A stretch of DNA of 64,000 nt from positions 1,364,001 to 1,428,000 of the forward strand of contig CP112999.1 in the NCBI GenBank assembly GCA_026625165.1. Reading direction: 5' to 3'. Positions within the stretch are counted from its first letter, which is position 1; the number at the start of each line of letters is the position of its first letter. Source of the stretch: Methanoregula sp. Its GTDB lineage: Archaea; Halobacteriota; Methanomicrobia; Methanomicrobiales; Methanospirillaceae. The notes under the pieces were generated by a model. The model was given only the letters and a program-made list of their open reading frames with translations. It ran no database searches and was not told the DNA's origin. Positions 1 to 64,000 of the stretch are shown in pieces. A program made the position numbers and the translations under genes.

Positions 1-2273
1 TCGTCGACCTTGAACAGTACACCAATGTCAGCAGGGAACAGGGGAGGATAGGGGGCAAGAAGCTCGTGCTCAACACCCCGGTCTCCGATGGGACGGTGAT
101 CGTAAAATACCGCAGTAAGTTTGGAACCGCCATGGTAAGGGACGGGCAGATCAAAGTCAGGGAGATCGTTTCTGTTGATCCAAGAACTCCCCCAAACCCG
201 GACTGGAGTGTTGCCGTCCACCAGAACCGGTATCACCTCAAAAACCTTGAGCGCACCGCGGTCAGGACTATCAGGCACCATATGAATGACCGCCCGGTCA
301 TCAACGTCTCGTTCTCCGGGGGCAAGGACAGCACTGCCGTACTGCACCTTGCCCGCAAGGCAGGCGTGACATCGGCGTTTTTTATTGATACCGGAATCGA
401 ATTTCCTGAAACGGTGGAGTTCATCCGGTCACAGGGTATTGAGATCATCCCGCCGGTTGTCGATTTCTGGCAGGCCGCAGAGAAGGCGGGACCTCCCGGC
501 AAAGACCACCGATGGTGCTGCAAGCTCTTAAAACTCCGGCCCCTCAAACTCTACCTCGCAAAAATTGGTCCGTGCGTGACCGTTCAGGGGAACCGTTGGT
601 ATGAGTCATGGAACCGGGCCGATCTCGAAGAGACAAGCCAGAACCCTGAAAATGTGCTCCAGCTCAACATCTCGCCAATCCGGAACTGGCGGGCGCTCGA
701 AGTGTTTTTATACCTCTGGTGGCAGAAGATTCCCACCAATGTACTCTATGAACGGGGTATCGAGCGGATCGGGTGCTACCCCTGCCCGTCGATGCTTGAG
801 AGCGAGTACGAGGAACTGGGGAAGATGCACCCCGGTGCGGTGCATCGCTGGAACGAGATACTTGAAAGATGGGCGGCAAAGAAAGGACTTCCGGAAGAAT
901 ACTCCAGATGGGGTCTATGGCGCTGGAAGGCGCTGCCAAAGAAGATGCGGGAGCTGTGCAGTGCAAAAGGGATATTACTCAACGATGATTATTCCTTAAA
1001 GCCTGTGAGGGAACGCAAAGTGGAACAGAAACAGGATACCAACGAAGGTGATACAGTCGTGACCCAGACGGATGTACGGGAACCGGATACATTTGATGCA
1101 GAGAGAGCACGCAGGGACTTCCCGATCCTTTCAGAACTCATTTACTTTGACAATGCTGCAACTTCATTCTCCCCTGAGCCGGTTGTGCAGGCACTTGTTG
1201 AATTCGAGCACCAGTACCGTGCCAACGTCGGGAGAGGGGTGCACCGGCTGACAAGGATCGCCTCGCAGCGTTACTGGCACGCCCACGAGAAGGTGGCAAA
1301 GTTTATCGGCGGGCAGGATGGCATGACTGTCTTTACGAAAAATACCACCGAGGCGATCAATATGGTGGCGCAGGGGCTTGCATGGAAGGCAGGCGATCAT
1401 GTCATTACCACAGTCATTGAACACCATTCAAATCTCCTGCCGTGGCGGAACCTGACCAGGCAGGGGGTCAAAGTCGATATCATCGGGATACAGCCGGACT
1501 ATTCCCTTAATCCTGCTGCATTTGAACGGTCAATTTCAGATAAAACCCGTCTTGTCGCGGTCACGCATGCCTCTAACGTGCTCGGTACCATAACCCCGGT
1601 TGAACAGATCGCAAAGATCTGCCATGATCATGGCGCGCTCCTGCTTATCGATGGTGCACAGGCAGTCCCCCATATACCGGTTAACGTCGCAGACATCAGG
1701 TGCGACTTTTATGCGTTCTCCGGTCATAAGATGCTCGGGCCGACCGGCACCGGAGTCCTCTGGATGAAGGATCCGGTCATCGAACCTTCGGTGCTAGGAG
1801 GCGGGATGATCGAGACCGTGACAGCCGAAGGGTTTACTCCTGCGCAAGGCTACCAGAAATACGAAGCGGGCACCCCTAATATTGCCGGGGGGATCGGCCT
1901 TGGAGTGGCAACCGATTACCTGACAGCAATCGGCATGGACCGGATACGGGAACACGAGGAGCGGATCACAACCCGTCTTATCGACGGTCTTTCAAAGATC
2001 GACCGAATCCGGGTGTATGCCCCGGCACAGCAAGCATCCCGGATCGGAGTTGTCTCGTTTACCATTGAAGGGCTCCACCCGCACGAAATCGCCCAGCAGC
2101 TCGATGAGGGCTCCGACATTATGGTGCGGTCAGGGCACCACTGTTGCCAGCCACTCATGGACCACCTTGGCCTCAGTGACGGCACCGTGCGGGCGAGCCT
2201 CGCGCTCTACAACATCGGGCAGGAAGTGGATCTGCTCATTGCGGCGGTTGAAGAGATCGTGCGGGGATTGTAA
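1..2273 (+). CDS. PAPS reductase-like domain fused to cysteine desulfurase (5' partial)
   Basis: The frame is open from base 3, so the gene starts upstream of the window; the first possible internal start is the GTG at 66. Counting from that GTG, residues about 75-270 are a PAPS reductase/ATP-pyrophosphatase domain with the P-loop SGGKDS (84-89), a Cys pair (151-152) and a GCYPCPS motif (C237, C240) that may bind metal or Fe-S. From about residue 345 to the end there is a class V aminotransferase of the SufS type, with the PLP lysine in SGHKMLGPTG and the persulfide cysteine in RSGHHCCQPLM near the C terminus. The domain pairing suggests sulfur mobilisation coupled to a sulfur-transfer or adenylation step, for example thiolation or Fe-S supply. 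Substrate is unknown. Domain calls are firm; joint function is inference. Confidence 0.85.
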   Translation, partial: VDLEQYTNVSREQGRIGGKKLVLNTPVSDGTVIVKYRSKFGTAMVRDGQIKVREIVSVDPRTPPNPDWSVAVHQNRYHLKNLERTAVRTIRHHMNDRPVINVSFSGGKDSTAVLHLARKAGVTSAFFIDTGIEFPETVEFIRSQGIEIIPPVVDFWQAAEKAGPPGKDHRWCCKLLKLRPLKLYLAKIGPCVTVQGNRWYESWNRADLEETSQNPENVLQLNISPIRNWRALEVFLYLWWQKIPTNVLYERGIERIGCYPCPSMLESEYEELGKMHPGAVHRWNEILERWAAKKGLPEEYSRWGLWRWKALPKKMRELCSAKGILLNDDYSLKPVRERKVEQKQDTNEGDTVVTQTDVREPDTFDAERARRDFPILSELIYFDNAATSFSPEPVVQALVEFEHQYRANVGRGVHRLTRIASQRYWHAHEKVAKFIGGQDGMTVFTKNTTEAINMVAQGLAWKAGDHVITTVIEHHSNLLPWRNLTRQGVKVDIIGIQPDYSLNPAAFERSISDKTRLVAVTHASNVLGTITPVEQIAKICHDHGALLLIDGAQAVPHIPVNVADIRCDFYAFSGHKMLGPTGTGVLWMKDPVIEPSVLGGGMIETVTAEGFTPAQGYQKYEAGTPNIAGGIGLGVATDYLTAIGMDRIREHEERITTRLIDGLSKIDRIRVYAPAQQASRIGVVSFTIEGLHPHEIAQQLDEGSDIMVRSGHHCCQPLMDHLGLSDGTVRASLALYNIGQEVDLLIAAVEEIVRGL

Positions 2274-2401
2274 TACAGAAATAAGATACCTGATATACTG
2301 ATACCTAAAACAGATACCAAAAAAATCCAAAAACGAGTATCCTGCGAAAAAATTACAGGGAGAATTACACCCGGTACAACCCCAATCCAGAAGTCCACCC
2401 T

Positions 2402-2629
2402 ATGACACCTCCCAACGATACGAAGCAACGCTCTGCGGTTCTTCCAGGTATTACCGTTGATATCATCACGAAAACAGACCAGCGGAGCGGAAAACTGGTC
2501 CGTGGCATCGTGAAGGACGTCCTCACCAATTCCTCATTCCACCCACACGGGATCAAGGTGAGGTTGCAGGATGGAAAGGTAGGCAGGGTTCAGGGGATTA
2601 TTCCATCTGGGAGGGGGCAGAAGGAGTAA
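2402..2629 (+). CDS. YwbE-like family protein (DUF2196)
   Basis: A 75-residue basic protein. Its core, with DQRSGKLVRGIVKDVLTNS followed by HPHGIKVRLQDGKVGRV, matches the YwbE/DUF2196 family, small proteins widespread in bacteria and archaea with no established function. The beta-rich pattern would suit nucleic-acid binding, which is inference. The length is normal for the family and the ATG at 2402 leaves a short N-terminal tail. It stands alone between the desulfurase fusion and a long non-coding stretch. Confidence 0.75.
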   Translation: MTPPNDTKQRSAVLPGITVDIITKTDQRSGKLVRGIVKDVLTNSSFHPHGIKVRLQDGKVGRVQGIIPSGRGQKE

Positions 2630-2661
2630 AGTTAAATGATGATCATTTTTACTTGGTTGAC

Positions 2662-2697
2662 GATACCTCTGACATCGTACACTTGTCAGAGAGTATC
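2662..2697. repeat. Stem-loop, 13-bp stem with one bulge
   Basis: Left arm GATACCTCTGACA (2662-2674) pairs with TGTCAGAG-A-GTATC (2684-2697), leaving a 9-nt loop and one bulged A. It lies about 30 bases after the DUF2196 stop codon. It could be a 3'-end structure of that transcript or part of a structured RNA. Confidence 0.6.
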
Positions 2698-2835
2698 CTG
2701 ATAAAAACCAAAGACACTCTCCTCGATCCCAACAGGTTCAGACCTTCATTTTAGTTCAATCCCCTTGTGCACAGGAAGCGGAGGTTGTAGCAATGACAGC
2801 TCTTGTAAGAGAGCCCGGAACAGTTACGTGAGGTA

Positions 2836-2867
2836 CTCCCCCCACCTTCATACATGAGTGGGGGGAG
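2836..2867. repeat. G/C inverted repeat, 10-bp arms
   Basis: CTCCCCCCAC (2836-2845) is perfectly complementary to GTGGGGGGAG (2858-2867) across a 12-nt loop. It is one of a series of hairpins in this intergenic region. Confidence 0.6.
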
Positions 2868-3316
2868 CTGGTCTGAGCAAGGCCGACCCCATGGTGGGGT
2901 CTGAGGGGGTACCTCGCTTTGATCGGGTGGGGGGCACCTTAAGGCACATAAGTGGGGATACCCCCTCTGTTTGCACAGGAAACGAAGCCGATCCCGCTGG
3001 AATCTCTGTCGGAGACCAAAAACCGGAACAGGGTGGGGGTACCCCCTCATGTGCTCAAAGGTGGGGGGCTGGTCATCGTACTCAAGACCCCTCACGCGAT
3101 CGCGGAAGGGGTCTCGATCCAAGTGGGTGGGGGGTGTCTGCCTTTCCTAAGGCCGCGATAGCGGACTTGAGAAGATATCGAAGATATCTTCGAGTTGCCC
3201 CTTGCCCGCGAGCGGGCGGGCCAACATTTTATCGTTGGGAAGTCGCTCAGAATTTGAGGGAGTGGGTTGAAAATAGAGAGGGGTAAATGGGTTTTGAAGG
3301 TGGGGGTAGGGCATGG

Positions 3317-3342
3317 CCAATGGGTGGCCCCCCACCCTTTGG
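3317..3342. repeat. Tight hairpin, 11-bp arms
   Basis: CCAATGGGTGG (3317-3327) and CCACCCTTTGG (3332-3342) pair at 10 of 11 positions around a CCCC loop. It is the last strong hairpin of the region, about 200 bases before the next gene. Confidence 0.55.
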
Positions 3343-3542
3343 ACCGAAAGAAACAGTATGAGGGAGGTGGCGAAGGCTTGATGCAATCCAATCAAAATCG
3401 CGGAGATTATTCAGATGCGGCAATGTGAAGCGGAGAGAATTGGGATTGCGAGGTTTACGAGATGGAGAATGAAAAATCAAGAACACATATGATTTAGTTT
3501 GTTACAAATATTTTTTATTATAGTAACTCAATTAAGCGTTTT

Positions 3543-4358
3543 GTGAGATTTATCGTTACGATAACAGATTTGTTTTCAATAAAGCCGAAAAAACCATTTC
3601 CAATAATTGTAATAATTGTTGGATTTTTCTTCATTTTGACAAGTGGATGTGTTAACACAACAGAAATAAAAAATCAAACCGTTCTTCCAACAACTACGGC
3701 TGTTCCAGTCCATATTGTGGAAATCAAACCGGATCGATCTATCTATGATTCGTGGGGAGTGCTGTACGTCGGTGAGGGGGATATGAAAATATCCGTGCCT
3801 CCTCAATGGAAAAATACAACGTGGAATGGCGCAAATCAATTATATGCAACAGACAAATATGAAATGTCAGAAACAGCATTTGTGTTTGTTAAAACCGGAT
3901 TGGATTTTGGAACTTACTCTTTTAAAAAACAAATTGACCAAAATTATATTGATAATGAAACCCTCGATTATTTAATTAAAATATTACTTCCTGATGGGAC
4001 ATCGAGTCCAGAGTGTAACCACACGTGGATTTATAAAGGCGAGGCAGGGGGGGTCGTCTGTCCCAAAGCCTTTAGTGATCCAACATATTATCTCATATCA
4101 GGTCACCCAGCACGCAAAATATCGTGGGATACTCATTTTCAGACTCTATACAAAGAATCCGGTACAACAATAGTCCAGAGTCGGCAGACTGGATATATTG
4201 TGTGGAGGACCATCGAGGATTCTCATAACGAAGCATACATCCTCATTCAAAACGATGGTCGTGTGGCCTACGTTCATGGTCAATACAGACCAACTGTTGC
4301 ACTATGGGAGAAGACAATAGTGAAACAATCAATGGAATCGTTGACAGATAATTTTTGA
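3543..4358 (+). CDS. Predicted lipoprotein of unknown function
   Basis: A 271-residue protein starting at GTG 3543. The N terminus has a short basic stretch, a hydrophobic segment (about residues 18-33) and a lipobox-like FILTSGC, followed by a Thr-rich linker, so it is probably an exported and lipid-anchored protein. The body has no motif I recognise with confidence. The phrase around MKISVPPQWKN followed by an aromatic-rich beta pattern is loosely like PsbP-type or DUF1795-type lipoproteins. Base composition is clearly more AT-rich than the flanking chromosome, and the stop codon directly touches a 94-bp inverted-repeat element, so the gene may have arrived by transfer. The weak start leaves the exact N terminus open. 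Confidence 0.65.
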   Translation: MRFIVTITDLFSIKPKKPFPIIVIIVGFFFILTSGCVNTTEIKNQTVLPTTTAVPVHIVEIKPDRSIYDSWGVLYVGEGDMKISVPPQWKNTTWNGANQLYATDKYEMSETAFVFVKTGLDFGTYSFKKQIDQNYIDNETLDYLIKILLPDGTSSPECNHTWIYKGEAGGVVCPKAFSDPTYYLISGHPARKISWDTHFQTLYKESGTTIVQSRQTGYIVWRTIEDSHNEAYILIQNDGRVAYVHGQYRPTVALWEKTIVKQSMESLTDNF

Positions 4359-4452
4359 GGCTCTGTAGAAACTCTGATTTTTTTTCAATAACCTCTCAAG
4401 ATGGATGAGATCATTTTCTGTTCGGATTGCTATTGAGGAATTCTACAGAGCC
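4359..4452. repeat. 94-bp element with perfect 12-bp terminal inverted repeats
   Basis: GGCTCTGTAGAA (4359-4370) is the exact reverse complement of TTCTACAGAGCC (4441-4452). The element begins on the base after the preceding stop codon and has no coding capacity, which fits a MITE or the decayed remains of an insertion sequence. I see no clear target duplication. The right end, extended to 15 bases (GAATTCTACAGAGCC), recurs at 32658-32672. Confidence 0.6.
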
Positions 4453-4574
4453 CAATTTTGAAAACTATATATTACAAAATCTCGAAACTGCGCCCGAGTC
4501 AATAACCTAGTTTTGGAGGATGGTGAGATAAATAGAGTTCCAAATTGTGAGATAACTATAACCAAAAACAAGGA

Positions 4575-4659
4575 TGCGAGGGAGGGGATTTAAACCCCCG
4601 AACTCCTGCGAGATCAGGCCCTCAACCTTGCGCCTTTGATCTAGCTTGGCAACCCTCGC
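4575..4659 (-). pseudogene. Degenerate tRNA-Leu copy (GAG in the anticodon position)
   Basis: An 85-nt sequence closely matches the intact tRNA-Leu at 5733-5817, with the same 7-bp acceptor stem (GCGAGGG/CCCTCGC), variable arm and T arm. It differs in the D arm and in the anticodon arm: the 5' side reads CAAGG against CCTGA, leaving two mismatches in the five-bp stem. The three bases at the anticodon read GAG. The broken stem favours a pseudogene, although a weakly folding tRNA-Leu(GAG) is not excluded. Confidence 0.6.
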
Positions 4660-4857
4660 GCCCCTGTCCTCTCTCGCCATTTTGTCGTAAGCGAACCAGT
4701 CATAACGAACCCGGAAAACCGGCGGTTGAGGCGCATAATTCCCGGACCGAAAGGAACCGGATCTCCCCCGGCCTTTGATAATAAAGGTGATGGAGGAGAT
4801 ACCCGTCACCCCGGTCACTGGCAAAAAGATATTAACAGAGACAGACGTTTTACTCTT

Positions 4858-5382
4858 ATGCCCCGTCCGTCTGTTGTCATTATCGGTGTTCTTCTGGCCA
4901 TTCTCATTGCATGCATCCTTTCCGCAGGGTGCAGTGAGGGGCTCCCATTGTCCAGTGAGTGCTCATATCGGGTAAGTTACGGAGGTAATTTCCTCCTGAC
5001 CAAAGACCAGCCGGAATTCAAGTTGACAACACCGGAAGCCAACAAGAACTGCCATGCCCAGATGACACTCACCTATTGGTACAAGGACCAGGCGCTTGCA
5101 GAATCCGGGACAAAACCTCCGGTCATGTACAATTTCCGTACCTGGACCGGGGGTTTCCCGGACCCGGTCTCAAAACAGGTCGATGCGTACAATGATCAGG
5201 GCGTTAAAGTAAAGGCATGGAAAGCTTCTGTAGACGAGGCTGCAAAGAATGCGCAAGGGGACTATACCTATTATTCCGTATATGTCTTCTACCCGCGGGG
5301 AACGACCAATTATCCTAAAGATGGTGTTGAGGCAGACATCGAGATCTCGTATGTCCCGTTCAAACAGGGACAGTCGAAATAA
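4858..5382 (+). CDS. Predicted lipoprotein of unknown function
   Basis: A 174-residue protein from ATG 4858. The frame is open further upstream, but only this start gives a classic signal: a basic N terminus, a hydrophobic core (about residues 6-22) and the lipobox LSAGC. The mature part is probably a beta-rich extracytoplasmic domain, with two Cys residues in the first half of the mature chain. No family is recognised. The gene sits between two tRNA-Leu remnants on the opposite strand, so it lies inside a segment that was rearranged or inserted. Confidence 0.65.
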   Translation: MPRPSVVIIGVLLAILIACILSAGCSEGLPLSSECSYRVSYGGNFLLTKDQPEFKLTTPEANKNCHAQMTLTYWYKDQALAESGTKPPVMYNFRTWTGGFPDPVSKQVDAYNDQGVKVKAWKASVDEAAKNAQGDYTYYSVYVFYPRGTTNYPKDGVEADIEISYVPFKQGQSK

Positions 5383-5500
5383 CCGGATACAATCATTCTT
5401 TTCCGTATCGACAAGGAAGGCCAAGGAGAGCCCTCCTGCCCGCCAGTCATTCCCATGCTTATCCTGCGGCACCAATTGCGGGGATCGGGGCGGCTGCATG

Positions 5501-5555
5501 CCTGCGCGACCGGGCCCTGAACCCGGCGCCTCTGATCTGGTATGGCAACCCTCGT
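5501..5555 (-). pseudogene. Truncated tRNA-Leu(CAG) remnant
   Basis: Read on the minus strand, this is the 5' part of a tRNA-Leu: acceptor 5' strand, D arm and a well-paired anticodon arm (CCGGG-TTCAGGG-CCCGG, anticodon CAG). It breaks off at the variable arm, so the T arm and 3' acceptor strand are missing. About 50 bases of 5' flank (plus-strand 5556-5610) are also shared with the flank of the degenerate copy at 4575-4659, so the two share a duplication history. Confidence 0.6.
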
Positions 5556-5732
5556 ACCTCTGCCCTTCTCACCGTTTTGTTGTAATCGGACCGGTCATAA
5601 CAAACCCGGATAACCCCGTCATCTTCCGGACTTAACCATATTTAACCGCATTAACTTCCGGACGTAACCATACTGCATCGAATCCGGAAAAAACACAAAC
5701 GGAGATCTTGAAAACAATAACAAAACCGCGAA

Positions 5733-5817
5733 TGCGAGGGAGGGGATTTGAACCCCCGAACTCCTGCGAGATCAGGCCCTGAACCTGACGCCTTTGACCT
5801 GGCTTGGCAACCCTCGC
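5733..5817 (-). tRNA. tRNA-Leu (anticodon CAG)
   Basis: A complete class II cloverleaf on the minus strand. It has acceptor stem GCGAGGG/CCCTCGC, anticodon arm TCAGG-TTCAGGG-CCTGA with anticodon CAG, a long variable arm, T arm GGGGG-TTCAAAT-CCCCT (one end pair imperfect) and discriminator A. CCA is not encoded. It is the intact member of a three-copy group at this locus. Confidence 0.9.
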
Positions 5818-5836
5818 GCCTTTAATCATTGCTTTG

Positions 5837-5850
5837 TAAAATTTAATAAA
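5837..5850 (-). promoter_or_regulatory. TATA element of tRNA-Leu
   Basis: The minus strand reads TTTATTAAATTTTA, centred about 27 bases upstream of the mature tRNA-Leu 5' end. This is the expected spacing for an archaeal box A. The two decayed tRNA-Leu copies lack a comparable AT block in this position. Confidence 0.55.
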
Positions 5851-6086
5851 GTTAGGTATTCATTTGTTTCTTTGACCCGGATACCCTATCTATAAAATCG
5901 ATCTTTTTTGTCAGTTCCTCATCCTTTGTAACTAAAAAATCAAACCAAAACCGTACCATCATGATTTGCCAAAAAGGACGGGGACAATAATTTCTGACAG
6001 ATGGGACATCATGCCATCGTCACCGTAGAATGGGACATAAAGGTTCTCCATTAGTATTATGATTTGATGCGCAGATTACATACTGG

Positions 6087-6641
6087 ATGGCTGATAAACG
6101 GTACGAAACATTAAAAATCGAAAATATCGTCGCGTCCGGCGTTATTGCTGATTCCATAGATCTCGCAATAGTATCAAAAAAGATCCCAAGCTGCGAGCTC
6201 AACACCAAACGGTTCCCCGGGGCGGTATACCGGATCGAGAAGCCAAAAATTGCGTCCCTGATATTTTCTTCAGGAAAGGTCGTCCTCACCGGCATCAGGG
6301 ATAAAAAGGCGCTTGATGACGGGCTCAAACTCATCATCAGCTCGCTTAAGGGAGCAGGAGTGAAGACCTACAAAGAACCCAAGGTCGCGATCACCAACAT
6401 CGTCTGTTCGTACGATATCGGCAAGTACATCAACCTCAACAAGGTCGTCATCACGCTGAACCTTGAAAATATCGAATATGAACCCGAACAGTTCCCCGGC
6501 CTCGTGTATCGTATCAAGGACCCAAAAATCGTTGCCCTGCTCTTCAGCTCGGGAAAGATCATCCTCACCGGTGGGAAAAACCTTGAGGACATCAAGAAGG
6601 GGCTGGACTTCCTAGAGCAGAAACTCGAAAGTATTATGTAA
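6087..6641 (+). CDS. tbp: TATA-box-binding protein
   Basis: A 184-residue TBP, normal for archaea. It has two direct repeats of the saddle fold (about residues 7-92 and 98-182), each with an FPG(A/L)VYRI segment, a PKI(A/V)(S/A)L(I/L)FSSGK strand and its DNA-contacting phenylalanines. It recruits TFB and RNA polymerase to box A promoters. The first repeat has CELNTKRFPGAV in place of the usual YEPEQFPG, which the second repeat keeps, so this copy is somewhat divergent. Methanogens often carry more than one TBP. The gene is monocistronic and faces the helicase operon. Confidence 0.93.
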   Translation: MADKRYETLKIENIVASGVIADSIDLAIVSKKIPSCELNTKRFPGAVYRIEKPKIASLIFSSGKVVLTGIRDKKALDDGLKLIISSLKGAGVKTYKEPKVAITNIVCSYDIGKYINLNKVVITLNLENIEYEPEQFPGLVYRIKDPKIVALLFSSGKIILTGGKNLEDIKKGLDFLEQKLESIM

Positions 6642-6643
6642 TA

Positions 6644-6653
6644 TTTTTTTTTT
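6644..6653 (+). terminator. T-tract terminator after tbp
   Basis: Ten consecutive T residues begin three bases past the tbp stop codon, with a second T-run at about 6664-6670. Archaeal RNA polymerase terminates at such tracts without needing a hairpin. Confidence 0.5.
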
Positions 6654-6676
6654 GTAAATCCCATTTTTTTATATTT

Positions 6677-9373
6677 TTACTGCCAGAACCGGTGCGTCTG
6701 GATAAAATTGCGCTCTGCTTTTAAGATTTCGCGGTAAAACGCGTCCCCGTCGGTAAGGGTCCCCATGATACGGGATGCGTTCTCGGGGCCGATACCCCTT
6801 GCTGCAAGCGCGATAACCGCCTTTTTACCGCTGGATAGCACGATATTTGCGTTCTTCATCAGCCGCCGCTCGTTCTCCTGTTCTTCAGCGGTCTTCTTCT
6901 TTTTCTTCATTGCCGCACACAACTGCTCCTCCCATGGTTTGAGGGCTGCGATCAGCCCGGCCCCGCATTTCGGGCACCGGGGCTTCTCAGGGACCCTGAA
7001 GACCACAGTACGGCTCTTCCAGTCACGGCAGTTCATGCAGCAGAGCACGACATCATCAGAGTCCAGCCGGCGTTTGACCGCAGCAAGGATCGCCTGGTCT
7101 GCGGTTGGCGGGGGGATCTGGTCGCGCGAGGTGAGCAGCCCTTCCGCACCGATAATGGAGAGGCTCCCGGTACTGATGCTGATCTCATCCTTTTGGACGA
7201 GGGTTATGATGGCTGCAGCTGTTGCAACATCCATGTATTCCGAGAGCAGCTCGCGGTACGCCTCCTGCTGCACGACCGTGGAATCAAAGAATTCAAGCAA
7301 TCTCTGGATACTTATCCTTTCATAATCTGCGTCCGGGTCGATCGCCCCGAATTTTTTTGCCACCTGCACAAGCTTCCACTTAAAAAGAGCGGTGCGCTTG
7401 AGAGCAAGCCGAATGATGCCCGGCATGTGCAGGGGGTCAACGGACATCAGCATATCACGCACATCGGCCGCCCGTATATAGGAAGGCAGCCGGAGTAGGA
7501 TCCTGTATGCATCCAGCTCGATACCAACTGTCGTGCCGAACTTTGCCGAGATCAGGATGGAGATGACTCGCCCGAGGGCTTCATTTGCCTTGTGCCCGGC
7601 GCAGATGTTGCAGACAACCCCCTCGTCGGTATTTTCAAGCGTGATAAGCTCATCGGTGGGGACAGGTGAGCGGTTTTTGTCCATCGCTTCAAGGAATGTC
7701 CGGGCATATTGTATCCCGTCGGGTTCACTGGTGTAGTCCCCAATGCTCCTGCTCCTGCGAAGCGCCCCGGCTTCCTTGGCAATCGTGTACGGGACCGGTA
7801 TCTGTTCGCCTTCCCATGACGGGATCTCCCCCTGCACCTTTCGTGCCGGTTCGACGGTGAGTTTCCCGTCAGCGATCTCGATCACCCGCCACAACTGGCC
7901 CTTGGTGACAAAAACTGCGCCAGTATGCACCCAGCCGACGACAAAGGACTCATCGAGCGTCCCGACCGTCCGCCGGGATACCATGTCAAAGACCGGCACC
8001 TTGCGCTCGTCATGGATCATGGAGAGATTTCCCGCAAGGTACTTCCGGGCCCGCGCAGTGGTTATGATCCTGCTGCCGTCCAGCCTGATGAGCCGGTGCT
8101 CCTCCATCTGCCGGCAGACATCGTCAAGCAGGCTCCCATAGTCAGAAAACACATGCGCCCTGTTAATAATTCCGCGCACCCGCTCCAGTTCGATCTCCCC
8201 ATATTCGACCGCGATGCCTGCGATCTGGTTTGCGAGCACATCGGCGGCATTTTTGTGGGGGATCACGTCCTCAATATCGTTTGCAAGCGCCCTTCGCACA
8301 ATGACAAGCGATTCCAGAAGGTCGGAGAAACCTGTGGCAAGGATTGTGCCGCGCGAAACTGTATGCAACCTGTGCCCCGCTCTTCCGACACGCTGGACCA
8401 GCCGGGCAACTTCCCGCGGGGACCCGAACTGTATTACGTGATCCACCCTGCCGATGTCGATCCCGAGTTCCATGGACGACGTGCAGATCAGGGTCTTTAT
8501 CTCCCCGCGTTTGAACCGCTCCTCTGCGTCGATCCGCACATCCCTTGAGAGCGAACCATGGTGGACCTCAACGTCGCCACGCTCAAAGAGCTCGTGCGCC
8601 AGCGCCTCGGCAGTCACCCGCGTGTTCACAAAGACCAGCGTTGACCCTTTCGCACTAAGCATTGAAGAGAGCACGCTTACCTGTTCCTTGAACGACTCGC
8701 CTGCAAACCTGACGCTGACATCCAGCTGCTTTGCCACGGGAACTAGCACATCAAAGAAAGGCCGGGAACCGCACAGGAACCGCCCGATCTCGTCCGGGTT
8801 TCCCACAGTCGCAGAAAGGCCGATGCGCTGGAAATCTCCTGCATAGACAACAAGCCGTTCGAGTGCAACGGCAAGCTGCGCCCCCCGCTTGCTGCCGGCA
8901 AGCTCGTGAATTTCATCAACAATCACGTACCGTATGCCGGAAAGGTGGCTGCGCAGGCGCCTGCCCATAAACAATGCCTGCAGGGTCTCGGGCGTCGTGA
9001 TGAGGAGGTCCGGGGGGGATAGTGCCTGCCTTCGGCGCTCTGATATGGAAGTATCACCGTGCCGGACACCAATTTTGACCGATAACTCATGGCACCACCA
9101 TTCCATCCTTGACAGGATGTCACGGTTGAGAGAACGCAGCGGAGTGATATACAGTGCCTTGATCCCTTTGCCATAAGTTCCCGTTACCAGACCGTTAAAG
9201 ACAGGGATCATTGCACTCTCAGTCTTCCCGGTGCCGGTCGGAGCAATGAGGATGATGTTTTTACCTTCAAGGACCAGGGGGATCGCCTGCATCTGGGGGT
9301 CGGACAATGCAGAAAAACCCCGCTTCCAGATGCAGGCGCTCACCCGCTCATCGAGGCGGTCAATCGGGGACAT
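6677..9373 (-). CDS. lhr: Lhr-type superfamily 2 DNA helicase
   Basis: An 898-residue ATP-dependent helicase. Near the N terminus is the Q-motif area (FSALSDPQMQAIPL), then Walker A APTGTGKTES, DEIH in motif II, LSATVG in motif III and the QRVGRAGHR block of motif VI. A long C-terminal Lhr-type region follows, including a zinc motif CCMNCRDWK...CPKCG. The frame extends 100 codons further upstream, but that part overlaps the neighbouring phosphoesterase; the ATG at 9371-9373 gives MSPIDRLDERV and a 14-bp overlap with the upstream gene. Lhr helicases unwind DNA and RNA:DNA hybrids in repair. It is the third gene of a minus-strand trio with an RPA-associated protein and a phosphoesterase. Confidence 0.88.
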   Translation of the reverse strand: MSPIDRLDERVSACIWKRGFSALSDPQMQAIPLVLEGKNIILIAPTGTGKTESAMIPVFNGLVTGTYGKGIKALYITPLRSLNRDILSRMEWWCHELSVKIGVRHGDTSISERRRQALSPPDLLITTPETLQALFMGRRLRSHLSGIRYVIVDEIHELAGSKRGAQLAVALERLVVYAGDFQRIGLSATVGNPDEIGRFLCGSRPFFDVLVPVAKQLDVSVRFAGESFKEQVSVLSSMLSAKGSTLVFVNTRVTAEALAHELFERGDVEVHHGSLSRDVRIDAEERFKRGEIKTLICTSSMELGIDIGRVDHVIQFGSPREVARLVQRVGRAGHRLHTVSRGTILATGFSDLLESLVIVRRALANDIEDVIPHKNAADVLANQIAGIAVEYGEIELERVRGIINRAHVFSDYGSLLDDVCRQMEEHRLIRLDGSRIITTARARKYLAGNLSMIHDERKVPVFDMVSRRTVGTLDESFVVGWVHTGAVFVTKGQLWRVIEIADGKLTVEPARKVQGEIPSWEGEQIPVPYTIAKEAGALRRSRSIGDYTSEPDGIQYARTFLEAMDKNRSPVPTDELITLENTDEGVVCNICAGHKANEALGRVISILISAKFGTTVGIELDAYRILLRLPSYIRAADVRDMLMSVDPLHMPGIIRLALKRTALFKWKLVQVAKKFGAIDPDADYERISIQRLLEFFDSTVVQQEAYRELLSEYMDVATAAAIITLVQKDEISISTGSLSIIGAEGLLTSRDQIPPPTADQAILAAVKRRLDSDDVVLCCMNCRDWKSRTVVFRVPEKPRCPKCGAGLIAALKPWEEQLCAAMKKKKKTAEEQENERRLMKNANIVLSSGKKAVIALAARGIGPENASRIMGTLTDGDAFYREILKAERNFIQTHRFWQ

Positions 9374-10115
9374 TTTCCTCCAGTGCAGATACCGGGCCGA
9401 CATACGTACCATCCGCACAAAAGATCTCAGCACGGTCAGTCCGGATCGACCTTGAGAGCGGGGAGAATGGGTGGTGAATAATCCGGAGAATATCAAAACC
9501 TGCACATTCATTGAACGCAGGCATAAAGAGGACCCGGGTCTTTTCTGACATGGAGGGGACATCCTTAAACCGGAACACACCTTCATCGATCCCTGCAAGA
9601 AGGTACGCCGGTGCACGGAGCGAGCACCCCACCTCGTCATGCAATGAGACCATGGGGTGGTGGTGGCCGGCAATAATCAGGTGACCGGACAGGTCCGGGT
9701 TTGGAAGGGTATGCCCGTGCATGTACGCGACGCCATCGATGACCGCCCCATCCTTTGGAAGGAGTTCTCCCTTTTTGAGAAAAGGGGCAATCCCGGTGTC
9801 GTGATTGCCTGGCAGAACCCGGATTGGGACTCGTTCGCGCAGGGCAGCGAGGATATCGGGGATCTCCCGGTATTCCTGCCGGGTGGTCCTGGGAATGCTG
9901 TGTTTTACGTCCCCGAGAAGGACGAGAAGATCCGGTTTCGTTGCCTTGACGCATGCAATCACGCGCCAAAGCCGTTCCGTGCTCCTGCTTGCAAAATGCC
10001 AGCCATGCTGGGCAAGGTCCGACTCGATTCCAAAGTGGAGGTCGGCCACAACGAGCAGGCGCTTTTTGTTCTTCACGATGAGCGCCGGGCCGTCCTCAAA
10101 AAACCGGAGATTCAT
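9360..10115 (-). CDS. Metallophosphoesterase
   Basis: A 251-residue calcineurin-like phosphoesterase with the full motif set: VVADLHFGIE (DxH), LLGDVKHS (GDxxH), LPGNHD and IAGHHHP. These coordinate a two-metal centre. It resembles the archaeal COG1407 group and the bacterial ligase-associated phosphoesterases, which are tied to DNA repair. Its start overlaps the stop of the upstream OB-fold gene (ATGA), and its end overlaps the Lhr helicase by 14 bases, so the three are almost certainly translated from one message. The natural substrate is unknown; a nucleic-acid end or nucleotide is likely from context. Confidence 0.85.
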   Translation of the reverse strand: MNLRFFEDGPALIVKNKKRLLVVADLHFGIESDLAQHGWHFASRSTERLWRVIACVKATKPDLLVLLGDVKHSIPRTTRQEYREIPDILAALRERVPIRVLPGNHDTGIAPFLKKGELLPKDGAVIDGVAYMHGHTLPNPDLSGHLIIAGHHHPMVSLHDEVGCSLRAPAYLLAGIDEGVFRFKDVPSMSEKTRVLFMPAFNECAGFDILRIIHHPFSPLSRSIRTDRAEIFCADGTYVGPVSALEENVPD

Positions 10116-10882
10116 AGCAGCCTGATGACGCCTTTCTGGGGCTGGTAGCAGGTATCGTCTTTGATCATCTCTTCAATTGCAGCCTTCGCAGCTTCCGGAG
10201 AGATGCCAGAAGGAACAGCATGCCGTATGATTTCTTCAATCGCAACCCCCCGCGAGCCTTGATGCTCCTGAATAATCGTGGTGATGAGATTCCTGGGATT
10301 GACTAGAGGAGGATGGGAGGAGGCCGGTATGCGGACTGTAGAAAGCGCTGAAGTTGCCATCACCACGAGATCCCGGAGATTCTCCCGTGTAACCGAATAG
10401 TGCCCTGTCACTGCCTGCAATTCCGGGTTCTCCGATGGGTTATCAAGGGCATTGGCAAGACTCTCCACACGATGCAGGGTGAGATCCGCTGTCCTGACCA
10501 CCCAGAGATCGCGGGCAGCGCGATCGACGACCTCTATTGATTCCGGGCGTACCGAGAGTGTGGTGCGCCCGTCCCTCTGGTACATCTGCGCTGTTCCCAT
10601 AATGGCGAGAAACGAGGGGACAGGGATATTCTTTGCCATTGTGAAAAGATCTGTTCTGGCTCCCCTGATCACAACATCAAATGCTCCGGTCGGATCGGAG
10701 ATCCTGCACCGGAGCATATCACCAAGATCGGATAATTCGGTCAATGCTCCGATCAGTAACAGCAGACGGCAGTAAGCACCGCCGGGGGTGACGATATAAT
10801 TATAACCTTGCCCATCCCCTCTCTGAACGGTTAATGTCGAGCGGTTGAATTCTCCCGCAAAAACCCGTGCTGTCCCTTCCAT
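10112..10882 (-). CDS. RPA-associated OB-fold protein
   Basis: A 256-residue protein of the COG3390 type (RPA-family subunit). An OB-fold covers about residues 35-120 (GDMLRCRISDPTGAFDVVI, then FLAIMGTAQMYQRDGRTTLSV), followed by a helical linker and a C-terminal winged-helix-like segment (IEEIIRHAV, then AAIEEMIKDDTCYQP), like the C terminus of eukaryotic RPA32. It likely binds single-stranded DNA or the main RPA. It is first in a trio with phosphoesterase and Lhr helicase, suggesting a joint repair role. Confidence 0.8.
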   Translation of the reverse strand: MEGTARVFAGEFNRSTLTVQRGDGQGYNYIVTPGGAYCRLLLLIGALTELSDLGDMLRCRISDPTGAFDVVIRGARTDLFTMAKNIPVPSFLAIMGTAQMYQRDGRTTLSVRPESIEVVDRAARDLWVVRTADLTLHRVESLANALDNPSENPELQAVTGHYSVTRENLRDLVVMATSALSTVRIPASSHPPLVNPRNLITTIIQEHQGSRGVAIEEIIRHAVPSGISPEAAKAAIEEMIKDDTCYQPQKGVIRLL

Positions 10883-10942
10883 AGACCTGTGAGAGTATTT
10901 GGGGAGGATATAACTTCAAGGTATAGTCCTATGCAAAAAGGG

Positions 10943-12085
10943 TTAGGTGCAGCTCATGCAGGCAGAGTTATGCGGTAGCTCGCTCTCGCGGATCGCCTCC
11001 ATTGCCGCGACACGGTCATTTGTCGACATGACAAAGTTGTAGGTATTGACGTAGGAGACATATGCATCGTAATCCCACTTGTAGAGAGTGTGGGTGGGGC
11101 CACCCCGTTCTTCGAGAGTCTTCATGTTGGTCTTGATTGTCTGAATATCATAAAAAATACTCATCACGTAATTTACCTTGCCATAAAGGAGCTTCCCTTT
11201 GCCGACCGGCACAATGATTGGCGCAGGAGCTTTTTCGTACTCGTCATCATAGAAACCGATGAGCCGTGTTGTTGTCGTCTCGATATAGACATAGTCCCGT
11301 TTGGAATCGGAAAATACCCTGAACGAGGGTTTGTTTGTTGCAAGGTGGATCCGGATCCCCGCCGTTGCATGTTCCAGCGAGGGAAATATCAGGAGCCCGA
11401 CATCATAGTCTTCCCTGGAGAGGAGCCCGGTGAGAAGGATGGATTTTTCATCGCAGTCTCCCTTTGCATCGTAGATGACCTCCACCGGATATCTCGGGTT
11501 GCCGGTCGTGGTATTGTCATACGGTATCTGCTGCACGAAACTTACAAGAAATTCAAGGTATTCGTCATCAGTGAGCGTCCGGCCTCCCTTGAACCGCTGT
11601 TTTCGTATCTCTTTTAGGATGTCGGAATAGAACGGCTCTATCGCGGGATCATCAGTCATCTGCTGGTAGAAGTACCCCACTTCCTTGCTGTCGATGATCA
11701 TATGTTTGTTTGAAGATGCGTTTGCCGCGTGCAGGATGGAGGTGTTCACCGGGAGCCGGACCGAGTAGTCAACTGTCCTGTACCGGAAATTGAAGGTCCG
11801 GTATTCCACCGTATCTTCCGGTTGGGGGATAACCCGCAGATTGTTATAGGAATACGGGTCCTCTGTTGGAGTAACAGTGATTTCCGGGGTTTCAGGGAGC
11901 GTAGTCGCCGGTGTTGTCGGGACAGGTAACGGGGACGGAGATAGCAGGCGGGCAGTAGAATTTTGAGGTGATTCCATGAATTTTGTGAGCGGACCTTCAC
12001 GCGTCAGCAGTCCTGTACACCCTGCAGCGACCACGCACATAGACAAAAAAAGGAGACAAACAAGGGAAAAATCCTGCCTGCGCAT
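10943..12085 (-). CDS. Transglutaminase-like lipoprotein
   Basis: A 380-residue exported protein. The lipobox CVVAAGC places the anchor Cys at residue 23, followed by a Thr/Pro-rich linker (about 45-75). The C-terminal half has a transglutaminase-like cysteine-protease core: nucleophile C211 in AKGDCDEKS and His239 in SLEHATAGI. A possible Asp/Glu partner lies further on. Archaeal members of this fold are usually uncharacterised surface proteins. The next two minus-strand genes also encode exported proteins, so this may be a small cell-surface locus. The reaction (hydrolysis or crosslinking) cannot be told from sequence. Confidence 0.78.
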   Translation of the reverse strand: MRRQDFSLVCLLFLSMCVVAAGCTGLLTREGPLTKFMESPQNSTARLLSPSPLPVPTTPATTLPETPEITVTPTEDPYSYNNLRVIPQPEDTVEYRTFNFRYRTVDYSVRLPVNTSILHAANASSNKHMIIDSKEVGYFYQQMTDDPAIEPFYSDILKEIRKQRFKGGRTLTDDEYLEFLVSFVQQIPYDNTTTGNPRYPVEVIYDAKGDCDEKSILLTGLLSREDYDVGLLIFPSLEHATAGIRIHLATNKPSFRVFSDSKRDYVYIETTTTRLIGFYDDEYEKAPAPIIVPVGKGKLLYGKVNYVMSIFYDIQTIKTNMKTLEERGGPTHTLYKWDYDAYVSYVNTYNFVMSTNDRVAAMEAIRESELPHNSACMSCT

Positions 12086-12147
12086 ATTCGATGGTAAGAA
12101 TGCATTCTATTCAAGGATTGCCATTTATCAATAAAATTTTAAAAAAA

Positions 12148-12708
12148 TTAAATTTTTGAACGGAACCCAAGGCAAGCTGCGCAGGCACCAAGGATCGCTG
12201 CAATTGCTGCAAACGGCGAAAGGGGGGACTTTGTCGTTGCCGGTGCAGCGGGTGTAACCGGAACGCTCAAATCAGGAGGTACCAGGGACGAATCTAATTC
12301 CTGCGCTTTTTTAAACATATCACGGGCTTCATCGGTTCTCCCGAGATGGCGGAGTGCATCGCCCTTGTTGTAATACGCGATCGAACGGGTGGTCGTCAGG
12401 TTCCCGGAGACCGATAGTGCCGCATCTGCCGCAGTGATCGCCTCATCATACCTGCCAAGCATGACAAGGATCCCGGCCCGGTTTGCCTGGATGAGATGCG
12501 TGAGCGAGCTTGCATTGAACGCAAGTGCCTCATCGGAAGCCTTGAGGGCTTCTTTGTACTTCCCTTCATTTGCAAGGTCAACGCTTTTTGAGTACAATGC
12601 TCCGGCGCTTGTGTATGAATCCTGCTCCGATGCAGCAGCGCTGGCAGGAGCAAGAACGAGAAAGAACACAACAAGCCCGATAATCAGGATATGAGTCTGG
12701 ATATCCAT
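12148..12708 (-). CDS. Secreted TPR protein with C-terminal anchor
   Basis: A 186-residue protein with an N-terminal signal (hydrophobic residues about 7-25, ending APASAAA) and about three tetratricopeptide repeats (about 30-140; for example YNKGDALRHLGRTDEARDMF). A Pro/Thr-rich linker leads to the tail SPLSPFAAIAAILGACAACL and a short basic end. That tail layout resembles archaeal PGF-CTERM-like sorting signals, which is inference. It probably mediates protein-protein contacts at the outer face of the membrane. Confidence 0.7.
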   Translation of the reverse strand: MDIQTHILIIGLVVFFLVLAPASAAASEQDSYTSAGALYSKSVDLANEGKYKEALKASDEALAFNASSLTHLIQANRAGILVMLGRYDEAITAADAALSVSGNLTTTRSIAYYNKGDALRHLGRTDEARDMFKKAQELDSSLVPPDLSVPVTPAAPATTKSPLSPFAAIAAILGACAACLGFRSKI

Positions 12709-12779
12709 ACTATGCCTCAGGTTAAGATTGATATTCTCACTATGATTGCGAACGGGAGTAAAAAAAGATGATCAAAATA

Positions 12780-13793
12780 TCAGCGGTTGTCTCTCCGGTA
12801 CAAGACAAATACCATGCATCCCATGCCAAGCGCCATGAACGTGACCCATTCCGGAAGGGGTGCCGAAGTCCATGTCGGTTTTTTTGTCACCGTGGTCACT
12901 GCCCGGGTTGGCGCAAGCGTCGCAACCGTTGTTGCCGGCAGGGATGGTTCAGGAGTAATGACAAGCTGTGACAGAGTGGCCGTTGGGGCAGGGGTGGCCA
13001 CATCGGCAATGAAGGTAATATTTACCGGACCCGAGACTGTGACCCCTACCAGATCCCCGTAATAATTTTTCATATTGTTGAGGTTCTGTGTCCCGGTAAA
13101 GGTATAGGTACCCGGAGGATAGAGGGGTGTCCCGTCCCCGCTCCGCGCTGTGTGGTTCCATACCTTCCCGTCCCTCCAGATAAATGGAGATGTTCTCACA
13201 TCAGGTTTTGAATCAAAGGAAAGGATCTCGGTACCTGGTGCTCCCGCACTGCCCGTAAAGATATTTGAGATACCGGCTCCATTAGGTCCTTTGAGGCGGA
13301 CATCGAACAACTGGTCAAGTGGGTTGACCAGAGGGCGGTAAAGGTTGTTGAACGCCCGGTTCAGGTTCGTGTCGATCCGGTAGGTGACCTGGGTGCTTCG
13401 CGGCACGCTCTGCCCGCTCATATCCTTATCAAGGTCGACGTCCCAGATTTTCAAGGTAAACCAGGGTTTTTCAACCGTAAACGCCTTATAAACTGGTTTT
13501 TTATCCGAGCAATACCATGTGCCTTCATATCCTGAAAAAAGTTCGGGACTTATGTTATAACTGAACCTGTTTTGTGTGATCTCAATTACCTTGCCTGCCG
13601 GTGAGCTTGTGTCATTACCGGCCGGCCACCACGAGATCTGGTTGCAGCCGTTGAGCGCAGTGGATATATCAAGCCCCATTTCACCGACATATACCGGAGC
13701 CCCTGCGTCGATCTTTGTGAGGCCTGCAGATACCGGAACAGCGATGATTCCCATCAGTAACACTAGAACACAGAAAATGAGCCGGTAATTCAT
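12780..13793 (-). CDS. DUF3821 family exported protein
   Basis: A 337-residue surface protein. I chose the ATG at 13791-13793 because it gives a standard signal peptide (MNYRLIFCVLVLLMG... cut near VPVSA); an in-frame ATG at 13838 would add 15 residues. The mature N terminus with GAPVYVGEMGLDIS and a following WWPAGN motif is typical of DUF3821, a family expanded in Methanomicrobiales. A Thr/Pro linker (about 265-300) and a C-terminal hydrophobic helix (about 312-330) ending in RRDNR anchor it. Function is unknown; it may be an S-layer or adhesion-like component. Confidence 0.75.
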   Translation of the reverse strand: MNYRLIFCVLVLLMGIIAVPVSAGLTKIDAGAPVYVGEMGLDISTALNGCNQISWWPAGNDTSSPAGKVIEITQNRFSYNISPELFSGYEGTWYCSDKKPVYKAFTVEKPWFTLKIWDVDLDKDMSGQSVPRSTQVTYRIDTNLNRAFNNLYRPLVNPLDQLFDVRLKGPNGAGISNIFTGSAGAPGTEILSFDSKPDVRTSPFIWRDGKVWNHTARSGDGTPLYPPGTYTFTGTQNLNNMKNYYGDLVGVTVSGPVNITFIADVATPAPTATLSQLVITPEPSLPATTVATLAPTRAVTTVTKKPTWTSAPLPEWVTFMALGMGCMVFVLYRRDNR

Positions 13794-13940
13794 AAGGAGT
13801 AATTTCAAAACTCTTATGATAAAGATTATGACATTCATGTAGTACAGTCAGGCAGCATTGTTCTGCCCTCAAAAGTTGTAGGCAAAACAATACTTAACCT
13901 CTGCATCTTAATACATGGGACGGAAATTATCGAGGTACTC

Positions 13941-14909
13941 ATGGAGGAGAACCACACAATCTGGATCGAGAAATACCGGCCGACGCGGCTTGCCGATATT
14001 GTCGGGCAGGACGAGATCGTCGAACGTCTCTCCTCGTATGTAAAAACAAAAAACCTTCCTCACCTTCTTTTCACCGGGAGCGCTGGTGTCGGGAAGACTA
14101 CAGCTGCAGTCACGCTTGCACGCGAGATCTTTGGCGGGTCATGGCAGATGAACTTCCGCGAACTGAACGCATCTGACGAGCGGGGGATTGACGTGGTGCG
14201 CAACCAGATAAAACAGTTTGCCAGAACAACTCCTCTTGGCGATGCAACGTACAAGATCCTCTTTCTTGACGAGGCGGATGCGCTCACCACGGATGCGCAG
14301 GCTGCCTTACGAAGGACGATGGAGAGCTATGCACAGACCTGCCGGTTTATTCTCTCCTGCAACTACTCCTCAAAGATCATCGACCCGATCCAGAGCCGGT
14401 GCGCGATCTACCGGTTCAAACCCCTTCCCCGTGAGGCAATACAGGAAGAGATCCGCAGGATTGCCCACCGTGAAGGCCTGAGTGTCAGCCAGGACGCGCT
14501 GGATGCAGTTGTCTATATCGCGCAGGGTGACATGCGCAAGGCCATCAATGCCCTGCAGGGCGCAGCAATCATCACAAAAAAGATTGATGCCCCTGAGGTC
14601 TATGCAATCACCTCGACGGCCCGCCCGAATGAGATAGAGGAACTCCTGACCCTCTCGCTTACCGGCGACTTTGACGCTGCCGAATCGCTGCTCGCCCAGC
14701 TGATGCACGAGCGGGGAATTGCCGCGCATGAACTGATCAACCAGTGCTACCGCGCTCTCCTCAGACGGAACATGGACAGGGGACTTAAAGTCCGTTTGAT
14801 CGACCATCTGGGCGAGGCCGATTTCCGGCTCTCGGAAGGCGCGGACTGCGATATCCAGATGGAGGCACTTATCGCAAGGTTTGTGCTCTCTTCGCAGGAA
14901 CGGGCATGA
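13941..14909 (+). CDS. rfcS: Replication factor C small subunit
   Basis: A 322-residue AAA+ clamp-loader subunit that loads the PCNA sliding clamp at primed DNA. It has the RFC box [16 protein letters not shown], Walker [10 protein letters not shown], Walker [10 protein letters not shown], and sensor/arginine-finger SRC box ([10 protein letters not shown]). A helical collar domain follows. Length is typical. It heads a plus-strand cluster, with mcm starting 9 bases after its stop, so clamp loader and replicative helicase are co-transcribed. A second RFC-like gene lies at 25707. Confidence 0.95.
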
Positions 14910-14918
14910 GGTTTGTGC

Positions 14919-17030
14919 ATGGATAAGAGTGCTGAGACCGGTGTTGAAGACCGGGCATCGGACTGGAACCGGTTTTTAAAAAGCCGTTATAAAAAAGACC
15001 TCGGGGAGCTGGGCCGCGAATACCCCCACCGCCGTTCGCTTTATATCGATTACCGGGAGATAGAGAAATTCGGAAAACCTGGCATAATACTCGCCGACGA
15101 ACTTCTCGTAAATCCCGGAAAAGTGCTCGAAGATGTATGGGACGCGATCAAGAACAACCAGCTGATCAGGATAAAGGATGGCAAGGAACCCCGTGGCATC
15201 AATATCCGGTTCAGGAACCTCCCGCAAAAGATCGGGGTCCGTCATATCAGGTCCGATGATATCAACCGGTTCATCTCGGTCGAAGGCATTTTGCGAAAGA
15301 CCACCGAGGTCCGACCAAGGATTGTCGAGGCTGTCTTCAAGTGCCCCGCAGGCCATTTCACGTACAAAAAGCAGAAATACGGGAAGTTTATCGAACCGGA
15401 TGGTTGCGCCACAGACGGGTGCACGTTCAAGAAACTGGAACTGCTACCTAAACGCTCCAGGTTCGTGGATTCCCAGAAGCTGCGGGTGCAGGAATCCCCG
15501 GAAGGGCTGCGCGGAGGGGAGCAACCCCAGACACTTGATATTGATGTCACGGATGACCTTGCCGGACTGGTGTCACCGGGGGACCGCGTGATCATCAACG
15601 GGATCCTGCGTTCGATGCAGCGGGTAGTCCGAGGCGAGAAGAGCACGGTCTTTGATATATTTCTTGAATGCAACTCCATCGAGATACAGGAAAAAGAGTT
15701 TGAGGAGGTGGAGATCGACGACCATGCGGAGGATGAAATCCGGGAACTCTCCCGTGACCCCCTGATCTACCGGAAGATCACGCATTCAATCGCCCCGACA
15801 ATTTACGGGAGCGAGGATGTTAAAGAGGCAATTGCGCTCCAGCTGTTTGGCGGTATAGCCAAGGAGATGCCTGACGGGAGCCACCTGCGCGGCGACATCC
15901 ACGTGCTGCTGATAGGAGATCCCGGCATCGCAAAGAGCCAGCTGTTGAGATATATCGTCAAGCTGTCCCCCCGCGCGATCTACACGAGCGGGCAGTCATC
16001 AACATCAGCTGGACTTACGGCAACTGCAGTAAAAGACGAGTTCGGGGAGGGGCGGTGGACGCTTGAAGCCGGTGCGCTGGTACTTGCCGACATGGGAGTC
16101 GCCGCAGTGGACGAAATGGACAAGATGCAGAAAGAGGACCGGAGCGCCCTGCACGAGGCGATGGAGCAGCAGACGATTTCGGTTGCGAAAGCAGGTATTA
16201 CAGCGACACTCAAGTCCCGCTGCGCCCTGCTCGGGGCGGCAAACCCGAAATACGGGAGGTTTGACATGTATGGCGACATTGCAGACCAGATCAATATGCC
16301 CCCCACCCTGCTCTCTCGGTTTGACCTGATATTCATCATGGCCGACCAGCCCGAACCACGTAGGGACCTTGCGATTGCCGAACACATCCTCAAGACGCAC
16401 AGCATCGGTGAGCTCATTCAACAACACAAGAAGACACCGATCCCGGGGGTTAACGATGCATATATCGAGCAGCAGCTCTCGCAGGTAAGACCGGATATCG
16501 AGCCCTCGCTCTTCCGCAAGTATGTTGCATATGCAAAACGGTCCTGTTACCCGATCCTTTCTGCGGAAGCAAAGGAAGCCCTCGTGAATTATTATCTCAA
16601 GCTCAGGGGAATTGCAGAGCCCAACAAGCCGGTACCGGTGACTGCCCGGCAGCTCGAAGCCCTTGTCCGGCTCGGAGAAGCTAGCGCACGTATCCGGCTC
16701 TCCAGCACTATCGAGCAGGCTGATGCGGAGCGCGTGATCCATATTGTCGATGCATGCCTGCGCCAGATCGCGTATGATGCAAAGACCGGCTCATTTGATA
16801 TCGACAAGGTTGCGACCGGCATATCCAAGGAGAAACGCGATATCGTCCGGGTGATCAAGGACGCGATACGTGACATTGGGGGAGAGGGCAGGCGCGCTTC
16901 CATCGACCAGGTGATCGAGGTGGCATCCCAGAAAGGATTTGCGAGGGACAAGGTTCGCGAGGGCATCGATATGCTTCTCAGGAACGGAGAGGCGATGGAG
17001 CCCAAGAACGGGATCATCCAGTTGATTTGA
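14919..17030 (+). CDS. mcm: MCM replicative helicase
   Basis: A 703-residue minichromosome maintenance helicase. The N-terminal domain has a zinc site (CPAGH, then CATDGC; about residues 143-168). The AAA+ core has Walker A GDPGIAKSQ, Walker B AAVDEMDKM and arginine finger LSRFDLIF; a C-terminal winged helix follows (about 630-700). The hexamer unwinds DNA ahead of the fork. I chose the ATG at 14919 over a TTG six bases earlier. It lies directly behind rfcS and ahead of mptD. Confidence 0.95.
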   Translation: MDKSAETGVEDRASDWNRFLKSRYKKDLGELGREYPHRRSLYIDYREIEKFGKPGIILADELLVNPGKVLEDVWDAIKNNQLIRIKDGKEPRGINIRFRNLPQKIGVRHIRSDDINRFISVEGILRKTTEVRPRIVEAVFKCPAGHFTYKKQKYGKFIEPDGCATDGCTFKKLELLPKRSRFVDSQKLRVQESPEGLRGGEQPQTLDIDVTDDLAGLVSPGDRVIINGILRSMQRVVRGEKSTVFDIFLECNSIEIQEKEFEEVEIDDHAEDEIRELSRDPLIYRKITHSIAPTIYGSEDVKEAIALQLFGGIAKEMPDGSHLRGDIHVLLIGDPGIAKSQLLRYIVKLSPRAIYTSGQSSTSAGLTATAVKDEFGEGRWTLEAGALVLADMGVAAVDEMDKMQKEDRSALHEAMEQQTISVAKAGITATLKSRCALLGAANPKYGRFDMYGDIADQINMPPTLLSRFDLIFIMADQPEPRRDLAIAEHILKTHSIGELIQQHKKTPIPGVNDAYIEQQLSQVRPDIEPSLFRKYVAYAKRSCYPILSAEAKEALVNYYLKLRGIAEPNKPVPVTARQLEALVRLGEASARIRLSSTIEQADAERVIHIVDACLRQIAYDAKTGSFDIDKVATGISKEKRDIVRVIKDAIRDIGGEGRRASIDQVIEVASQKGFARDKVREGIDMLLRNGEAMEPKNGIIQLI

Positions 17031-17039
17031 GGATGTTGC

Positions 17040-17393
17040 ATGCAGACCAACAGGGAACAGGCAGTTTTTGAGGCAGGGATCAAACTGGGGGCTTTGTATC
17101 ACCAGTGGGTAGGGACCCCGGTATCACGGGAGAGCGCAGCAAGCGTGGAGTCTGCAATTGAAAAAAGTGTGATTCTCCAGCCCTGTGTGGAGGAGATCAC
17201 CGTGCGCCTTGACCGCAGCCTCATGCAGCCCAACAGGTTCGGGTACAGCGAACTCTGTGGCCTGATGTTTGAAGTCGGGATCGTGACCCGCGTAGAATTT
17301 TCCTACTGCAGGGCCCGGCTTTCCCAAAATAAGGGGTATCCCCTCATGCAGGTTGTGGAATGCCTTGAAATCGAACACCTTCCCCATCACTGA
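17040..17393 (+). CDS. mptD: Archaeal dihydroneopterin aldolase
   Basis: A 117-residue protein of the archaeal DHNA family (formerly DUF381). The family cleaves 7,8-dihydroneopterin to 6-hydroxymethyl-dihydropterin in tetrahydromethanopterin synthesis, the C1 carrier of methanogenesis. Recognisable segments are AGIKLGALYHQWVGTPVS and VVECLEI near the end, with conserved Glu/Tyr residues in between. It starts 9 bases after mcm and its 3' end overlaps the start of the TatD-like gene. Confidence 0.82.
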   Translation: MQTNREQAVFEAGIKLGALYHQWVGTPVSRESAASVESAIEKSVILQPCVEEITVRLDRSLMQPNRFGYSELCGLMFEVGIVTRVEFSYCRARLSQNKGYPLMQVVECLEIEHLPHH

Positions 17394-18195
17394 CGACCAT
17401 ATCCATATTGACGTAAAGAACGGGCGGGGGATCGAAGCGGCAAAGGACTTCCTGCGAGCCGGCGGGACGCACATTTTTCTTGTATCAAAACCCTCGTGGT
17501 CACACGGGGTTTTCCCATCAGCAGGCTCTGATTTTGCCCCTGTCTTTGAGGAGACCGTCCGCACCGGGCAGATGATATCGGAACTCGGGATTAAGGTCTT
17601 CCCGGTACTTGGCGTACATCCCGCGGAGATCTCGCGGATTGGGGAACGGCTTGGAACGGAGGCTGCAGCAGGGGTGATGAAAGAGGGCTTGAGCCTTGCC
17701 GCGCGTTACGTGAGCGAGGGCAGGGCATATGCACTTAAAAGCGGGCGACCGCATTATGAAACCACCCCGGAAATTTTAGCGGCATCAAATGATGTCCTCG
17801 ATTATGCGCTCGAGCTGGCAAAAGAATATGACTGCGCGCTCCAGGTACATGCCGAGAGCGGGACGTGCGATGATATTGTTGGCATGGCACAGCGGGCAGG
17901 TATGAGCCCTGACCGGGTCGTAAAGCACTATGCCATCCCGGAAACCCGGCTCATGCCCTCATTTATTGCAAAGCATGAGGCGATTCCCATGTTATGCAGG
18001 GAGAGGAGGAAGTTCACGATGGAAAGCGATTATATGGACGAGAATTCAAGGCCCGGTGCAGTGATCGGCCCGAAGTCAGTGCCAAGGTTTACAAAAAAAC
18101 TTCTCGTACAGGGGCTCATCAGTGAAGAGGACTGCCACCGTATCCATACCGAAACGGTTGAGAGGGTATACAGGGTACCGATCCATCTTTCTTAA
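17365..18195 (+). CDS. TatD-like metal-dependent hydrolase (TIM barrel)
   Basis: A 276-residue protein of the COG1099 kind, an amidohydrolase-fold family related to TatD nucleases. The N-terminal metal motif is DDHIHID; later strands carry HPAEI, QVHAESG and KHYAIPETR, and SDYMDEN supplies a likely catalytic Asp. No ATG is available: a TTG at 17365 (used here) or one at 17353 starts the frame, overlapping mptD. The substrate is not known; a phosphodiester or DNA end is possible by analogy with TatD. Confidence 0.75.
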   Translation: MKSNTFPITDDHIHIDVKNGRGIEAAKDFLRAGGTHIFLVSKPSWSHGVFPSAGSDFAPVFEETVRTGQMISELGIKVFPVLGVHPAEISRIGERLGTEAAAGVMKEGLSLAARYVSEGRAYALKSGRPHYETTPEILAASNDVLDYALELAKEYDCALQVHAESGTCDDIVGMAQRAGMSPDRVVKHYAIPETRLMPSFIAKHEAIPMLCRERRKFTMESDYMDENSRPGAVIGPKSVPRFTKKLLVQGLISEEDCHRIHTETVERVYRVPIHLS

Positions 18196-18239
18196 AATAC
18201 CGGTCACCTTTTTTATCACACCCCCCCAATGAGTGATCA

Positions 18240-18533
18240 ATGTTTTTGAAGATCCACCGTGTTCCCGGTGCCGGCGATGTAGTGGCAGTATGTGACTGCG
18301 AACTGATGAACACCACACTATGTACCGGTGACATCGACGTGCCCATCACTGAAGCATTCTATGGTGATTGTCAGGTAAGTGAAAACGAGATCCGCGAAGC
18401 ATTACAAAAAGCGGATAATGCAAACCTGATGGGCGAGCGTGCGGTTGCGCTTGCAGTTGAACTGGGACTTGTTTCGCGTGCCGGATGCATCATGATCGGT
18501 GAGGTCCCTCACGCGCAGATCTTCAGGCTGTAA
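18240..18533 (+). CDS. DUF424 family protein
   Basis: A 97-residue archaeal protein of DUF424, a small conserved family with no assigned role. Typical segments are EAFYGD, NLMGERAVALA and CIMIGEVPHAQIF. The gene ends 5 bases before nmd3 and is commonly found among translation genes, so a role near ribosome or tRNA biology is an inference from context. Confidence 0.75.
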   Translation: MFLKIHRVPGAGDVVAVCDCELMNTTLCTGDIDVPITEAFYGDCQVSENEIREALQKADNANLMGERAVALAVELGLVSRAGCIMIGEVPHAQIFRL

Positions 18534-18538
18534 TACGT

Positions 18539-19582
18539 ATGGGTATCAAGGATCGGTTCTGCCCGAACTGCGGGAGACCATCGGACAGGCAGGGGTTGTG
18601 CGATCGCTGCAGGGTTGAAAAGACCCGCTGGGTTTCCTGCGATGCCAAGGTGAAATGCATCCACTGCCCGGGGTGCGGAGCACTGAAGCAGGGCAATACA
18701 TGGACGGATACAGACCGCGAACGCTCACTGCTTGCGCCTGAAATCGCACGGAGTGCCGTCCATCTCCACCCGGATGTCAAAAATGTCCATATCGATACGA
18801 GGATAGCCGGCCTGAGCGCCAACCGTTCGCGTGCAGTCCTGAACATACAAGGGATACTATATGGAAAAGAGGTCGGGGCAACCTGCGATACGGAGATCGC
18901 ATGGCAGCGGGAGCAGTGTGACCGGTGCAACCGGATCAGCGGCAGCTATTATGAGGGAGTGGTGCAGGTAAGGGCACAAGGACGACTCCCCAGCTCCTAC
19001 GAGATACAGATGGCGGTAACAATCGCTTCGGATGTGGAAAAATCCCTGCAGACGGGCGGGGAGCGGCTCTCGTTTATTTCAGACAGCACCGAAACACGCG
19101 ACGGTCTTGATATCGTTGTCGGTTCCCAGCATATCGGCCTTCTGATCTCCCAGAAGATCACTGCTGAACTGGGAGGAAAATACACCACCCACCCGAAGCT
19201 TGTCGGGGAAAAGAACGGGCGACAGCTCTTCCGGATCACGTATTCGGTGCGTCTTCCCAGGTTCCAGCGGTGCGATGTGATCAGATTCCGGGGAAGATAC
19301 GGGGAGATTATACAGGTGGATCCCCATGCCATGCGGGTATTTGATTTTAAGGACGGGGCGGTAAAGAACGTCCGGGAGGACGAGATCGAAAAGATCATCG
19401 GGAACGCACGCAATGCGCAGGAAGCTCTCGTCGCATATTCCTCCCAGAACACACTTGGGGTGATCGATCCCTCCTCGTTCACAACGCGGGAGTGTCCCGC
19501 CACCGCCAGCCAAAGGGACATACAGCCGGGACAGCACGTGCTTGTCCTTCGCGATGGCGATCACCTTATCGTTCTGGGGTGA
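18539..19582 (+). CDS. nmd3: NMD3-like ribosomal protein
   Basis: A 347-residue archaeal homologue of NMD3, the eukaryotic 60S export adaptor. The N terminus carries the zinc motifs CPNCGRP...CDRC and, after a spacer, CIHCPGCG; another CxxC (QCDRCNRISGSYYEG) starts the central domain. In archaea it presumably acts in large-subunit maturation. It lies between DUF424 and a Trm5/Taw2-like methyltransferase with gaps of only 3-5 bases. Confidence 0.85.
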   Translation: MGIKDRFCPNCGRPSDRQGLCDRCRVEKTRWVSCDAKVKCIHCPGCGALKQGNTWTDTDRERSLLAPEIARSAVHLHPDVKNVHIDTRIAGLSANRSRAVLNIQGILYGKEVGATCDTEIAWQREQCDRCNRISGSYYEGVVQVRAQGRLPSSYEIQMAVTIASDVEKSLQTGGERLSFISDSTETRDGLDIVVGSQHIGLLISQKITAELGGKYTTHPKLVGEKNGRQLFRITYSVRLPRFQRCDVIRFRGRYGEIIQVDPHAMRVFDFKDGAVKNVREDEIEKIIGNARNAQEALVAYSSQNTLGVIDPSSFTTRECPATASQRDIQPGQHVLVLRDGDHLIVLG

Positions 19583-19585
19583 AGC

Positions 19586-20464
19586 ATGAAAGTCCGTGTG
19601 GCAGCAAAAGACCTTCTCGACTCATCAGCCCGCCAAGACTGGGTTGACCACGGGCGCAGGCCATATGTCAAGGGAGATACGGCTTATATACCCGTGCGTG
19701 AAGGGTGCGCCTTTGACTGCGAACTCCCTGATCGTGCACCATATTCCGGGAGAGGATATTTTATGATGGGGGACGTTGCGGTGCTCCATGGCAGGATGCC
19801 ATCGGATAAGGAGATCAAGGGGATCATCAACTTCCGGCACCCAAAAGGAATCCTCTTGATCCATTCCTTAAATGACTGCACCCGGACCCCGGATACCAAA
19901 ATTCTGTATGGTGAAGTAGGAGATGTGCAGCACAAGGAGAATGGTTTTACCTACGTGCTTGACCCCCAAAGGGTCATGTTCGCGCAGGGCAACCGCGAAG
20001 AGAAGCGGCGGATGGCAGAATGTGTAAAGCGATCCGGCCATCCTGAACGCGTTGCAGACATGTATGCCGGTATCGGGTATTTTACCATCCCCATGGCGGG
20101 AAGCGGGGCATTTGTCGACGCCATGGAGATCAACCCGGTTGCATTCGAGTACCTCAAAAAAAATATTTTTATAAACAACCTCTCTGACCATGTACAGGCA
20201 TCTTGCGGAGACTGCCGGAACCTGCTTTCCGGAGTATATGACCGGATCGTCATGGGGCATTTCGATTCCCTCCCCGTGCTCCCGCTCGCACTCCGGCATG
20301 TGAGACAAGGGGGCGTCATCCACCTACATAGCTGCGGCACGATCGGGAGCGAGATCCGGTCGCTGCTTGCAGGCGCAGGTTTTTCTGCAGAGATTCATGT
20401 ACATAAGGTGAAGAAATACCGGCCACATACATGGCATATGGTCTGGGATATCGTGGTGGGATGA
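19586..20464 (+). CDS. taw2: Trm5/Taw2-family tRNA-modifying enzyme
   Basis: A 292-residue SAM-dependent enzyme of the Trm5/Tyw2 family. Its Rossmann core has DMYAGIGYFTIP (motif I), DAMEINPVAFEYLKKN (acidic motif) and a GDCRNL segment, with GHFDSLPVLP in the place of the NLP(x) motif. It lacks the N-terminal D1 domain of full Trm5, and its length fits Taw2, which transfers an aminocarboxypropyl group from SAM in wyosine synthesis on tRNA-Phe. The exact reaction is inferred. It overlaps coaBC by 4 bases. Confidence 0.75.
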   Translation: MKVRVAAKDLLDSSARQDWVDHGRRPYVKGDTAYIPVREGCAFDCELPDRAPYSGRGYFMMGDVAVLHGRMPSDKEIKGIINFRHPKGILLIHSLNDCTRTPDTKILYGEVGDVQHKENGFTYVLDPQRVMFAQGNREEKRRMAECVKRSGHPERVADMYAGIGYFTIPMAGSGAFVDAMEINPVAFEYLKKNIFINNLSDHVQASCGDCRNLLSGVYDRIVMGHFDSLPVLPLALRHVRQGGVIHLHSCGTIGSEIRSLLAGAGFSAEIHVHKVKKYRPHTWHMVWDIVVG

Positions 20465-21612
20465 CACAGGTGCAGACACTTGCAGATAAAGAGATCGTCC
20501 TCGGTGTCACGGGGAGCATCGCTGCGGTCGAAACGGTAAAACTTATCCATGCACTCCGTAAAAAAGGGGCCGTGGTCCAACCTGTGATGAGCCATGCAGC
20601 AACCGGGATCATCCACCCCGATGCGCTTACGTATGCTGCCGGCAGGACTGCCATAACACGGATTTCCGGCATGGTGGAGCATGTCATGTACTGCGGAGAC
20701 GGGGGATCGGCAGATCTCCTGCTGATTGCGCCCGGTACAGCAAATACCATCGGGAAGATTGCCTCGGGAATCGATGACACTACGGTAACCACCTTTGCAA
20801 CGACAGCGCTCGGCAGCAACGTTCCCGTCCTTATCGTCCCTGCGATGCACCACAGCATGTACCGCCACCCGGCGGTAATTGAGAACCTGCAGCGGCTGAA
20901 ACGCTGGGGCATTGGGGTTGTCGACCCGAGGATCGAAGAGGAGAAGGCTAAGATCGCTTCAATCGAGGAGATCGTGCTCTCCTGTGAACGGGAATTGCTT
21001 GGAAAGCCTCTTGATGGGAAAAAAATACTGATCACAAGCGGTCCGTGCAGGGAAAAGGTGGATGACATCCGGGTGCTGACAACCCGATCAAGCGGGCAGA
21101 TGGGCAGGGAACTCGCGCTCGAAGGGTTCCGGCTGGGTGCTGAAGTTACGGTCGTTCATTCCGGCTTGTTCCCTTGCGTCACCAATCTTCCTGCCGTCTC
21201 GGCACAGGAGATGCGCGAACAGGTACTCCGGCATATCTGGGAGAACGGTGCAGATATCTACATGAGTGCCGCTGCGATCTCCGATTACGCACCCGTCCCA
21301 TTCAACGGAAAGATTGAGAGCGGGAGAAAAGTCAGCATCGAACTTCTGCCGCTTTCCAAAGTGATCGGGGAAGTTGTGAAGATACCAGTGCCGATAATTA
21401 TTGCCTTCAAACTCGGAAGGGATACATCGGCAGCTGCGGAAGCGATGCTTAATAATGGCGTCTCCTTTGTTGTTACAAACCCTCCGGAAACAATGGATGC
21501 AGGATCCGGGGAATTTATCCTTGTCTCAAAACGTGGGCGTACACCATTCACAGGAACAAAAGAAGAGTGCGCTGCCCTTCTTTTTAAGATGATTGTCGGA
21601 CAAAACAGGTAA
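20461..21612 (+). CDS. coaBC: Phosphopantothenoylcysteine decarboxylase/synthetase
   Basis: A 383-residue bifunctional CoA enzyme. The N-terminal flavoprotein half (CoaC) has VTGSIAAVET, APGTANTIGKIASGI and the PAMHHSMYRHP loop; the C-terminal half (CoaB, from about residue 185) has ITSGPCREKVDD and the TTRSSGQMG nucleotide region. It makes 4'-phosphopantetheine from phosphopantothenate and cysteine. I chose the ATG at 20461, which overlaps the preceding stop (ATGA), over an in-frame ATG 30 bases upstream. It is the last gene of the rfcS-mcm cluster; the preceding two steps of the archaeal pathway are encoded at 24126-25720. Confidence 0.9.
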   Translation: MTQVQTLADKEIVLGVTGSIAAVETVKLIHALRKKGAVVQPVMSHAATGIIHPDALTYAAGRTAITRISGMVEHVMYCGDGGSADLLLIAPGTANTIGKIASGIDDTTVTTFATTALGSNVPVLIVPAMHHSMYRHPAVIENLQRLKRWGIGVVDPRIEEEKAKIASIEEIVLSCERELLGKPLDGKKILITSGPCREKVDDIRVLTTRSSGQMGRELALEGFRLGAEVTVVHSGLFPCVTNLPAVSAQEMREQVLRHIWENGADIYMSAAAISDYAPVPFNGKIESGRKVSIELLPLSKVIGEVVKIPVPIIIAFKLGRDTSAAAEAMLNNGVSFVVTNPPETMDAGSGEFILVSKRGRTPFTGTKEECAALLFKMIVGQNR

Positions 21613-22022
21613 TTCCTGTCCGGGCCTAGGATTTAATTTTGGGAAATATGCCTTTTTGTAACACCAATGCCAGCTGCGGCATGGCAGTATGGTTTTCAAT
21701 TTATTGCTGGTCCAACAATTCTGTTTGCAAACAGGGAGATCCATTGGACGCTGAAAACAAAAATAGTGTGTCAGACCGAGGAATTGAGATTAGGGATCTG
21801 ATGAAAAACTCATAAGTTATTATCGCGGCGAAACCTTTCTGGTTGTCAAAACAGTCTGTAAAATCCGGTAAACAATGAGCGTGACTTTCACCAGGCATAT
21901 TCTTACTAGGAGATGACGCGGGTAATTGGATGTATTTCTCTTGGAAATTTAAGAAAAAAAGGATTTTAAGAGGATTTAAAAAAGGGAAATATTTTAATAA
22001 TACTTCTGAATTATATTCATCC
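21613..22022. other. Intergenic region, no gene seen
   Basis: About 410 bases without a credible coding frame; the longest ATG-led frame on the plus strand is about 44 codons and has no recognisable motif. The right-hand 80 bases are strongly AT-rich and contain the likely promoter of the next gene. I see no repeat or RNA gene. Confidence 0.5.
21988..22002 (+). promoter_or_regulatory. TATA-like element upstream of HAMP gene
   Basis: AATATTTTAATAATA lies about 28 bases before the ATG at 22023, which would place transcription start close to the start codon. AT-richness of the whole area limits confidence. Confidence 0.35.
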
Positions 22023-22448
22023 ATGACCGTTAATGAACAACAGAGGATCGGTACGAGGGGTCTGATGATACATATGCAAATCCCGATATTCTACAAACTC
22101 ATGGTAAGTATGCTCTTTGTCGCGATGCTACCGGTACTCCTTCTCGGCATAGTGTCCATGGGAGAGACCACGACCCTTATCAGCACGCTCGGGCTCCAGA
22201 CCGTCATCTTCATCATCACTTGCGTGACACTCACGATCATCATGATGTGGAGTTTCTTCCTTGCGACCCACATCACAAAACCCATTATCCAGCTTTCCGA
22301 GATTGCGACCAGCATCAGCAAGGGAGAACTCAAAACATCGGAAATCCAGTTCATGAGTAATGACGAGATTGGCGAACTGGTAACTGCATTCAACAAGATG
22401 ATTAACACGTACAAGATTCTTGATACCCTCGCACGGGAAGAAACATAA
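22023..22448 (+). CDS. Membrane protein with HAMP domain and no output domain
   Basis: A 141-residue protein with two membrane helices (about residues 25-45 and 55-82) followed by a HAMP domain (about 83-135; ITKPIIQLSEIATSISKGEL then NDEIGELVTAFNKM). HAMP domains relay conformational change from a sensor to an output domain, but here the chain ends right after HAMP and there is almost no extracytoplasmic sensor. It is complete rather than frameshifted as far as I can see. Roadblock-domain proteins follow at 22641 and 22985, so it may work as a membrane platform for them. An upstream in-frame ATG at 21930 would add a Lys-rich tail and is less likely. Confidence 0.75.
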   Translation: MTVNEQQRIGTRGLMIHMQIPIFYKLMVSMLFVAMLPVLLLGIVSMGETTTLISTLGLQTVIFIITCVTLTIIMMWSFFLATHITKPIIQLSEIATSISKGELKTSEIQFMSNDEIGELVTAFNKMINTYKILDTLAREET

Positions 22449-22640
22449 AAGTGAACAGGACCGATGAATGTTTACAGGAGCATCTGCCGGAACATAATAT
22501 TGTAAGAGCATGCAGTTGGAGTATGAATCCAAAATACTGTCGTTCCAATATGGGTAACCTGCAGGGTGAGTTATAATCCGTTCCACAATGAACAACCATG
22601 ATTTCGATTTGGTTTTGGAAAAATCCTCCACGGAGGGGGC

Positions 22641-22988
22641 ATGGACAAGGATATTCTCAACAAATTTCTCATCATAAACGGCGTCACAGCAGCCCTTGTA
22701 ATCGGTAAGAAAGGGGATATCATCACCAGTGTGAAATCCGGCCTGTCATCGCCAGATGCCATCGCAGCCGCGATGTCCTTTGTGATGGCCGAATCCCACA
22801 TGGCGGCATGCCGGATCGGCAAAGGAGAACTCTTAACGGTAGTCATCGAATTCACTGACTATCTCCTTATTGCAGGCTCGCTCACTGACGATACCTTTCT
22901 TACCATTGTTGCAAAGACAAATGCCAATATCGGCCAGATCAGTCTCGAGATGAAAAAATACAGGAACCAGATCATTGCAGGATTATGA
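22641..22988 (+). CDS. Roadblock/LC7 domain protein
   Basis: A 115-residue single-domain roadblock protein, a fold that usually dimerises and regulates small Ras-like GTPases. The VTAALVIGKKGDIITS start and the central helix of small residues fit the fold. A strong ribosome site, GGAGGGG, precedes the ATG. Its stop overlaps the next gene's ATG by 4 bases, so the two are translationally coupled. No small GTPase gene is visible nearby. Confidence 0.8.
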   Translation: MDKDILNKFLIINGVTAALVIGKKGDIITSVKSGLSSPDAIAAAMSFVMAESHMAACRIGKGELLTVVIEFTDYLLIAGSLTDDTFLTIVAKTNANIGQISLEMKKYRNQIIAGL

Positions 22989-24019
22989 TTGACCAGATGC
23001 CTGCAGGCAAACTCATTGGAACTATGGAAGCGCCGCTTCCCTGGATATTTTCCCATACAGCGAGGTTTGTCGGCATTGTCCGGATAAAGATACAAGATGG
23101 AGAAGGGTTCATACTGATTGACAGAGGGAAGGCCCGGAGCTGTTATTTCCAGCACGGCCACCGCGTACTTTTGGGGCATGCTGCCAAGGACTATTTCAGC
23201 ACCCAGCCTCTCATCCGTTTCAGCATGTACATGCTCACCCCCAAAGAATTCTCCTCAGCCCTGAGCATCGCCGGCATTGCAGGATCACCCGATGGAATGA
23301 AAGAGCCTGATAAAGAACCTGCACCGCCGACAGTCCCTGTCATAAGGCCTCAGACTCAAACAGAGATATTACCCCCGGTGGCCATGCCACCTCCGGAACC
23401 TCAGACTGCCTTTATTCCTGTTGAACAACAACCGGTCACCCCATCCGTGTCACGGGAAAAACCTCCGGACTTTTCTGGACATAAAGCCGCTTTTCCTGCA
23501 AAGGATAGCCCTCATTCCGAGGGAAAGGATGATGGGGATGGAGGTGTCCAGGCAGTCCCGCCAGTCCCGCCGGATTCCGGCCCCGGAGATCTGGTTGAAA
23601 AAAAATTCACCTTTGAACAACACCCGGTCAGACCGAAAACGGCAAAATACCCTGTTGAGGAATTCCTGCCGGAAACAGATATGAGGATGATCGCACAGAT
23701 CATGCTTGGGAGAATCAAGACCCTGCAGGGTGTGATTGCCGTCCTCATATTCAACAAAGATATGAAACTTGTCTCAATTGGAGATGTAAACCTCGAATCT
23801 CTCGTAGCTGCTGCAGAAGACATGCTGATGACGGTCGGTCAGCTTGACTCCATCATGGAATGGGGGTCTTTTGTCCAGATGACACTCCAAATCCCGGGCG
23901 GGAACGTGATCATCGCCCCGTTCTTTGATGAATACCTCTGCATCCTGACAAGCCCTGATATCAACCTTGGGCAGGTACGGAGGATCCTCCGCGAGATCAA
24001 AGCGCAACAGGTGCAGTGA
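22985..24019 (+). CDS. Two-domain protein: DUF2226-like N terminus, Pro-rich linker, roadblock C terminus
   Basis: A 344-residue protein. The N-terminal domain (about 1-105) resembles the archaeal DUF2226-like family (FVGIVRIKIQDGEGFILIDRGKARSC). A long Pro/Gln/Glu-rich, probably disordered linker (about 105-215) follows, then a roadblock-like domain (about 220-340; IKTLQGVIAVLIFNKDMKL). The second roadblock could pair with the single-domain protein encoded just upstream. Together with the HAMP protein this looks like a small membrane-proximal signalling set; the signal and target are unknown. Confidence 0.7.
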   Translation: MIDQMPAGKLIGTMEAPLPWIFSHTARFVGIVRIKIQDGEGFILIDRGKARSCYFQHGHRVLLGHAAKDYFSTQPLIRFSMYMLTPKEFSSALSIAGIAGSPDGMKEPDKEPAPPTVPVIRPQTQTEILPPVAMPPPEPQTAFIPVEQQPVTPSVSREKPPDFSGHKAAFPAKDSPHSEGKDDGDGGVQAVPPVPPDSGPGDLVEKKFTFEQHPVRPKTAKYPVEEFLPETDMRMIAQIMLGRIKTLQGVIAVLIFNKDMKLVSIGDVNLESLVAAAEDMLMTVGQLDSIMEWGSFVQMTLQIPGGNVIIAPFFDEYLCILTSPDINLGQVRRILREIKAQQVQ

Positions 24020-24125
24020 ACCGGTTCGGGTATGGCAACTGCATTCGCCTGAGGATAAGGTCGATTATTATTTATCATTCGGTCAGTAACTTTATCCATA
24101 CTCACCACCCACAGGTTTCCCGCAA

Positions 24126-24992
24126 ATGATGAAACGCTCTGTTACTGCATTCTGTCCCGGGCATATCTCGGGATATTTTAAACGGGTTATGGGACAGGAT
24201 GCTGCAACTACCGGGAGTTGCGGCGCAGGGATTGTCATCAGCGAAGGTGTGCATGCACGGGTCGAACCTTCGGAACATACCACCATCCTTGTCTGCAGAA
24301 AAGACCAATCGGGCGAACGTACGGTGATCTCACGCACGTCACCACCTGTTGCCTACGCGATGGAACAGCTTTCCCTCAGTGCAAGGGTAACAACGGAATG
24401 CAGCCTTCCAATCGGTGCCGGGTTCGGGCTCTCGGCTGCTGCAATCCTTGCAGCACTCACCGCACTGGACAACCTGTATGATCTCGGCATGGGGGAGGAT
24501 TTGATTGCCCGTGCCGCACATGAATCCGAGATTGAACACCGGACAGGTCTTGGGGATGTGGCCGCATGCCGGGGAGGCGGCTTTGTGGTGCGCCCCACCG
24601 CAGGGATCGCCGCGCCTGTCCACCGGTACCTTAATCTCCCCGGAGCCGTGTATGCCCTGAGCTTCGGACCGATCCACACACCCGATGTGCTGGGTTCAAA
24701 AGAGCAGATGGACCGGGTCGCAACTGCGTTTCCAAAAGACGTGCCTCTTACAATAAGTGATTTTTTTTCCCTTTCAAAAAATTTTGCAGAACAGAGCGGC
24801 CTTATAACTCATGAGGTGTCCAGAGTCCTTGCCGGTTGCAGGAAAGCCGGGGTTCCGGCAAGCATGACTATGCTCGGAAACGGCGTTTTTGCCTATAGTG
24901 CAAAGGCAAAAAATGTGCTTGCCGGGTTCGGTGCAATATATGAAATGCATATTGCACAGGAAGGGCCGAGGGTCATTGGAGGTACACCATGA
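24126..24992 (+). CDS. Pantoate kinase (archaeal CoA pathway)
   Basis: A 288-residue GHMP-family kinase that phosphorylates pantoate to 4-phosphopantoate, the archaeal route to CoA. Evidence is the family-specific start (TAFCPGHISGYF) and GHMP motif 2 in LPIGAGFGLSAAAILAALTAL. HRTGLGDVAACRGGGFVVR matches the motif around the conserved Asp, and the C-terminal MTMLGNGVFAYS matches motif 3. It overlaps the next gene, phosphopantothenate synthetase, by 4 bases. ATG at 24126 or 24129 could be used. Confidence 0.9.
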   Translation: MMKRSVTAFCPGHISGYFKRVMGQDAATTGSCGAGIVISEGVHARVEPSEHTTILVCRKDQSGERTVISRTSPPVAYAMEQLSLSARVTTECSLPIGAGFGLSAAAILAALTALDNLYDLGMGEDLIARAAHESEIEHRTGLGDVAACRGGGFVVRPTAGIAAPVHRYLNLPGAVYALSFGPIHTPDVLGSKEQMDRVATAFPKDVPLTISDFFSLSKNFAEQSGLITHEVSRVLAGCRKAGVPASMTMLGNGVFAYSAKAKNVLAGFGAIYEMHIAQEGPRVIGGTP

Positions 24993-25720
24993 TCCCCATG
25001 GATCATCCCCGGTATAAATCCCTTGCAACCCGCAGGCGGCTTGCACGGCATGCAAAAAAAGGGATTGTAACTCTCGAGGGACTCACCGCTCATGGAAGAG
25101 GAGAGGCGTTCGATTACCTTATCGGTGAGCGGACTACCGGCAGCGCACTTATTGCCGAAGAGACCGCGGCTGCATTCCTGCTCGCGGCACGCAAACCGGT
25201 CATCTCGGTAAATGGTAATACCGCAGCACTTGCTGCACGGGAGATCGTAGACCTCCAGAGATCCAGCGGGGCGCTTGTTGAGGTAAACCTGTTCCACAGG
25301 ACAAAAAAGCGGGTGAGTTCAATCGAACACCTTTTAAGGGATGCAGGGGTTGATGTATTTTCCGGCGAGGCCGAACAACTGCTCCCGCTCTCTCATGACC
25401 GTGCATGGTGCAGGCGGGAAGGCATATTCTCTGCTGATGTCGTGCTCGTGCCCCTTGAAGATGGCGACCGGTGCGAGGCGCTTGTCAGGATGGGCAAGAC
25501 CGTGATTGCGATCGATCTCAACCCCCTTTCCCGTACCGCACGCACGGCAACCCTGACTATTGTTGATGAACTGACCCGGGCACTCCCCAACATCACCCGG
25601 GCATGCACTATTTTATCCATAACAGAACGGGACCAGCTCCTTGCTTCATTCGATAACAATTATCTTTTACAAGACGCAATAGGTGAAATGACATCGAGGC
25701 TATCCCATGCTCTGGACTGA
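24989..25720 (+). CDS. 4-phosphopantoate-beta-alanine ligase (phosphopantothenate synthetase)
   Basis: A 243-residue enzyme of the archaeal phosphopantothenate synthetase family (formerly DUF137). It joins 4-phosphopantoate to beta-alanine using ATP. Characteristic segments are HPRYKSLATRRRL at the start, GLTAHGRGEAFDYLIGE, KPVISVNGNTAAL and AIDLNPLSRTARTA. It completes, with the kinase upstream and CoaBC at 20461, the archaeal path to phosphopantetheine. Its end overlaps the following RFC-like gene by 14 bases. Confidence 0.92.
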   Translation: MIPMDHPRYKSLATRRRLARHAKKGIVTLEGLTAHGRGEAFDYLIGERTTGSALIAEETAAAFLLAARKPVISVNGNTAALAAREIVDLQRSSGALVEVNLFHRTKKRVSSIEHLLRDAGVDVFSGEAEQLLPLSHDRAWCRREGIFSADVVLVPLEDGDRCEALVRMGKTVIAIDLNPLSRTARTATLTIVDELTRALPNITRACTILSITERDQLLASFDNNYLLQDAIGEMTSRLSHALD

Positions 25721-26708
25721 TACATACCGGCCCCGTAATTTTAATGAAATCCTGGGGCAGGAGCAGGTAATCGTTCACCTCAATTCGTTTGCAAAAACGG
25801 GTTCCGTACCTCATATGATGCTGGCGGGTCGTCATGGCACGGGGAAGACGTCTGCGGTCGAATGCTTTGCGCGGGCTCTCTACGGGGAAAACTGGCAGAT
25901 GAATACTTCATTATTCCAGACCTCGGACCTATTTTTACAGGGAAAAAGTTACCTTGAACAGGACGAACGGTATTCCCACCTTTTCCAGAAGCAGGAAAGC
26001 CTGCTTACCAACTTCAAGTATATCGTGAAGTCCTATGCGGCTCTTCGCCCTCTTGATGCAGATTTTAAACTCATGATCTTTGAAGATGCACATTCCCTTA
26101 CGCAAGATGCACAGGCAGCATTGCGAAGGATTATGGAACGGACAAGCGGGACCTGCCGGTTTTTATTTACAACAACAAAACCGAGTGCAATTATTCCTGC
26201 AATCTCTTCACGCTGCCTCCCGCTCTTTTTTGCTCCCATTGACAGCCCGACAATACAGTCTCACCTTGCTGCAATCCGCAGGATAGAGTCCACAGGTCCC
26301 CGCATGCGTTCCTGCGATGACGATTGCCTCGAACTGATCGTTCAGGCATCCGAGGGGAATCTCCGCCGTGCGGTGATGCTTCTCCAGGTTGCGATGCAAT
26401 CCGGAAAGAAAGGGAGCCTTGTGCTCATGACACAGTCGGAAACCGGAACGGTTACCAGTTCCGCGATTACCGCAGTGAGGAGGGGGGATCTCAGGACCGG
26501 AGCCCGGGAACTCGAATCCCTCATGATCGATTCCGGGCTGTCCGGTGCTGAGGTGCTTGCCGAAGTCCGCGCCCTTATCCACCGTGAATACAACCATCCG
26601 CATATGGCAATCGCGCTCGCTGATACCGATGCCCGGCTCGGGCATTGCAATAATGAGTTTGTCCAAATCGGTTCCCTTCTTACGGACATCCGGGACGTGT
26701 TCGCATGA
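25707..26708 (+). CDS. RFC small-subunit paralogue (AAA+ ATPase)
   Basis: A 333-residue clamp-loader-like ATPase. It keeps the RFC box (WTDTYRPRNFNEILGQ), Walker A GRHGTGKTS and SRC box (ISSRCLPLFF). However, where RfcS has FLDEAD it has IFEDAH, so the Walker B Asp-Glu pair is reversed to Glu-Asp, and residues 75-115 contain an insertion relative to the rfcS product at 13941. It may form a mixed complex with RfcS and the large subunit, or be a specialised loader. It is coupled by overlap to phosphopantothenate synthetase upstream and to a methyltransferase downstream. Confidence 0.82.
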   Translation: MLWTDTYRPRNFNEILGQEQVIVHLNSFAKTGSVPHMMLAGRHGTGKTSAVECFARALYGENWQMNTSLFQTSDLFLQGKSYLEQDERYSHLFQKQESLLTNFKYIVKSYAALRPLDADFKLMIFEDAHSLTQDAQAALRRIMERTSGTCRFLFTTTKPSAIIPAISSRCLPLFFAPIDSPTIQSHLAAIRRIESTGPRMRSCDDDCLELIVQASEGNLRRAVMLLQVAMQSGKKGSLVLMTQSETGTVTSSAITAVRRGDLRTGARELESLMIDSGLSGAEVLAEVRALIHREYNHPHMAIALADTDARLGHCNNEFVQIGSLLTDIRDVFA

Positions 26709-27433
26709 ACGGTGTCCAGCAGGAAAAAATCCAGCGGCATTACGATGATGTAGCCGACCGGTACGACCACCACTATGACCGTTCCCGGGGAAGGTGTTAC
26801 CACACGCACCTGAGCCGTCATATTATGGAAGTGCTCCCCCAAACCGGGCTCCTGCTTGACATCGGTTGCGGAACGGGACTTTTTGTTGAAAAATACATGA
26901 TGGAAAGCGGTACGGCTGTGGGTATTGACATCAGCCGGGGAATGATTCTACAGGCGAGAAGGCGGTGCAAGGAGAGCGAGTTTGTTGTCGGGACCGGGGA
27001 GACTATCCCCTTTGCTGATGATACATTTGATGCGGTTGCAAGCCTGCTCGCGTTCAGTTACATGCGGAACCCGCAGGGTATGCTGGATGAGGTATTCCGG
27101 GTCCTAAAACCCGGGGGTACGGTTGCCATCTGCACTCTGGGAAAGAAACTGCTGACATACGGGGTTCCTGCAATTTACCAGATTGGTGAACGGATGCGGG
27201 TCAGCCACGTCGTTGTCAGGGACTTTGGCGAACACTATTACGATGAGGCAGATATGTTGGGGATGTTCTCAACCGCCGGGTTTGCCGGTATTCAGGCAAA
27301 GTGGTGTTCGTTTGCCCATATCGACCTTATCGACCCTCTTTTCACCCTTGCGCGGAAAGTGGAGCCTTTTGTTGAGCGGCGTCTTCCACAACTTGCATAT
27401 AATATCTGCGTGCACGGCTCCAAACCCGAATAA
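26705..27433 (+). CDS. Class I SAM-dependent methyltransferase
   Basis: A 242-residue Rossmann-fold methyltransferase. Motif I is LLDIGCGTGLFVE (about residues 49-61), followed by GIDISRGM (acidic loop) and FDAVASLLAFSYMRNP (motif IV region). The overall look is of the UbiE/Methyltransf_11 type acting on small molecules, but no substrate is indicated. It overlaps the RFC-like gene by 4 bases and ends 48 bases from a converging gene. Confidence 0.8.
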   Translation: MNGVQQEKIQRHYDDVADRYDHHYDRSRGRCYHTHLSRHIMEVLPQTGLLLDIGCGTGLFVEKYMMESGTAVGIDISRGMILQARRRCKESEFVVGTGETIPFADDTFDAVASLLAFSYMRNPQGMLDEVFRVLKPGGTVAICTLGKKLLTYGVPAIYQIGERMRVSHVVVRDFGEHYYDEADMLGMFSTAGFAGIQAKWCSFAHIDLIDPLFTLARKVEPFVERRLPQLAYNICVHGSKPE

Positions 27434-27481
27434 CCGCCTCACTGGATTTAATCAATTTAACGTTTTAAAAATGCAAATTTT

Positions 27482-28852
27482 TCAGGGATTTATCAGAATG
27501 TTGTTGGATCCTTTTTCGTTCCTGTGTCCTGTTTTTTGCACAAGCAACGAAAGGACCCGTTGCTTTTTCTTAATAGCTGATTCCGAAGCACGGAGCACTT
27601 TCTCCTTCATTTCCTCAAAGTCCCGTACCTGTGTATCCACCACTTTTTTAACAGGAGTATAGGCAGACTCCCTGAACCTAGGGGAGAAATCACAATCCTT
27701 TCCATCAATATGCAGGACGGATTCAGGAGTTCCCGTCTCCACAAACCCAACCTCTCTCATTGCAACACCTGCTGATTCCACAACACGGCAGATCTCCGGC
27801 GCAGTGTCCTGCGGAGCGGCGACAAGGAGGGCGTCAATTGAGACACCGAGGTAATCGATCTTCAATGCTTCTAGCATTTCTTCAACATGGGGCTCAACAA
27901 GTCCGCGGGTTGCCTGCTCATCAATTACAATCCGGCACTGTGCGGTTTCTGCCATTTCGAAAACATCTCCGCGCAAGCCGCCATTGGTAACATCGGTCAT
28001 GGCATGAATTTTGTCAAACACCGGGTTTTTCATGAGGGTTTCACAGGCGCAGAGGAAATTCAGGTTAATGGTATATTCGACAACTTCAGGATAACCGGAA
28101 TAGATCGCCGCAGTTGCAACCGTACCTCCGCCGGCTCCTTCACTCATGAGCAGGACGTCCCCGGGCTGAATTGCCTTGCGCGCCGTGAGATGTTCAGCTA
28201 CCCCGACTGCCCCGACACACCCGGTCATGCGGTTGCCAAGCACCATGTCACCCCCGATCCGCAGTGTGGACCCGGTGACAAGCGGTACATCCATCGCTTC
28301 ACCGACAGTTGTGATGCCCGCGGTATAATCAAAGATCTTTGCAACGTCGCCGTCATCTGCCACGTGGATGTCGGAAAAGAGCATGACCGGGTGGGCTCCC
28401 ATGACATAGGTATCCCGGAGCGTGGCACGGGTGACATGAAACCCGGCAAGGAACGGGTAATCGGAAAGCCGGGAATGCATGCCGTCTACCGTGCAGATAA
28501 TATATTTCCCATTGGCGCAGACCGCACCGGCATCGTCCATCTCGTCCACTCCGACAGAGGCAGAGGTCTTACCAATGATCCTGGCGATCTGGCGGTGGGC
28601 AAAAAAATCCCCCTTCCCTCTTGAGCCCACACCAAACTCCCCCATATTCACTCCCGCAGCCTCAAAAGTAAAAAAATCCCCGTTGAGGCCCCGGGTGTTT
28701 TTCACCTCCTCGATAACCGCACCGGCAAAAGCAGATGCATACGCGGGATCGGCATTTTTTATTGCTATGATATGATTTGCAAGTGATTGCTGTATTGTTG
28801 AATCGTGGATACCCCGGCCCTTTCTCCGGCGGACGAACTCTTCAATATCCAT
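27482..28852 (-). CDS. AIR synthase-related / HypE-like protein
   Basis: A 456-residue member of the PurM/HypE/SelD fold, closest to the archaeal COG1973 HypE-like group. ATP-binding features include VGVDEMDDAGAV, TVDGMHSRLSDYPFLAGFH and RDTYVMGAHPVML; GSTLRIGGDMVLGNRM starts the second half, and a DVTNGGLRGDVFEMAE motif is conserved. A C-terminal extension (about 390-456) ends in Lys-rich helices. Such proteins activate a small molecule with ATP, as in hydrogenase maturation or selenophosphate synthesis; the actual substrate here is unknown. I chose ATG 28850-28852 over one 8 codons upstream. Confidence 0.75.
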   Translation of the reverse strand: MDIEEFVRRRKGRGIHDSTIQQSLANHIIAIKNADPAYASAFAGAVIEEVKNTRGLNGDFFTFEAAGVNMGEFGVGSRGKGDFFAHRQIARIIGKTSASVGVDEMDDAGAVCANGKYIICTVDGMHSRLSDYPFLAGFHVTRATLRDTYVMGAHPVMLFSDIHVADDGDVAKIFDYTAGITTVGEAMDVPLVTGSTLRIGGDMVLGNRMTGCVGAVGVAEHLTARKAIQPGDVLLMSEGAGGGTVATAAIYSGYPEVVEYTINLNFLCACETLMKNPVFDKIHAMTDVTNGGLRGDVFEMAETAQCRIVIDEQATRGLVEPHVEEMLEALKIDYLGVSIDALLVAAPQDTAPEICRVVESAGVAMREVGFVETGTPESVLHIDGKDCDFSPRFRESAYTPVKKVVDTQVRDFEEMKEKVLRASESAIKKKQRVLSLLVQKTGHRNEKGSNNILINP

Positions 28853-28935
28853 ACATTCCTTTTCACAGGGAAACAATAAATAAACGCCGTATTTTTGAGT
28901 GCAGATAAAGAAACAAGGAACAGGATTTTGCCAAT

Positions 28936-29904
28936 TTACCTCAGCAGGATACCCAGCACTTCAGAAAAGGACCGGATCGCATCATCAAATTTCCCGGTTT
29001 TTAAAAGTGACATCCCCTTTACAAACCCTTCCCTGACCCCGTGGACATCGATATAGTATGCCTGGTCAAAAGCACGGGCAGATTCGTCCAGTATTCCCAG
29101 CATAAAGCAGGAGTTTGAGAGCACCACCCATGCGTCAGCAATGGTGGAGTCGAATTCAAGGGCGCGCCTGAGGAACAAAATAGCCTCGCCATGCCTCCCT
29201 AGTGCGGAAAGAGCGAGCCCTTTCTGATAGAGTGCCTTTGGGTGATCGGGGTCGATCTCGAGTGCCTGATCAAGCATCACAAGCGCTTCAATATAGCGCT
29301 TCAGTTGGTTGAGCGTCACCGCACGGTTGAGAACAGCAGATAAGTAATACGGATAAATTTTTAAAGCACGGTCATAACAGGCGATCTCCTCTTCATAGCG
29401 TTTCAGCCTGCCCAATGCATAACCTTTGTTCACCATTGCTGAAAGGTATCGTGGACGTATGGAGAGCGCCCGATCACAGCAGTGGATCTCCTCATCAAAG
29501 TGCCCGAGCATCCCAAGGGCGACTCCCTTGTTGTTCCATGCAAGGGCATTTTTTGGATCAATGCGCAATGCCTGTTCACAGCACGCCACTTTCTCTTCAA
29601 ACCGTCCGAGTATCCCCAGCGCGAATGCTTTTGTGTTCCAGGCATCAACGCATGAAGGATCGATTTCAATAGCCTTGTCGCAGGAGACAATTTCTTCCTC
29701 ATACCGGCCGAGTTTTCCTAATGCAAACCCTTTCCCGACATATGCAAGGGCAAACCCAGGATCGACTGCCAGTGCGTCAGAAAATGCGGCAAGTGCCTTT
29801 TCGTGACGCCCTGCTCTGCCAAGGTCAAGTCCTTTGCGATAGTAATCATGTACGGCCTTGTTTGTTTGAGCTGCAGGTGGATGTTCGGGTATCGGTGGCA
29901 TCAA
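28936..29904 (-). CDS. Tetratricopeptide repeat protein
   Basis: A 322-residue protein made almost entirely of about eight 34-residue TPRs (from about residue 15 to 315). The repeats share the pattern A(W/L)xNKGxALGxLGRxEExxxCxDxALxIDP. There is no signal peptide or membrane segment, so it is a cytoplasmic protein-protein interaction scaffold. Four of the repeats are very alike, indicating recent internal duplication. No partner is evident from the neighbours. Confidence 0.88.
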   Translation of the reverse strand: MMPPIPEHPPAAQTNKAVHDYYRKGLDLGRAGRHEKALAAFSDALAVDPGFALAYVGKGFALGKLGRYEEEIVSCDKAIEIDPSCVDAWNTKAFALGILGRFEEKVACCEQALRIDPKNALAWNNKGVALGMLGHFDEEIHCCDRALSIRPRYLSAMVNKGYALGRLKRYEEEIACYDRALKIYPYYLSAVLNRAVTLNQLKRYIEALVMLDQALEIDPDHPKALYQKGLALSALGRHGEAILFLRRALEFDSTIADAWVVLSNSCFMLGILDESARAFDQAYYIDVHGVREGFVKGMSLLKTGKFDDAIRSFSEVLGILLR

Positions 29905-30081
29905 AAACCTTTCAGATAATAATGGTTATCAAATCCTTTGTATTGACGATATTTATGTGACATCATTCCGGTTTTTTAGGATTTTTTTATGAAAACACTA
30001 CAATCCGCAGAGGGGGAATTCTTTTTTTAAAACAATATCATTTGAATAGGTTTTTAAAATATTCACGATTATCTTTAACAA

Positions 30082-30603
30082 TTGTCAATTCTGCGGCAAA
30101 GAACGGATGCAACATCCCAAACGATAGGTTCCATCCTGATGGTGGCAATCACCATCGTTCTTGCACTTCTCGTACTCCTCCTTTTCCATCTGCCTCCGCT
30201 TGATTATAACATGAACCCGGTACCGGCGATCTTCACGATTACAAATATATTCCACAATGACGAGATCACCGGAGTTATGAATTACGACAGCCGTATGATC
30301 CTCCTGCACACTGGTATAATCACCTACAATAACGGAGACCTGAAAGCGAATGTTTTCAGAAACGGACAGCCGGTCAGCTGTGTCATCGAAACATTGAACG
30401 GTAATGACTTCATCAGCACGGTTCATCTCGGGGTCCAGTGGATTGGAGGGGCCGGGTGCAGCGGGGCGACATGGGCACCGGGCGAAATGACTGCGATCGA
30501 TTTCACGGATGGCACATTTCATCCCGGCGATACTATTCAGATCGACATCATTGACAATATCACGGATCAGATCATATCACGGCATGTATATCGTGCTGCC
30601 TGA
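30082..30603 (+). CDS. Archaeal type IV pilin-like protein
   Basis: A 173-residue protein with the N-terminal signature of archaeal pilins. A short polar leader containing DATSQTIGS precedes a hydrophobic stretch (about residues 15-37; ILMVAITIVLALLVLLLF), followed by a beta-rich Cys-containing domain. A preflagellin-peptidase-like enzyme would process the leader. The start is TTG 30082, the only one that keeps the leader. It is monocistronic, so it may be a minor pilin or surface adhesin. Confidence 0.75.
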   Translation: MSILRQRTDATSQTIGSILMVAITIVLALLVLLLFHLPPLDYNMNPVPAIFTITNIFHNDEITGVMNYDSRMILLHTGIITYNNGDLKANVFRNGQPVSCVIETLNGNDFISTVHLGVQWIGGAGCSGATWAPGEMTAIDFTDGTFHPGDTIQIDIIDNITDQIISRHVYRAA

Positions 30604-30631
30604 ATTTTTTATTTAAAAATTACAGAATTGA

Positions 30632-30823
30632 TTATTCGTCGAGGCATCTGAATACGCCCTTTTTTACTTTCAGGATCTTGCATTCAGGGCAGCGCCACGT
30701 ATCCGGGAGAGATTCAAAAGGAATACCGGGCGGGATATCCTGTGTCTTGTCTCCTTTTGCAGGATCGTAAATATAATGGCATTCAAGGCAGACCCGGCGG
30801 GGAGGTTTCATGGTTGCTGGCAA
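30632..30823 (-). CDS. Rubredoxin-like protein
   Basis: A 63-residue protein with two metal knuckles, C12-L-E-C15 and C45-P-E-C48, and the intervening YIYDPAKGD...[17 protein letters not shown] typical of rubredoxin. It should bind one iron and carry single electrons, for example to peroxide- or superoxide-detoxifying enzymes in anaerobes. A second ATG (codon 5, [11 protein letters not shown]) may be the true start. Confidence 0.85.
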
Positions 30824-30942
30824 TCCTGATTATTTCCTCTCAATATTAAATTATATCTAAATTTGTTTTTCACAAATATGTTTTTTTCACAGATATGAAA
30901 TCTCCTTTTTAGGATAGGCCGGAATTCCGGTATGGTTACATA

Positions 30943-31506
30943 TCAATCAAGATTCTTTATAACACCGCGGGCACACAACCGGGCTATCCGCAGTGGTTCC
31001 GGGATCTTTCCTTCCAGCGTAAAATCATCACACAACCGCACGGCATCAGGAAGACTTATCCCCCATGCACGAATAAAGATGGTCTGCCTGGTGGCGCACA
31101 GGACATGCGGGGCCCGGTCACCTAATCGTGTGTAGGCGTCAATCCGGGTCATATCACCGGGAAAATGGAACTGGATATCTCCAAGAAGACCGTCCGATGC
31201 CTCGTAGGTAACTCCAATGACCGGAATTCCCGTTATGTCGGACACAACATGGGGATCGATGATATTGAACCATGCGATCACACAACCAGACAGCATGATA
31301 ACATTGATATCACGTCGCTCCAGGTTCTGTACCATCCCGATTATGGTATCGGTGGCATCCATCCCGCCCACCGTTACCTCCCCAAATACAAAACCATCGA
31401 TGCGAAGGTCTTTTCTCATCACCACCCCTGCAAGCACTGACCGCTCCCTCCCGGTGAAACTCTCCGCTATACCGAGCGCCCGCAAGCCCTTCTTCGGGAT
31501 GTGCAT
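30943..31506 (-). CDS. DUF99 family protein
   Basis: A 187-residue archaeal protein of DUF99 (UPF0215). The conserved start KKGLRALGIAESF, the central VTVGGMDATDTI and a PVIGVTYEASDG segment mark the family. The family is structurally related to endonuclease V-like folds, so a nucleic-acid role has been proposed; this is not evident in the sequence alone. It is divergently transcribed from the glycosyltransferase at 31545. Confidence 0.8.
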   Translation of the reverse strand: MHIPKKGLRALGIAESFTGRERSVLAGVVMRKDLRIDGFVFGEVTVGGMDATDTIIGMVQNLERRDINVIMLSGCVIAWFNIIDPHVVSDITGIPVIGVTYEASDGLLGDIQFHFPGDMTRIDAYTRLGDRAPHVLCATRQTIFIRAWGISLPDAVRLCDDFTLEGKIPEPLRIARLCARGVIKNLD

Positions 31507-31544
31507 AGAAGCACTTATGACAACCGATTAAAAATACTATACCA

Positions 31545-32468
31545 ATGAAATTTTCCAAAGATGAAGTCTGTATCCTGATCCCTACGTTAAATGAAGGACC
31601 GACAATCGGCAATGTGGTCCGGGAATTCAAGGCTCAAGGGTATAACAACATCCTTGTAATGGATGGCAGGAGCACGGATAATACGGTCAAAAGTGCGCGT
31701 GAAGCCGGGGCCAACGTCCGCACCCAGTCAGGGACAGGTAAAGGGAATGCCATCATCGAGGCATTCGAGGTCATTGAGCAACAATACATCCTGATGCTTG
31801 ACGGTGACGGGACATATTCTGCAAAGGATGCCGAAAAGATGCTGACCCCGCTCTTTTTAGGGTTTGACCAGGTTATCGGAGACCGGCTCATCAATGCCGA
31901 GGAAGGATCTTTCTCAAGACTGAACCTTTTTGGCAATCATATGCTCAACCTCCTCTTCAAGGTCGCGCACAGCCGCGATCTGCATGATATCCTTTCAGGG
32001 TATCGCGCATTCACCAAACTTGCCATCCAGCAGATGAACTTAAAAGAGCGCGGGTTTGAAATTGAGACCGAGATCTCCGTGGAAGCCGTGCGCAATGGTC
32101 AGCGGATCATGGTCGTTCCGATTAAGTACCTCCGCCGCCCGGGCACGGGGACCAAACTCTCCCCGTTCCATGACGGGATCAAGATCGTAAGCACCATATA
32201 CCGGCTCGCACGGGTGAACAACCCGATGTTTTATTTCGGCATGATGGGTGCGTTCACGAGCCTTCTCGGAATGCTCACGGGAATCTATGTCGTTTTGGAA
32301 TGGTTCCGCCATATTGAACATATTCCCCTCACAATCCTCACGGTTTTGCTCATTGTTGTTGGTATCGAGATTTTCATGTTCGGTATGATCTCGGATATGG
32401 TGCTTGTCTTTCACCGGGAGATCATACGGGAGATACAGCTGCTGCAGCCCCCAAAACAGCAAAAATAA
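31545..32468 (+). CDS. AglJ-like dolichyl-phosphate glycosyltransferase
   Basis: A 307-residue family 2 glycosyltransferase. The GT-A domain (about residues 1-215) has ILIPTLNEGPTIGNVV, DGRSTDNT, the metal-binding LMLDGDGTY (DxD) and SGYRAF. Two membrane helices follow (about 227-250 and 260-288). The pattern fits AglJ, which adds the first sugar to dolichyl phosphate for N-glycosylation of the S-layer. It acts at the cytoplasmic membrane face. No other glycosylation genes flank it, so the assignment rests on sequence. Confidence 0.82.
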   Translation: MKFSKDEVCILIPTLNEGPTIGNVVREFKAQGYNNILVMDGRSTDNTVKSAREAGANVRTQSGTGKGNAIIEAFEVIEQQYILMLDGDGTYSAKDAEKMLTPLFLGFDQVIGDRLINAEEGSFSRLNLFGNHMLNLLFKVAHSRDLHDILSGYRAFTKLAIQQMNLKERGFEIETEISVEAVRNGQRIMVVPIKYLRRPGTGTKLSPFHDGIKIVSTIYRLARVNNPMFYFGMMGAFTSLLGMLTGIYVVLEWFRHIEHIPLTILTVLLIVVGIEIFMFGMISDMVLVFHREIIREIQLLQPPKQQK

Positions 32469-32657
32469 TTTTTGACTCTGAACAATTCCTGTTCCTGCAT
32501 CAGTAATAAAGATCCGGATTAGACCGGTTTTTGACGGATATCGCAAGGGGGAATATCTGTCGTGCTCGAGGGCAGGAAAGATTTGAGAGAATTAAAGATA
32601 TTTTCGCTGTGCCCTGGTAGCGGGGGCAAATACCCTTTGAATGTTATGAAAAACGAT

Positions 32658-32672
32658 GAATTCTACAGAGCC
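32658..32672. repeat. Solitary copy of the 94-bp element's end
   Basis: GAATTCTACAGAGCC is identical to bases 4438-4452. No partner GGCTCTGTAGAA is present in the 200 bases to the left, so this is a lone terminal repeat, possibly the scar of a deleted insertion. It lies in the gap (32469-32685) between the glycosyltransferase and the converging aldolase gene. Confidence 0.45.
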
Positions 32673-32685
32673 ATTTTTTCTCTTG

Positions 32686-33225
32686 TTACTTCTTGAACTG
32701 CCCGATGAGAGCCACAATACGGCACGAATGCTCGGCAAGATACGTTAACATGTATGCTTCATCAAGTGTTTTTCCAGCGGCAAATGTCCCGTGCCCCCGG
32801 GCAATTACGACTGGAGCGCGGGTGAGCCCTTCTGCAACTTTAGCAGCAAGAACATCTGTGCCCGGAACCCCCTGGACAACCGGTATTACCGGGCAGAACA
32901 TCTCACCCTCGCTGTCCTGGGGTATGACTTCATCAATGACAAGCGATAGTGCCACTGCAAAAGAAGGGTGAGCATGTATAATCGCCATGCAGGAGTTGGT
33001 TATATACACAGCCCGGTGCACCCGGTACTCACTGGATGCTTCTTTTGGCGCAGTGCCTTCCATAGGCACAAATACCAGTTCGCCCGGGTTATCGAGATAG
33101 GCACCGGATTGCATAATGAAAAATCCATTATCACCATCGCGGACGCTCATGTTCCCAAAATTGCCTCCGACAAGGTGTTCAGCAAAGAGCCGTTTTCCTA
33201 TCCGTTCAAAGTCCGGATTGTGCAT
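32686..33225 (-). CDS. Class II aldolase/adducin family protein
   Basis: A 179-residue metal-dependent aldolase like L-fuculose-1-phosphate aldolase. Segments are GGNFGNMSVRD near the start, the zinc-binding HAHPSFAVAL and GHGTFAAGKTLDEAY. In methanogens such enzymes are linked to lactaldehyde supply for coenzyme F420. The start overlaps the upstream glycosylase gene by 28 bases. It is the last gene in the thioredoxin-F420:NADP oxidoreductase-glycosylase-aldolase series. Confidence 0.82.
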   Translation of the reverse strand: MHNPDFERIGKRLFAEHLVGGNFGNMSVRDGDNGFFIMQSGAYLDNPGELVFVPMEGTAPKEASSEYRVHRAVYITNSCMAIIHAHPSFAVALSLVIDEVIPQDSEGEMFCPVIPVVQGVPGTDVLAAKVAEGLTRAPVVIARGHGTFAAGKTLDEAYMLTYLAEHSCRIVALIGQFKK

Positions 33226-33833
33226 TCCTTACACCTCTTTTTTCCACAGTATTCCTTTGCATACTCAACGATGTGTGCATGTACCTGCTGGAATGTGCCC
33301 GCGTCGCAGGGTAATGCATTTTCAAAGAGACTTTTTAATGCATGTCGTCTGGTTGTTATACCGGCGCACCGGCAGATCCGGTCAGTATATGCATCGATCA
33401 CAAAGCTGGGTCGGGAAAAACCATAACAGAGGATACTATCGGCAGTTTCCTCTCCAATTCCATATACACTAAGAAGGTTCTTCCGTAGATCATCATCTGG
33501 TTGGGATGCCATTGCCCCTATACCTCCCGATTTATCCATCACCTGTACCGCAAGTGATTTTAACCGGGCCGCTTTTATCCGGAAAAAACCGGTGCACCGG
33601 ATGGCATTTTCGAGGATTGTCTTGTCAGCGTCCCTGATTGCGGCAATCGAGCACAGTCCCTCGTGCCGGAGATGTTTGAGGGCTTTTTCCACGTTCTCCC
33701 ACCGGGTCTGCTGGGTGAGGATTGCACCAATCATTACCTCATCGGTATTCCCGTGCCACCATGCAATCGTCCCGTATTTCCTGCCGAGAATCTGTATGAC
33801 CTTTTTTACCTTACCGGAACTGGATCCCGACAT
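33198..33833 (-). CDS. EndoIII-superfamily DNA glycosylase (MagIII-like)
   Basis: A 211-residue HhH-GPD protein of the COG2231 kind (MagIII-like base excision glycosylase). TQQTRWENVEKAL and the hairpin LLSVYGIGEETADSILCY are followed by the catalytic aspartate in FVIDAYTDRI. The Lys used by bifunctional EndoIII (GRKTA) is Glu here (GEETA), so a monofunctional glycosylase without lyase activity is expected. The C terminus keeps Cys residues (YCGKKRCKECTI) that look like a reduced Fe-S loop. It overlaps both neighbours by 23-28 bases. Confidence 0.82.
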   Translation of the reverse strand: MSGSSSGKVKKVIQILGRKYGTIAWWHGNTDEVMIGAILTQQTRWENVEKALKHLRHEGLCSIAAIRDADKTILENAIRCTGFFRIKAARLKSLAVQVMDKSGGIGAMASQPDDDLRKNLLSVYGIGEETADSILCYGFSRPSFVIDAYTDRICRCAGITTRRHALKSLFENALPCDAGTFQQVHAHIVEYAKEYCGKKRCKECTIRTLNG

Positions 33834-34461
33834 CCCTCATCCTGTTGTAACGTGCGATGTTTAACAGAAGCGGGGTGAGCGACTCTACCAATGCAGATAC
33901 CGCGAGCGGACCGGCATCAAATGCTTGAAGCGAAGAGACCCTGTTCACAATTTCCATCACCTGCTTCTTTGCATCCGCATCATCCCCGCACACCGGAACC
34001 GAATAGCTCAGTTCCTCATCAAGTGCCCTCCATTTATTCGCGGCAATCGTGTTGAACGCAGAGCAGACCCTTGCGGTTTTAGGGAGCATTTTCTGCACCA
34101 GCAATGCTGCAGAACCCTCAGGCGGGGGAACAAAGGTAAAGAAATCGCGCTTCTCCATCGGGTTTATGGGGCTCACGACAATTTTATCTTCAAATCCTGA
34201 AAGTGTGGCAAGCGTTGAAGCGAGATGCTTAAAGGGGATTGCAAGGATGACTACATCGGCTTCATCCACTGCTTCTTGGTTCGGTACCCCGCTGCAGCAA
34301 CAGGGTACCCCCCGTTTCTGCAAAATATCCATGCAGCACCTGCTTGTAGAGACAGCCTTATCCGGCTCCCTTGAGCCGATAATGATTTCAAAATCAGAGG
34401 CCAGGCGCATCGCTATGCCCTCGCCGATATCCCCGGTACCTCCGACTATACCGATCCTCAC
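33811..34461 (-). CDS. fno: F420H2:NADP oxidoreductase
   Basis: A 216-residue enzyme of the F420-dependent NADP reductase family, which transfers hydride between reduced F420 and NADP to supply NADPH. The Rossmann motif GIVGGTGDIGEGIA is at residues 4-17, SREP follows for NADP phosphate recognition, and VVILAIPFKH and NPMEKRD are family-specific. The gene starts one base after the thioredoxin stop and overlaps the glycosylase start by 23 bases. Confidence 0.9.
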   Translation of the reverse strand: MRIGIVGGTGDIGEGIAMRLASDFEIIIGSREPDKAVSTSRCCMDILQKRGVPCCCSGVPNQEAVDEADVVILAIPFKHLASTLATLSGFEDKIVVSPINPMEKRDFFTFVPPPEGSAALLVQKMLPKTARVCSAFNTIAANKWRALDEELSYSVPVCGDDADAKKQVMEIVNRVSSLQAFDAGPLAVSALVESLTPLLLNIARYNRMRDVGIQFR

Positions 34462-34462
34462 T

Positions 34463-34735
34463 CTATCCCACCAGCGGTTTTATGAGTTTTTCAAGGGTTG
34501 CCGCATCGGTGACGCCCTCCATCATCTGGATAACCTTTCCGTCTTTTTCGATGACCAATGTCGGGACAACACGAATCCCGAATTTTTCAGCAAGGTCCAT
34601 GTGCTGGTCCACATCGACCTTTTTGATCTCAACAGAATCCCCCATCTTCTTTTTCAGTTCCTCAAGGATTGGCGTCTGCATCCTGCATGGGCCGCACCAC
34701 GTGGCAAAAAAGTCATACAATACCGGTCTGGTCAT
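34463..34735 (-). CDS. trx: Thioredoxin
   Basis: A 90-residue thioredoxin with active site WCGPC (residues 13-17), followed by the cis-proline segment VVPTLVIEKDGK. It reduces protein disulfides in the cytoplasm. It is first in a tightly packed minus-strand run with F420:NADP oxidoreductase, which could furnish its reducing power, though no thioredoxin reductase is adjacent. Confidence 0.9.
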   Translation of the reverse strand: MTRPVLYDFFATWCGPCRMQTPILEELKKKMGDSVEIKKVDVDQHMDLAEKFGIRVVPTLVIEKDGKVIQMMEGVTDAATLEKLIKPLVG

Positions 34736-34785
34736 TTTTTCCCGGAAGAATTGTCGATAAAAAAAGGGATAAAGGTATGCACTTG

Positions 34786-36252
34786 TTATTTTGAAAGGAT
34801 TGCCATGATTATGCGCCCATATGCAGGACGGGTTACCAGTACGCCAACAAGCACGCCCATGATGGTGATAAGCGCAAACCCTTTCAGAGTTGAAAGATCC
34901 ATGAGCGCAAGGGGTATCATGGCAATAATCACCGTTGCAGCGGCAACAATAATAATACTGAGGGCTCGCGAAAGCCTCTTTAAATACAGGTTCGGAGACG
35001 GGACTTTTCCTTCATGAAGGATCTCATCAGTTATCACGACCAGCTGGTCGATCCCTGTTCCAAGAACCGCGATAATACCCGCAATGGTGGGCAGGTCCAT
35101 CTGGAACCTGATGAGACTGATGAATCCCAGCAGGATAATAATCTCCGACGCGTTGATCAGCACCATCGGGAGCACAATGCCGGGTTCACGGTACCGTAAA
35201 AATATTACAAGCCCGACGGTAACAAGGGCAAGGATCCCGGCAAGGATGCACATCGTCTTGAAATGCTCCCCCAGGGGTGCGGATTGTGAGCCTGAACCGG
35301 CGACAGCCACATCAACGGGCAATGCCCCGGCCCGGAGATGGATTTCAAGGTTGGTCGCCTGCTGCATCCCGTACTTTCCCTGTCCCGTCGATGCAAATAG
35401 CTGGCGGATATTCTCAGTCTGTACTTTACCCGCAAGATCATCTGACAGGGGTGCTGAATAGACCGTCTTGTTATCGAGCAGCATAACAAGATGATGCCTG
35501 GACGGGTCAACCGTTGCCCCGTATTTGATCGCAGCATCACGGAAGGCATTTGCACCGGCACTGCTAAGGGTAAACCCGACACCCCATGTGTTACTCCCCG
35601 GGGGTTCCTGTGCGGGGTTCTGTACGCTCGTGATGGAATCGCCATACAGGACATGCTCGGTCTGGTTGCCCGCGGTCTGGACCCGTATCTCGAATTTGCC
35701 TTGTTTTCCGACAATCGCTTGTGCCTGGTTCATGTCAACGCCGGCTAGTTCAACACGGACGTAGCGTGCAACATTGTTCAGGCCGGTAAGCGTGTTGACT
35801 TTTGCGTCCTTTGTTCCCAGAGTATTTATCTTGTTTTCAAGAATCCGCTTCACATCTTCCGCGGTCGCCTTTGATACTCCGGGCTGGTACGAGATGACTT
35901 TTCCTCCGGATGCTTCGACAAGCGCGGCCAGGTCTTCCTGGTTGTAGAATTTTCGTATTTCGAGATGGTTTTCATCTACAACCTGCACCTCGGTATCAAG
36001 CGTTTTGGACAGGTCTGAAATAAACTCGCTGAGAGGCCGGTCGGTTGTAAATCCGATGACCTCGGCACGGAACTCAAGCTGCAGCCATGCCCCCTGCTGG
36101 AGGTCAAGCCCGAACTGGAGATTTCCCTCAACACCTTTCTGGGGATTAAAGGACGGGTAGAAGTAGATAGCGACCAAGGATCCTGCAACAAGGAGTATCA
36201 GCATTGCGACGCGCCAGTCAGAAAGGAGGGTTTTTATTTCCTTTGAGTTCAT
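34786..36252 (-). CDS. secD: Protein-export membrane protein SecD
   Basis: A 488-residue SecD. It has one N-terminal membrane helix (about 15-33), a large extracytoplasmic P1 region (GLDLQQGAWLQLEF) and five C-terminal helices (about 325-480) of the RND-type export motor, with the conserved TGIDQLVVITDE. With SecF it uses the ion gradient to help release secreted proteins from the Sec channel. I chose ATG 36250-36252, preceded by AAAGGAGG, over an in-frame ATG further upstream. The start overlaps the secF stop (ATGA). Confidence 0.92.
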   Translation of the reverse strand: MNSKEIKTLLSDWRVAMLILLVAGSLVAIYFYPSFNPQKGVEGNLQFGLDLQQGAWLQLEFRAEVIGFTTDRPLSEFISDLSKTLDTEVQVVDENHLEIRKFYNQEDLAALVEASGGKVISYQPGVSKATAEDVKRILENKINTLGTKDAKVNTLTGLNNVARYVRVELAGVDMNQAQAIVGKQGKFEIRVQTAGNQTEHVLYGDSITSVQNPAQEPPGSNTWGVGFTLSSAGANAFRDAAIKYGATVDPSRHHLVMLLDNKTVYSAPLSDDLAGKVQTENIRQLFASTGQGKYGMQQATNLEIHLRAGALPVDVAVAGSGSQSAPLGEHFKTMCILAGILALVTVGLVIFLRYREPGIVLPMVLINASEIIILLGFISLIRFQMDLPTIAGIIAVLGTGIDQLVVITDEILHEGKVPSPNLYLKRLSRALSIIIVAAATVIIAMIPLALMDLSTLKGFALITIMGVLVGVLVTRPAYGRIIMAILSK

Positions 36253-37103
36253 TTCCCGCCTCCTTTCTGGACGTACCATTTCAGGATTCCTGCATTGGTA
36301 AGCCATGTGTTCAGGACGTCAAAGATCAGCCCGATCAGGAGCACTGCTGATATCTCCATGATGATCTGCACCTGACCGAACCATGAGACAAGAAACATCG
36401 CTGCGACAGCAGAGAACGTTGTCGAGGTCATGATGATGCCGGTATGAAATGCCCCTTGTAATTTTTCGTTCAGCTTGCCCTGCCTTTTGAGCACACGGTT
36501 TGTCAGCAGGATATCACTATCCACGGAATACCCGATAAGCATCAGGAGTGCAGCAGTCGTGCCCAGCGAGAGCGGAATTCCGACAATATTCATCGCAGCC
36601 GCAGTCATCACCATGTCAGCAAAAGCAGAGAGGACCACTGCACACGACGGGACAAACGTGCGGAATGAGAGAAAGACAACGATTGACATCCCGATAAAGG
36701 AGAGGATCAGCGCGATAACTGCCTGGGACTGGAGGGTCTTTCCAAAAGATTCTCCAATCTGGTCAACCTTCGCATCAGGATACTTCTGGTTGATCAGGTT
36801 GGTAAGAGCCCGGTATGTTGCGTCATCCATTGTTCCGAACTTGAGGAATTTGCCATTATTCACTCCCTCACCTATATCAAGAAGAGGGTATCCGGTGAAT
36901 GCAGCCCGGATTTGGTCTTTGCTGTCAGTGGTCAGGACCGTGACCGCCGTACCACCCGAAAAATCAATCCCCGGCGTGACCGGCATACCTGTTGCAGCAG
37001 TATTTATCGCAAGCAACACGAGTGAAAGCGCCAATAAAATGAGCGGGATGATCACCAGCTGTTGTGGTGAGAATTTTTCTATATTGTATTTCATCAATCC
37101 CAT
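36249..37103 (-). CDS. secF: Protein-export membrane protein SecF
   Basis: A 284-residue SecF with six predicted membrane helices. PGIDFSGGTAVTV follows the first helix and LMLIGYSVDSDILLTNRV marks the fourth-fifth helix region typical of the family. It is translated ahead of and coupled to SecD, the usual archaeal order secF-secD. Confidence 0.92.
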   Translation of the reverse strand: MGLMKYNIEKFSPQQLVIIPLILLALSLVLLAINTAATGMPVTPGIDFSGGTAVTVLTTDSKDQIRAAFTGYPLLDIGEGVNNGKFLKFGTMDDATYRALTNLINQKYPDAKVDQIGESFGKTLQSQAVIALILSFIGMSIVVFLSFRTFVPSCAVVLSAFADMVMTAAAMNIVGIPLSLGTTAALLMLIGYSVDSDILLTNRVLKRQGKLNEKLQGAFHTGIIMTSTTFSAVAAMFLVSWFGQVQIIMEISAVLLIGLIFDVLNTWLTNAGILKWYVQKGGGK

Positions 37104-37279
37104 GCCATAATCATCTGTCTATTAACGATTATAATAGTAACACGTTGCGATTGCACCTGTCACCAACCCGTTTCTTCTTCAGGCAACGCAATTGAACAAT
37201 TAACAATTGCGCAGAAAAATTTTGTTTCAGCGTAAATTGCCGCAAGTATCAAACAGGGATTGTAAAAAACAGCAAATCA

Positions 37280-37291
37280 ATAAATATATAT
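37280..37291 (+). promoter_or_regulatory. TATA element upstream of DUF2551 gene
   Basis: ATAAATATATAT lies 25-36 bases before the ATG at 37316, so transcription would start at or just before the start codon and give a leaderless or near-leaderless message. Confidence 0.5.
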
Positions 37292-37315
37292 AGAGAATGG
37301 TCAGTAACTCAAAGT

Positions 37316-37627
37316 ATGAGATCTCCACAAGAGATCAAGAGAGTCATCGAAGTTCGCCTCAGGTCCTACATCTCCCGTGACAGAACAGGTATCCGGCGGG
37401 AGCTCCTCAGGCTCTTTGTTAGAATCAAATCGATGACGATTGCTGAGCTTGTCGCAGAACTCCAGAAACAGTTTTCCGTTACATTCCATAAGATTGCATC
37501 AATGGTTGGCATAATTGCATCCCGAATCGGTATTTTGCGGGTCACAAAGAAGCCCGATGGCGTCAGTTCGTTTGAACTCAAGGACAAGTATATCGATGTC
37601 GTGGTAAGGATCGTCGGAGTCGGTTGA
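37316..37627 (+). CDS. DUF2551 family protein
   Basis: A 103-residue protein of DUF2551, restricted to methanogens. It has an Arg/Lys-rich first half (VIEVRLRSYISRDRTGIRREL), then ELVAELQKQFSVTFHKIASMVGIIASRIGI, which looks like a winged-helix DNA-binding core. It may be a small transcription regulator, which is inference. The gene has a clear TATA element and stands alone. Confidence 0.75.
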   Translation: MRSPQEIKRVIEVRLRSYISRDRTGIRRELLRLFVRIKSMTIAELVAELQKQFSVTFHKIASMVGIIASRIGILRVTKKPDGVSSFELKDKYIDVVVRIVGVG

Positions 37628-37682
37628 TAAGGCGTATCAACCATAACAATTTTTAGTGCTCGTGGCGTAATTAGTGAGCATC

Positions 37683-37955
37683 ATGTATACATTTACAGAA
37701 GAGAGCACTCTGTTAAATGATGTCGTCATTGCCCCCGAAGTGCTCGACTATATCAACAAACGCAACTGTGATTTCCGTATCTGTACATCCTGCGGTGGCC
37801 CGATTTTACTGCCTACGCGGGTAAAACCCCCGAAAAGATCAGACCTCCTGTTACAGGCAGGCAACCATACGGTGTACATTTCCATCCACCAGGCCCGTTA
37901 CCTTCATGCAATCGGCATAGAAATGATCCCTTTTTATGATGAACCGGATGGCTGA
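37683..37955 (+). CDS. Small conserved-looking protein with CxxC pair
   Basis: A 90-residue protein starting at ATG 37683; an in-frame start nine bases upstream is possible. Residues around ICTSCGGPILLPT form a single zinc-knuckle-like CxxC, with an additional Cys a few residues before it. The rest (HTVYISIHQARYLHAIGIEMIPF) is mixed alpha/beta. I do not recognise the family. It lies directly ahead of archease, possibly in the same transcript. Confidence 0.6.
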   Translation: MYTFTEESTLLNDVVIAPEVLDYINKRNCDFRICTSCGGPILLPTRVKPPKRSDLLLQAGNHTVYISIHQARYLHAIGIEMIPFYDEPDG

Positions 37956-37969
37956 AACCAAGAGGACAG

Positions 37970-38377
37970 ATGAGTTTTAAGGAAATTTCCCATACTGCTG
38001 ATGTGAAGATTCAGGTTTGCGCACCAACCCTTGAATCCCTTTTTTCAGAAACCTGCAATGCATTGATGCAGGTAATGTATGGCCCGGTACGCAAAGGGAT
38101 TGTGAAAAAGGAAATTGCCATCACTTCGACCGATACCGAGTCGTTGCTCCTTGAATTTCTTTCAGAAGTCCTTTTTGTCTCTGAAGTGGAGGGGATCGTA
38201 TTTTCCGATGCCCGGGTCAGGATCGATGGTCTCAACCTGCATGCAGAACTTGCGGGAGAACCCTTTGACAGGGACCGGCATGCACTCGGGACTGAGGTGA
38301 AAGGCATCTCATATTCCGGGCTTTCGATCCGGCAGGATGCAAATGGCTATATGGTGGACATCATATTTGATGTATAG
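37970..38377 (+). CDS. Archease
   Basis: A 135-residue archease, the activator that speeds guanylylation and turnover of the RtcB RNA ligase. The start SFKEISHTADVKIQV, the TESLLLEFLSEVLF helix and C-terminal VDIIFDV with conserved acidic residues match the family. The rtcB gene follows 21 bases later, the expected functional pair. Confidence 0.9.
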   Translation: MSFKEISHTADVKIQVCAPTLESLFSETCNALMQVMYGPVRKGIVKKEIAITSTDTESLLLEFLSEVLFVSEVEGIVFSDARVRIDGLNLHAELAGEPFDRDRHALGTEVKGISYSGLSIRQDANGYMVDIIFDV

Positions 38378-38398
38378 GAAGGAGATGGAGTCAGCCGG

Positions 38399-39832
38399 AT
38401 GTTGCAGGGGATTATACGGATCAGCACCCTTGAATGGGAAGTGCCCCTCGGATTTGTACCGGGAATGCGGGTTCCTGGGCGCTTTTTCCTTTCGGAATCG
38501 CTTGAAAAAATACTTGAGCCGGGCGCAGTCCAGCAGCTTGCCAATGTTGCGACGCTGCCGGGAATTATAAAAAATTCCCTCGCGATGCCTGACATCCACT
38601 GGGGGTATGGTTTCCCGATTGGCGGGGTCGCCGCATTCGACCTCACGGAAGGCGTTATTTCGCCGGGTGGTGTCGGGTTTGATATCAATTGCGGGGTCCG
38701 GTTGCTCGCCACCCCCCTCGCTCAAAAAGATGTCGCGGGAAGAAAAGACTTAATCGAGACCCTCTTCCATGCTGTTCCGACAGGTGTGGGCGCAAAAAGC
38801 GCGCAAAAGGTGACAGGTCACGTTCTTGAGCAGATGATGGTCAAAGGCGCCCGCTGGGCGGTTGATGCGGGGTTGGGGGAGGAAAACGATCTTTTGCGCT
38901 GCGAGGAAGGGGGGTACATGAAGGAGGCAAACATAAAAGAGGTCTCTTCCAAAGCAAAACAGCGTGGCATCCCCCAAGGAGGTACACTGGGATCCGGCAA
39001 CCACTTTCTTGAACTGCAGGTCGTGCGCGAGATCTATGATGAGAATTCAGCCAAAGCGTTCGGCCTTTATCAGGATCAGGTCTGCTGCATGATCCACTGC
39101 GGCTCCCGCGGCCTCGGTCACCAGACATGTACGGACCATATCAGAATACTTGAGGGTGCTGTCAAAAAATACCAGATTAAATTACCGGACCGCCAGCTTG
39201 CGTGCGCCCCCATCAGCTCACCGGAAGGAGAAGCATATTTCGGGGCCATGGCAGCATCGGCAAATTATGCCTGGGCAAACCGCCAGTTGATCACGCATAC
39301 CACAAGAAATGTCCTTAAAAAAATGTTTGGCACCGGGTATGAGGAAATGCCCCTTGTTTACGATGTGGCCCATAACGTGGCAAAGATCGAAGAGCACATT
39401 GTTTTTGGGAGAAAGGAAAGGGTCTGCGTTCACCGGAAGGGAGCTACACGTTCATTCGGCCCGCATGCACCGGATATCCCCCCGGAACTCTCATCCATAG
39501 GACAACCCGTCATCATTCCCGGTAGTATGGGAACCTCTTCATTCGTCCTGCGCGGGACTCAAGGGGCAATGGAACAGACATTCGGGAGCACCTGCCATGG
39601 TGCCGGCAGGGTGATGAGCCGGACACAGGCAAAAAAGAGATTATCCGGAAAAGATGTGGCGGCCAGGCTCGCCCTGCAGGGAATTCTTGTAAAAGCTCCC
39701 AATGAAGCTGCAATCGCTGACGAAGCACCCGAGGTGTATAAACCAAGTGAAGACGTTGTCCGGGTGGTGCACGATGCCGGGCTCTCCCTGCTCGTCGCCC
39801 GCCTTGATCCTCTCGGGGTGATCAAGGGGTGA
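38399..39832 (+). CDS. rtcB: RNA-splicing ligase RtcB
   Basis: A 477-residue RtcB, which joins 2',3'-cyclic phosphate and 5'-OH RNA ends with GTP, as in tRNA splicing. This suits the intron-containing tRNA at 47694. Catalytic segments are PDIHWGYGFPIGGVAAFD, GFDINCGVRLL (metal-binding Cys), GSGNHFLELQ, HCGSRGLGHQ and, toward the end, GSMGTSSFVLRG with the guanylylated His in the following TCHGAGR. Full length for the family. It overlaps the next gene by 4 bases. Confidence 0.94.
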   Translation: MLQGIIRISTLEWEVPLGFVPGMRVPGRFFLSESLEKILEPGAVQQLANVATLPGIIKNSLAMPDIHWGYGFPIGGVAAFDLTEGVISPGGVGFDINCGVRLLATPLAQKDVAGRKDLIETLFHAVPTGVGAKSAQKVTGHVLEQMMVKGARWAVDAGLGEENDLLRCEEGGYMKEANIKEVSSKAKQRGIPQGGTLGSGNHFLELQVVREIYDENSAKAFGLYQDQVCCMIHCGSRGLGHQTCTDHIRILEGAVKKYQIKLPDRQLACAPISSPEGEAYFGAMAASANYAWANRQLITHTTRNVLKKMFGTGYEEMPLVYDVAHNVAKIEEHIVFGRKERVCVHRKGATRSFGPHAPDIPPELSSIGQPVIIPGSMGTSSFVLRGTQGAMEQTFGSTCHGAGRVMSRTQAKKRLSGKDVAARLALQGILVKAPNEAAIADEAPEVYKPSEDVVRVVHDAGLSLLVARLDPLGVIKG

Positions 39833-40404
39833 ACGTACGGGCAGGTTTTGTATGGGAGACACGGCAGCACTTCACAAGATTTATTGAGGACTGTGGGATC
39901 GTATGCGAAGTCGTCACCCCGCACATACTCGCCGCTCCATTTTATCGCGGTTCATTCAACTGCCTCATCGTCCCAACGGGTTTTGGAAACCCGAACTACT
40001 CAAAACTCCTGCCTGCCCTGCGTGCGGCTGCACCCCGTATACAAAGATTTCTGGAGAACGGCGGGAACCTGCTGGTCTATGGTGCAGCTATTGAAAATCC
40101 ATCTGCGTATGACTGGCTCCCGTTTCCGGTAACATACCATCATGAATGCCACCCGAGAAAGATTGTGTGCATACCTGACAGCATTGCAGAGGCCATTGTT
40201 GAGGATTACAATGCTGACCGCGTTGAATGCGATGGATTTTTCCCCGAATATGACGGTGAAGCCGCGGGAATGGGGGGAGAGCAGGCTGTTGTAATTGAAA
40301 AACAGGTCGGAAAAGGGCAGGTCGTGGTAACCAGTATCCACGAATTCCCCTCAAAAAAATTTCTCGACAGGTTCTGCCGTTTGGGAACGCAAACTTTATT
40401 CTAG
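39829..40404 (+). CDS. Unknown protein with glutamine-amidotransferase-like look
   Basis: A 191-residue protein starting at GTG 39829 inside the rtcB stop. It begins with a strand-helix unit, then VPTGFGNPNYSKLLPAL, and FLENGGNLLVYGAA, a phrase reminiscent of ThuA or class I amidotransferase-like flavodoxin folds. The latter half includes a DGEAAGMGGEQAVVIEKQVGKGQVVV strand-turn-strand and a C-terminal helix. There is no catalytic Cys at the nucleophile elbow that I can identify, so an enzymatic role is unsupported. Coupling to rtcB suggests an RNA-related role, by context only. Confidence 0.6.
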   Translation: MNVRAGFVWETRQHFTRFIEDCGIVCEVVTPHILAAPFYRGSFNCLIVPTGFGNPNYSKLLPALRAAAPRIQRFLENGGNLLVYGAAIENPSAYDWLPFPVTYHHECHPRKIVCIPDSIAEAIVEDYNADRVECDGFFPEYDGEAAGMGGEQAVVIEKQVGKGQVVVTSIHEFPSKKFLDRFCRLGTQTLF

Positions 40405-40438
40405 ATGGACAGTGACCAGAAGTATGAGGAAGACATTA

Positions 40439-40861
40439 ATGCACCGCTATACCCTTTCTGCCAGCGCCGGGGCAGATGACCTGGAACCTGTTGCCAATGC
40501 CATCCATGAATTGCTCAACCGACTTCCGGTGACTGCAAAGTCCCGGGATAAACCGGGCATCCGGGTTGAGGAGGGCAGGGTGGTTGACCGGGACTATACC
40601 GGACCTGTGCTTGAGGATGCAATCCGTGCCAACAAGATGATAAAGACCACCCCGGCATCCGGGGCTTACAAAGGGGTTCCGGTGACCGTAACCCCTTTCA
40701 GGGATTGTGATGGGGCAGCGATAGGCGCAATCGGTGTTGTTGATATTACCGGGATCTTTGACCTGGCAACCCTCATGGAGCACCAGTCTGCGATTCTCAA
40801 GCAGGTCTGCGGTAAGGATCCCTGCCCCCTGCCATCAGAATCCATCGGAGCTAAGAGGTGA
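40439..40861 (+). CDS. DUF2111 family protein
   Basis: A 140-residue protein of DUF2111, known from methanogens. Segments DKPGIRVEEGRVVDRDYTGPVLE, then YKGVPVTVTPFRDCDGAAIGAIGVVDIT suggest a PAS/GAF-like sensor fold. I chose ATG 40439 because GAGGA lies 8 bases upstream; in-frame starts at 40424 and 40412 exist. The 3' end carries the ribosome site for birA. Confidence 0.72.
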   Translation: MHRYTLSASAGADDLEPVANAIHELLNRLPVTAKSRDKPGIRVEEGRVVDRDYTGPVLEDAIRANKMIKTTPASGAYKGVPVTVTPFRDCDGAAIGAIGVVDITGIFDLATLMEHQSAILKQVCGKDPCPLPSESIGAKR

Positions 40862-40866
40862 AACGG

Positions 40867-41847
40867 ATGCCGGACTCTGCATTTAAGGTGCTGGAAATCC
40901 TTGAACGGGCAAATCGTCCGCTGTCAGGCGAGGCAATGAGCAACGAACTGGGTATCACCCGGTCAGCAGTCTGGAAGCATATCAATGAGCTCAGGGCGAT
41001 GGGATACGACATATCATCCTCACAGAAGGAAGGGTACCGCCTTACCCGGACCAGCAGCAGACTCCTCCCTTACGAGATACACAAGAAGCTCAGGACGAAG
41101 TTCGTCGGAAAAACAATGCGGTACCTGGAAAATACCCCCTCGACGATATGGGTCGGCAAACAGATCTGTTCAGAAGGGGATGTGGAGAAGATGCATGGCC
41201 TTGTCATCATTGCCGAAGAGCAGACCGGCGGGATTGGCAGGCTGGGACGCGCATGGGTCTCTCCCGTCGGTGGCATCTGGATCACAATCGTACTGAAGCC
41301 CAATATCCCCATTGACCATGTTTTTATGGTTACTATGGCCGGATCTGTTGCTGTTGCCCGTGCAATTCGAAAAGAATTCGATCTTGGCGCCCTGATCAAA
41401 TGGCCAAACGATATTTTCATCGGCGACAAGAAAGTAGCGGGCCTACACCTCGAACTCTCGGCTGAAGCAGATCTCATTCATAACTGCCTGCTGAGTATCG
41501 GGATTGATGTCAATGTCCCGCTTAACCAGTTCTCACCATCTCTCCAGAAAGATATCACATCGATCAGCGCCGAAGTCGGCCATGAGGTCGATCGCGCTTC
41601 ATTCCTTGCACGAATCCTGCGGGAGTTTGAGACCCGCTACCTGCTCATCGAGAGCGGTGAATATGAAACCATACTCCGGGAATGGAAAAGCCTTTCCTGC
41701 ACGCTCGAGCACCGCGTCCAGATCACCACTTTAAAGAACAGCTTTGAGGGGGAAGCAATTGATATTGACGAATTTGGCGCACTCATCATACGCAAGGACA
41801 ACGGCAGGATAGAGCGGGTCATTGCCGGGGATTGTCACCAGCGGTAA
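40867..41847 (+). CDS. birA: Biotin-protein ligase with N-terminal HTH (BirA)
   Basis: A 326-residue bifunctional BirA. A winged helix-turn-helix (about residues 5-60; LSGEAMSNELGITRSAVWKHINELRAMGYDI) precedes the ligase domain with GGIGRLGRAWVSPVGGIW and the catalytic IKWPNDIFIGDKKVAG, and a small C-terminal domain. It makes biotinyl-AMP, biotinylates the carrier lysine of pyruvate carboxylase and probably represses the adjacent bioY operon. I chose ATG 40867 because GAGGTG lies 6 bases upstream; GTG 40858 is possible. Confidence 0.92.
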   Translation: MPDSAFKVLEILERANRPLSGEAMSNELGITRSAVWKHINELRAMGYDISSSQKEGYRLTRTSSRLLPYEIHKKLRTKFVGKTMRYLENTPSTIWVGKQICSEGDVEKMHGLVIIAEEQTGGIGRLGRAWVSPVGGIWITIVLKPNIPIDHVFMVTMAGSVAVARAIRKEFDLGALIKWPNDIFIGDKKVAGLHLELSAEADLIHNCLLSIGIDVNVPLNQFSPSLQKDITSISAEVGHEVDRASFLARILREFETRYLLIESGEYETILREWKSLSCTLEHRVQITTLKNSFEGEAIDIDEFGALIIRKDNGRIERVIAGDCHQR

Positions 41848-41863
41848 GGACAGATTGTTTTTT

Positions 41864-41897
41864 ATCGTAAACCATATAATTTTTTATGGTTGACGAT
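41864..41897 (+). promoter_or_regulatory. BirA-type operator over the bioY promoter
   Basis: ATCGTAAACCAT (41864-41875) and ATGGTTGACGAT (41886-41897) are inverted repeats matching at 11 of 12 positions. Their inner part reads TCGTAAACC-N14-GGTTGACGA, very close to the published BirA signal TTGTAAACC-N14/15-GGTTTACAA. The spacer holds the AT-rich TATA-like ATATAATTTTTTA, and the right arm runs into the bioY start codon, so bound repressor would block both promoter access and the start. Confidence 0.75.
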
Positions 41898-42405
41898 GTT
41901 CGGTGATCTCAAAAGAACCAGACTTATCGCATATTCAGCTGCATTTGTCGGCCTGATCGCTTTGGGAAGCTGGATCTCGATCCCGTTCTTTCCGGTTCCT
42001 GTTACACTCCAGACACTCTTTGTCCTCCTCGCCGCTGCCGTCATGAAGCGCAATGCTGTCATACCGGTCACCTTATTTGTGTTGCTCGGATCTCTGGGGT
42101 TGCCGGTTTTTCACAATGGCGTTGCCGGAATCGGGGTTCTTCTCGGCCCGACCGGGGGGTACCTCATCGGTTTCATCCCCGCAGCTTTTCTGACCGGGCT
42201 GGCATATGAACAGACCCGGATGACGATCCGCGTTCTTGGGATCATTGCCGGAACGATCGTAATATATATTTTCGGGCTTTCGTGGCTGATGTACTCAACC
42301 GGCATGAGCCTTATACCTGCAGTCACCGTGGGTATGCTCCCGTTTCTTGCAGGAGATGCCATCAAAGCGTTTGCAGCGTACCAGATTGCAGAAAGACTCC
42401 CATGA
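41896..42405 (+). CDS. bioY: Biotin transporter S component BioY
   Basis: A 169-residue membrane protein with about six helices. FVGLIALGSWISIPFFPVPVTLQTLFVLL and the GLPVFHNGVAGIGVLLGPTGGYLIGF block are the BioY signature for biotin binding. It is the substrate-specific subunit of an ECF-type importer. The ATG at 41896 sits inside the BirA operator, and its stop overlaps the ATPase gene (ATGA). Confidence 0.93.
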   Translation: MFGDLKRTRLIAYSAAFVGLIALGSWISIPFFPVPVTLQTLFVLLAAAVMKRNAVIPVTLFVLLGSLGLPVFHNGVAGIGVLLGPTGGYLIGFIPAAFLTGLAYEQTRMTIRVLGIIAGTIVIYIFGLSWLMYSTGMSLIPAVTVGMLPFLAGDAIKAFAAYQIAERLP

Positions 42406-43073
42406 TTGAAATTGATTCTCTCTCCCACAGGACGCTTTTCATCGACCACCTTTCAGTCCATCCGGGATTAACATTCCTGGTCGGGGGGAACGGGGGTGGA
42501 AAAACAACCCTGCTGCGCCTCCTCTCCGGCATCGATGAACCTGAATCCGGAACCATCAGCATTGATGGACAATCCCCAAGAAAAGTTGATGTAGGATGGG
42601 TTAACGAATACCCGGACAGAAGCCTCCTTTTTTCAAGAGTTTACGATGAGATCGCTTCAACGATCCAGTTCCGGAACACTCCCTGTGATGAGACGGGCAA
42701 AATGGTGAAGGATATCTGCGGCAGGATGGGGATTACAAATCTCCTTGACCGCCCGGTGCATGAACTTTCAGGAGGGGAAAGAGCTCTTGCTGCAATTGCA
42801 GCCGCACTGGTTAACGAGCCTGTGCTGCTCGTTCTTGATGAATATGACTCCCATCTTGATCCCGGCCGCTGCCGGCAGATCGATGATATCATCGGGACCA
42901 TACAGTCACGCTATGTCATCCGCTGCACACAGCAGATGGAAACCGCAGCAAAAGGTGATCAGGTTGTTGCCATTCATGATGGACGAATTGTATCAGCCGG
43001 AAAGCCGGCTGAAGTTTTTTTCAGCCTGATGAACACGCCGTTTTACCCGCGCTCATGGAGGAAAACCGGTTGA
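42402..43073 (+). CDS. ECF transporter ATPase (EcfA/BioM-like)
   Basis: A 223-residue ABC ATPase: Walker A GGNGGGKTT, signature LSGGERALAAIAA, Walker B LLVLDEYDSHL. The Glu after Walker B is present. It energises biotin uptake with the second ATPase and EcfT encoded downstream. I chose ATG 42402, which overlaps the bioY stop; the frame extends 40 codons upstream without homology. Confidence 0.9.
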   Translation: MIEIDSLSHRTLFIDHLSVHPGLTFLVGGNGGGKTTLLRLLSGIDEPESGTISIDGQSPRKVDVGWVNEYPDRSLLFSRVYDEIASTIQFRNTPCDETGKMVKDICGRMGITNLLDRPVHELSGGERALAAIAAALVNEPVLLVLDEYDSHLDPGRCRQIDDIIGTIQSRYVIRCTQQMETAAKGDQVVAIHDGRIVSAGKPAEVFFSLMNTPFYPRSWRKTG

Positions 43074-43714
43074 ACATTCAGCTCGACAAGGTAAAAGTGA
43101 AACGCGGTCTTTTGGCTCTCAGTGCCCAAGGGAATTTCTGTGAGGGGATGCATCTGGTCCGCGGCCCTGTTGGATCGGGAAAGTCGACGCTTGCCCTTGT
43201 CATGGCCGGGCTCATCTCACCTCTTGAGGGTACAATAGATCGTAAGGATATCACGTCCTGTATGCTCTCTCTCCAGTTCCCGGAATACCACATTACCGGC
43301 CAGACACTTGCAGAGGAATGCAGATCATGGGGGCTGGAACCGGATCTGCTCCTTTCTGCAGAAGGTTTCTTGAGAAAAAGCGGGGAGAATCCCTTAAAAC
43401 TCAGCCGGGGCGAACTGAAGCGGCTTCATCTTGCCTGTGTGCTGGCAAAAAGGTATGACCTGCTGCTTCTCGATGAACCATTCAGCGCACTGGACTGCTG
43501 TCAGAAAGAGATCTTCTGCAAACGGCTCTCCGGATCTTGTGATGGGATCACTATCATCTTCACGCACGAACAGGAGATTCTCCCCCCTATTGACAGGTTC
43601 TGGGGGATCCGGGACGGGATGCTTGCGGATCTGGGGAAACAACCGTCAACAACCGGATCACATGATGTCACACGAAGAATTGAGGGAAAATCCGGGGATC
43701 CCGAAGATGAATGA
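43070..43714 (+). CDS. Second ECF transporter ATPase
   Basis: A 214-residue ABC ATPase: Walker A GPVGSGKST, signature LSRGELKRLHLAC, Walker B LLLLDEPFSAL. It is shorter than typical EcfA and has a variant signature (LSRGE for LSGGE). I chose TTG 43070, which overlaps the previous stop and has GGAGG 8 bases upstream; ATG 43055 would add five residues. It presumably forms a heterodimer with the ATPase just upstream. Confidence 0.86.
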   Translation: MNIQLDKVKVKRGLLALSAQGNFCEGMHLVRGPVGSGKSTLALVMAGLISPLEGTIDRKDITSCMLSLQFPEYHITGQTLAEECRSWGLEPDLLLSAEGFLRKSGENPLKLSRGELKRLHLACVLAKRYDLLLLDEPFSALDCCQKEIFCKRLSGSCDGITIIFTHEQEILPPIDRFWGIRDGMLADLGKQPSTTGSHDVTRRIEGKSGDPEDE

Positions 43715-44360
43715 TATTAGGATCCGGATCGGCACTGCGGCAATCCTCTCTCTTGCTGCATTCCTTAACCTCACAGGTGCATTTGTTGTTTTTATCTGGT
43801 GGCTGATCTTCATCCCTCGTCTAAAAGCTATGCCGCACATATCTGTTATGGCCGGCTTTGCAGCTATGATCGGGGTTGTAGCGGCCGTGCTCCAGATTAC
43901 AACTGGTACCGGCATCTCTTATGGCATTCGTATGGCAGTGATTCTCCTTATTGCGATGTGGCTCTGGTCTGAGCAACGGCCGGGGGAGTTTTTCTCCCTT
44001 GGCGTCTGGCTGTTCGGGTGCCGATGGGGATTTGAGATGGGAATGGTTGCCGAGCTCTGTATGCAGGCATTTGATGCATTGGTCTGCGATCTCGATCGGT
44101 TGAGAACAGCATGGGCACTCAAAGGAGTAAAAGTGGGAGTCCGCCATCTTGCTACTGCTGGTATGATTCTGGTAACCGGTGCACTGGCGCGTGCAAAGGA
44201 TACCGCAGAACTTCTCGCTGTCAGGGGATACCGGTATGGAGGATCGTTCTGCCCCTCCTTTGATACGTCTAGTGCAGATATTATTGGATGTGCCGGAGCA
44301 GTCATAGCCGGTGCGATTGCGATCATTCCAGTTAGTGAATTTTTTATACTTCCATGGTGA
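43707..44360 (+). CDS. ECF transporter transmembrane subunit (EcfT/BioN-like)
   Basis: A 217-residue membrane protein with about five helices. The cytoplasmic loop DRLRTAWALKGV and AKDTAELLAVRGYR are the two Ala-Arg-Gly-type coupling helices that contact the ATPases. It completes the biotin importer. I chose ATG 43707, overlapping the preceding gene by 8 bases; earlier in-frame codons have no support. Confidence 0.85.
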   Translation: MNDIRIRIGTAAILSLAAFLNLTGAFVVFIWWLIFIPRLKAMPHISVMAGFAAMIGVVAAVLQITTGTGISYGIRMAVILLIAMWLWSEQRPGEFFSLGVWLFGCRWGFEMGMVAELCMQAFDALVCDLDRLRTAWALKGVKVGVRHLATAGMILVTGALARAKDTAELLAVRGYRYGGSFCPSFDTSSADIIGCAGAVIAGAIAIIPVSEFFILPW

Positions 44361-44412
44361 TGTTTTGTGAGGCTTGATCTGATCCATAAAAGCCCTCTGA
44401 TGAGGTTACCCC

Positions 44413-46155
44413 ATGCGCGCTGCCTATCCTGATAAAGTTCATATTACCGATACGACACTCAGGGACGCGCACCAGTCCCTGATTGCAACACGGCTCAGAA
44501 CTGAGGATATGATCCAAATGGCCCGTGCTATTGATGGGTGCGGGTTCTTTTCCGTTGAAGCATGGGGAGGTGCCACTTTTGACACCTGCATACGGTTTTT
44601 AAATGATGACCCGTGGGAACGCCTCCGCTCGCTCAAATCCGAATTGAAACATACCCCGATCCAGATGCTTCTGCGTGGCCAGAACTTAGTCGGTTACCGG
44701 CACTATCCGGATGATGTTGTCGACCGGTTTGTCCATGCAGCGCACAAGAACGGCGTTGACATCTTCCGCGTATTCGATGCGCTTAATGATATCCGGAACA
44801 TGAAACGCTCGATGGAACAGGTCAAAAAAACAGGCGCCCACCTGCAGGGAGCAATTTGCTATACGACGAGCCCGGTCCACAGCACCAAAACCTTCATCGA
44901 AATGGCAATGGAACTCCACGCACTCGACTGCGATTCGATCTGCATCAAGGATATGGCCGGCCTGATCATGCCGGAAGCAGCGCGCGAGCTTATCTCCGGT
45001 ATTAAAGAGGCGGTTGATACCAAAGTCGACCTCCACAGCCACTGCACGAGCGGGATCGCGCCGATCAGCTACCAGGCAGCGATCGAAGCAGGTGTAGATA
45101 TTCTTGATACGGCAATGTCCCCGTTTTCCATGGGGACTTCCCAGCCCCCGACTGAAAGCGTTGTTGCATCACTAAAAGGGACAAAAAGAGATACCGGCAT
45201 AGACCTAATCAGGCTCCGGACAGTTCGCAATATCTGCCTCCAGATCCGGGAAAAATATGGTGCACTCTGTGACCCGATATCAGAGCGCGTGGACAGCGAT
45301 GTGCTCATTTACCAGTTGCCCGGGGGGATGATCTCAAACCTTGTTTCACAGCTCAAGGAGCAGGACGCTCTCAACCGGATGGACGAAGTTCTTGCAGAGA
45401 TCCCGCGTGTGCGAGAGGATCTCGGGTATCCTCCGCTCGTGACACCGACCAGCCAGATCGTAGGATCGCAGGCAGTCTTCAATGTCCTTGTCAACGGCCA
45501 GCGGTACAGGAATGTCACAAAGGAAGTCAAGGACTATGTCCATGGCCTGTACGGAAAATCACCTGCGACGGTCAGCGATGAGATCCGGAAACTGATTATC
45601 GGAAATGACGAGGTGATCGCGATCCGTCCTGCTGATCTGCTCGAACCTATCTATGAGAAGATGAAAGAAGAGGCCCAAAAAGCCGGCCTGGTAAAAAAAG
45701 AGGAGGATGTACTGACCTACATCCTCTATCCTGCAATAGCACCCGCTTTTTTGAAAGGGGAGAAACAAGGTGAAATTATCCCCAAAAAACAACAGGTATC
45801 AGCCGGAACGCCGGAAATGCCAAACCAGATGGAAGTTGAAGTGGACGGCGAGGTCTTTTCAATCCGAATCATTTCCGTCGGAGGAAGCCGGGTGGAGGTA
45901 TCGGCTTCCGCCCCGCAACAAAAAATACCGAGGGGAGATGTTGCAGGGGGTATCAAGAGCAACATGCAGGGCATGGTACTCAAGGTCATGGTCAGCCGGG
46001 ACTCTCCTGTCAAAAAAGGTGATGTCGTTGTTGTGCTTGAGGCGATGAAGATGGAAAACCCCATCCACAGCCCCATTGACGGCAGGGTGACTGAAATCTT
46101 TGTTGATACCGGCGATGTCGTCTCGAGCGGTGACGTCCTGCTGGTGGTGCAATGA
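44413..46155 (+). CDS. pycB: Pyruvate carboxylase subunit B (carboxyltransferase with biotin carrier)
   Basis: A 580-residue protein. The carboxyltransferase TIM barrel starts with TDTTLRDAHQSLIATR and includes LHSHCTSGIAP (metal) and DTAMSPFSMGTSQPPTE. A PYC/OADA domain and linker follow, then the biotinyl domain with the modified Lys in EAMKMENPI (about residue 545). It transfers CO2 from biotin to pyruvate, giving oxaloacetate for biosynthesis. It stands 52 bases after the biotin transporter operon and overlaps pycA by 4 bases. Confidence 0.94.
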   Translation: MRAAYPDKVHITDTTLRDAHQSLIATRLRTEDMIQMARAIDGCGFFSVEAWGGATFDTCIRFLNDDPWERLRSLKSELKHTPIQMLLRGQNLVGYRHYPDDVVDRFVHAAHKNGVDIFRVFDALNDIRNMKRSMEQVKKTGAHLQGAICYTTSPVHSTKTFIEMAMELHALDCDSICIKDMAGLIMPEAARELISGIKEAVDTKVDLHSHCTSGIAPISYQAAIEAGVDILDTAMSPFSMGTSQPPTESVVASLKGTKRDTGIDLIRLRTVRNICLQIREKYGALCDPISERVDSDVLIYQLPGGMISNLVSQLKEQDALNRMDEVLAEIPRVREDLGYPPLVTPTSQIVGSQAVFNVLVNGQRYRNVTKEVKDYVHGLYGKSPATVSDEIRKLIIGNDEVIAIRPADLLEPIYEKMKEEAQKAGLVKKEEDVLTYILYPAIAPAFLKGEKQGEIIPKKQQVSAGTPEMPNQMEVEVDGEVFSIRIISVGGSRVEVSASAPQQKIPRGDVAGGIKSNMQGMVLKVMVSRDSPVKKGDVVVVLEAMKMENPIHSPIDGRVTEIFVDTGDVVSSGDVLLVVQ

Positions 46156-47627
46156 AATATTTCGAGAAGATCCTGATTGCAAACCGGGCCGAGATTGCAA
46201 TCCGTGTGATGCGTGCATGCCGTGAACTCGGAATAGAAACGGTTGCGATTTATTCCGACGCGGATAAAAACGCGCTCCATGTAAAATATGCTGATGAGGC
46301 ATTCCATGTCGGGGAGGCGCATCCCTCAAAAAGTTACCTGAACATGGAACGGATTATTGATATAGCGCACAAATCCGGGTCAGAGGGTGTGCACCCGGGG
46401 TATGGTTTTCTTGCCGAGAACCACAGGTTCGCAGGTTTGTGTGAAAAAGAGGGAATTGTCTTTATCGGACCGTCCTCAAAGACCATCGAGATGATGGGTT
46501 CTAAGCTTGGCAGTAAACACCTAATGGAGTCCTCGGGTGTTCCTGTGCTCCCCTATACCCCCGAAGGCGTCGCATCTGCAGAAAAAGCAGGCGCTATCGC
46601 TGATCGGATCGGTTATCCTGTCATTGTGAAAGCCAGTGCAGGCGGAGGGGGGATCGGCATGCAGATTGTCGAGGACCCTACAGCCCTCCAGGATGCCATT
46701 GACAAAGGCATGCGCACCGCGAAATCCGCTTTTGGAGACCCGACGGTGTTTCTTGAAAAATATCTTGTGAAGCCCCGACACATCGAGTTCCAGGTCCTTG
46801 CCGATGCTCATGGCAACCGCATCCACCTCTTTGACCGGGAATGTTCAATCCAGCGCCGCCACCAGAAACTTGTCGAAGAAGCACCCTGCCCCATCATGAC
46901 AGCGGAACTTCGGGAACAGATGGCGTCATCCGCACTTACCGTAGCAAGGGTGTCAGGTTACACAAATGCAGGGACGGTCGAATTCCTGTACTCAAACGGG
47001 AAGTATTATTTTATGGAAATGAACACCCGTCTTCAGGTCGAACATACCATCACGGAAATGATCACCGGTGTTGATATTGTCCATAAGCAGCTCGCCATCG
47101 CCTCCGGTGAAGACCTTCCTTATGCGCAGGAGGACATCAGCATCCGCGGGCATGCAATCGAGTGCCGGATCAATGCTGAAAACCCCCTCAATAACTTTGC
47201 TGCCGATCCCGGTAAGATCCTCCGCTACCGGTCGCCGGGAGGGCCCGGCATACGTATTGACAGCGGGATCCATATGGGGTATTCGATCCCGCCAAACTAC
47301 GACTCGATGATCGCAAAACTATGCGCATGGCACGCAACCCGGTCCGGGGCGATCAGGCGGATGCGGAGGGCGATTTCCGAGTACGTCATCCTCGGGGTAA
47401 AAACAACGATTCCGCTCCACTATGCAATAATGAATAATGCGGAGTATATAGCAGGGAATACCCATACCCACTTCCTCCAGGAAGAGCATATCGCAAAAAC
47501 ACTCGAACGATACCAGCGCGATGAGGAGGCAAGGATGCAGACACTTGCGGGTTCATTTGAACAGGGGAAGAAGATCGCTGCAATCTCAACTGCCGTGAAT
47601 GTGTATCTTCAGGGCAAAAAGCAATAA
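46152..47627 (+). CDS. pycA: Pyruvate carboxylase subunit A (biotin carboxylase)
   Basis: A 491-residue ATP-grasp biotin carboxylase. It opens with EKILIANRAEIAIRVMRACRE, has the glycine-rich loop KASAGGGGIGM, the HRHQKLVEEAP-like QRRHQKLVEEAP and the MNTRLQVEHTITE metal-binding block. It carboxylates the biotin on PycB with ATP and bicarbonate. Full length; a possible terminator (poly-A/T-rich) follows before tRNA-Met. Confidence 0.95.
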   Translation: MKYFEKILIANRAEIAIRVMRACRELGIETVAIYSDADKNALHVKYADEAFHVGEAHPSKSYLNMERIIDIAHKSGSEGVHPGYGFLAENHRFAGLCEKEGIVFIGPSSKTIEMMGSKLGSKHLMESSGVPVLPYTPEGVASAEKAGAIADRIGYPVIVKASAGGGGIGMQIVEDPTALQDAIDKGMRTAKSAFGDPTVFLEKYLVKPRHIEFQVLADAHGNRIHLFDRECSIQRRHQKLVEEAPCPIMTAELREQMASSALTVARVSGYTNAGTVEFLYSNGKYYFMEMNTRLQVEHTITEMITGVDIVHKQLAIASGEDLPYAQEDISIRGHAIECRINAENPLNNFAADPGKILRYRSPGGPGIRIDSGIHMGYSIPPNYDSMIAKLCAWHATRSGAIRRMRRAISEYVILGVKTTIPLHYAIMNNAEYIAGNTHTHFLQEEHIAKTLERYQRDEEARMQTLAGSFEQGKKIAAISTAVNVYLQGKKQ

Positions 47628-47654
47628 TTAAAAAAACCCACCCGTATCAGAATG

Positions 47655-47668
47655 TTTAATAATTTTTA
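47655..47668 (+). promoter_or_regulatory. TATA element of tRNA-Met
   Basis: TTTAATAATTTTTA lies centred about 32 bases upstream of the mature tRNA 5' end, in the short gap behind pycA. Confidence 0.5.
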
Positions 47669-47693
47669 GGGTGTTGTTATAATGCACGTCTGC

Positions 47694-47803
47694 GCTGCGG
47701 TGGCCTAGCTGGTCAGGGCGCCAGACTCATAATGTATGTGAACGCACGATGGCGTTCTGCCTGAGAGATCTGGAGATCGTGGGATCGTAACCCACCCGCA
47801 GCA
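47694..47803 (+). tRNA. tRNA-Met (anticodon CAT) with intron
   Basis: The cloverleaf has acceptor stem GCTGCGG/CCGCAGC, D arm, anticodon arm CCAGA-CTCATAA-TCTGG and T arm. The exons are separated by a 36-nt intron at 47732-47767, at the canonical position after nucleotide 37. Splicing should need the archaeal endonuclease at a bulge-helix-bulge. CAT could also belong to a lysidine/agmatidine-type tRNA-Ile, but the layout favours elongator Met. Discriminator is A, with CCA not encoded. Confidence 0.85.
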
Positions 47804-47993
47804 TCATTTTAATAACCATTGCGTTTTCATCTTGAGTTTTTATTTTGAATACATTAAAATTTAATCGGACTTATTAACCAATATATGTAGAAATCCTCCA
47901 AAAATCGTTCCTTTTTTCTATTCATCCATTTAATGCACGATACGTTTATTTACAGACTCATCTAAATAAATTACAAACTTCAGAGGTAAAACT

Positions 47994-48494
47994 ATGCTTT
48001 TGGTAAATGCAGTTGTTGGATTGGTCCAGCTAATCATCGCCATTATCTTTTCCGTTGTAGCATTGTATATCGGCTTTTTTACACTGGATAAGATCACAAA
48101 GAACATTGACCAAGAAAAAGAACTTGCAAAAGGGAATGCAGCTGTTGGGATTATCGTTGCCGCAGTATTCATAGCAATCGCACTTGTTGTCCAGTCTGGT
48201 GTATCAGGGCTTTCTGTCGGGATTGGAAAGGCTGCATCAGTCGGATTATTCTCCCTCGATGGTATTTGTGCAATCGGCGCCGCATTTGTCCAGCTGATCC
48301 TTGGTATCGTCCTTGCAATTGCGGCAATCTACCTTGCGCTCAATATTCTTGACAAACTCACAAAAGGTGTTGACGAATTTGATGAGATTAAAAAGGGCAA
48401 CATCGCTGTTGCACTGGTGATGGGAAGTGTGATTATCGCAGTCGCCGTGATCATCCAGTCGGGAGTGCTCGGTATCACGGCTGCATTAATTTAA
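47994..48494 (+). CDS. DUF350 family membrane protein
   Basis: A 166-residue protein with four membrane helices in two homologous halves. Each half has the loop (K/E)xxGNxAV typical of DUF350 (ELAKGNAAVGIIV, then EIKKGNIAVALVM) and ends in VQSG/IQSG plus LG. The family is found beside membrane and stress genes, but its function is unknown. The repeat structure shows it arose by internal duplication. GAGGT lies 6 bases before the ATG. Confidence 0.82.
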   Translation: MLLVNAVVGLVQLIIAIIFSVVALYIGFFTLDKITKNIDQEKELAKGNAAVGIIVAAVFIAIALVVQSGVSGLSVGIGKAASVGLFSLDGICAIGAAFVQLILGIVLAIAAIYLALNILDKLTKGVDEFDEIKKGNIAVALVMGSVIIAVAVIIQSGVLGITAALI

Positions 48495-48531
48495 ACTTTT
48501 ATTTTTATCTTGCATTATTTTGGATTTTTAG

Positions 48532-49758
48532 TCATTCTCCATAGAGATTGATTAACCGGATCAGATCGGCAAACCCATCCATCTCCATGGTAAGAACCTG
48601 ATTCCGGGTCATTCCCATGCTTGTCTCTGCATCAGCGGTGAGCACTTCCGGACCCCATACAACTTCCCGCCCGGTTCCATCCGAACTCAGAACCTCACGT
48701 GCTTCTTTGGGGTGCACAAATGCACGCCCCGGGAGAATGACCGCGTGTTCCAGAACAGAAAGGTCCAGAGTTTTTATATCTTCGAGAGTTATGAGACAGG
48801 CGATCTCCTTTTTTACTGCAACAACCGGTGATCTGGACCCGCATGCTTCAAGAACACGCTGGATATAAGGGGCGGCGATGCTGCCACTGATGACGGTGGC
48901 ACGCCGCTGCACGCGGGGGAGTTTTGCCATCAGATCGGGCTCTGAAAGGATAACAAAAGGGGATCCAATCTCCGGATCCCAGAGGGGGGTTCCGGATATC
49001 TTCATTTTGAACTGTTTACTGAGATCGGTCACAAGGTTTTGGAACTCCTCAACCGAATGGACGCGCTGCTTCTTAATAACCGGGGCATTTCCCAGGATTA
49101 GTCCCTGATCAGTTGTGTTGGCAAACCGCATCAGGATCAGTCCCTTAGCTCCCCGCTCCTCCAGCCACGCACATGTGCGTTCAAGCACCTCCCCGTCATT
49201 AATCCCCGGTAGTACGACAGCTGCTCCATAAACATCAGCCGAATTACATAAGCGCTCAAGAATTTCCAGCGATACATCTGGTGAGGGATCGTGCATATAC
49301 TTTCGGCGCAGTTTTGGATCTGACGCAAAAATGGTGAAGGAGACCTCGGAAAGGCCGTTATCGATAAGAAGATCGGCGATGGCAGGATCGTCCCAGCCTT
49401 TCCCGCTGGTATATCCGATATGGAGCGGTGCCTCCATACTCCCGAGCAGGTTTATTAGATCGGTGAATTGAGGATAACAGCTCGGGTCTCCGCCACCGCT
49501 GACAGTCACACGGGAGAGGTCGTCCCTCGTTGCCTGAAGGGTTGCAAGGACCTCATCAGCAATTGATTTTAAGTCCTTAAATCCGCTATACTGCTCTTTT
49601 ATTCCTTTGGTACAATAATCACAGCCTGTCTTAAACGGGAGGCAATACCGGCAGCCAAATGCTTTGACATTTTTCACATGCTTAAAATAGCAATATTCGC
49701 AGAATCCACGGCAATCAACGCCGGCCCGGCCCCCGATGTCCACGGTAATCTGCGCCAT
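48532..49758 (-). CDS. mmp10: Mmp10 (methyl-coenzyme M reductase arginine methyltransferase)
   Basis: A 408-residue radical SAM enzyme, methanogenesis marker protein 10, which methylates an arginine in the active site region of McrA. The radical SAM cluster motif is C16-RGF-C20-EY-C23, and additional CxxC pairs (C36/C39, C46/C49) bind a second metal site. VSGGGDPSCYP is the SAM-binding segment. The length is normal. It is a strong marker that the host is a methanogen. It is read toward the DUF350 gene, and its start is close to tRNA-Thr. Confidence 0.93.
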   Translation of the reverse strand: MAQITVDIGGRAGVDCRGFCEYCYFKHVKNVKAFGCRYCLPFKTGCDYCTKGIKEQYSGFKDLKSIADEVLATLQATRDDLSRVTVSGGGDPSCYPQFTDLINLLGSMEAPLHIGYTSGKGWDDPAIADLLIDNGLSEVSFTIFASDPKLRRKYMHDPSPDVSLEILERLCNSADVYGAAVVLPGINDGEVLERTCAWLEERGAKGLILMRFANTTDQGLILGNAPVIKKQRVHSVEEFQNLVTDLSKQFKMKISGTPLWDPEIGSPFVILSEPDLMAKLPRVQRRATVISGSIAAPYIQRVLEACGSRSPVVAVKKEIACLITLEDIKTLDLSVLEHAVILPGRAFVHPKEAREVLSSDGTGREVVWGPEVLTADAETSMGMTRNQVLTMEMDGFADLIRLINLYGE

Positions 49759-49873
49759 CTCTGGAATAATTTCCGTTGCCGGGGGTTTAATGTGTTTGCA
49801 AAGGTAAAGAGGGACATCGTCATAATGTAGGGAGCACCATCTTTTTTAGCAACCAACGTCAAACTGATATGGC

Positions 49874-49946
49874 GCCCCAGTGGCTTAGTTGGCAGAGCGG
49901 CTGACTTGTAATCAGCAGGTCCCGTGTTCAAATCACGGCTGGGGCT
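49874..49946 (+). tRNA. tRNA-Thr (anticodon TGT)
   Basis: A complete cloverleaf: acceptor GCCCCAG/CTGGGGC, anticodon arm GCTGA-CTTGTAA-TCAGC, T arm CCGTG-TTCAAAT-CACGG, discriminator T. It lies 62 bases before an integrase gene and is the probable attachment site of the accessory region to its right. Confidence 0.93.
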
Positions 49947-50008
49947 TCGGGACATTGTGTTCAATTCCCAAGCAACTCTTTTTATAGAGATCCGCCTTAC
50001 ACTGAAGC

Positions 50009-51256
50009 ATGAAAAGTGCGTCACTCCGGGCTCCATTGGCCCCGGACAACGACTTCTTTAATCTGCTCAAGGCCGACTACCAGGAGCGGTCCCTGCTGAA
50101 GGGCCTGAAAGCGGGGATCATAATACCGCGTGATGCTGAGCTGATCCGTTCCTTTACCGAAGAGATGCTCTCCTCGCGGAACCTCAGCCGGAAACGGGCC
50201 CACAAACTCACGTACACGCTGGTCGGGTGGCGGCGGTTCATCGGCCCGTTCGAAAAGAACGACATGGCCGCGATCTATTCAGGCATTGCAGCACTGAAGA
50301 ACGGCAGGAGCATCCGGGGCCGGCCGTTCAAGCAGAACACCATCTCGGACCACATCCTCATCATCAAGCAGTTCTACCTCTGGCTCATCGCCAATGAACT
50401 GGTCCCAATCCCGGAAAAGAAGATCCGCAGCCTTAAGGTCCCGGCCCACGACACCATGACCAAAGTCGCCGCCGATCTCCTCACCACCGACGAGATCACC
50501 GCTATCATCAACACCTGCACCACGAGCCGGGACCGGGCCATCGTGATGATGCTCTACGAAGGCGGATTCCGCATCGGGGAGATCGGCTTGATGAAATGGG
50601 GCGATCTCCGGTTCGATGACCATGGCATTGTGGTGAATGTGAACTTCAAGACCCGCAAGCCCCGGTACATCCGGCTGGTGATGGCCCGGGAGTTCCTGGT
50701 CAAATGGAAGAGCGATTACCCGTTCATGCCCATTGCCCCGGCAATGCCGGTCTTTGTCACGGAGCACAACACCCCGCTGACGCACGGCTCGGTGGGTATG
50801 CAGCTCAGGCACCTGGCCCAGCGGGCCGGGATAAAGAAGCATATCACCCCGCACGTCTTCCGCCACTCCCGGATCACGCACCTGATCAACGAGGGCGTCT
50901 CCGAGAGCGTGATCAAACTGATGATGTGGGGCAGCCTGACGACGAATATGTTCCAGACGTACGCCCACCTCACGGGCGGTGACATCGACCGCGAGATCCT
51001 CCGGACCTACGGGATCACAATCGACAAGGGTAAGGGTAAGGAGACCAACAAACGGCTGAAACCCCGGCAATGCCCGGATTGTTACAACATTAATTCGCCG
51101 GTGGCCAATTACTGCGAGATCTGCGGTGTGGAACTCTCGGAGGAGGCGGTTGCGACCGACTCGCAGATCACAAGTAGCGTTCTCAAATCCCCCGAGGCCC
51201 TGCAAGCGTATGTAACTAACCTGATCGACACGAAGTTTAAGGAGCGAATGGGGTAG
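50009..51256 (+). CDS. Tyrosine recombinase/integrase with C-terminal zinc ribbon
   Basis: A 415-residue site-specific recombinase. A SAM-like N-terminal core-binding domain (about 55-145) precedes the catalytic domain, with Arg188 in EGGFRIGEI, His282 and Arg285 in HVFRHSR, and the nucleophile Tyr318 in MFQTYAHL. The C terminus adds a zinc ribbon, C355-PD-C358...C369-EI-C372, probably for DNA or protein contact, as in other methanogen integrases. It lies just past tRNA-Thr, a normal target, and should integrate and excise the neighbouring element. All catalytic residues are present. Confidence 0.92.
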   Translation: MKSASLRAPLAPDNDFFNLLKADYQERSLLKGLKAGIIIPRDAELIRSFTEEMLSSRNLSRKRAHKLTYTLVGWRRFIGPFEKNDMAAIYSGIAALKNGRSIRGRPFKQNTISDHILIIKQFYLWLIANELVPIPEKKIRSLKVPAHDTMTKVAADLLTTDEITAIINTCTTSRDRAIVMMLYEGGFRIGEIGLMKWGDLRFDDHGIVVNVNFKTRKPRYIRLVMAREFLVKWKSDYPFMPIAPAMPVFVTEHNTPLTHGSVGMQLRHLAQRAGIKKHITPHVFRHSRITHLINEGVSESVIKLMMWGSLTTNMFQTYAHLTGGDIDREILRTYGITIDKGKGKETNKRLKPRQCPDCYNINSPVANYCEICGVELSEEAVATDSQITSSVLKSPEALQAYVTNLIDTKFKERMG

Positions 51257-51350
51257 ACTTAGATTTTAGATAAAGAGCTGCGGATTCAAAATTTCCCTTT
51301 AGAAGCTAAATATTCAAAAATATTAAATTCTTATTTCTCAAGTAAAAATT

Positions 51351-52007
51351 GTGAATAATGATTGTAATAACAAATTCATTGATTTTATCCATATTTTATC
51401 TTTAATAATCACTGTTCTTGTTATACTAATTTTGATTTCTTATTTCTTGATAGTCGTGGTGATTTTGGTAGTACTATATCTCTTGTATACGGTTCTTATT
51501 CTCAAAAAAACCCAAGAATTGATAAAATATAACTCAGAATTTAATAGTCATGGCTTCCATCACGCGATAATAATAGCTCATAAAATAAATGCTGTAAACG
51601 GAGAATACAATAAATCTGATTATCTTTCTGGAATAGATTTGTTGATAGAGAAATTTCAAAAACATCCGAATAAAATCAATTATAAAATTTATGAGGTTGA
51701 CTCAAAGGAACAAGTTATTCCAATAATTAATGATGACAGAACAACGCATTTATGGATTTTCGGTCATGGACAAAGGAATAAATTACGTTTTCAGAGTGGA
51801 AACTTATGTTATTTCGAAGTTCGGGATGCCCCGAAAAAACAATTTATTGGCCAATACCATTGCAACACACTAATTGGAAATAGTTTAGCAGATTACAACC
51901 AACCGAGAAATCAAGATGTGTCTCGATGGCTCCGATTTGAACCATTCATTCGAATTGCGATTTTTAAAAAATTCAAAGAATTAGAGTCTAAAAATTTATT
52001 ATTCTGA
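51351..52007 (+). CDS. Membrane-anchored protein with possible caspase-like peptidase domain
   Basis: A 218-residue protein starting at GTG 51351. Two hydrophobic stretches (about residues 13-50) anchor it, and the rest is cytoplasmic. A strand ends in His139-Gly140 (THLWIFGHGQ) and, 31 residues on, GQYHCNTLIG carries Cys171. This His-Gly then Cys arrangement after hydrophobic strands is the pattern of clan CD (caspase/gingipain-like) peptidases, but nothing else proves the assignment. The gene is very AT-rich, unlike the integrase before it, and lies in an island with other defence-like genes, which would suit an effector. No partner sensor is adjacent. Confidence 0.55.
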   Translation: MNNDCNNKFIDFIHILSLIITVLVILILISYFLIVVVILVVLYLLYTVLILKKTQELIKYNSEFNSHGFHHAIIIAHKINAVNGEYNKSDYLSGIDLLIEKFQKHPNKINYKIYEVDSKEQVIPIINDDRTTHLWIFGHGQRNKLRFQSGNLCYFEVRDAPKKQFIGQYHCNTLIGNSLADYNQPRNQDVSRWLRFEPFIRIAIFKKFKELESKNLLF

Positions 52008-52032
52008 AATGATAATTGGGATTTGATCAATT

Positions 52033-52257
52033 ATGGGATTTTTAGATTTTTTGGGAACATTCGTTAAAAGATTATTATTCTTTATTGGGGGTTTCATTAT
52101 CGCGTTCCCTGTTGCTGGAGCAATAATGATGACTGGCGGAAGTTATTCGAATTTTCAATTTAATCCAAATCCAATTATGGCAATTATCGGGATTATTGTC
52201 TTTATTATTGGTATAGCAATGATGTTTTATGCCGCTAAAATGAAGGACCATGATTAA
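52033..52257 (+). CDS. Small two-helix membrane protein
   Basis: A 74-residue protein with two membrane helices (about 12-33 and 46-67) and a short polar loop with NFQFNPNP between them. No family is recognised. It starts 26 bases after the putative caspase-like gene, has the same AT-rich composition and probably shares its transcript, so the two may act together at the membrane. Confidence 0.55.
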   Translation: MGFLDFLGTFVKRLLFFIGGFIIAFPVAGAIMMTGGSYSNFQFNPNPIMAIIGIIVFIIGIAMMFYAAKMKDHD

Positions 52258-52408
52258 TTTTTTTTATTTATGACTATTTTTCCGCGCGTTTCCCACTTTT
52301 CCGACTCAATCCTGATCCAATTCCCTCATTTAAATGCCCCGAATGATTGAGCTAACCTTCGGGTTCAGTAAATCTTATAAGCAAATATGTTCTTGGAAGG
52401 ATAATAGC

Positions 52409-52648
52409 ATGTTTAACAACCCCGGCACGGTAACAGCGAGGGAGGTGGCCCCGTATGTCGATTCGCAGCGAGATGCGGCGAGATACGCGGCCTTCTTCAA
52501 TTTTTCAACGCTGTTCGTGTGCCTGCTGGCGGATATGGTGAGGATTCCGTCCGAGATCAGAAACAACCTGATTAGGAAGCACGCGGTCAAAGCGTCGAGC
52601 GCCCGTTGCTCCCGAGTATTGCTCTCCTCTTTTCGTATACGTCGTTGA
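52409..52648 (+). CDS. Small hypothetical protein
   Basis: A 79-residue frame from ATG 52409; it is open upstream to 52334 but that part looks non-coding. AATCTTATAA at 52371-52380 lies about 30 bases before this ATG, a well-placed TATA. The sequence is helical and contains REVAPYVDSQRDAARYAAFFN, then a basic C terminus. No family is recognised. It may be a small element-encoded regulator, but its coding status is uncertain. Confidence 0.4.
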   Translation: MFNNPGTVTAREVAPYVDSQRDAARYAAFFNFSTLFVCLLADMVRIPSEIRNNLIRKHAVKASSARCSRVLLSSFRIRR

Positions 52649-52856
52649 CCGTCGGTTCCATGAGCGCGTTGCTCCGGCCTTTGTGATCGCTGGTTAGGTC
52701 ACCTGCCGTTCGGAGAACGGTAATACCTGTCACTGCGATAGCCAAGGCTCCAGTTCTGCGCTCGGGGCCGGCGTTTTCTGCATCCTGGATGGCCGGCATC
52801 TCCCATGCCTGCCGCGGTACCGCTTGTGAACAAAATAAAAAAATTGGTGAAAATCT

Positions 52857-53123
52857 ATGCAGCAGAGTTCTGCGCAGCGTGATGACCCCCTGCGGGTCAC
52901 ACAGGAAGCCGTCGATGCCTATGAAAAGCGCACCGGCTTCAAAGGAATTGGAAAGGTCATGGTCGAGCACGGCGTCTGGGTAATTGTTCCTAACAGGGAG
53001 GTGGCGCAAGCCTATCGGGACAATGATACGTTTACCAGGGCCCATGCCGTGGGTCCTGCTCTGCCGGGCCATGATAGTAATCGCGCCGACTCTGCTGCTG
53101 GTATCCGGGAAGGTGCGCCATGA
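52857..53123 (+). CDS. Small hypothetical protein, first of an overlapping gene chain
   Basis: An 88-residue protein with no recognised family. The central part (EAVDAYEKRTGFKGIGKVMVEHGVWVIVPN) looks like a small alpha/beta unit. GGTGA lies 8 bases ahead of the ATG. Its stop overlaps the next start (ATGA), the first of a series of overlaps that runs through eight genes to 55764, implying one transcript. Confidence 0.6.
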   Translation: MQQSSAQRDDPLRVTQEAVDAYEKRTGFKGIGKVMVEHGVWVIVPNREVAQAYRDNDTFTRAHAVGPALPGHDSNRADSAAGIREGAP

Positions 53124-53485
53124 CGCTGTTTGCTGCAGGCTCCATCATCAGCGGGAGCGAAGGCTGCGTGCACATCCGCATCATGGGCGAACCGCACTAC
53201 CTCTGCCCCGAAGAACTCGGGCGGCTCATCTTCATGGGCGACAGCGTGCCGCTCCTGCGGAACTGGCCCACAACGAATGATCCGCCGCAGGTCTCCGGCA
53301 CGGTGCACCTCAACCCGTCCGGCCGTGGTGTGATCATCGAGAGCGGGAAGCAGCGGTACCAGCTGCCCCGCGACAAGTTCATCGCGGTGGCGCTCGGTGA
53401 GGATGTGTCCTGCATCTTCTTCGAGATCCCGTCCGATGAGCGGGAACCGGAGATTATTTCGCCGGCCCGGGGAGGCACAGCATGA
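53120..53485 (+). CDS. Hypothetical protein of the overlapping chain
   Basis: A 121-residue protein without a recognised family. Predicted strands dominate (CVHIRIMGEPHYLCPEELGRL, then GRGVIIESGKQRYQLPRDKFIAVA), so a small beta barrel is possible. It overlaps both neighbours by 4 bases. It does not share the GY/EVW pattern of the five genes that follow. Confidence 0.6.
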   Translation: MTLFAAGSIISGSEGCVHIRIMGEPHYLCPEELGRLIFMGDSVPLLRNWPTTNDPPQVSGTVHLNPSGRGVIIESGKQRYQLPRDKFIAVALGEDVSCIFFEIPSDEREPEIISPARGGTA

Positions 53486-53886
53486 CTTCGAGCCCGCTCC
53501 ACACCATCTCACGGAAGGCTGCAAAGATCCTGAATCGCCGTGGCTATGACGTGGTCTGGTCGATCACACTCAGGGAGTGGGATTCGCCCGAGACGTTTGT
53601 CTGCAAACGCGGCGCTGAAGACACCCTCCACGTGAAACTGAAACTCTCGCCCAATACCCTGACAGACAGGGCGGAAATTGTGAGGTATTGCGACGACGAG
53701 ATCCGGATCCTCCGCAGGCTGATGAGAACCAATCCTAACAAAACCGGAGAGCACTACGAAGTCTGGCTCTCGATGCCTTTTGGGAAATTTTCTGCAATCG
53801 AGGTCCTGCCGGAGACACTCATCGACCTGCGATCAGGGGTCGTCCTGTCCCCCTGCCCCCCTGCGGGAGGTGCGGCATCATGGTAG
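53482..53886 (+). CDS. Tandem paralogue family, member 1
   Basis: A 134-residue member of an unrecognised family present here in five tandem copies. It has the N-terminal helix ending at Gly21-Tyr22, a strand pair (TLHVKLKLS), a middle helix and the shared YEVW (residues 92-95) followed 11 residues later by IEV (106-108). Relative to the others, its region around residue 39 (TFVCK) is divergent. It overlaps gene 2 by 7 bases and the preceding gene by 4. Confidence 0.65.
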   Translation: MTSSPLHTISRKAAKILNRRGYDVVWSITLREWDSPETFVCKRGAEDTLHVKLKLSPNTLTDRAEIVRYCDDEIRILRRLMRTNPNKTGEHYEVWLSMPFGKFSAIEVLPETLIDLRSGVVLSPCPPAGGAASW

Positions 53887-54308
53887 CCCGGTTCTGTTAC
53901 ATCCTCGAGTACGAGGCACAGGAGATGCTCCGGGCGCAGGGCTACAAGGTCCACATCCTCCAGAAGGCCCGTTCACAGAACTCCCTGCCGCTCTGTGTGG
54001 TGGCGTTCCGCGAGCCCGGCGAGACCCGGTATGTGCGGATATGCAGTGCAGGGGGGAAGATCCCAACGCCCGCTGAAATCGAAGAGCGCTGCGCAAAGGA
54101 GATAACCCTCTACCGCAAAATACAGGCCCGCTCTCCCGGGGATACCGGGCTCCACTGCGAGATCTGGTTCTATGCAGTCAGGACCGGTTTCCACTGCTAC
54201 GAGGTGCTGGCTGACAGTATCCGGAAGATCCCGACACCTGCGCCGGCCGGGACCGGCTCGCTCCATGACTGCATACGGTGCCCGGTGCTGCGGAGGGGTC
54301 TCCTGTGA
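53880..54308 (+). CDS. Tandem paralogue family, member 2
   Basis: A 142-residue copy: helix, Gly21-Tyr22, a hydrophobic strand LPLCVVAFRE, then ETRYVRICS, helix, and CEIW (93-96), YEV (107-109). Most like member 3, sharing GETRY(V/I)R and the same spacing to the EIW motif. A Cys-rich tail (DCIRCPVLRRGLL) is unique to it. It overlaps the next gene as GTGA. Confidence 0.65.
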   Translation: MVARFCYILEYEAQEMLRAQGYKVHILQKARSQNSLPLCVVAFREPGETRYVRICSAGGKIPTPAEIEERCAKEITLYRKIQARSPGDTGLHCEIWFYAVRTGFHCYEVLADSIRKIPTPAPAGTGSLHDCIRCPVLRRGLL

Positions 54309-54709
54309 CAAGCCGGCGCTGCATTGTCCTGGAGCAGGGCATCCGCGAGCAGCTCCAGCGGGCCGGCTATACGGTCGAGATCGTCCCACCCGTATTCTTA
54401 AAGAAACTCCCGCCAGCACACCTCATCGCGACGCGGGGGACTGGGGAGACCCGGTACATCCGGGTCCGGAAGATGTCGCGCACGGAGCCCACTGCTGCGA
54501 ACGTCGAGCGGTTCCTCGGCCGGGACATCACCCGGTACCGGACCTGCATGGAGAGGAGACCCGCAGTGCCCGGCCTGCACTATGAGATCTGGATCTCCAC
54601 GCTCCGGCACGGCCTCACCTGCTTCGAAGTGAGCAAAGACAGCGTGCGGGAGATCCCCCGGATCCCGCCCGCCACACCGGCGGCCGTCCCTGCAGGAGGC
54701 ACACCATGA
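54305..54709 (+). CDS. Tandem paralogue family, member 3
   Basis: A 134-residue copy, starting at GTG 54305 in the preceding stop. Helix, Gly21-Tyr22, PPAHLIATRGTGETRYIRV, helix and LHYEIWIS (EIW 94-96), then FEV (107-109). The frame extends 9 codons upstream, but the GTG aligns best with the other members' starts. Pro/Ala-rich tail. Confidence 0.65.
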   Translation: MTSRRCIVLEQGIREQLQRAGYTVEIVPPVFLKKLPPAHLIATRGTGETRYIRVRKMSRTEPTAANVERFLGRDITRYRTCMERRPAVPGLHYEIWISTLRHGLTCFEVSKDSVREIPRIPPATPAAVPAGGTP

Positions 54710-55122
54710 CCGCGATGCACCGGATGGTGATCCTGGAGCGGGAGGCCGCCTCCATCCTCCGGGAACTCGGCTACGTGCCAGGGATCGTGAGCGACCAGTT
54801 CCCCCGCTCGCGATTCGTCCCGTACAATCTGGTGGCGACAAAGAAGAACAGCGACGGGACAGAAGAATGCGTCTGGGTGAAGCTGAAAGTCTCCCTGCAC
54901 CCGGTCCGCACACCGGAAGAGGCGGCCCCGTTCTGCGGCAGCGAGAGGAATTTCTACGAGAAGAAGTTCAAGGGCATCCCTTCCAGCAACCTGCTGCGAT
55001 ACGAGGTCTGGTTCTCGGTCCCGTCCGACAAGTTCGAGACCTTTGAGATCACCCACGACGGGATACGGCTGGCCCAGCACCCGGACCGGAAGCCGCTCGA
55101 CGCTGACGGGGGCCCTGCATGA
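54706..55122 (+). CDS. Tandem paralogue family, member 4
   Basis: A 138-residue copy with Gly22-Tyr23, VPYNLVATKK, VWVKLKVS, and YEVWFS (EVW 100-102), then FEI (113-115). It carries a 6-7 residue insertion in the middle relative to members 2 and 3. Overlaps both neighbours by 4 bases. Confidence 0.65.
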   Translation: MTAMHRMVILEREAASILRELGYVPGIVSDQFPRSRFVPYNLVATKKNSDGTEECVWVKLKVSLHPVRTPEEAAPFCGSERNFYEKKFKGIPSSNLLRYEVWFSVPSDKFETFEITHDGIRLAQHPDRKPLDADGGPA

Positions 55123-55490
55123 TCGCCCAGAGCGTCTTTCACGCGGCGAAGAACCGTTGCGGGAAACTTCTAGCCTCCCGGGGCTACGAGCCGGTGGTGC
55201 CGGTCACCGACCATTTCCTCTCGCGCTACATCCCGCTCCACCTGATCGGGATGCGGGGCAACTATGAGGCCCTCTGCGTCAAGATCCGGCACGCACAGGG
55301 AGCGGTGACGGCCCAGTACGTCGAATCGTTCTGCCGGTTCGAGTGCTGCCAGCTGCGATCGCTGCTCACGATGTACCCGGGCGATATCTTCCTCCGCTGC
55401 GAGGTCTGGGTGATCTCGCCCTCCGGGGCAATCCACTGCTATGAGGTGACGGCGACCGGCGTTTCCGAGGTGGCCGCCTATGTCCGGTGA
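55119..55490 (+). CDS. Tandem paralogue family, member 5
   Basis: A 123-residue copy with Gly22-Tyr23, IPLHLIGMRG, LCVKIRHA, and CEVWVIS (EVW 95-97), then YEV (108-110). It lacks the extra tail of member 2, and its middle helix is Cys-rich (FCRFECCQLR). It overlaps the next gene by 11 bases. Confidence 0.65.
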   Translation: MIAQSVFHAAKNRCGKLLASRGYEPVVPVTDHFLSRYIPLHLIGMRGNYEALCVKIRHAQGAVTAQYVESFCRFECCQLRSLLTMYPGDIFLRCEVWVISPSGAIHCYEVTATGVSEVAAYVR

Positions 55491-55764
55491 ACCGCCAGTA
55501 CCCGGCCATCAGGAAGAGCGGATCGAAGGAGTCCCGCTCTACCTCATCCCGAAGGTGATCGCGGACCATATCCGGGAGAAGCGCGAAGCGGTCTTCCAGA
55601 TCACGGCGAGCCGGGTGCGGGAGCACCGGTACCGGATCGTGGTCGAGACCTTCGACGAGCACGCACAGCAGGCGAAGGGGATCGTGCCGGCCCCGCAGGT
55701 CCCGCAGGCACAGAAATCTGTGCAAGTGCGGCAGCAGAAGGGGGGCCGTCATGGGGCTTCATGA
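55480..55764 (+). CDS. Small hypothetical protein at the end of the chain
   Basis: A 94-residue protein of another type: a helix-strand unit with EGVPLYLIPKVIADHIREK and ASRVREHRYRIVVETFDEH, then a basic Gln-rich tail. No family recognised. It is the last gene with clear overlap before the primase. Confidence 0.55.
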   Translation: MSGEPPVPGHQEERIEGVPLYLIPKVIADHIREKREAVFQITASRVREHRYRIVVETFDEHAQQAKGIVPAPQVPQAQKSVQVRQQKGGRHGAS

Positions 55765-55846
55765 GGTTCCCTGCACGGTGAATGCCAGCCAGGGCGAAGG
55801 TGGTGACCCGTGGATGGCCTGCTCCGTGAGGCAATCGCCCGGTTAG
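55751..55846 (+). CDS. Possible 31-residue micro-gene
   Basis: A 31-codon frame from ATG 55751 to TAG 55846 with a purine-rich GGGGGG site 4-9 bases upstream. It overlaps the preceding gene by 14 and the primase start by 37 bases. Nothing in its sequence shows function, and it may simply be chance in a GC-rich region. Confidence 0.15.
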   Translation: MGLHEVPCTVNASQGEGGDPWMACSVRQSPG

Positions 55847-58800
55847 CCGGGCCCGGTCAGGTCATCGAAGTCCGCGCACTCTCCGACCAGCACACCCATT
55901 CCGGTTACTTCAGCGATCCCGAAGTACTCGTCCGGTCAGTGGAGCCGCTCGATGCCGATCCCTCGGTTGCGGGCATCTACGTCACGCTGAACGAGGTGAA
56001 CCCGGCCCTGCTCTCGCGCCGGGCGAACCGGATCAAGATGCGGCTCTCCCGCAAGGACGCGACTACGAGCGACGCGGATATCGTGCGCCGGCGCTGGCTC
56101 CCGATCGACATCGACCCGGTCCGGCCGAGCGGTGTTTCCAGCACGGACGCGGAGCACGGCCTTGCGCTGCGGAAAGCGGACGAGATCGCCGCATGGCTTG
56201 AGTCCCTCGGGTTCCCGGAGCCGGTCAGGGCCGACTCGGGCAACGGGGCCCACCTGCTCTACCGCATCGACCTGCCGAACGATGACGCGGCAACGGCACT
56301 CGTCAAGGGCTGCCTTGCGGCACTCGACACGCTCTTCTCGGACGAGCAGGTGACCGTTGATACGGCGAACTTCAATGCCGGCCGCATCTGGAAGCTCTAC
56401 GGCACGATGTCCCGGAAGGGCGACTCCACACCCGAGCGGCCGCACCGGAGGAGCCGGATTCTCGCGGCCCCGGATGTGCCGCAGGTCGCGGGCAGTGCCC
56501 TGCTGGAACAGCTGGCCGCCCGGCTGCCCGCCGAGGAGCAGGCCCAGAAGCCTGCTGCAAAGGAGAAGGGCTTCGACCTCCGGCGCTGGCTCGCGCAGCA
56601 CTACCTCTCCGTCCGCAGCGAGAAGCCATACAGCGGTGGCACGCTCTTTGTCCTCGACCAGTGCCCATTCTCCTCAGCGCACAAGGACGGGGCCTTTGCA
56701 ATCCAGTTCGGCAACGGTGCGGTCTTTGCCGGCTGCAAGCACACCTCCTGCGGCAGCGGATCGCAGCGGTGGGCAGAACTTCGGGCCTGGTATGAACCCG
56801 ACCGGGCAGAGAAGCGCAAGCAGTTCGAGCAGAAGCAGAAACAGTGGGGCAAGGAGCGGGCCAGAGCAAAGGTGGAGAACGAGGGCAACGGCCCGGTCAA
56901 ACCTGCACCATCGCCCGATGCCCGGACTATGGCGCTCGATGTGCTTGAACATGGCGACCCGGTAGCCCTGATGCTCACAGCATTTGCGCAGGAGCATGTC
57001 GGTGACGAGATCCTCGCCCGCTGCCTCATCCTCTCGATGGCCTCGCAGGCAGTGAAGAACTCGGACGGGCTGCACGTCTCAGTGACCGGCGACTCCGGCA
57101 AGGGCAAGACGCATGCGTTCCGCAAGATGATGCGGCAGGTGCCGGACCGGTACAAAGTCCGGGGCACGGTGAGCAACAAAGCCCTCTACTACATGAAAGA
57201 CCTCGAGCCCCGCTCCGTGCTGATGAGCGACGATACCGAACTCTCGGACGGCATCCAGGAGATCCTGAAGTCCGCGACCTCGAACTTCCACGAGCCGATC
57301 ACGCATACAACAGTCACAAAAGACCTGACCTGCCGGGTCTGCACCATCCCCGAGCGGTGCGTCTGGTGGATAGCAAAGAAGGAAGGGACAGGTGACGACC
57401 AGGTGATGAACCGGATGCTCACCTGCTGGATCGACGAGTCGCACGAGCAGGACGCCCGGGTGCTTGCGGCAAAACAGAGAAAGGAACAGCAGGAGCCGGG
57501 GATGTTGCCGGACGAGACCCCGGAGCTGGTGACCTGCCGGGCCATCTGGGAGATCCTGCATGAGCAGATGGTCTGGGTCGTGATCCCGTTCTCGGAGCGG
57601 ATACGGTTCCATGCCATCAGCAACCGGCGCAACCCGGACATGCTCTACGACCTCATCAAGAGCCATGCGGCACTCTTCTTCTTGCAGAGGGAGCAGAAGA
57701 CCGCTGAAGACGGGACGCTCTGCATCTACGCGGGCGAGGCCGACTTTGCCGCAGCAAACGAGGTCTTCGCGCAGCTCTCGGGAACCTCGGGTGGGCAGGA
57801 ATCCAAGCTGACCCGGCGGGAGGCCGACCTGCTCGCCGCGATCCAGAAGGCGGATAGGCCCGAGTTCACCATCCAGGACATGCAGGAGCTCACGGGCTGG
57901 TCCTACTCGAGTATTTACCGGACGCTGAAAGGGTACGACAGCCGTGGGAAGAACTACACCGGGCTCCTGGAGAAGTGCCCCGCCATCTCGTTTACCGACC
58001 GGACGGTGACGATGAGCGAGGAGGAAGGCGTGTCGGTCCGGCGCAGGACGGAGGCGTTCGCGTGGAACCGGGGGATCTACCGGAACTGGACGACCGGCGG
58101 GCCCTGCTGGCTCGACCGGGGCCCGGGTGACGGCGGCAACAGTGACGGCAACAACGGCAGCAATGAGAGCGGCACCGGCTCGTTTGCAGCATTGCAGCAC
58201 GTTTCCAGCAGTTTTGCAGCAACTGCTGAAAAGATAAACGGTGCGTCCGGCTCTTCCGGATTTCCAAAAGGAGATGATAATAATAAAAATTCTTTACTAA
58301 GAGAAGGAACTTTTCAGCAAAATGGGAATACTGCTACTCAGGAAAGTTCCGGACCGGATCCGGCTCAGTGTGTGAAAAATGCTGCAAATGCAGCAAACGA
58401 AAACCGATTTCCCCAAAAACCTGCACAAATCGGAAAACCCGCGCCGTATCACACCCCGATTGTTTGCAGCAGCGGTACGCAAACTGCTGCAAACGTGCAG
58501 GAAACAAAACCTCCGGGCGTTGCAACTCCCGGCCCGCCCCACACCATCCGGGCCAAGGACTACAAGCCGCTCGAAATCCCGGAACCGCAGACCGCGTGCT
58601 ATGCCTGCGGTAAACGTGGGGCGTGGTATGTGGAGAAATTCACCGCAGAGCGGAGGGCCCGGCCCAAAGACCAGCAGGACGCCCGGCGGGTGTGCCGCTC
58701 GTGCTACAAGGCACAGGTGAAGGCCGAGCAGGAGGCTTCTGTCCCGCTGCCTGGGACGTTCGACATGGCCCGGTGCGAGCGGGTGACGGCAGCGGTCGGG

Positions 58801-58914
58801 AAGTGCTCGGTCTGCGGGTTGGAGAAGGCCGCGTGGATCGACCGGCAGGCCGGCGTGAAACTCTGCGAGTATTGTTATGGAGGAGAAGTAAGAAAAAAAA
58901 TAGCATTGAACTGA
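55810..58914 (+). CDS. Primase-polymerase/ATPase (replication protein of the element)
   Basis: A 1034-residue replication protein, start GTG 55810 with GGTGGTGA upstream. Residues 1-220 resemble an AEP-type primase-polymerase: D100-I-D102 as the metal pair, SGNGAH 143-148, and RIWKLYGT 192-199. A zinc motif follows (C285, H291, C309, C314) like that of primase CHC2 domains. Then an ATPase region with Walker A GDSGKGKT (427-434) and Walker B SVLMSDDTEL (469-478), and a winged-helix stretch (about 670-720). A Ser/Asn-rich linker joins two C-terminal zinc knuckles (CYACG...CRSC and CSVCG...CEYC). It likely primes and unwinds element DNA. Confidence 0.75.
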   Translation: MDGLLREAIARLAGPGQVIEVRALSDQHTHSGYFSDPEVLVRSVEPLDADPSVAGIYVTLNEVNPALLSRRANRIKMRLSRKDATTSDADIVRRRWLPIDIDPVRPSGVSSTDAEHGLALRKADEIAAWLESLGFPEPVRADSGNGAHLLYRIDLPNDDAATALVKGCLAALDTLFSDEQVTVDTANFNAGRIWKLYGTMSRKGDSTPERPHRRSRILAAPDVPQVAGSALLEQLAARLPAEEQAQKPAAKEKGFDLRRWLAQHYLSVRSEKPYSGGTLFVLDQCPFSSAHKDGAFAIQFGNGAVFAGCKHTSCGSGSQRWAELRAWYEPDRAEKRKQFEQKQKQWGKERARAKVENEGNGPVKPAPSPDARTMALDVLEHGDPVALMLTAFAQEHVGDEILARCLILSMASQAVKNSDGLHVSVTGDSGKGKTHAFRKMMRQVPDRYKVRGTVSNKALYYMKDLEPRSVLMSDDTELSDGIQEILKSATSNFHEPITHTTVTKDLTCRVCTIPERCVWWIAKKEGTGDDQVMNRMLTCWIDESHEQDARVLAAKQRKEQQEPGMLPDETPELVTCRAIWEILHEQMVWVVIPFSERIRFHAISNRRNPDMLYDLIKSHAALFFLQREQKTAEDGTLCIYAGEADFAAANEVFAQLSGTSGGQESKLTRREADLLAAIQKADRPEFTIQDMQELTGWSYSSIYRTLKGYDSRGKNYTGLLEKCPAISFTDRTVTMSEEEGVSVRRRTEAFAWNRGIYRNWTTGGPCWLDRGPGDGGNSDGNNGSNESGTGSFAALQHVSSSFAATAEKINGASGSSGFPKGDDNNKNSLLREGTFQQNGNTATQESSGPDPAQCVKNAANAANENRFPQKPAQIGKPAPYHTPIVCSSGTQTAANVQETKPPGVATPGPPHTIRAKDYKPLEIPEPQTACYACGKRGAWYVEKFTAERRARPKDQQDARRVCRSCYKAQVKAEQEASVPLPGTFDMARCERVTAAVGKCSVCGLEKAAWIDRQAGVKLCEYCYGGEVRKKIALN

Positions 58915-58986
58915 ATTCAAACACGGATCGTAACTCTTAACGGTTTCAGGGTCAAGACGAAACACATTACAGGGGGGTGTATTTTG

Positions 58987-60750
58987 ATGAAATCAACATT
59001 ATTCAAGGAAGTCAGTTATTCATTATCAAAATTAATTCTAGATATCGAAATGGGGGAAATCGGATTACCTGATATTCAACGTCCCTTTGTCTGGACACCA
59101 ACAAAAGTCCGTGACCTTTTCGATTCGATGTATAAGGGATTTCCAGTAGGATATCTCCTATTTTGGTCAAATTCACTGGCTGATGGGTCTCGGCAAATCG
59201 GAACCGACACAAAACAAAAAGTACCGAAATTGCTGATTGTTGACGGGCAACAGCGATTAACATCGCTTTATTCCGTATTGAAAGGCAAGCCAGTGATGAC
59301 ACAGGACTTCAAACCCCTATCAATTAATATTGCATTCCGGCCCCGGGATGAATATTTTGAAGTTACCGATGCCGCGATTAGAAAAAATCCCGAATTTATT
59401 CCTGATATTTCTCAACTCTGGTCAAAAGAGATTCTATGGACCCGTTTTGTGAAAGATTTTATTTCCAGATTAAAAGAACATCACGAGTTATCTGAGAAAG
59501 AAGAAGATGAGATAATAGAAAAAATCGATGCCCTCCGCGACCTCCAGAATTACCCCTTTACTGCAATGGAATTATCATATAACGTTGATGAGGAACAAGT
59601 TGCTGATATCTTCGTAAGAATAAATAGCAAAGGAGTCATCCTCAACCAAGCCGATTTCATTTTAACCCTCATGTCTGTCTTTTGGGATCAGGGCCGGGCA
59701 GACCTCGAAAAGTTCTGTCGGGCTTCACGTCAACCTACAACAAACACATCATCATCCTTCAATTATTTTATCGAACCTGCACCAGATCAGTTATTACGGG
59801 TCGCAGTTGGTCTTGGCTTTAAACGGGCGCGCCTCCAGCATGTATATTCACTACTGAGAGGTAAAGATCTCGATACCGGTCAATTCTCAGATGAACGCCG
59901 GGTCTCCCAGTTTGCAGTCCTCAAAAATTCACAGGAAATTGTCCTGAACCTACAGAACTGGCATGAATTTTTGAAAGCCCTCATGCGGGCGGGGTACAGA
60001 AGTAAAGTCATGATCACATCAGAGATGGCTGTAATCTACGCATATACGATGTTCTTGATCGGAAAAACAGATTATAAGGTTGAACCGTTTGAACTCCGAA
60101 ACTGTATCGCCCGTTGGTTCTTTATGACATCACTAACCGGGCGCTATACAACATCTCCAGAAGGTGCCATGGAAGCCGACCTTGCCCGGTTACGGAATGT
60201 GAAGGATGGAGTAGGATTTTATGCGGTATTGAACCAGATTATCAACGATACATTAACCGAAGATTACTGGAATATTACACTGCCCAATGATCTTGCCACA
60301 TCATCGGCACGGAGCCCGTCGCTGTTTGCCTATTATGCCGCACTCAACTTGTTAGATGCAAAAGTTCTCTTTTCGAAGATGAAAGTGCCCGAGCTCCTTG
60401 ACCCGGCGATAAAAGCGAAAAAATCATCGACAGAACGACATCATCTCTTCCCAAAGAACTATTTGAAAACGCTTGGAATTAAGGATACAAAAGAGATCAA
60501 CCAGATCGCAAATTTCGCGCTTGTTGAATGGCTTGATAATATTGGTATCATGGATGATGCACCATCAACTTATCTCCCAAAATATCTTGGAAGATTTTCT
60601 GAACCTGAAATTACTTCGATGTATTACTGGCATGCTTTACCGAAAAACTGGGAAACCCTTGATTACTCAACATTCCTTGACCAACGGAGGAAAATGATGG
60701 CAAATGTGATCCGGGCTGGATTTACGGAACTAAGTAAGGGGAATGAGTAA
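58987..60750 (+). CDS. DUF262 + HNH-like protein (GmrSD type)
   Basis: A 587-residue protein with an N-terminal DUF262 domain (DIQRPFVW 29-36; VDGQQRLTSLYS from residue 85). Its ParB/sulfiredoxin-like DGQQR motif senses or binds modified DNA with nucleotide. A C-terminal DUF1524-like HNH region has HHLFP at 485-489, then a helix with INQIANFALV. The layout is that of GmrSD-type Type IV restriction enzymes. These cut modified phage DNA. Start ATG 58987 (a TTG three bases upstream is in frame). AT-richer than its neighbours, so probably acquired separately. Confidence 0.85.
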   Translation: MKSTLFKEVSYSLSKLILDIEMGEIGLPDIQRPFVWTPTKVRDLFDSMYKGFPVGYLLFWSNSLADGSRQIGTDTKQKVPKLLIVDGQQRLTSLYSVLKGKPVMTQDFKPLSINIAFRPRDEYFEVTDAAIRKNPEFIPDISQLWSKEILWTRFVKDFISRLKEHHELSEKEEDEIIEKIDALRDLQNYPFTAMELSYNVDEEQVADIFVRINSKGVILNQADFILTLMSVFWDQGRADLEKFCRASRQPTTNTSSSFNYFIEPAPDQLLRVAVGLGFKRARLQHVYSLLRGKDLDTGQFSDERRVSQFAVLKNSQEIVLNLQNWHEFLKALMRAGYRSKVMITSEMAVIYAYTMFLIGKTDYKVEPFELRNCIARWFFMTSLTGRYTTSPEGAMEADLARLRNVKDGVGFYAVLNQIINDTLTEDYWNITLPNDLATSSARSPSLFAYYAALNLLDAKVLFSKMKVPELLDPAIKAKKSSTERHHLFPKNYLKTLGIKDTKEINQIANFALVEWLDNIGIMDDAPSTYLPKYLGRFSEPEITSMYYWHALPKNWETLDYSTFLDQRRKMMANVIRAGFTELSKGNE

Positions 60751-60864
60751 AAAAAAATATCAATTATTTTCAAATTTCTCTGTTTTCATTCAGCAAGACC
60801 TAAGGCCACAGGATTATAGAGATATTATCAACATAATGCCCCATCACAACAAGAGGGATACGCT

Positions 60865-61374
60865 GTGACCGTGCCCCCTGCCCTACTCTCCCATGCCAGC
60901 ACCGAGCACTACACCCCGCAGTATATCCTCGATGCCGTCATCGCGTGCATGGGCGCGATCGACCTCGACCCGTGCAGCAACAGCCACGAGATCCCGAACG
61001 TGCCCGCAGCGAGGCACTACACAATCCAGGACAACGGACTCATCCAACCGTGGGAGGGGCGGGTCTTCATCAATCCTCCTTTCGGGCCCGGGGTCGAGGT
61101 GTGGTTTTCGAAGCTATATCAGGAGCGGTTTGCGGGCCGGACTACAGAGGCGATCGTGCTCTGGAAATCGGCGACCGAGACTGCTGCATGGAAGACGCTG
61201 ACGGTATTGTCGTGCCGGGTGTGTTTTCCATCGGCGAGAATACGGTTCATGGGGCCTGGGGATTCAAGCGGGTCCACGTTCTCGCCGGCGCTGTTCTATG
61301 TTGGGGAAGGGCCAAGGAGATTCGAGAAAGCGTTTGCTGGGATGGGGCCGGTGTGGGTGGTACCGGGGAAATGA
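60865..61374 (+). CDS. Phage-type DNA N6-adenine methyltransferase
   Basis: A 169-residue Dam-like enzyme of the phage/plasmid MT-A70-like group: start EHYTPQYILDAVIACMG, DLDPCSN (35-39), and the catalytic NPPFG (70-74). It transfers a methyl group to adenine in DNA. Start is GTG 60865. There is no cognate nuclease beside it, so it is an orphan that might mask the element's own DNA. It is GC-rich, between two AT-rich genes. Confidence 0.82.
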   Translation: MTVPPALLSHASTEHYTPQYILDAVIACMGAIDLDPCSNSHEIPNVPAARHYTIQDNGLIQPWEGRVFINPPFGPGVEVWFSKLYQERFAGRTTEAIVLWKSATETAAWKTLTVLSCRVCFPSARIRFMGPGDSSGSTFSPALFYVGEGPRRFEKAFAGMGPVWVVPGK

Positions 61375-61459
61375 TCATCGAATCGTCTTAAGTGGAGGAA
61401 TTAGAAGTTGGGTTTAAGGTTAGAAGAGATCAATAAAGGAATATTCGGTAGACCTTATA

Positions 61460-64000
61460 ATGACTGGAAAAGAAAAAATTTATCCAAATCCTCCCATTCC
61501 TCCACAACTTATTGAAGCAATTAATAACAATCAATTTGCGATTTTTTTCGGTGCTGGAACATCCATGATGATTGGATGTAGCAGTTGGGAGAGAATGGCG
61601 GAAAAGCTCATCGAACGGTGTTTCACCACTCCAAAAAAAGATGATTCTCGATCTACCTGTATAACTTATAAAGAGCAAGAAGCTCTTTTGAAGATGAAAG
61701 ATCCTAAAAAAATAATCACAATCTGCCAATATATCCTTCATAAAAATGGTTCTGAAAAGGAATTTTTTAACCAAATTCAGGATTGTCTAATACCAAACCA
61801 AGATCTTCTCGACAAACAAAATATCTATAACGAATTGGATGGTCTTCGAGGATTATTTATCACAACGAATATTGATGCCCATTTCGATAAAAAATTTCAT
61901 CCATCAAGAATTCTGATTCATAAAGAAGATTTTGATCCGAGTACACTCGATGAATCCAAGCTCTATCATATTCATGGTTCGATTTCTGATTGGTCGACCG
62001 TTGTTATAACGGTTAAAGATTATTTTGAACGCTATAATGATGAAAAATTCAAGATATTTTTACAAAAAATCTTTGACGAGAAAACCATTTTATTCATAGG
62101 ATATGGCCTGAATGAATTTGAAGTATTAGACTTTTTAATCACAAAATCAGGAATCCCCGTCTCGAAAGAACCCAAACATTTCATTTTACTTCCGTATTAT
62201 AGAGGTGAAGATAACATTCTCGAATTCGAGGAACAATATTTTCGACAAATGGGGATTTCGGTCATACCCTACATGAAAGATGAAAAAGGATATGGCCAAT
62301 TGTTTGATGTGATAAAAAAATGGAACCAGGAAATTATTCTTCAATCCAGATTTTTACACGCTACTCATGAGGAATTAAAAAATGCAGCAAATAATTACAC
62401 GCCCTCAGTTGAAGGAAAAATATTTCAGTTGATAACCAATGATAAGACTCTTGAATTTGAATTTTTTAGACAACTGTCCAAGACAGAAAATCCGTTTCCT
62501 TGGGTTATACCACTGAAAAATTCCGGCTATTTTAATCCCAAAAACAATCCTTCCACAACTGAAGGTTTTGGATCCTATTGGATTATTATGGCGGTTCTGG
62601 AAAATGTCGCGAAATTGAATAGTGAAAAACCTTCAGAAGAAATCACTGGAGAGATCATTCAAATTATCGACTCAATAATTGAATATCGTGATGAAAACAA
62701 CAATCGTATTGAAAATATATTTACAGATCGCCATGTGGTTCGAATCATTTTTTTACTTCCGTTCGATTCAATCAATGCGAATCATTTAGATTTCATAAAC
62801 ACTTGCCTGCACTCATACCACGACCGGATTCTTATTGCGGGAGAAATTGGAGACACAATTATTCCCCGCCTTCTCGCACATAATAATAAAAGTCTCTTAC
62901 TCAAAATTCTGGAAATTTTATTAGATTTTGAAAAGAGTAAAAAACCTACTTTCGAGAAGTATCCCTCTGTACTGGGTGAATATTACCTTCAGGTCGTGAT
63001 GGAAAAATATACTATAAAGATCCTCACGACTTGTGGGATTGAATGTATCGATGTAGCAATAAGAAAAATCGAATCCGTTGTGCGAGAAGATCCTTCGCAA
63101 TTCCATGAAGTATGGCTACCCTCAATAACCGAAAAAAGCGACGTAAAGGAACGATATGACACTCAAATAATTCATTTCATATGGATTGGTTTCAAACTTT
63201 TAGGTCCAACACAGATCAGAGACCATGTATCAGAATTATTGAAGAAAGAACACTCAATTTTCAAACGATTAGCAATTAGTGCTATCAATGAATATTACCC
63301 CGAACTCAATGATCTTTTCTGGAGTATTGAACATAACCCTCTAAATGAATTTCATGTTAAGCATGAATTGTACGAATTACTGAAACAACATTGTAACAAA
63401 TTCTCGGATCAACAAATTAAGAAAGTGATTGAGTGGATTGAAACTCAAACATATCATGAAGATAAAATATCTGATGATCCACTCGTTCAGGGAAAATATC
63501 TTGCATATCACAAAAAAGAATGGCTTTCTGCATTACTACCAAAAGGTGATCCACAGGTCGAAGATCTTTTTGCAAAATATCAATCAATCAATCCAGCGGA
63601 ACTTAAACACCCAGGACGAAGTTTTGTTATTGAACATTTTTCAGGACTTCCAAGTCCGATCCCCAAGGAAGATCTCCTCAATAAAACTAACGTAGAAATC
63701 GTTCAGTATCTCAACAATTTTCAAGGTGACGAATATGGCCCAGAAATTTCAAGGCATTCTCTTTGTGATATTTTTCGGGTATGCATCATAGAAAATCCCC
63801 AAAAATTTTTACAAGATTTAGATCCCTTCCTGAATCTCAATAGGCTGTATCAATATGAATTGCTCATTGGATTGTCAGAAGCATGGCGAAAAGAGAATAA
63901 TTTCAAATGGGCGGGAATTTTTAAATTTATTAATTCTATTCTTGAATCTGAAGAATTTTGGACGGAAGTCTACAATGAAGGTGAATCAAATTACAGAAAT
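61460..64000 (+). CDS. SIR2-domain defence-like protein (3' partial)
   Basis: The frame is open from ATG 61460 to the window edge, exactly 847 codons, with no stop. The N-terminal SIR2-like domain (about residues 15-290) has FFGAGTS (29-35), the catalytic TTNID (135-139), IHGS (171-174) and FIGYGLNE (212-219). These are the NAD-binding and hydrolysis features of antiphage SIR2 NADases. The remaining 550 residues are helical repeats with no membrane segment, perhaps a sensor scaffold. It is AT-rich. It may resemble DSR-type systems, but the missing C terminus prevents assignment. Confidence 0.85.
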   Translation, partial: MTGKEKIYPNPPIPPQLIEAINNNQFAIFFGAGTSMMIGCSSWERMAEKLIERCFTTPKKDDSRSTCITYKEQEALLKMKDPKKIITICQYILHKNGSEKEFFNQIQDCLIPNQDLLDKQNIYNELDGLRGLFITTNIDAHFDKKFHPSRILIHKEDFDPSTLDESKLYHIHGSISDWSTVVITVKDYFERYNDEKFKIFLQKIFDEKTILFIGYGLNEFEVLDFLITKSGIPVSKEPKHFILLPYYRGEDNILEFEEQYFRQMGISVIPYMKDEKGYGQLFDVIKKWNQEIILQSRFLHATHEELKNAANNYTPSVEGKIFQLITNDKTLEFEFFRQLSKTENPFPWVIPLKNSGYFNPKNNPSTTEGFGSYWIIMAVLENVAKLNSEKPSEEITGEIIQIIDSIIEYRDENNNRIENIFTDRHVVRIIFLLPFDSINANHLDFINTCLHSYHDRILIAGEIGDTIIPRLLAHNNKSLLLKILEILLDFEKSKKPTFEKYPSVLGEYYLQVVMEKYTIKILTTCGIECIDVAIRKIESVVREDPSQFHEVWLPSITEKSDVKERYDTQIIHFIWIGFKLLGPTQIRDHVSELLKKEHSIFKRLAISAINEYYPELNDLFWSIEHNPLNEFHVKHELYELLKQHCNKFSDQQIKKVIEWIETQTYHEDKISDDPLVQGKYLAYHKKEWLSALLPKGDPQVEDLFAKYQSINPAELKHPGRSFVIEHFSGLPSPIPKEDLLNKTNVEIVQYLNNFQGDEYGPEISRHSLCDIFRVCIIENPQKFLQDLDPFLNLNRLYQYELLIGLSEAWRKENNFKWAGIFKFINSILESEEFWTEVYNEGESNYRN

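Follow-up and report, generated by a model that had tools for sequence, protein, structure and literature searches.

The genome of Methanoregula sp. carries, side by side, a gene for a biotin protein ligase (BirA) and genes for biotin uptake, with a palindrome between them. This arrangement raises the question of whether BirA represses the uptake genes through the palindrome and, if so, whether the same control reaches other genes in related methanogens. We analyzed a window of 64,000 nucleotides (contig CP112999.1) together with genomes of the order Methanomicrobiales. The features of the window are as follows.

40858..41847, + strand: birA, biotin protein ligase with N-terminal HTH, group II (PF08279, PF03099, PF02237; PDB relatives 6apw, 1bia; TIGR00121)
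40882..41040, + strand: BirA HTH domain, residues 9-61 counted from GTG (PF08279; residues S23, E25, R35, W39, K40)
41857..41864, + strand: T-run, candidate TATA box of bioY (A/T conserved just before the operator, 82 distinct bioY sites)
41864..41897, no strand: predicted BirA operator, ATCGTAAACCAT-N10-ATGGTTGACGAT (sequence, genome pattern search, order-wide pattern and matrix)
41865..41873, + strand: left half-site, TCGTAAACC (sequence; weight matrix)
41888..41896, - strand: right half-site, GGTTGACGA on the + strand (sequence; weight matrix)
41896..42405, + strand: bioY, biotin uptake S component (PF02632; start backed by conserved ATG position)
42402..43073, + strand: ECF-type ATPase of the uptake operon (PF00005; TIGR04520 below its cut-off)
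43055..43714, + strand: second ECF-type ATPase (PF00005)
43707..44360, + strand: probable bioN/EcfT transmembrane component (position and relatives; no Pfam or NCBIfam match)
44413..46155, + strand: pycB, pyruvate carboxylase subunit B with biotin domain (NF006761, PF02436, PF00364)
46152..47627, + strand: pycA, biotin carboxylase subunit (Pfam and NCBIfam profile matches)

The palindrome between birA and bioY

The window BirA carries an N-terminal HTH domain (PF08279, E 1.7e-14, 53.8 bits versus a cut-off of 25) and a ligase domain (PF03099, E 9.4e-18, with PF02237; TIGR00121, 172 bits versus a cut-off of 83.1), and 1bia is among its sequence relatives (E 3.1e-23). Its match to TIGR00122, the biotin operon repressor domain, is below the curated cut-off of 70 (E 4.8e-15, 55.2 bits). 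A second possible in-frame start is the ATG at 40867. The start of birA is overlapped directly by the gene of a DUF2111 protein (40412-40861; PF09884), an archaeal family of unknown function. Two genes upstream of birA, a small protein (39829-40404) gives a weak, below cut-off match (E 0.00072) to PF09825, the N-terminal domain of eukaryotic-type biotin protein ligase.

The stop codon of birA is at 41845-41847 and the palindrome, ATCGTAAACCAT-N10-ATGGTTGACGAT, begins 17 nt past the gene, in agreement with the earlier note, which had placed it immediately after a birA that keeps its DNA-binding domain. The core consists of TCGTAAACC (41865-41873), 14 nt, and then GGTTGACGA (41888-41896), while the extended arms, ATCGTAAACCAT (41864-41875) and ATGGTTGACGAT (41886-41897), are complementary at 11 of 12 positions. 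The ATG of bioY lies at 41896-41898; its A coincides with the final A of the operator core, and the extended palindrome ends within the start codon. Searching the Methanoregula sp. genome (2,174,862 bp) for TCGTAAACC-N10-18-GGTTGACGA gave a single match and none for the reversed control, and the palindrome noted before bioY is thus a real one. With up to three mismatches, TYGTNAACC-N14-GGTTNACRA matched 12 times versus 13 for the reversed control, and in this search only the bioY site stood out (0 mismatches; next best 2). Since further targets showed no excess over the control, we read this genome as having one target.

The site is an inverted repeat of GTNAACC-type half-sites with a spacing of 14-15 nt, as in the bacterial BirA operator consensus, and we take it to be of the type of the E. 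coli consensus, TTGTAAACC-N14-GGTTTACAA. We estimate a probability of about 0.88 that 41864-41897 is, as the sequence predicts, an operator where the neighbouring BirA represses the bioYMN uptake operon; BirA is very probably the protein that binds it.

The earlier note had the operator covering both the TATA box and the start codon of bioY. The overlap with the start codon is confirmed, whereas that with the TATA box probably does not hold. At 82 distinct bioY sites, the seven bases preceding the operator are 71-88% A/T and the spacer centre is 84-97% A/T; a T-run stands right before TCGTCAACC in many genomes of families f1 and f3, in both of which the position of the bioY ATG relative to the operator is conserved. 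We also weighed a TATA box within the spacer and judged it less likely for bioY: it would place the transcription start within bioY and, as the ATG position is conserved, the upstream T-run is the likelier candidate. The TATA box would then probably abut the operator, which would cover the transcription start and the start codon.

Downstream, bioY is followed by the two ATPase genes, the probable bioN, and then pycB and pycA, and the pycB product is the likely substrate of BirA. Pyruvate carboxylase (PF02436) is present in 215 of 232 Methanomicrobiales genomes, approximately 3.4 kb behind bioY where coordinates were compared. It could be co-regulated through read-through from bioYMN; however, bioN ends in T-rich sequence (44330-44360), nearly identical in the window and in L032 and L033, which suggests that pycBA may have a promoter of its own.

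Conservation of the operator and of the BirA HTH residues

The pattern TYGTMAACC-N13-16-GGTTKACRA was found in 78 of 232 Methanomicrobiales genomes, 216 of which have BioY, and its reversed control in 0/232. The bioY upstream regions of 106 genomes were scored with a weight matrix; the 85 distinct bioY sites from which it was derived came from all loci. When the 18 genomes picked by pattern match were set aside, an operator preceded bioY in 66 of the remaining 88; these had mostly been fetched because the strict pattern failed in that genome, and the remainder by BioY score, so that the 66 are not inflated by the choice of pattern. The earlier note had named lack of conservation in relatives as the result that would count against it; instead, most of the examined genomes of the order have kept the palindrome before bioY. 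Among the collected operators the half-sites are mostly TCGTCAACC or TTGTCAACC, and the arms are kept, with spacers and flanks that vary in sequence and a spacer length fixed at 14-15 nt.

The sites are also specific in their location. In 559,761 nt of loci, fetched around bioY and PEP carboxylase genes and partly overlapping, 145 sites score at least 15 (shuffled-sequence control: 2 sites in 2.8 Mb), of which 109 are at bioY and 35 at PEP carboxylase; the remaining one directly follows birA where the contig ends, cutting off bioY. Families f4 and f6 have 63 exact sites, all at bioY (50) or PEP carboxylase (13), as placed by coordinate comparison and loci and, for a few (e.g. G063, G074, G106), by nearness to birA or pycB alone. 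Across the phylum, Methanomicrobiales included, a looser pattern matched 56 of 392 genomes, with a few matches for the reversed control too. Among the matches outside the order, the five loci that were read, from families f8 and f14, carry the site ahead of bioY or bioB (bioB of L217 was named from its sequence, and L215 has a short frame between site and bioY), and none of the five has an operator at PEP carboxylase. Four loci of genera g27 and g29 (L018, L026, L096, L219) show two operators in tandem before bioY, about 40 nt apart, perhaps for cooperative binding or two promoters.

No bioY operator was scored in 22 of the 88 genomes. In one of them, G169, unread bases interrupt the site and the right half-site is intact, and it was not counted as an operator loss for that reason; the other 21 come from genera g3, g4, g6, g13, g21, g22, g23 and g31. 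The gap between birA and bioY is 4-21 nt in 17 of these 21, versus at least 35 nt in the measured genomes with a site, and in these 17 the promoter gap has probably closed, with bioY read from the promoter of birA. When 12 loci from lineages lacking the site were searched for an operator at other places, nothing convincing came up (best score 8.8, spacing 13, in G129).

Presence of the site follows the BirA HTH. Residues S23, E25, R35, W39 and K40, which were chosen after viewing the alignment, are all present in 64 of the 68 genomes that have a bioY site versus 0 of 19 without (the 21 minus two that lack a usable BirA row). Genomes that have the site and lack one or more of the five residues number 4 of 68. 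Genome G056 has Q instead of R35 and keeps a degraded site (score 13.9). S23 and E25 are both kept in 0/19 genomes without the site. Overall identity of the HTH versus the ligase domain was also tried as an indicator of HTH decay, but was too weak and was replaced by residue states. On a tree of the ligase domain, four changes of site label are needed, two of them forced by well-supported branches; under almost every pairing the independent pairs agree with the HTH residues, but they are too few for the pair test to be significant. The loss of the site alongside the HTH residues thus appears to rest on only about four independent losses. Taken with the position of the palindrome before bioY or bioB, its absence where the BirA HTH lacks key residues supports the BirA-type operator that had been proposed. 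In genus g25 (L094, L095, L190-L192) the half-site is changed to TTGTTAACC alongside a changed HTH recognition helix, and most genomes of this genus have a second BirA-like gene.

A second target in relatives, and alternative readings

PEP carboxylase yields the same product as pyruvate carboxylase, oxaloacetate, and needs no biotin. In six g11 genomes an exact site was found away from bioY, before a gene for archaeal-type PEP carboxylase (PF14010). This family is above cut-off in 56 of 232 Methanomicrobiales genomes and in none of the window's genus; in the window's genome PEP carboxylase was not found and pyruvate carboxylase is present, so that the BirA regulon there is probably bioYMN alone. 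Among 54 of the 56 genomes (G202, with its 5' end cut, and G130, which is broken, were left out), an operator precedes PEP carboxylase in 33, mostly 42-85 nt from the start and farther away in G083 and G062; the second PEP carboxylase copy of G062 has an operator as well. The loci with a BirA-type operator before PEP carboxylase genes are found in the ranges L129-L134 and L139-L188. At PEP carboxylase of g11, the operator spacer has AAAAATAAATA, where a TATA box would fit.

The 21 genomes without an operator at PEP carboxylase comprise 9/9 of g13, 11/11 of g31, and G079, for which none was found within 1.5 kb upstream. In genera g13 and g31, the PEP carboxylase operator and the bioY operator are absent together. 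Where both genes could be read (35 genomes), the operator is at both in 22, at neither in 13 and at one only in 0; the 13 fall in two lineages and therefore represent two events, not thirteen. We regard it as fairly probable, from these genome comparisons, that BirA of Methanomicrobiales is a biotin-sparing switch in which one operator represses both bioY and the biotin-free PEP carboxylase. Shortage would then bring import and a supply of oxaloacetate through PEP carboxylase rather than pyruvate carboxylase; lineages with an eroded HTH would have lost both operators jointly, and the window organism would represent a reduced, one-target form.

Could the palindrome be something other than a BirA operator? 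It might belong to another regulator that governs bioY and PEP carboxylase, the BirA HTH having another role or none, and the R..WK recognition residues are indeed kept in a few genomes without a site (G129, G132, G206, G202). We consider this improbable: the palindrome adjoins birA in most genomes, precedes bioB or bioY in other families, vanishes together with S23 and E25 of BirA (both kept in 0/19), and resembles the known BirA signal. The inverted repeat could also form an RNA hairpin that hides the start codon of bioY, as its arms could pair and take in the first two bases of the ATG, but the element is mostly 42-85 nt before the start at PEP carboxylase, and the letters of the arms are themselves conserved, beyond pairing, around a spacer fixed at 14-15 nt, which makes a hairpin very improbable. 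Finally, isolated short palindromes are common in any genome, yet conservation in 78/232 genomes versus 0/232 for the reversed pattern, at the same place before bioY across families, reduces chance to a negligible explanation.

Proposed mechanism and relation to known systems

We infer BirA binding, its co-repressor, repression as the direction of control, and the positions of TATA box and transcription start. If the system works as in E. coli and B. subtilis, BirA would, with enough biotin, make biotinyl-5'-AMP and dimerise, and the dimer would grip the two half-sites via its N-terminal winged HTH domains. Lying over the stretch from the TATA box to the start codon, it would block RNA polymerase. 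When biotin is scarce, or biotinyl-AMP is consumed by apo-pyruvate carboxylase, BirA would leave the operator and uptake would rise; in most of the relatives with a PEP carboxylase gene, this shortage would also switch on the biotin-free route to oxaloacetate.

The window BirA, a relative of 1bia, thus resembles E. coli BirA in being an HTH-bearing ligase encoded beside a palindrome. The E. coli operator bioO controls divergent synthesis genes, whereas the window target is uptake (bioY), with an archaeal promoter and an operator over the start codon; its half-site type also differs from that of bioO, relatives having mostly TCGTCAACC or TTGTCAACC. Rodionov, Mironov and Gelfand reportedly predicted in 2002 a BirA regulon in bacteria and archaea, with bioY among its targets and site presence going with the HTH domain, and are said to have treated biotin-dependent carboxylases as possible targets. 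The window site belongs to this kind of BirA operator already predicted for archaea.

Operator binding by B. subtilis BirA requires both biotin and ATP (PMC4016012), and in Lactococcus lactis BirA binds a palindrome in the bioY promoter (PMC4861984). The latter matches the arrangement proposed for the window, but with a bacterial promoter, and no PEP carboxylase target is seen in the accessible portion of that paper. In Corynebacterium glutamicum, the biotin level shifts use between pyruvate carboxylase and PEP carboxylase (PMC11457263); the abstract of that work deals with disruptants and with how pyruvate carboxylase is biotinylated, and not with an operator before the PEP carboxylase gene. 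Among the papers listed by our literature search, judged by titles and opening abstract lines and with few subscription papers covered, none concerned BirA control of PEP carboxylase and none studied a BirA operator in a methanogen. Relative to the papers searched, the PEP carboxylase branch is thus the new part, while the window site itself is of a predicted kind.

Methanomicrobiales genomes carry biotin uptake almost throughout, and the lineages without operators provide a natural control. In the window, the predicted vitamin circuit of this methanogen comprises one site and one operon and is easy to test, its regulator gene lying next to the target. If true, the wider scheme would do for a vitamin what metal-sparing switches do for metals, with the ligase's operator standing before the vitamin-free substitute of its own biotinylated enzyme.

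Follow-up and report, generated by a model that had tools for sequence, protein, structure and literature searches.

The five small genes lying in tandem just upstream of the replication initiator gene in an integrated element of Methanoregula sp. encode, very probably, proteins that are related to Hjc, the Holliday junction resolvase of archaea, and have lost catalysis. We give a little less than an even chance to the complete account, namely, that these dead Hjc relatives were amplified and now serve the initiator as DNA-structure-binding subunits, a function that we infer. The window analyzed here is a stretch of 64,000 nucleotides (contig CP112999.1, positions 1,364,001 to 1,428,000) from a contig of 2.17 Mb, and its features are listed in Table 1.

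Table 1. Integration site, replication module and cargo genes of the element (window coordinates unless a locus is named)
Feature	Position	Strand	Evidence or remark
tRNA-Thr(TGT), integration target	49874..49946	+	ARAGORN, Rfam
attL core, 3' end of tRNA-Thr	49929-49947		19 bp, CAAATCACGGCTGGGGCTT
Tyrosine integrase	50009..51256	+	Pfam Phage_integrase, 3e-26
p0, conserved first gene of replication module	53120..53485	+	Homologues immediately precede the array in at least 20 elements
Array copy 1 (class A), putative inactive Hjc-like protein, 134 aa	53482..53886	+	T in place of D33, K in place of E46
Array copy 2 (class B), putative inactive Hjc-like protein, 142 aa; modeled copy	53880..54308	+	C in place of D33, R in place of E46
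Array copy 3 (class C), 134 aa from likely GTG start	54305..54709	+	H in place of D33, R in place of E46
Array copy 4 (class D), 138 aa	54706..55122	+	N in place of D33, K in place of E46
Array copy 5 (class E), 123 aa	55119..55490	+	H in place of D33, K in place of E46
p6, small basic partner gene	55480..55764	+	Conserved neighbor, immediately downstream of arrays
Primase/helicase replication initiator, 1034 aa	55810..58914	+	Weak AAA and HTH Pfam matches
Cargo GmrSD_N protein (PADLOC HEC-05)	58984..60750	+	Pfam, 1.6e-33; PADLOC, 1.1e-34
Dam-type adenine methyltransferase	60865..61374	+	Pfam Dam, 1.3e-8; homologues recur in related elements
Cargo Dsr1-type SIR2 defense protein	61460..64000, past window end into L170	+	PADLOC Dsr1, 6e-292; Pfam SIR2_2, 9.8e-22
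Cargo Eco29kI-like restriction enzyme and methyltransferase	L170 1695-3704		

The array genes (53482-55490) are consecutive, all on the + strand, and overlap by a few bases. Every pair of their products was similar in a seven-protein BLASTP comparison (E values of 1e-7 to 2e-25), and profiles built from four copies scored the fifth at 61 to 98 bits, far above the best score of about 11 bits obtained with 2,000 shuffles per protein. Together, these results put it beyond doubt that the five proteins are, at the level of sequence, true paralogues. The copies have in common a G-Y near residue 22, a P-x-x-L-V-A stretch, a basic strand, and the motifs [YC]-E-[VI]-W and E-[VI], and nine columns of their alignment are invariant. 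Five tandem paralogues with a shared motif layout had been proposed in the initial annotation, and both points were borne out. It had also listed overlapping genes of 123 to 142 residues; the overlaps are real, but copy 3, whose longest open reading frame starts at 54278 (143 aa), probably begins at GTG 54305, since this codon forms a GTGA overlap with the stop of copy 2, and a protein begun there has 134 aa, as class C proteins elsewhere usually do. The flanking genes p0 and p6 were considered as divergent copies and ruled out, as profile comparison does not place them in the family. No convincing match for the five copies was obtained in Pfam, PHROGs, NCBIfam or PADLOC. Among PDB sequences, the family profile hit prion proteins, a short local likeness, and DARPins, through a short "PLHLVAxRG"-like stretch; in both cases the fold match is a different one, and these hits were rejected.

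The kinship with Hjc is seen in the predicted fold of one copy and in a bridge of sequence similarity. An AlphaFold2 model, made for copy 2 from 62 family rows (pLDDT, 79.8), has a confident helix-strand-strand-strand-helix-strand core (H2-19, E23-27, E39-44, E48-56, H64-84 and E91-99), which is the alpha-beta-beta-beta-alpha-beta core of the PD-(D/E)XK fold. Its best structural match is the Hjc structure 1gef (Z, 11.3; 104 residues aligned with an rmsd of 2.6), and six Hjc structures rank first in the VIA-align comparison (Z, 11.3 to 9.7); SPARDA nuclease subunits, VRR_NUC, RecU, TSEN and the XisH-family structures 2inb and 2okf are also among the fold matches. Foldseek E values for the same model are modest (4.6e-3 and weaker). 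The array proteins have no match to Hjc (PF01870) in Pfam. The bridge is provided by relatives that occur as single copies beside initiator homologues: these match 1gef at 2e-4 in a single-sequence search and at 5.8e-7 in a profile search, which also finds other Hjc chains, and they pass the Pfam cutoff for PF01870 (24.1 bits for L158, with a cutoff of 21.1). The array profile matches these single-copy relatives with 99.6% probability (E value, 6e-24). Most of the loci L150 to L165, also retrieved with PF01870, hold another resolvase-like protein of Methanomicrobiales, which was set aside. A PD-(D/E)XK core without its catalytic residues had been put forward as speculation, with structure prediction as a check; the copy 2 fold, the sequence bridge to Hjc and the residue mapping described below all agree with it.

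Ninety-four array proteins from about 38 loci were mapped onto the numbering of 1gef, in which E9, D33, E46 and K48 are what we take to be the Hjc active-site residues. D33 is replaced in all 94 proteins, by His in 66 and by Asn in 14, and E46 is likewise lost throughout, with Lys or Arg in 89; at neither position is an Asp or Glu found in any of them. E9 is kept in 54 of the 94, and the K48 position is occupied by Lys in 28 and by Arg in 54. The metal-binding acids of the PD and (D/E)xK motifs that mark an active nuclease of this superfamily are therefore missing, and the Hjc catalytic set E9, D33, E46 and K48 is not preserved. It is conceivable that the array proteins are still nucleases with an altered active site that uses other conserved residues, such as the Glu of the E-[VI]-W motif, which is 99% conserved, or the His that is so frequent at the D33 position, and some Cys residues are well conserved, too. 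With both metal-ligand acids of the superfamily gone and E46 turned into a basic residue in nearly all proteins, we regard this as quite unlikely. In the family alignment, strongly conserved Cys residues occur in class C and class E proteins together with the His that has taken the place of D33, and these residues might form a metal or disulfide site. Turning to the single-copy relatives, 5 of the 28 that lie beside an initiator retain D33 with Q-x-K, and an acid at the E46 position occurs in 0 of 50. Since the single-copy relatives already lack the E46 acid and a few still have D33, the loss of catalysis seems, from these sequences, to have begun before the amplification and to have become complete in the arrays.

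Relatives were found in 66 of 108 genomes of the same taxonomic family, and those with a name in the genome contig search are mostly Methanoregula. About 38 array-type loci could be read, several of which end at contig borders. The number of members varies between 1 and 5 across related elements, a variation whose presence had been raised as a point to check. In a tree, array members fall into classes that form clades, and the commonest combinations are C-E (11 loci) and C-D-E (6 loci), while the full A-B-C-D-E array is present in two loci. Class A comes first, followed by B or C, then D, and then E or F, and E is the last gene wherever it is present; B and C are swapped in two loci, and in one locus (L060) an F copy lies about 6 kb away from a C-D pair. 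The paralogue classes are thus, judged from these alignments, old, and their order is nearly fixed. When single-copy relatives were added to the tree, all array members formed one clade (support, 96/95), which indicates a single amplification event in the sampled set. The same chromosome carries, at about 80, 694, 1279 and 1730 kb, distant single family members of an "MTRGRP..." type with no initiator nearby (L146 to L149); a p6 relative lies directly upstream of the one at L147, and three family copies with a spacing of 1.3 to 1.9 kb are seen at L148. As some chromosomal members do not lie beside a primase, the family fold has uses without one, which counts against the reading favored below.

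The element that carries the array is inserted in tRNA-Thr and covers about 30.1 kb between 19-bp repeats, the second, exact copy of CAAATCACGGCTGGGGCTT lying past the window end, in L170, at 80049-80067 if the window numbering is continued. Related loci carry tRNA-Thr, tRNA-Leu or tRNA-Gly genes, several of them beside an integrase. A further, 110-base tRNA at 47694-47803, found by Rfam and missed by ARAGORN with bacterial settings, probably contains an intron. An association of the array with a primase/ATPase had been noted from the window, and it extends well beyond it: the order p0, array, p6, initiator recurs in array elements with enough flanking sequence, and in 28 of 50 cases a single-copy relative is followed directly by an initiator homologue; one single-copy relative that has an initiator homologue is located at 2.154 Mb of a 2,922,917-bp genome. 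In its helicase part, residues 375 to 722 of the initiator match a putative Rep protein of small methanogen plasmids, and residues 5 to 331 show a 47.5% match to a Methanomethylovorans plasmid protein; matches of the initiator in phage and plasmid records are partial only, and scans of IMG/VR gave no relative of it or of class E. No Pfam or PHROG match was found for p0, and the model of p6 (beta-alpha-beta-beta core; pLDDT, 73.5) is closest to unrelated proteins (best Z, 5.8).

When the array was compared with its syntenic counterpart in Methanoregula sp. PtaU1.Bin051 (L040), also of five genes, dN/dS was 0.10 to 0.22 for the array genes and 0.15 for the initiator. The array is under purifying selection. 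Silent divergence of copy 1 from its orthologue (dS, 1.46) is much above that of its neighbors (0.26 to 0.61), which suggests that this copy was replaced within the array in one lineage. The view that the duplications are old or fast evolving is therefore supported in its first part, given the class clades, and not in its second. The same data bear on the idea, also present in the initial annotation, that the proteins are diversified decoys or inhibitors directed against nucleases of the host or of rival defense systems. Such a role would suit an element with defense cargo (GmrSD, Dsr1 and an Eco29kI-type restriction system) and an array of variable length, but in addition to the low dN/dS values and the nearly fixed class order, tight linkage ties the array to the initiator and not to the cargo, which varies, and four of its five proteins are basic, which makes DNA mimicry unlikely. 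We therefore consider decoys very improbable.

Distances between array proteins also correlate with those between initiators (r of 0.73 for class C, 0.76 for D, 0.49 for E and 0.81 for p6) and hardly with those between integrases (r of 0.17 for C, 0.07 for E and 0.12 for p6, in comparisons of 5 to 13 loci that include unrelated integrases); for class D the correlation with the integrase has an r of 0.93, from five loci only. This is relevant to the proposal that the proteins are accessory to recombination or excision, binding att sites and steering the integrase in the manner of XisH, as could be imagined for elements that use tRNA genes as integration sites and have an att repeat, and for a fold that also matches XisH-family structures. 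The array adjoins the primase and not the integrase, and it is with the primase and p6 that the divergence of classes C and E keeps pace. While co-divergence with the initiator alone could be explained by linkage in one operon, the case against an excision role rests on the contrast between array and integrase, the latter itself being exchanged among elements, and we judge this role to be rather unlikely. Slightly less so, but still unlikely, are DNA-binding pseudonucleases that regulate transcription or copy number by repressing or activating the initiator gene: the absence of catalytic residues, the mostly basic proteins and the overlapping-gene operon with the initiator would all fit, but the copy 2 model contains no helix-turn-helix or other regulator fold, and as many as five ordered classes would be superfluous for a single regulator.

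Our favored reading remains a service to the initiator. In this model, a single resolvase-like gene would have stood beside the initiator of a family of integrative elements, and in the Methanoregula lineage it would have been amplified once and split into position-specific classes. The proteins, probably homo- or heterodimers like Hjc, would bind branched or bent DNA at the origin of the element or at its forks and might, in partnership with p6, help to position or load the primase/helicase initiator, and different combinations of classes would tune the initiator complex. Binding to DNA structures is suggested here by the Rep-like initiator, by the known type of element that joins a prim-pol gene to an HJR gene, and by the precedent of RecC. 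That each class keeps its place in the row beside the gene that starts replication suggests specialized DNA-binding parts and not throw-away duplicates. A bolder version, in which classes A to E form one hetero-oligomeric, noncatalytic DNA clamp or origin complex of dead resolvase folds, encoded in order and loading the primase/helicase, is improbable at present; if true, it would represent a type of replication loader not described before.

Elements of this type, and the Hjc-like gene in them, are already known. In the available text of their study, Makarova et al. 2014 (PMC4158269) describe arCOG07809 elements with an integrase and a prim-pol/helicase/HTH/Zn finger protein, with Methanosphaerula palustris as an example species, propose that they are satellite viruses, and note that an arCOG09441 "HJR family endonuclease" (PD-DEXK) adjoins the prim-pol gene. 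The element studied here likewise has an integrase, a prim-pol/helicase initiator, an adjacent HJR-type gene and an integration site. The label of an unrecognized family given in the initial annotation thus needs to be qualified, as the primase-linked gene had already been annotated and the single-copy relatives exceed the Pfam Hjc cutoff, with arCOG membership of the array genes being deduced from the description. In that text arCOG09441 proteins appear as endonucleases, whereas the array consists of two to five ordered paralogues without the catalytic acids, and the two are connected by description only. In the open-access literature searched, we found no description of an ordered multiclass array or of its complete catalytic loss.

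Hjc itself (PF01870; 1gef, 2wcw and 1hh1) has the fold and strand order of copy 2 and is tied to the array in sequence through the single-copy relatives, but it is encoded by one gene and not by a tandem array, has D33 and E46, and acts as a dimer that binds and cuts four-way junctions. XisH, the cyanobacterial fdxN element excision controlling factor (2inb and 2okf), likewise combines a PD-(D/E)XK-like fold with a mobile element; it is a weaker structural match than Hjc and is linked to excision, whereas the array goes with replication. RecC (PMC1185551) provides a precedent for a PD-(D/E)XK fold that has lost catalysis and handles or guides DNA in a repair machine, although its dead domain belongs to a large helicase-nuclease subunit and the array proteins are small and free-standing. 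The array shows that, inside a replication module, a nuclease fold has given rise to an ordered family whose members apparently do not cut. With no E46 acid in the single-copy relatives, the view taken of the "HJR endonuclease" known from these elements is revised as well, and because these relatives keep different parts of the catalytic set, the step from an enzyme to a DNA-binding scaffold becomes testable in one gene family.
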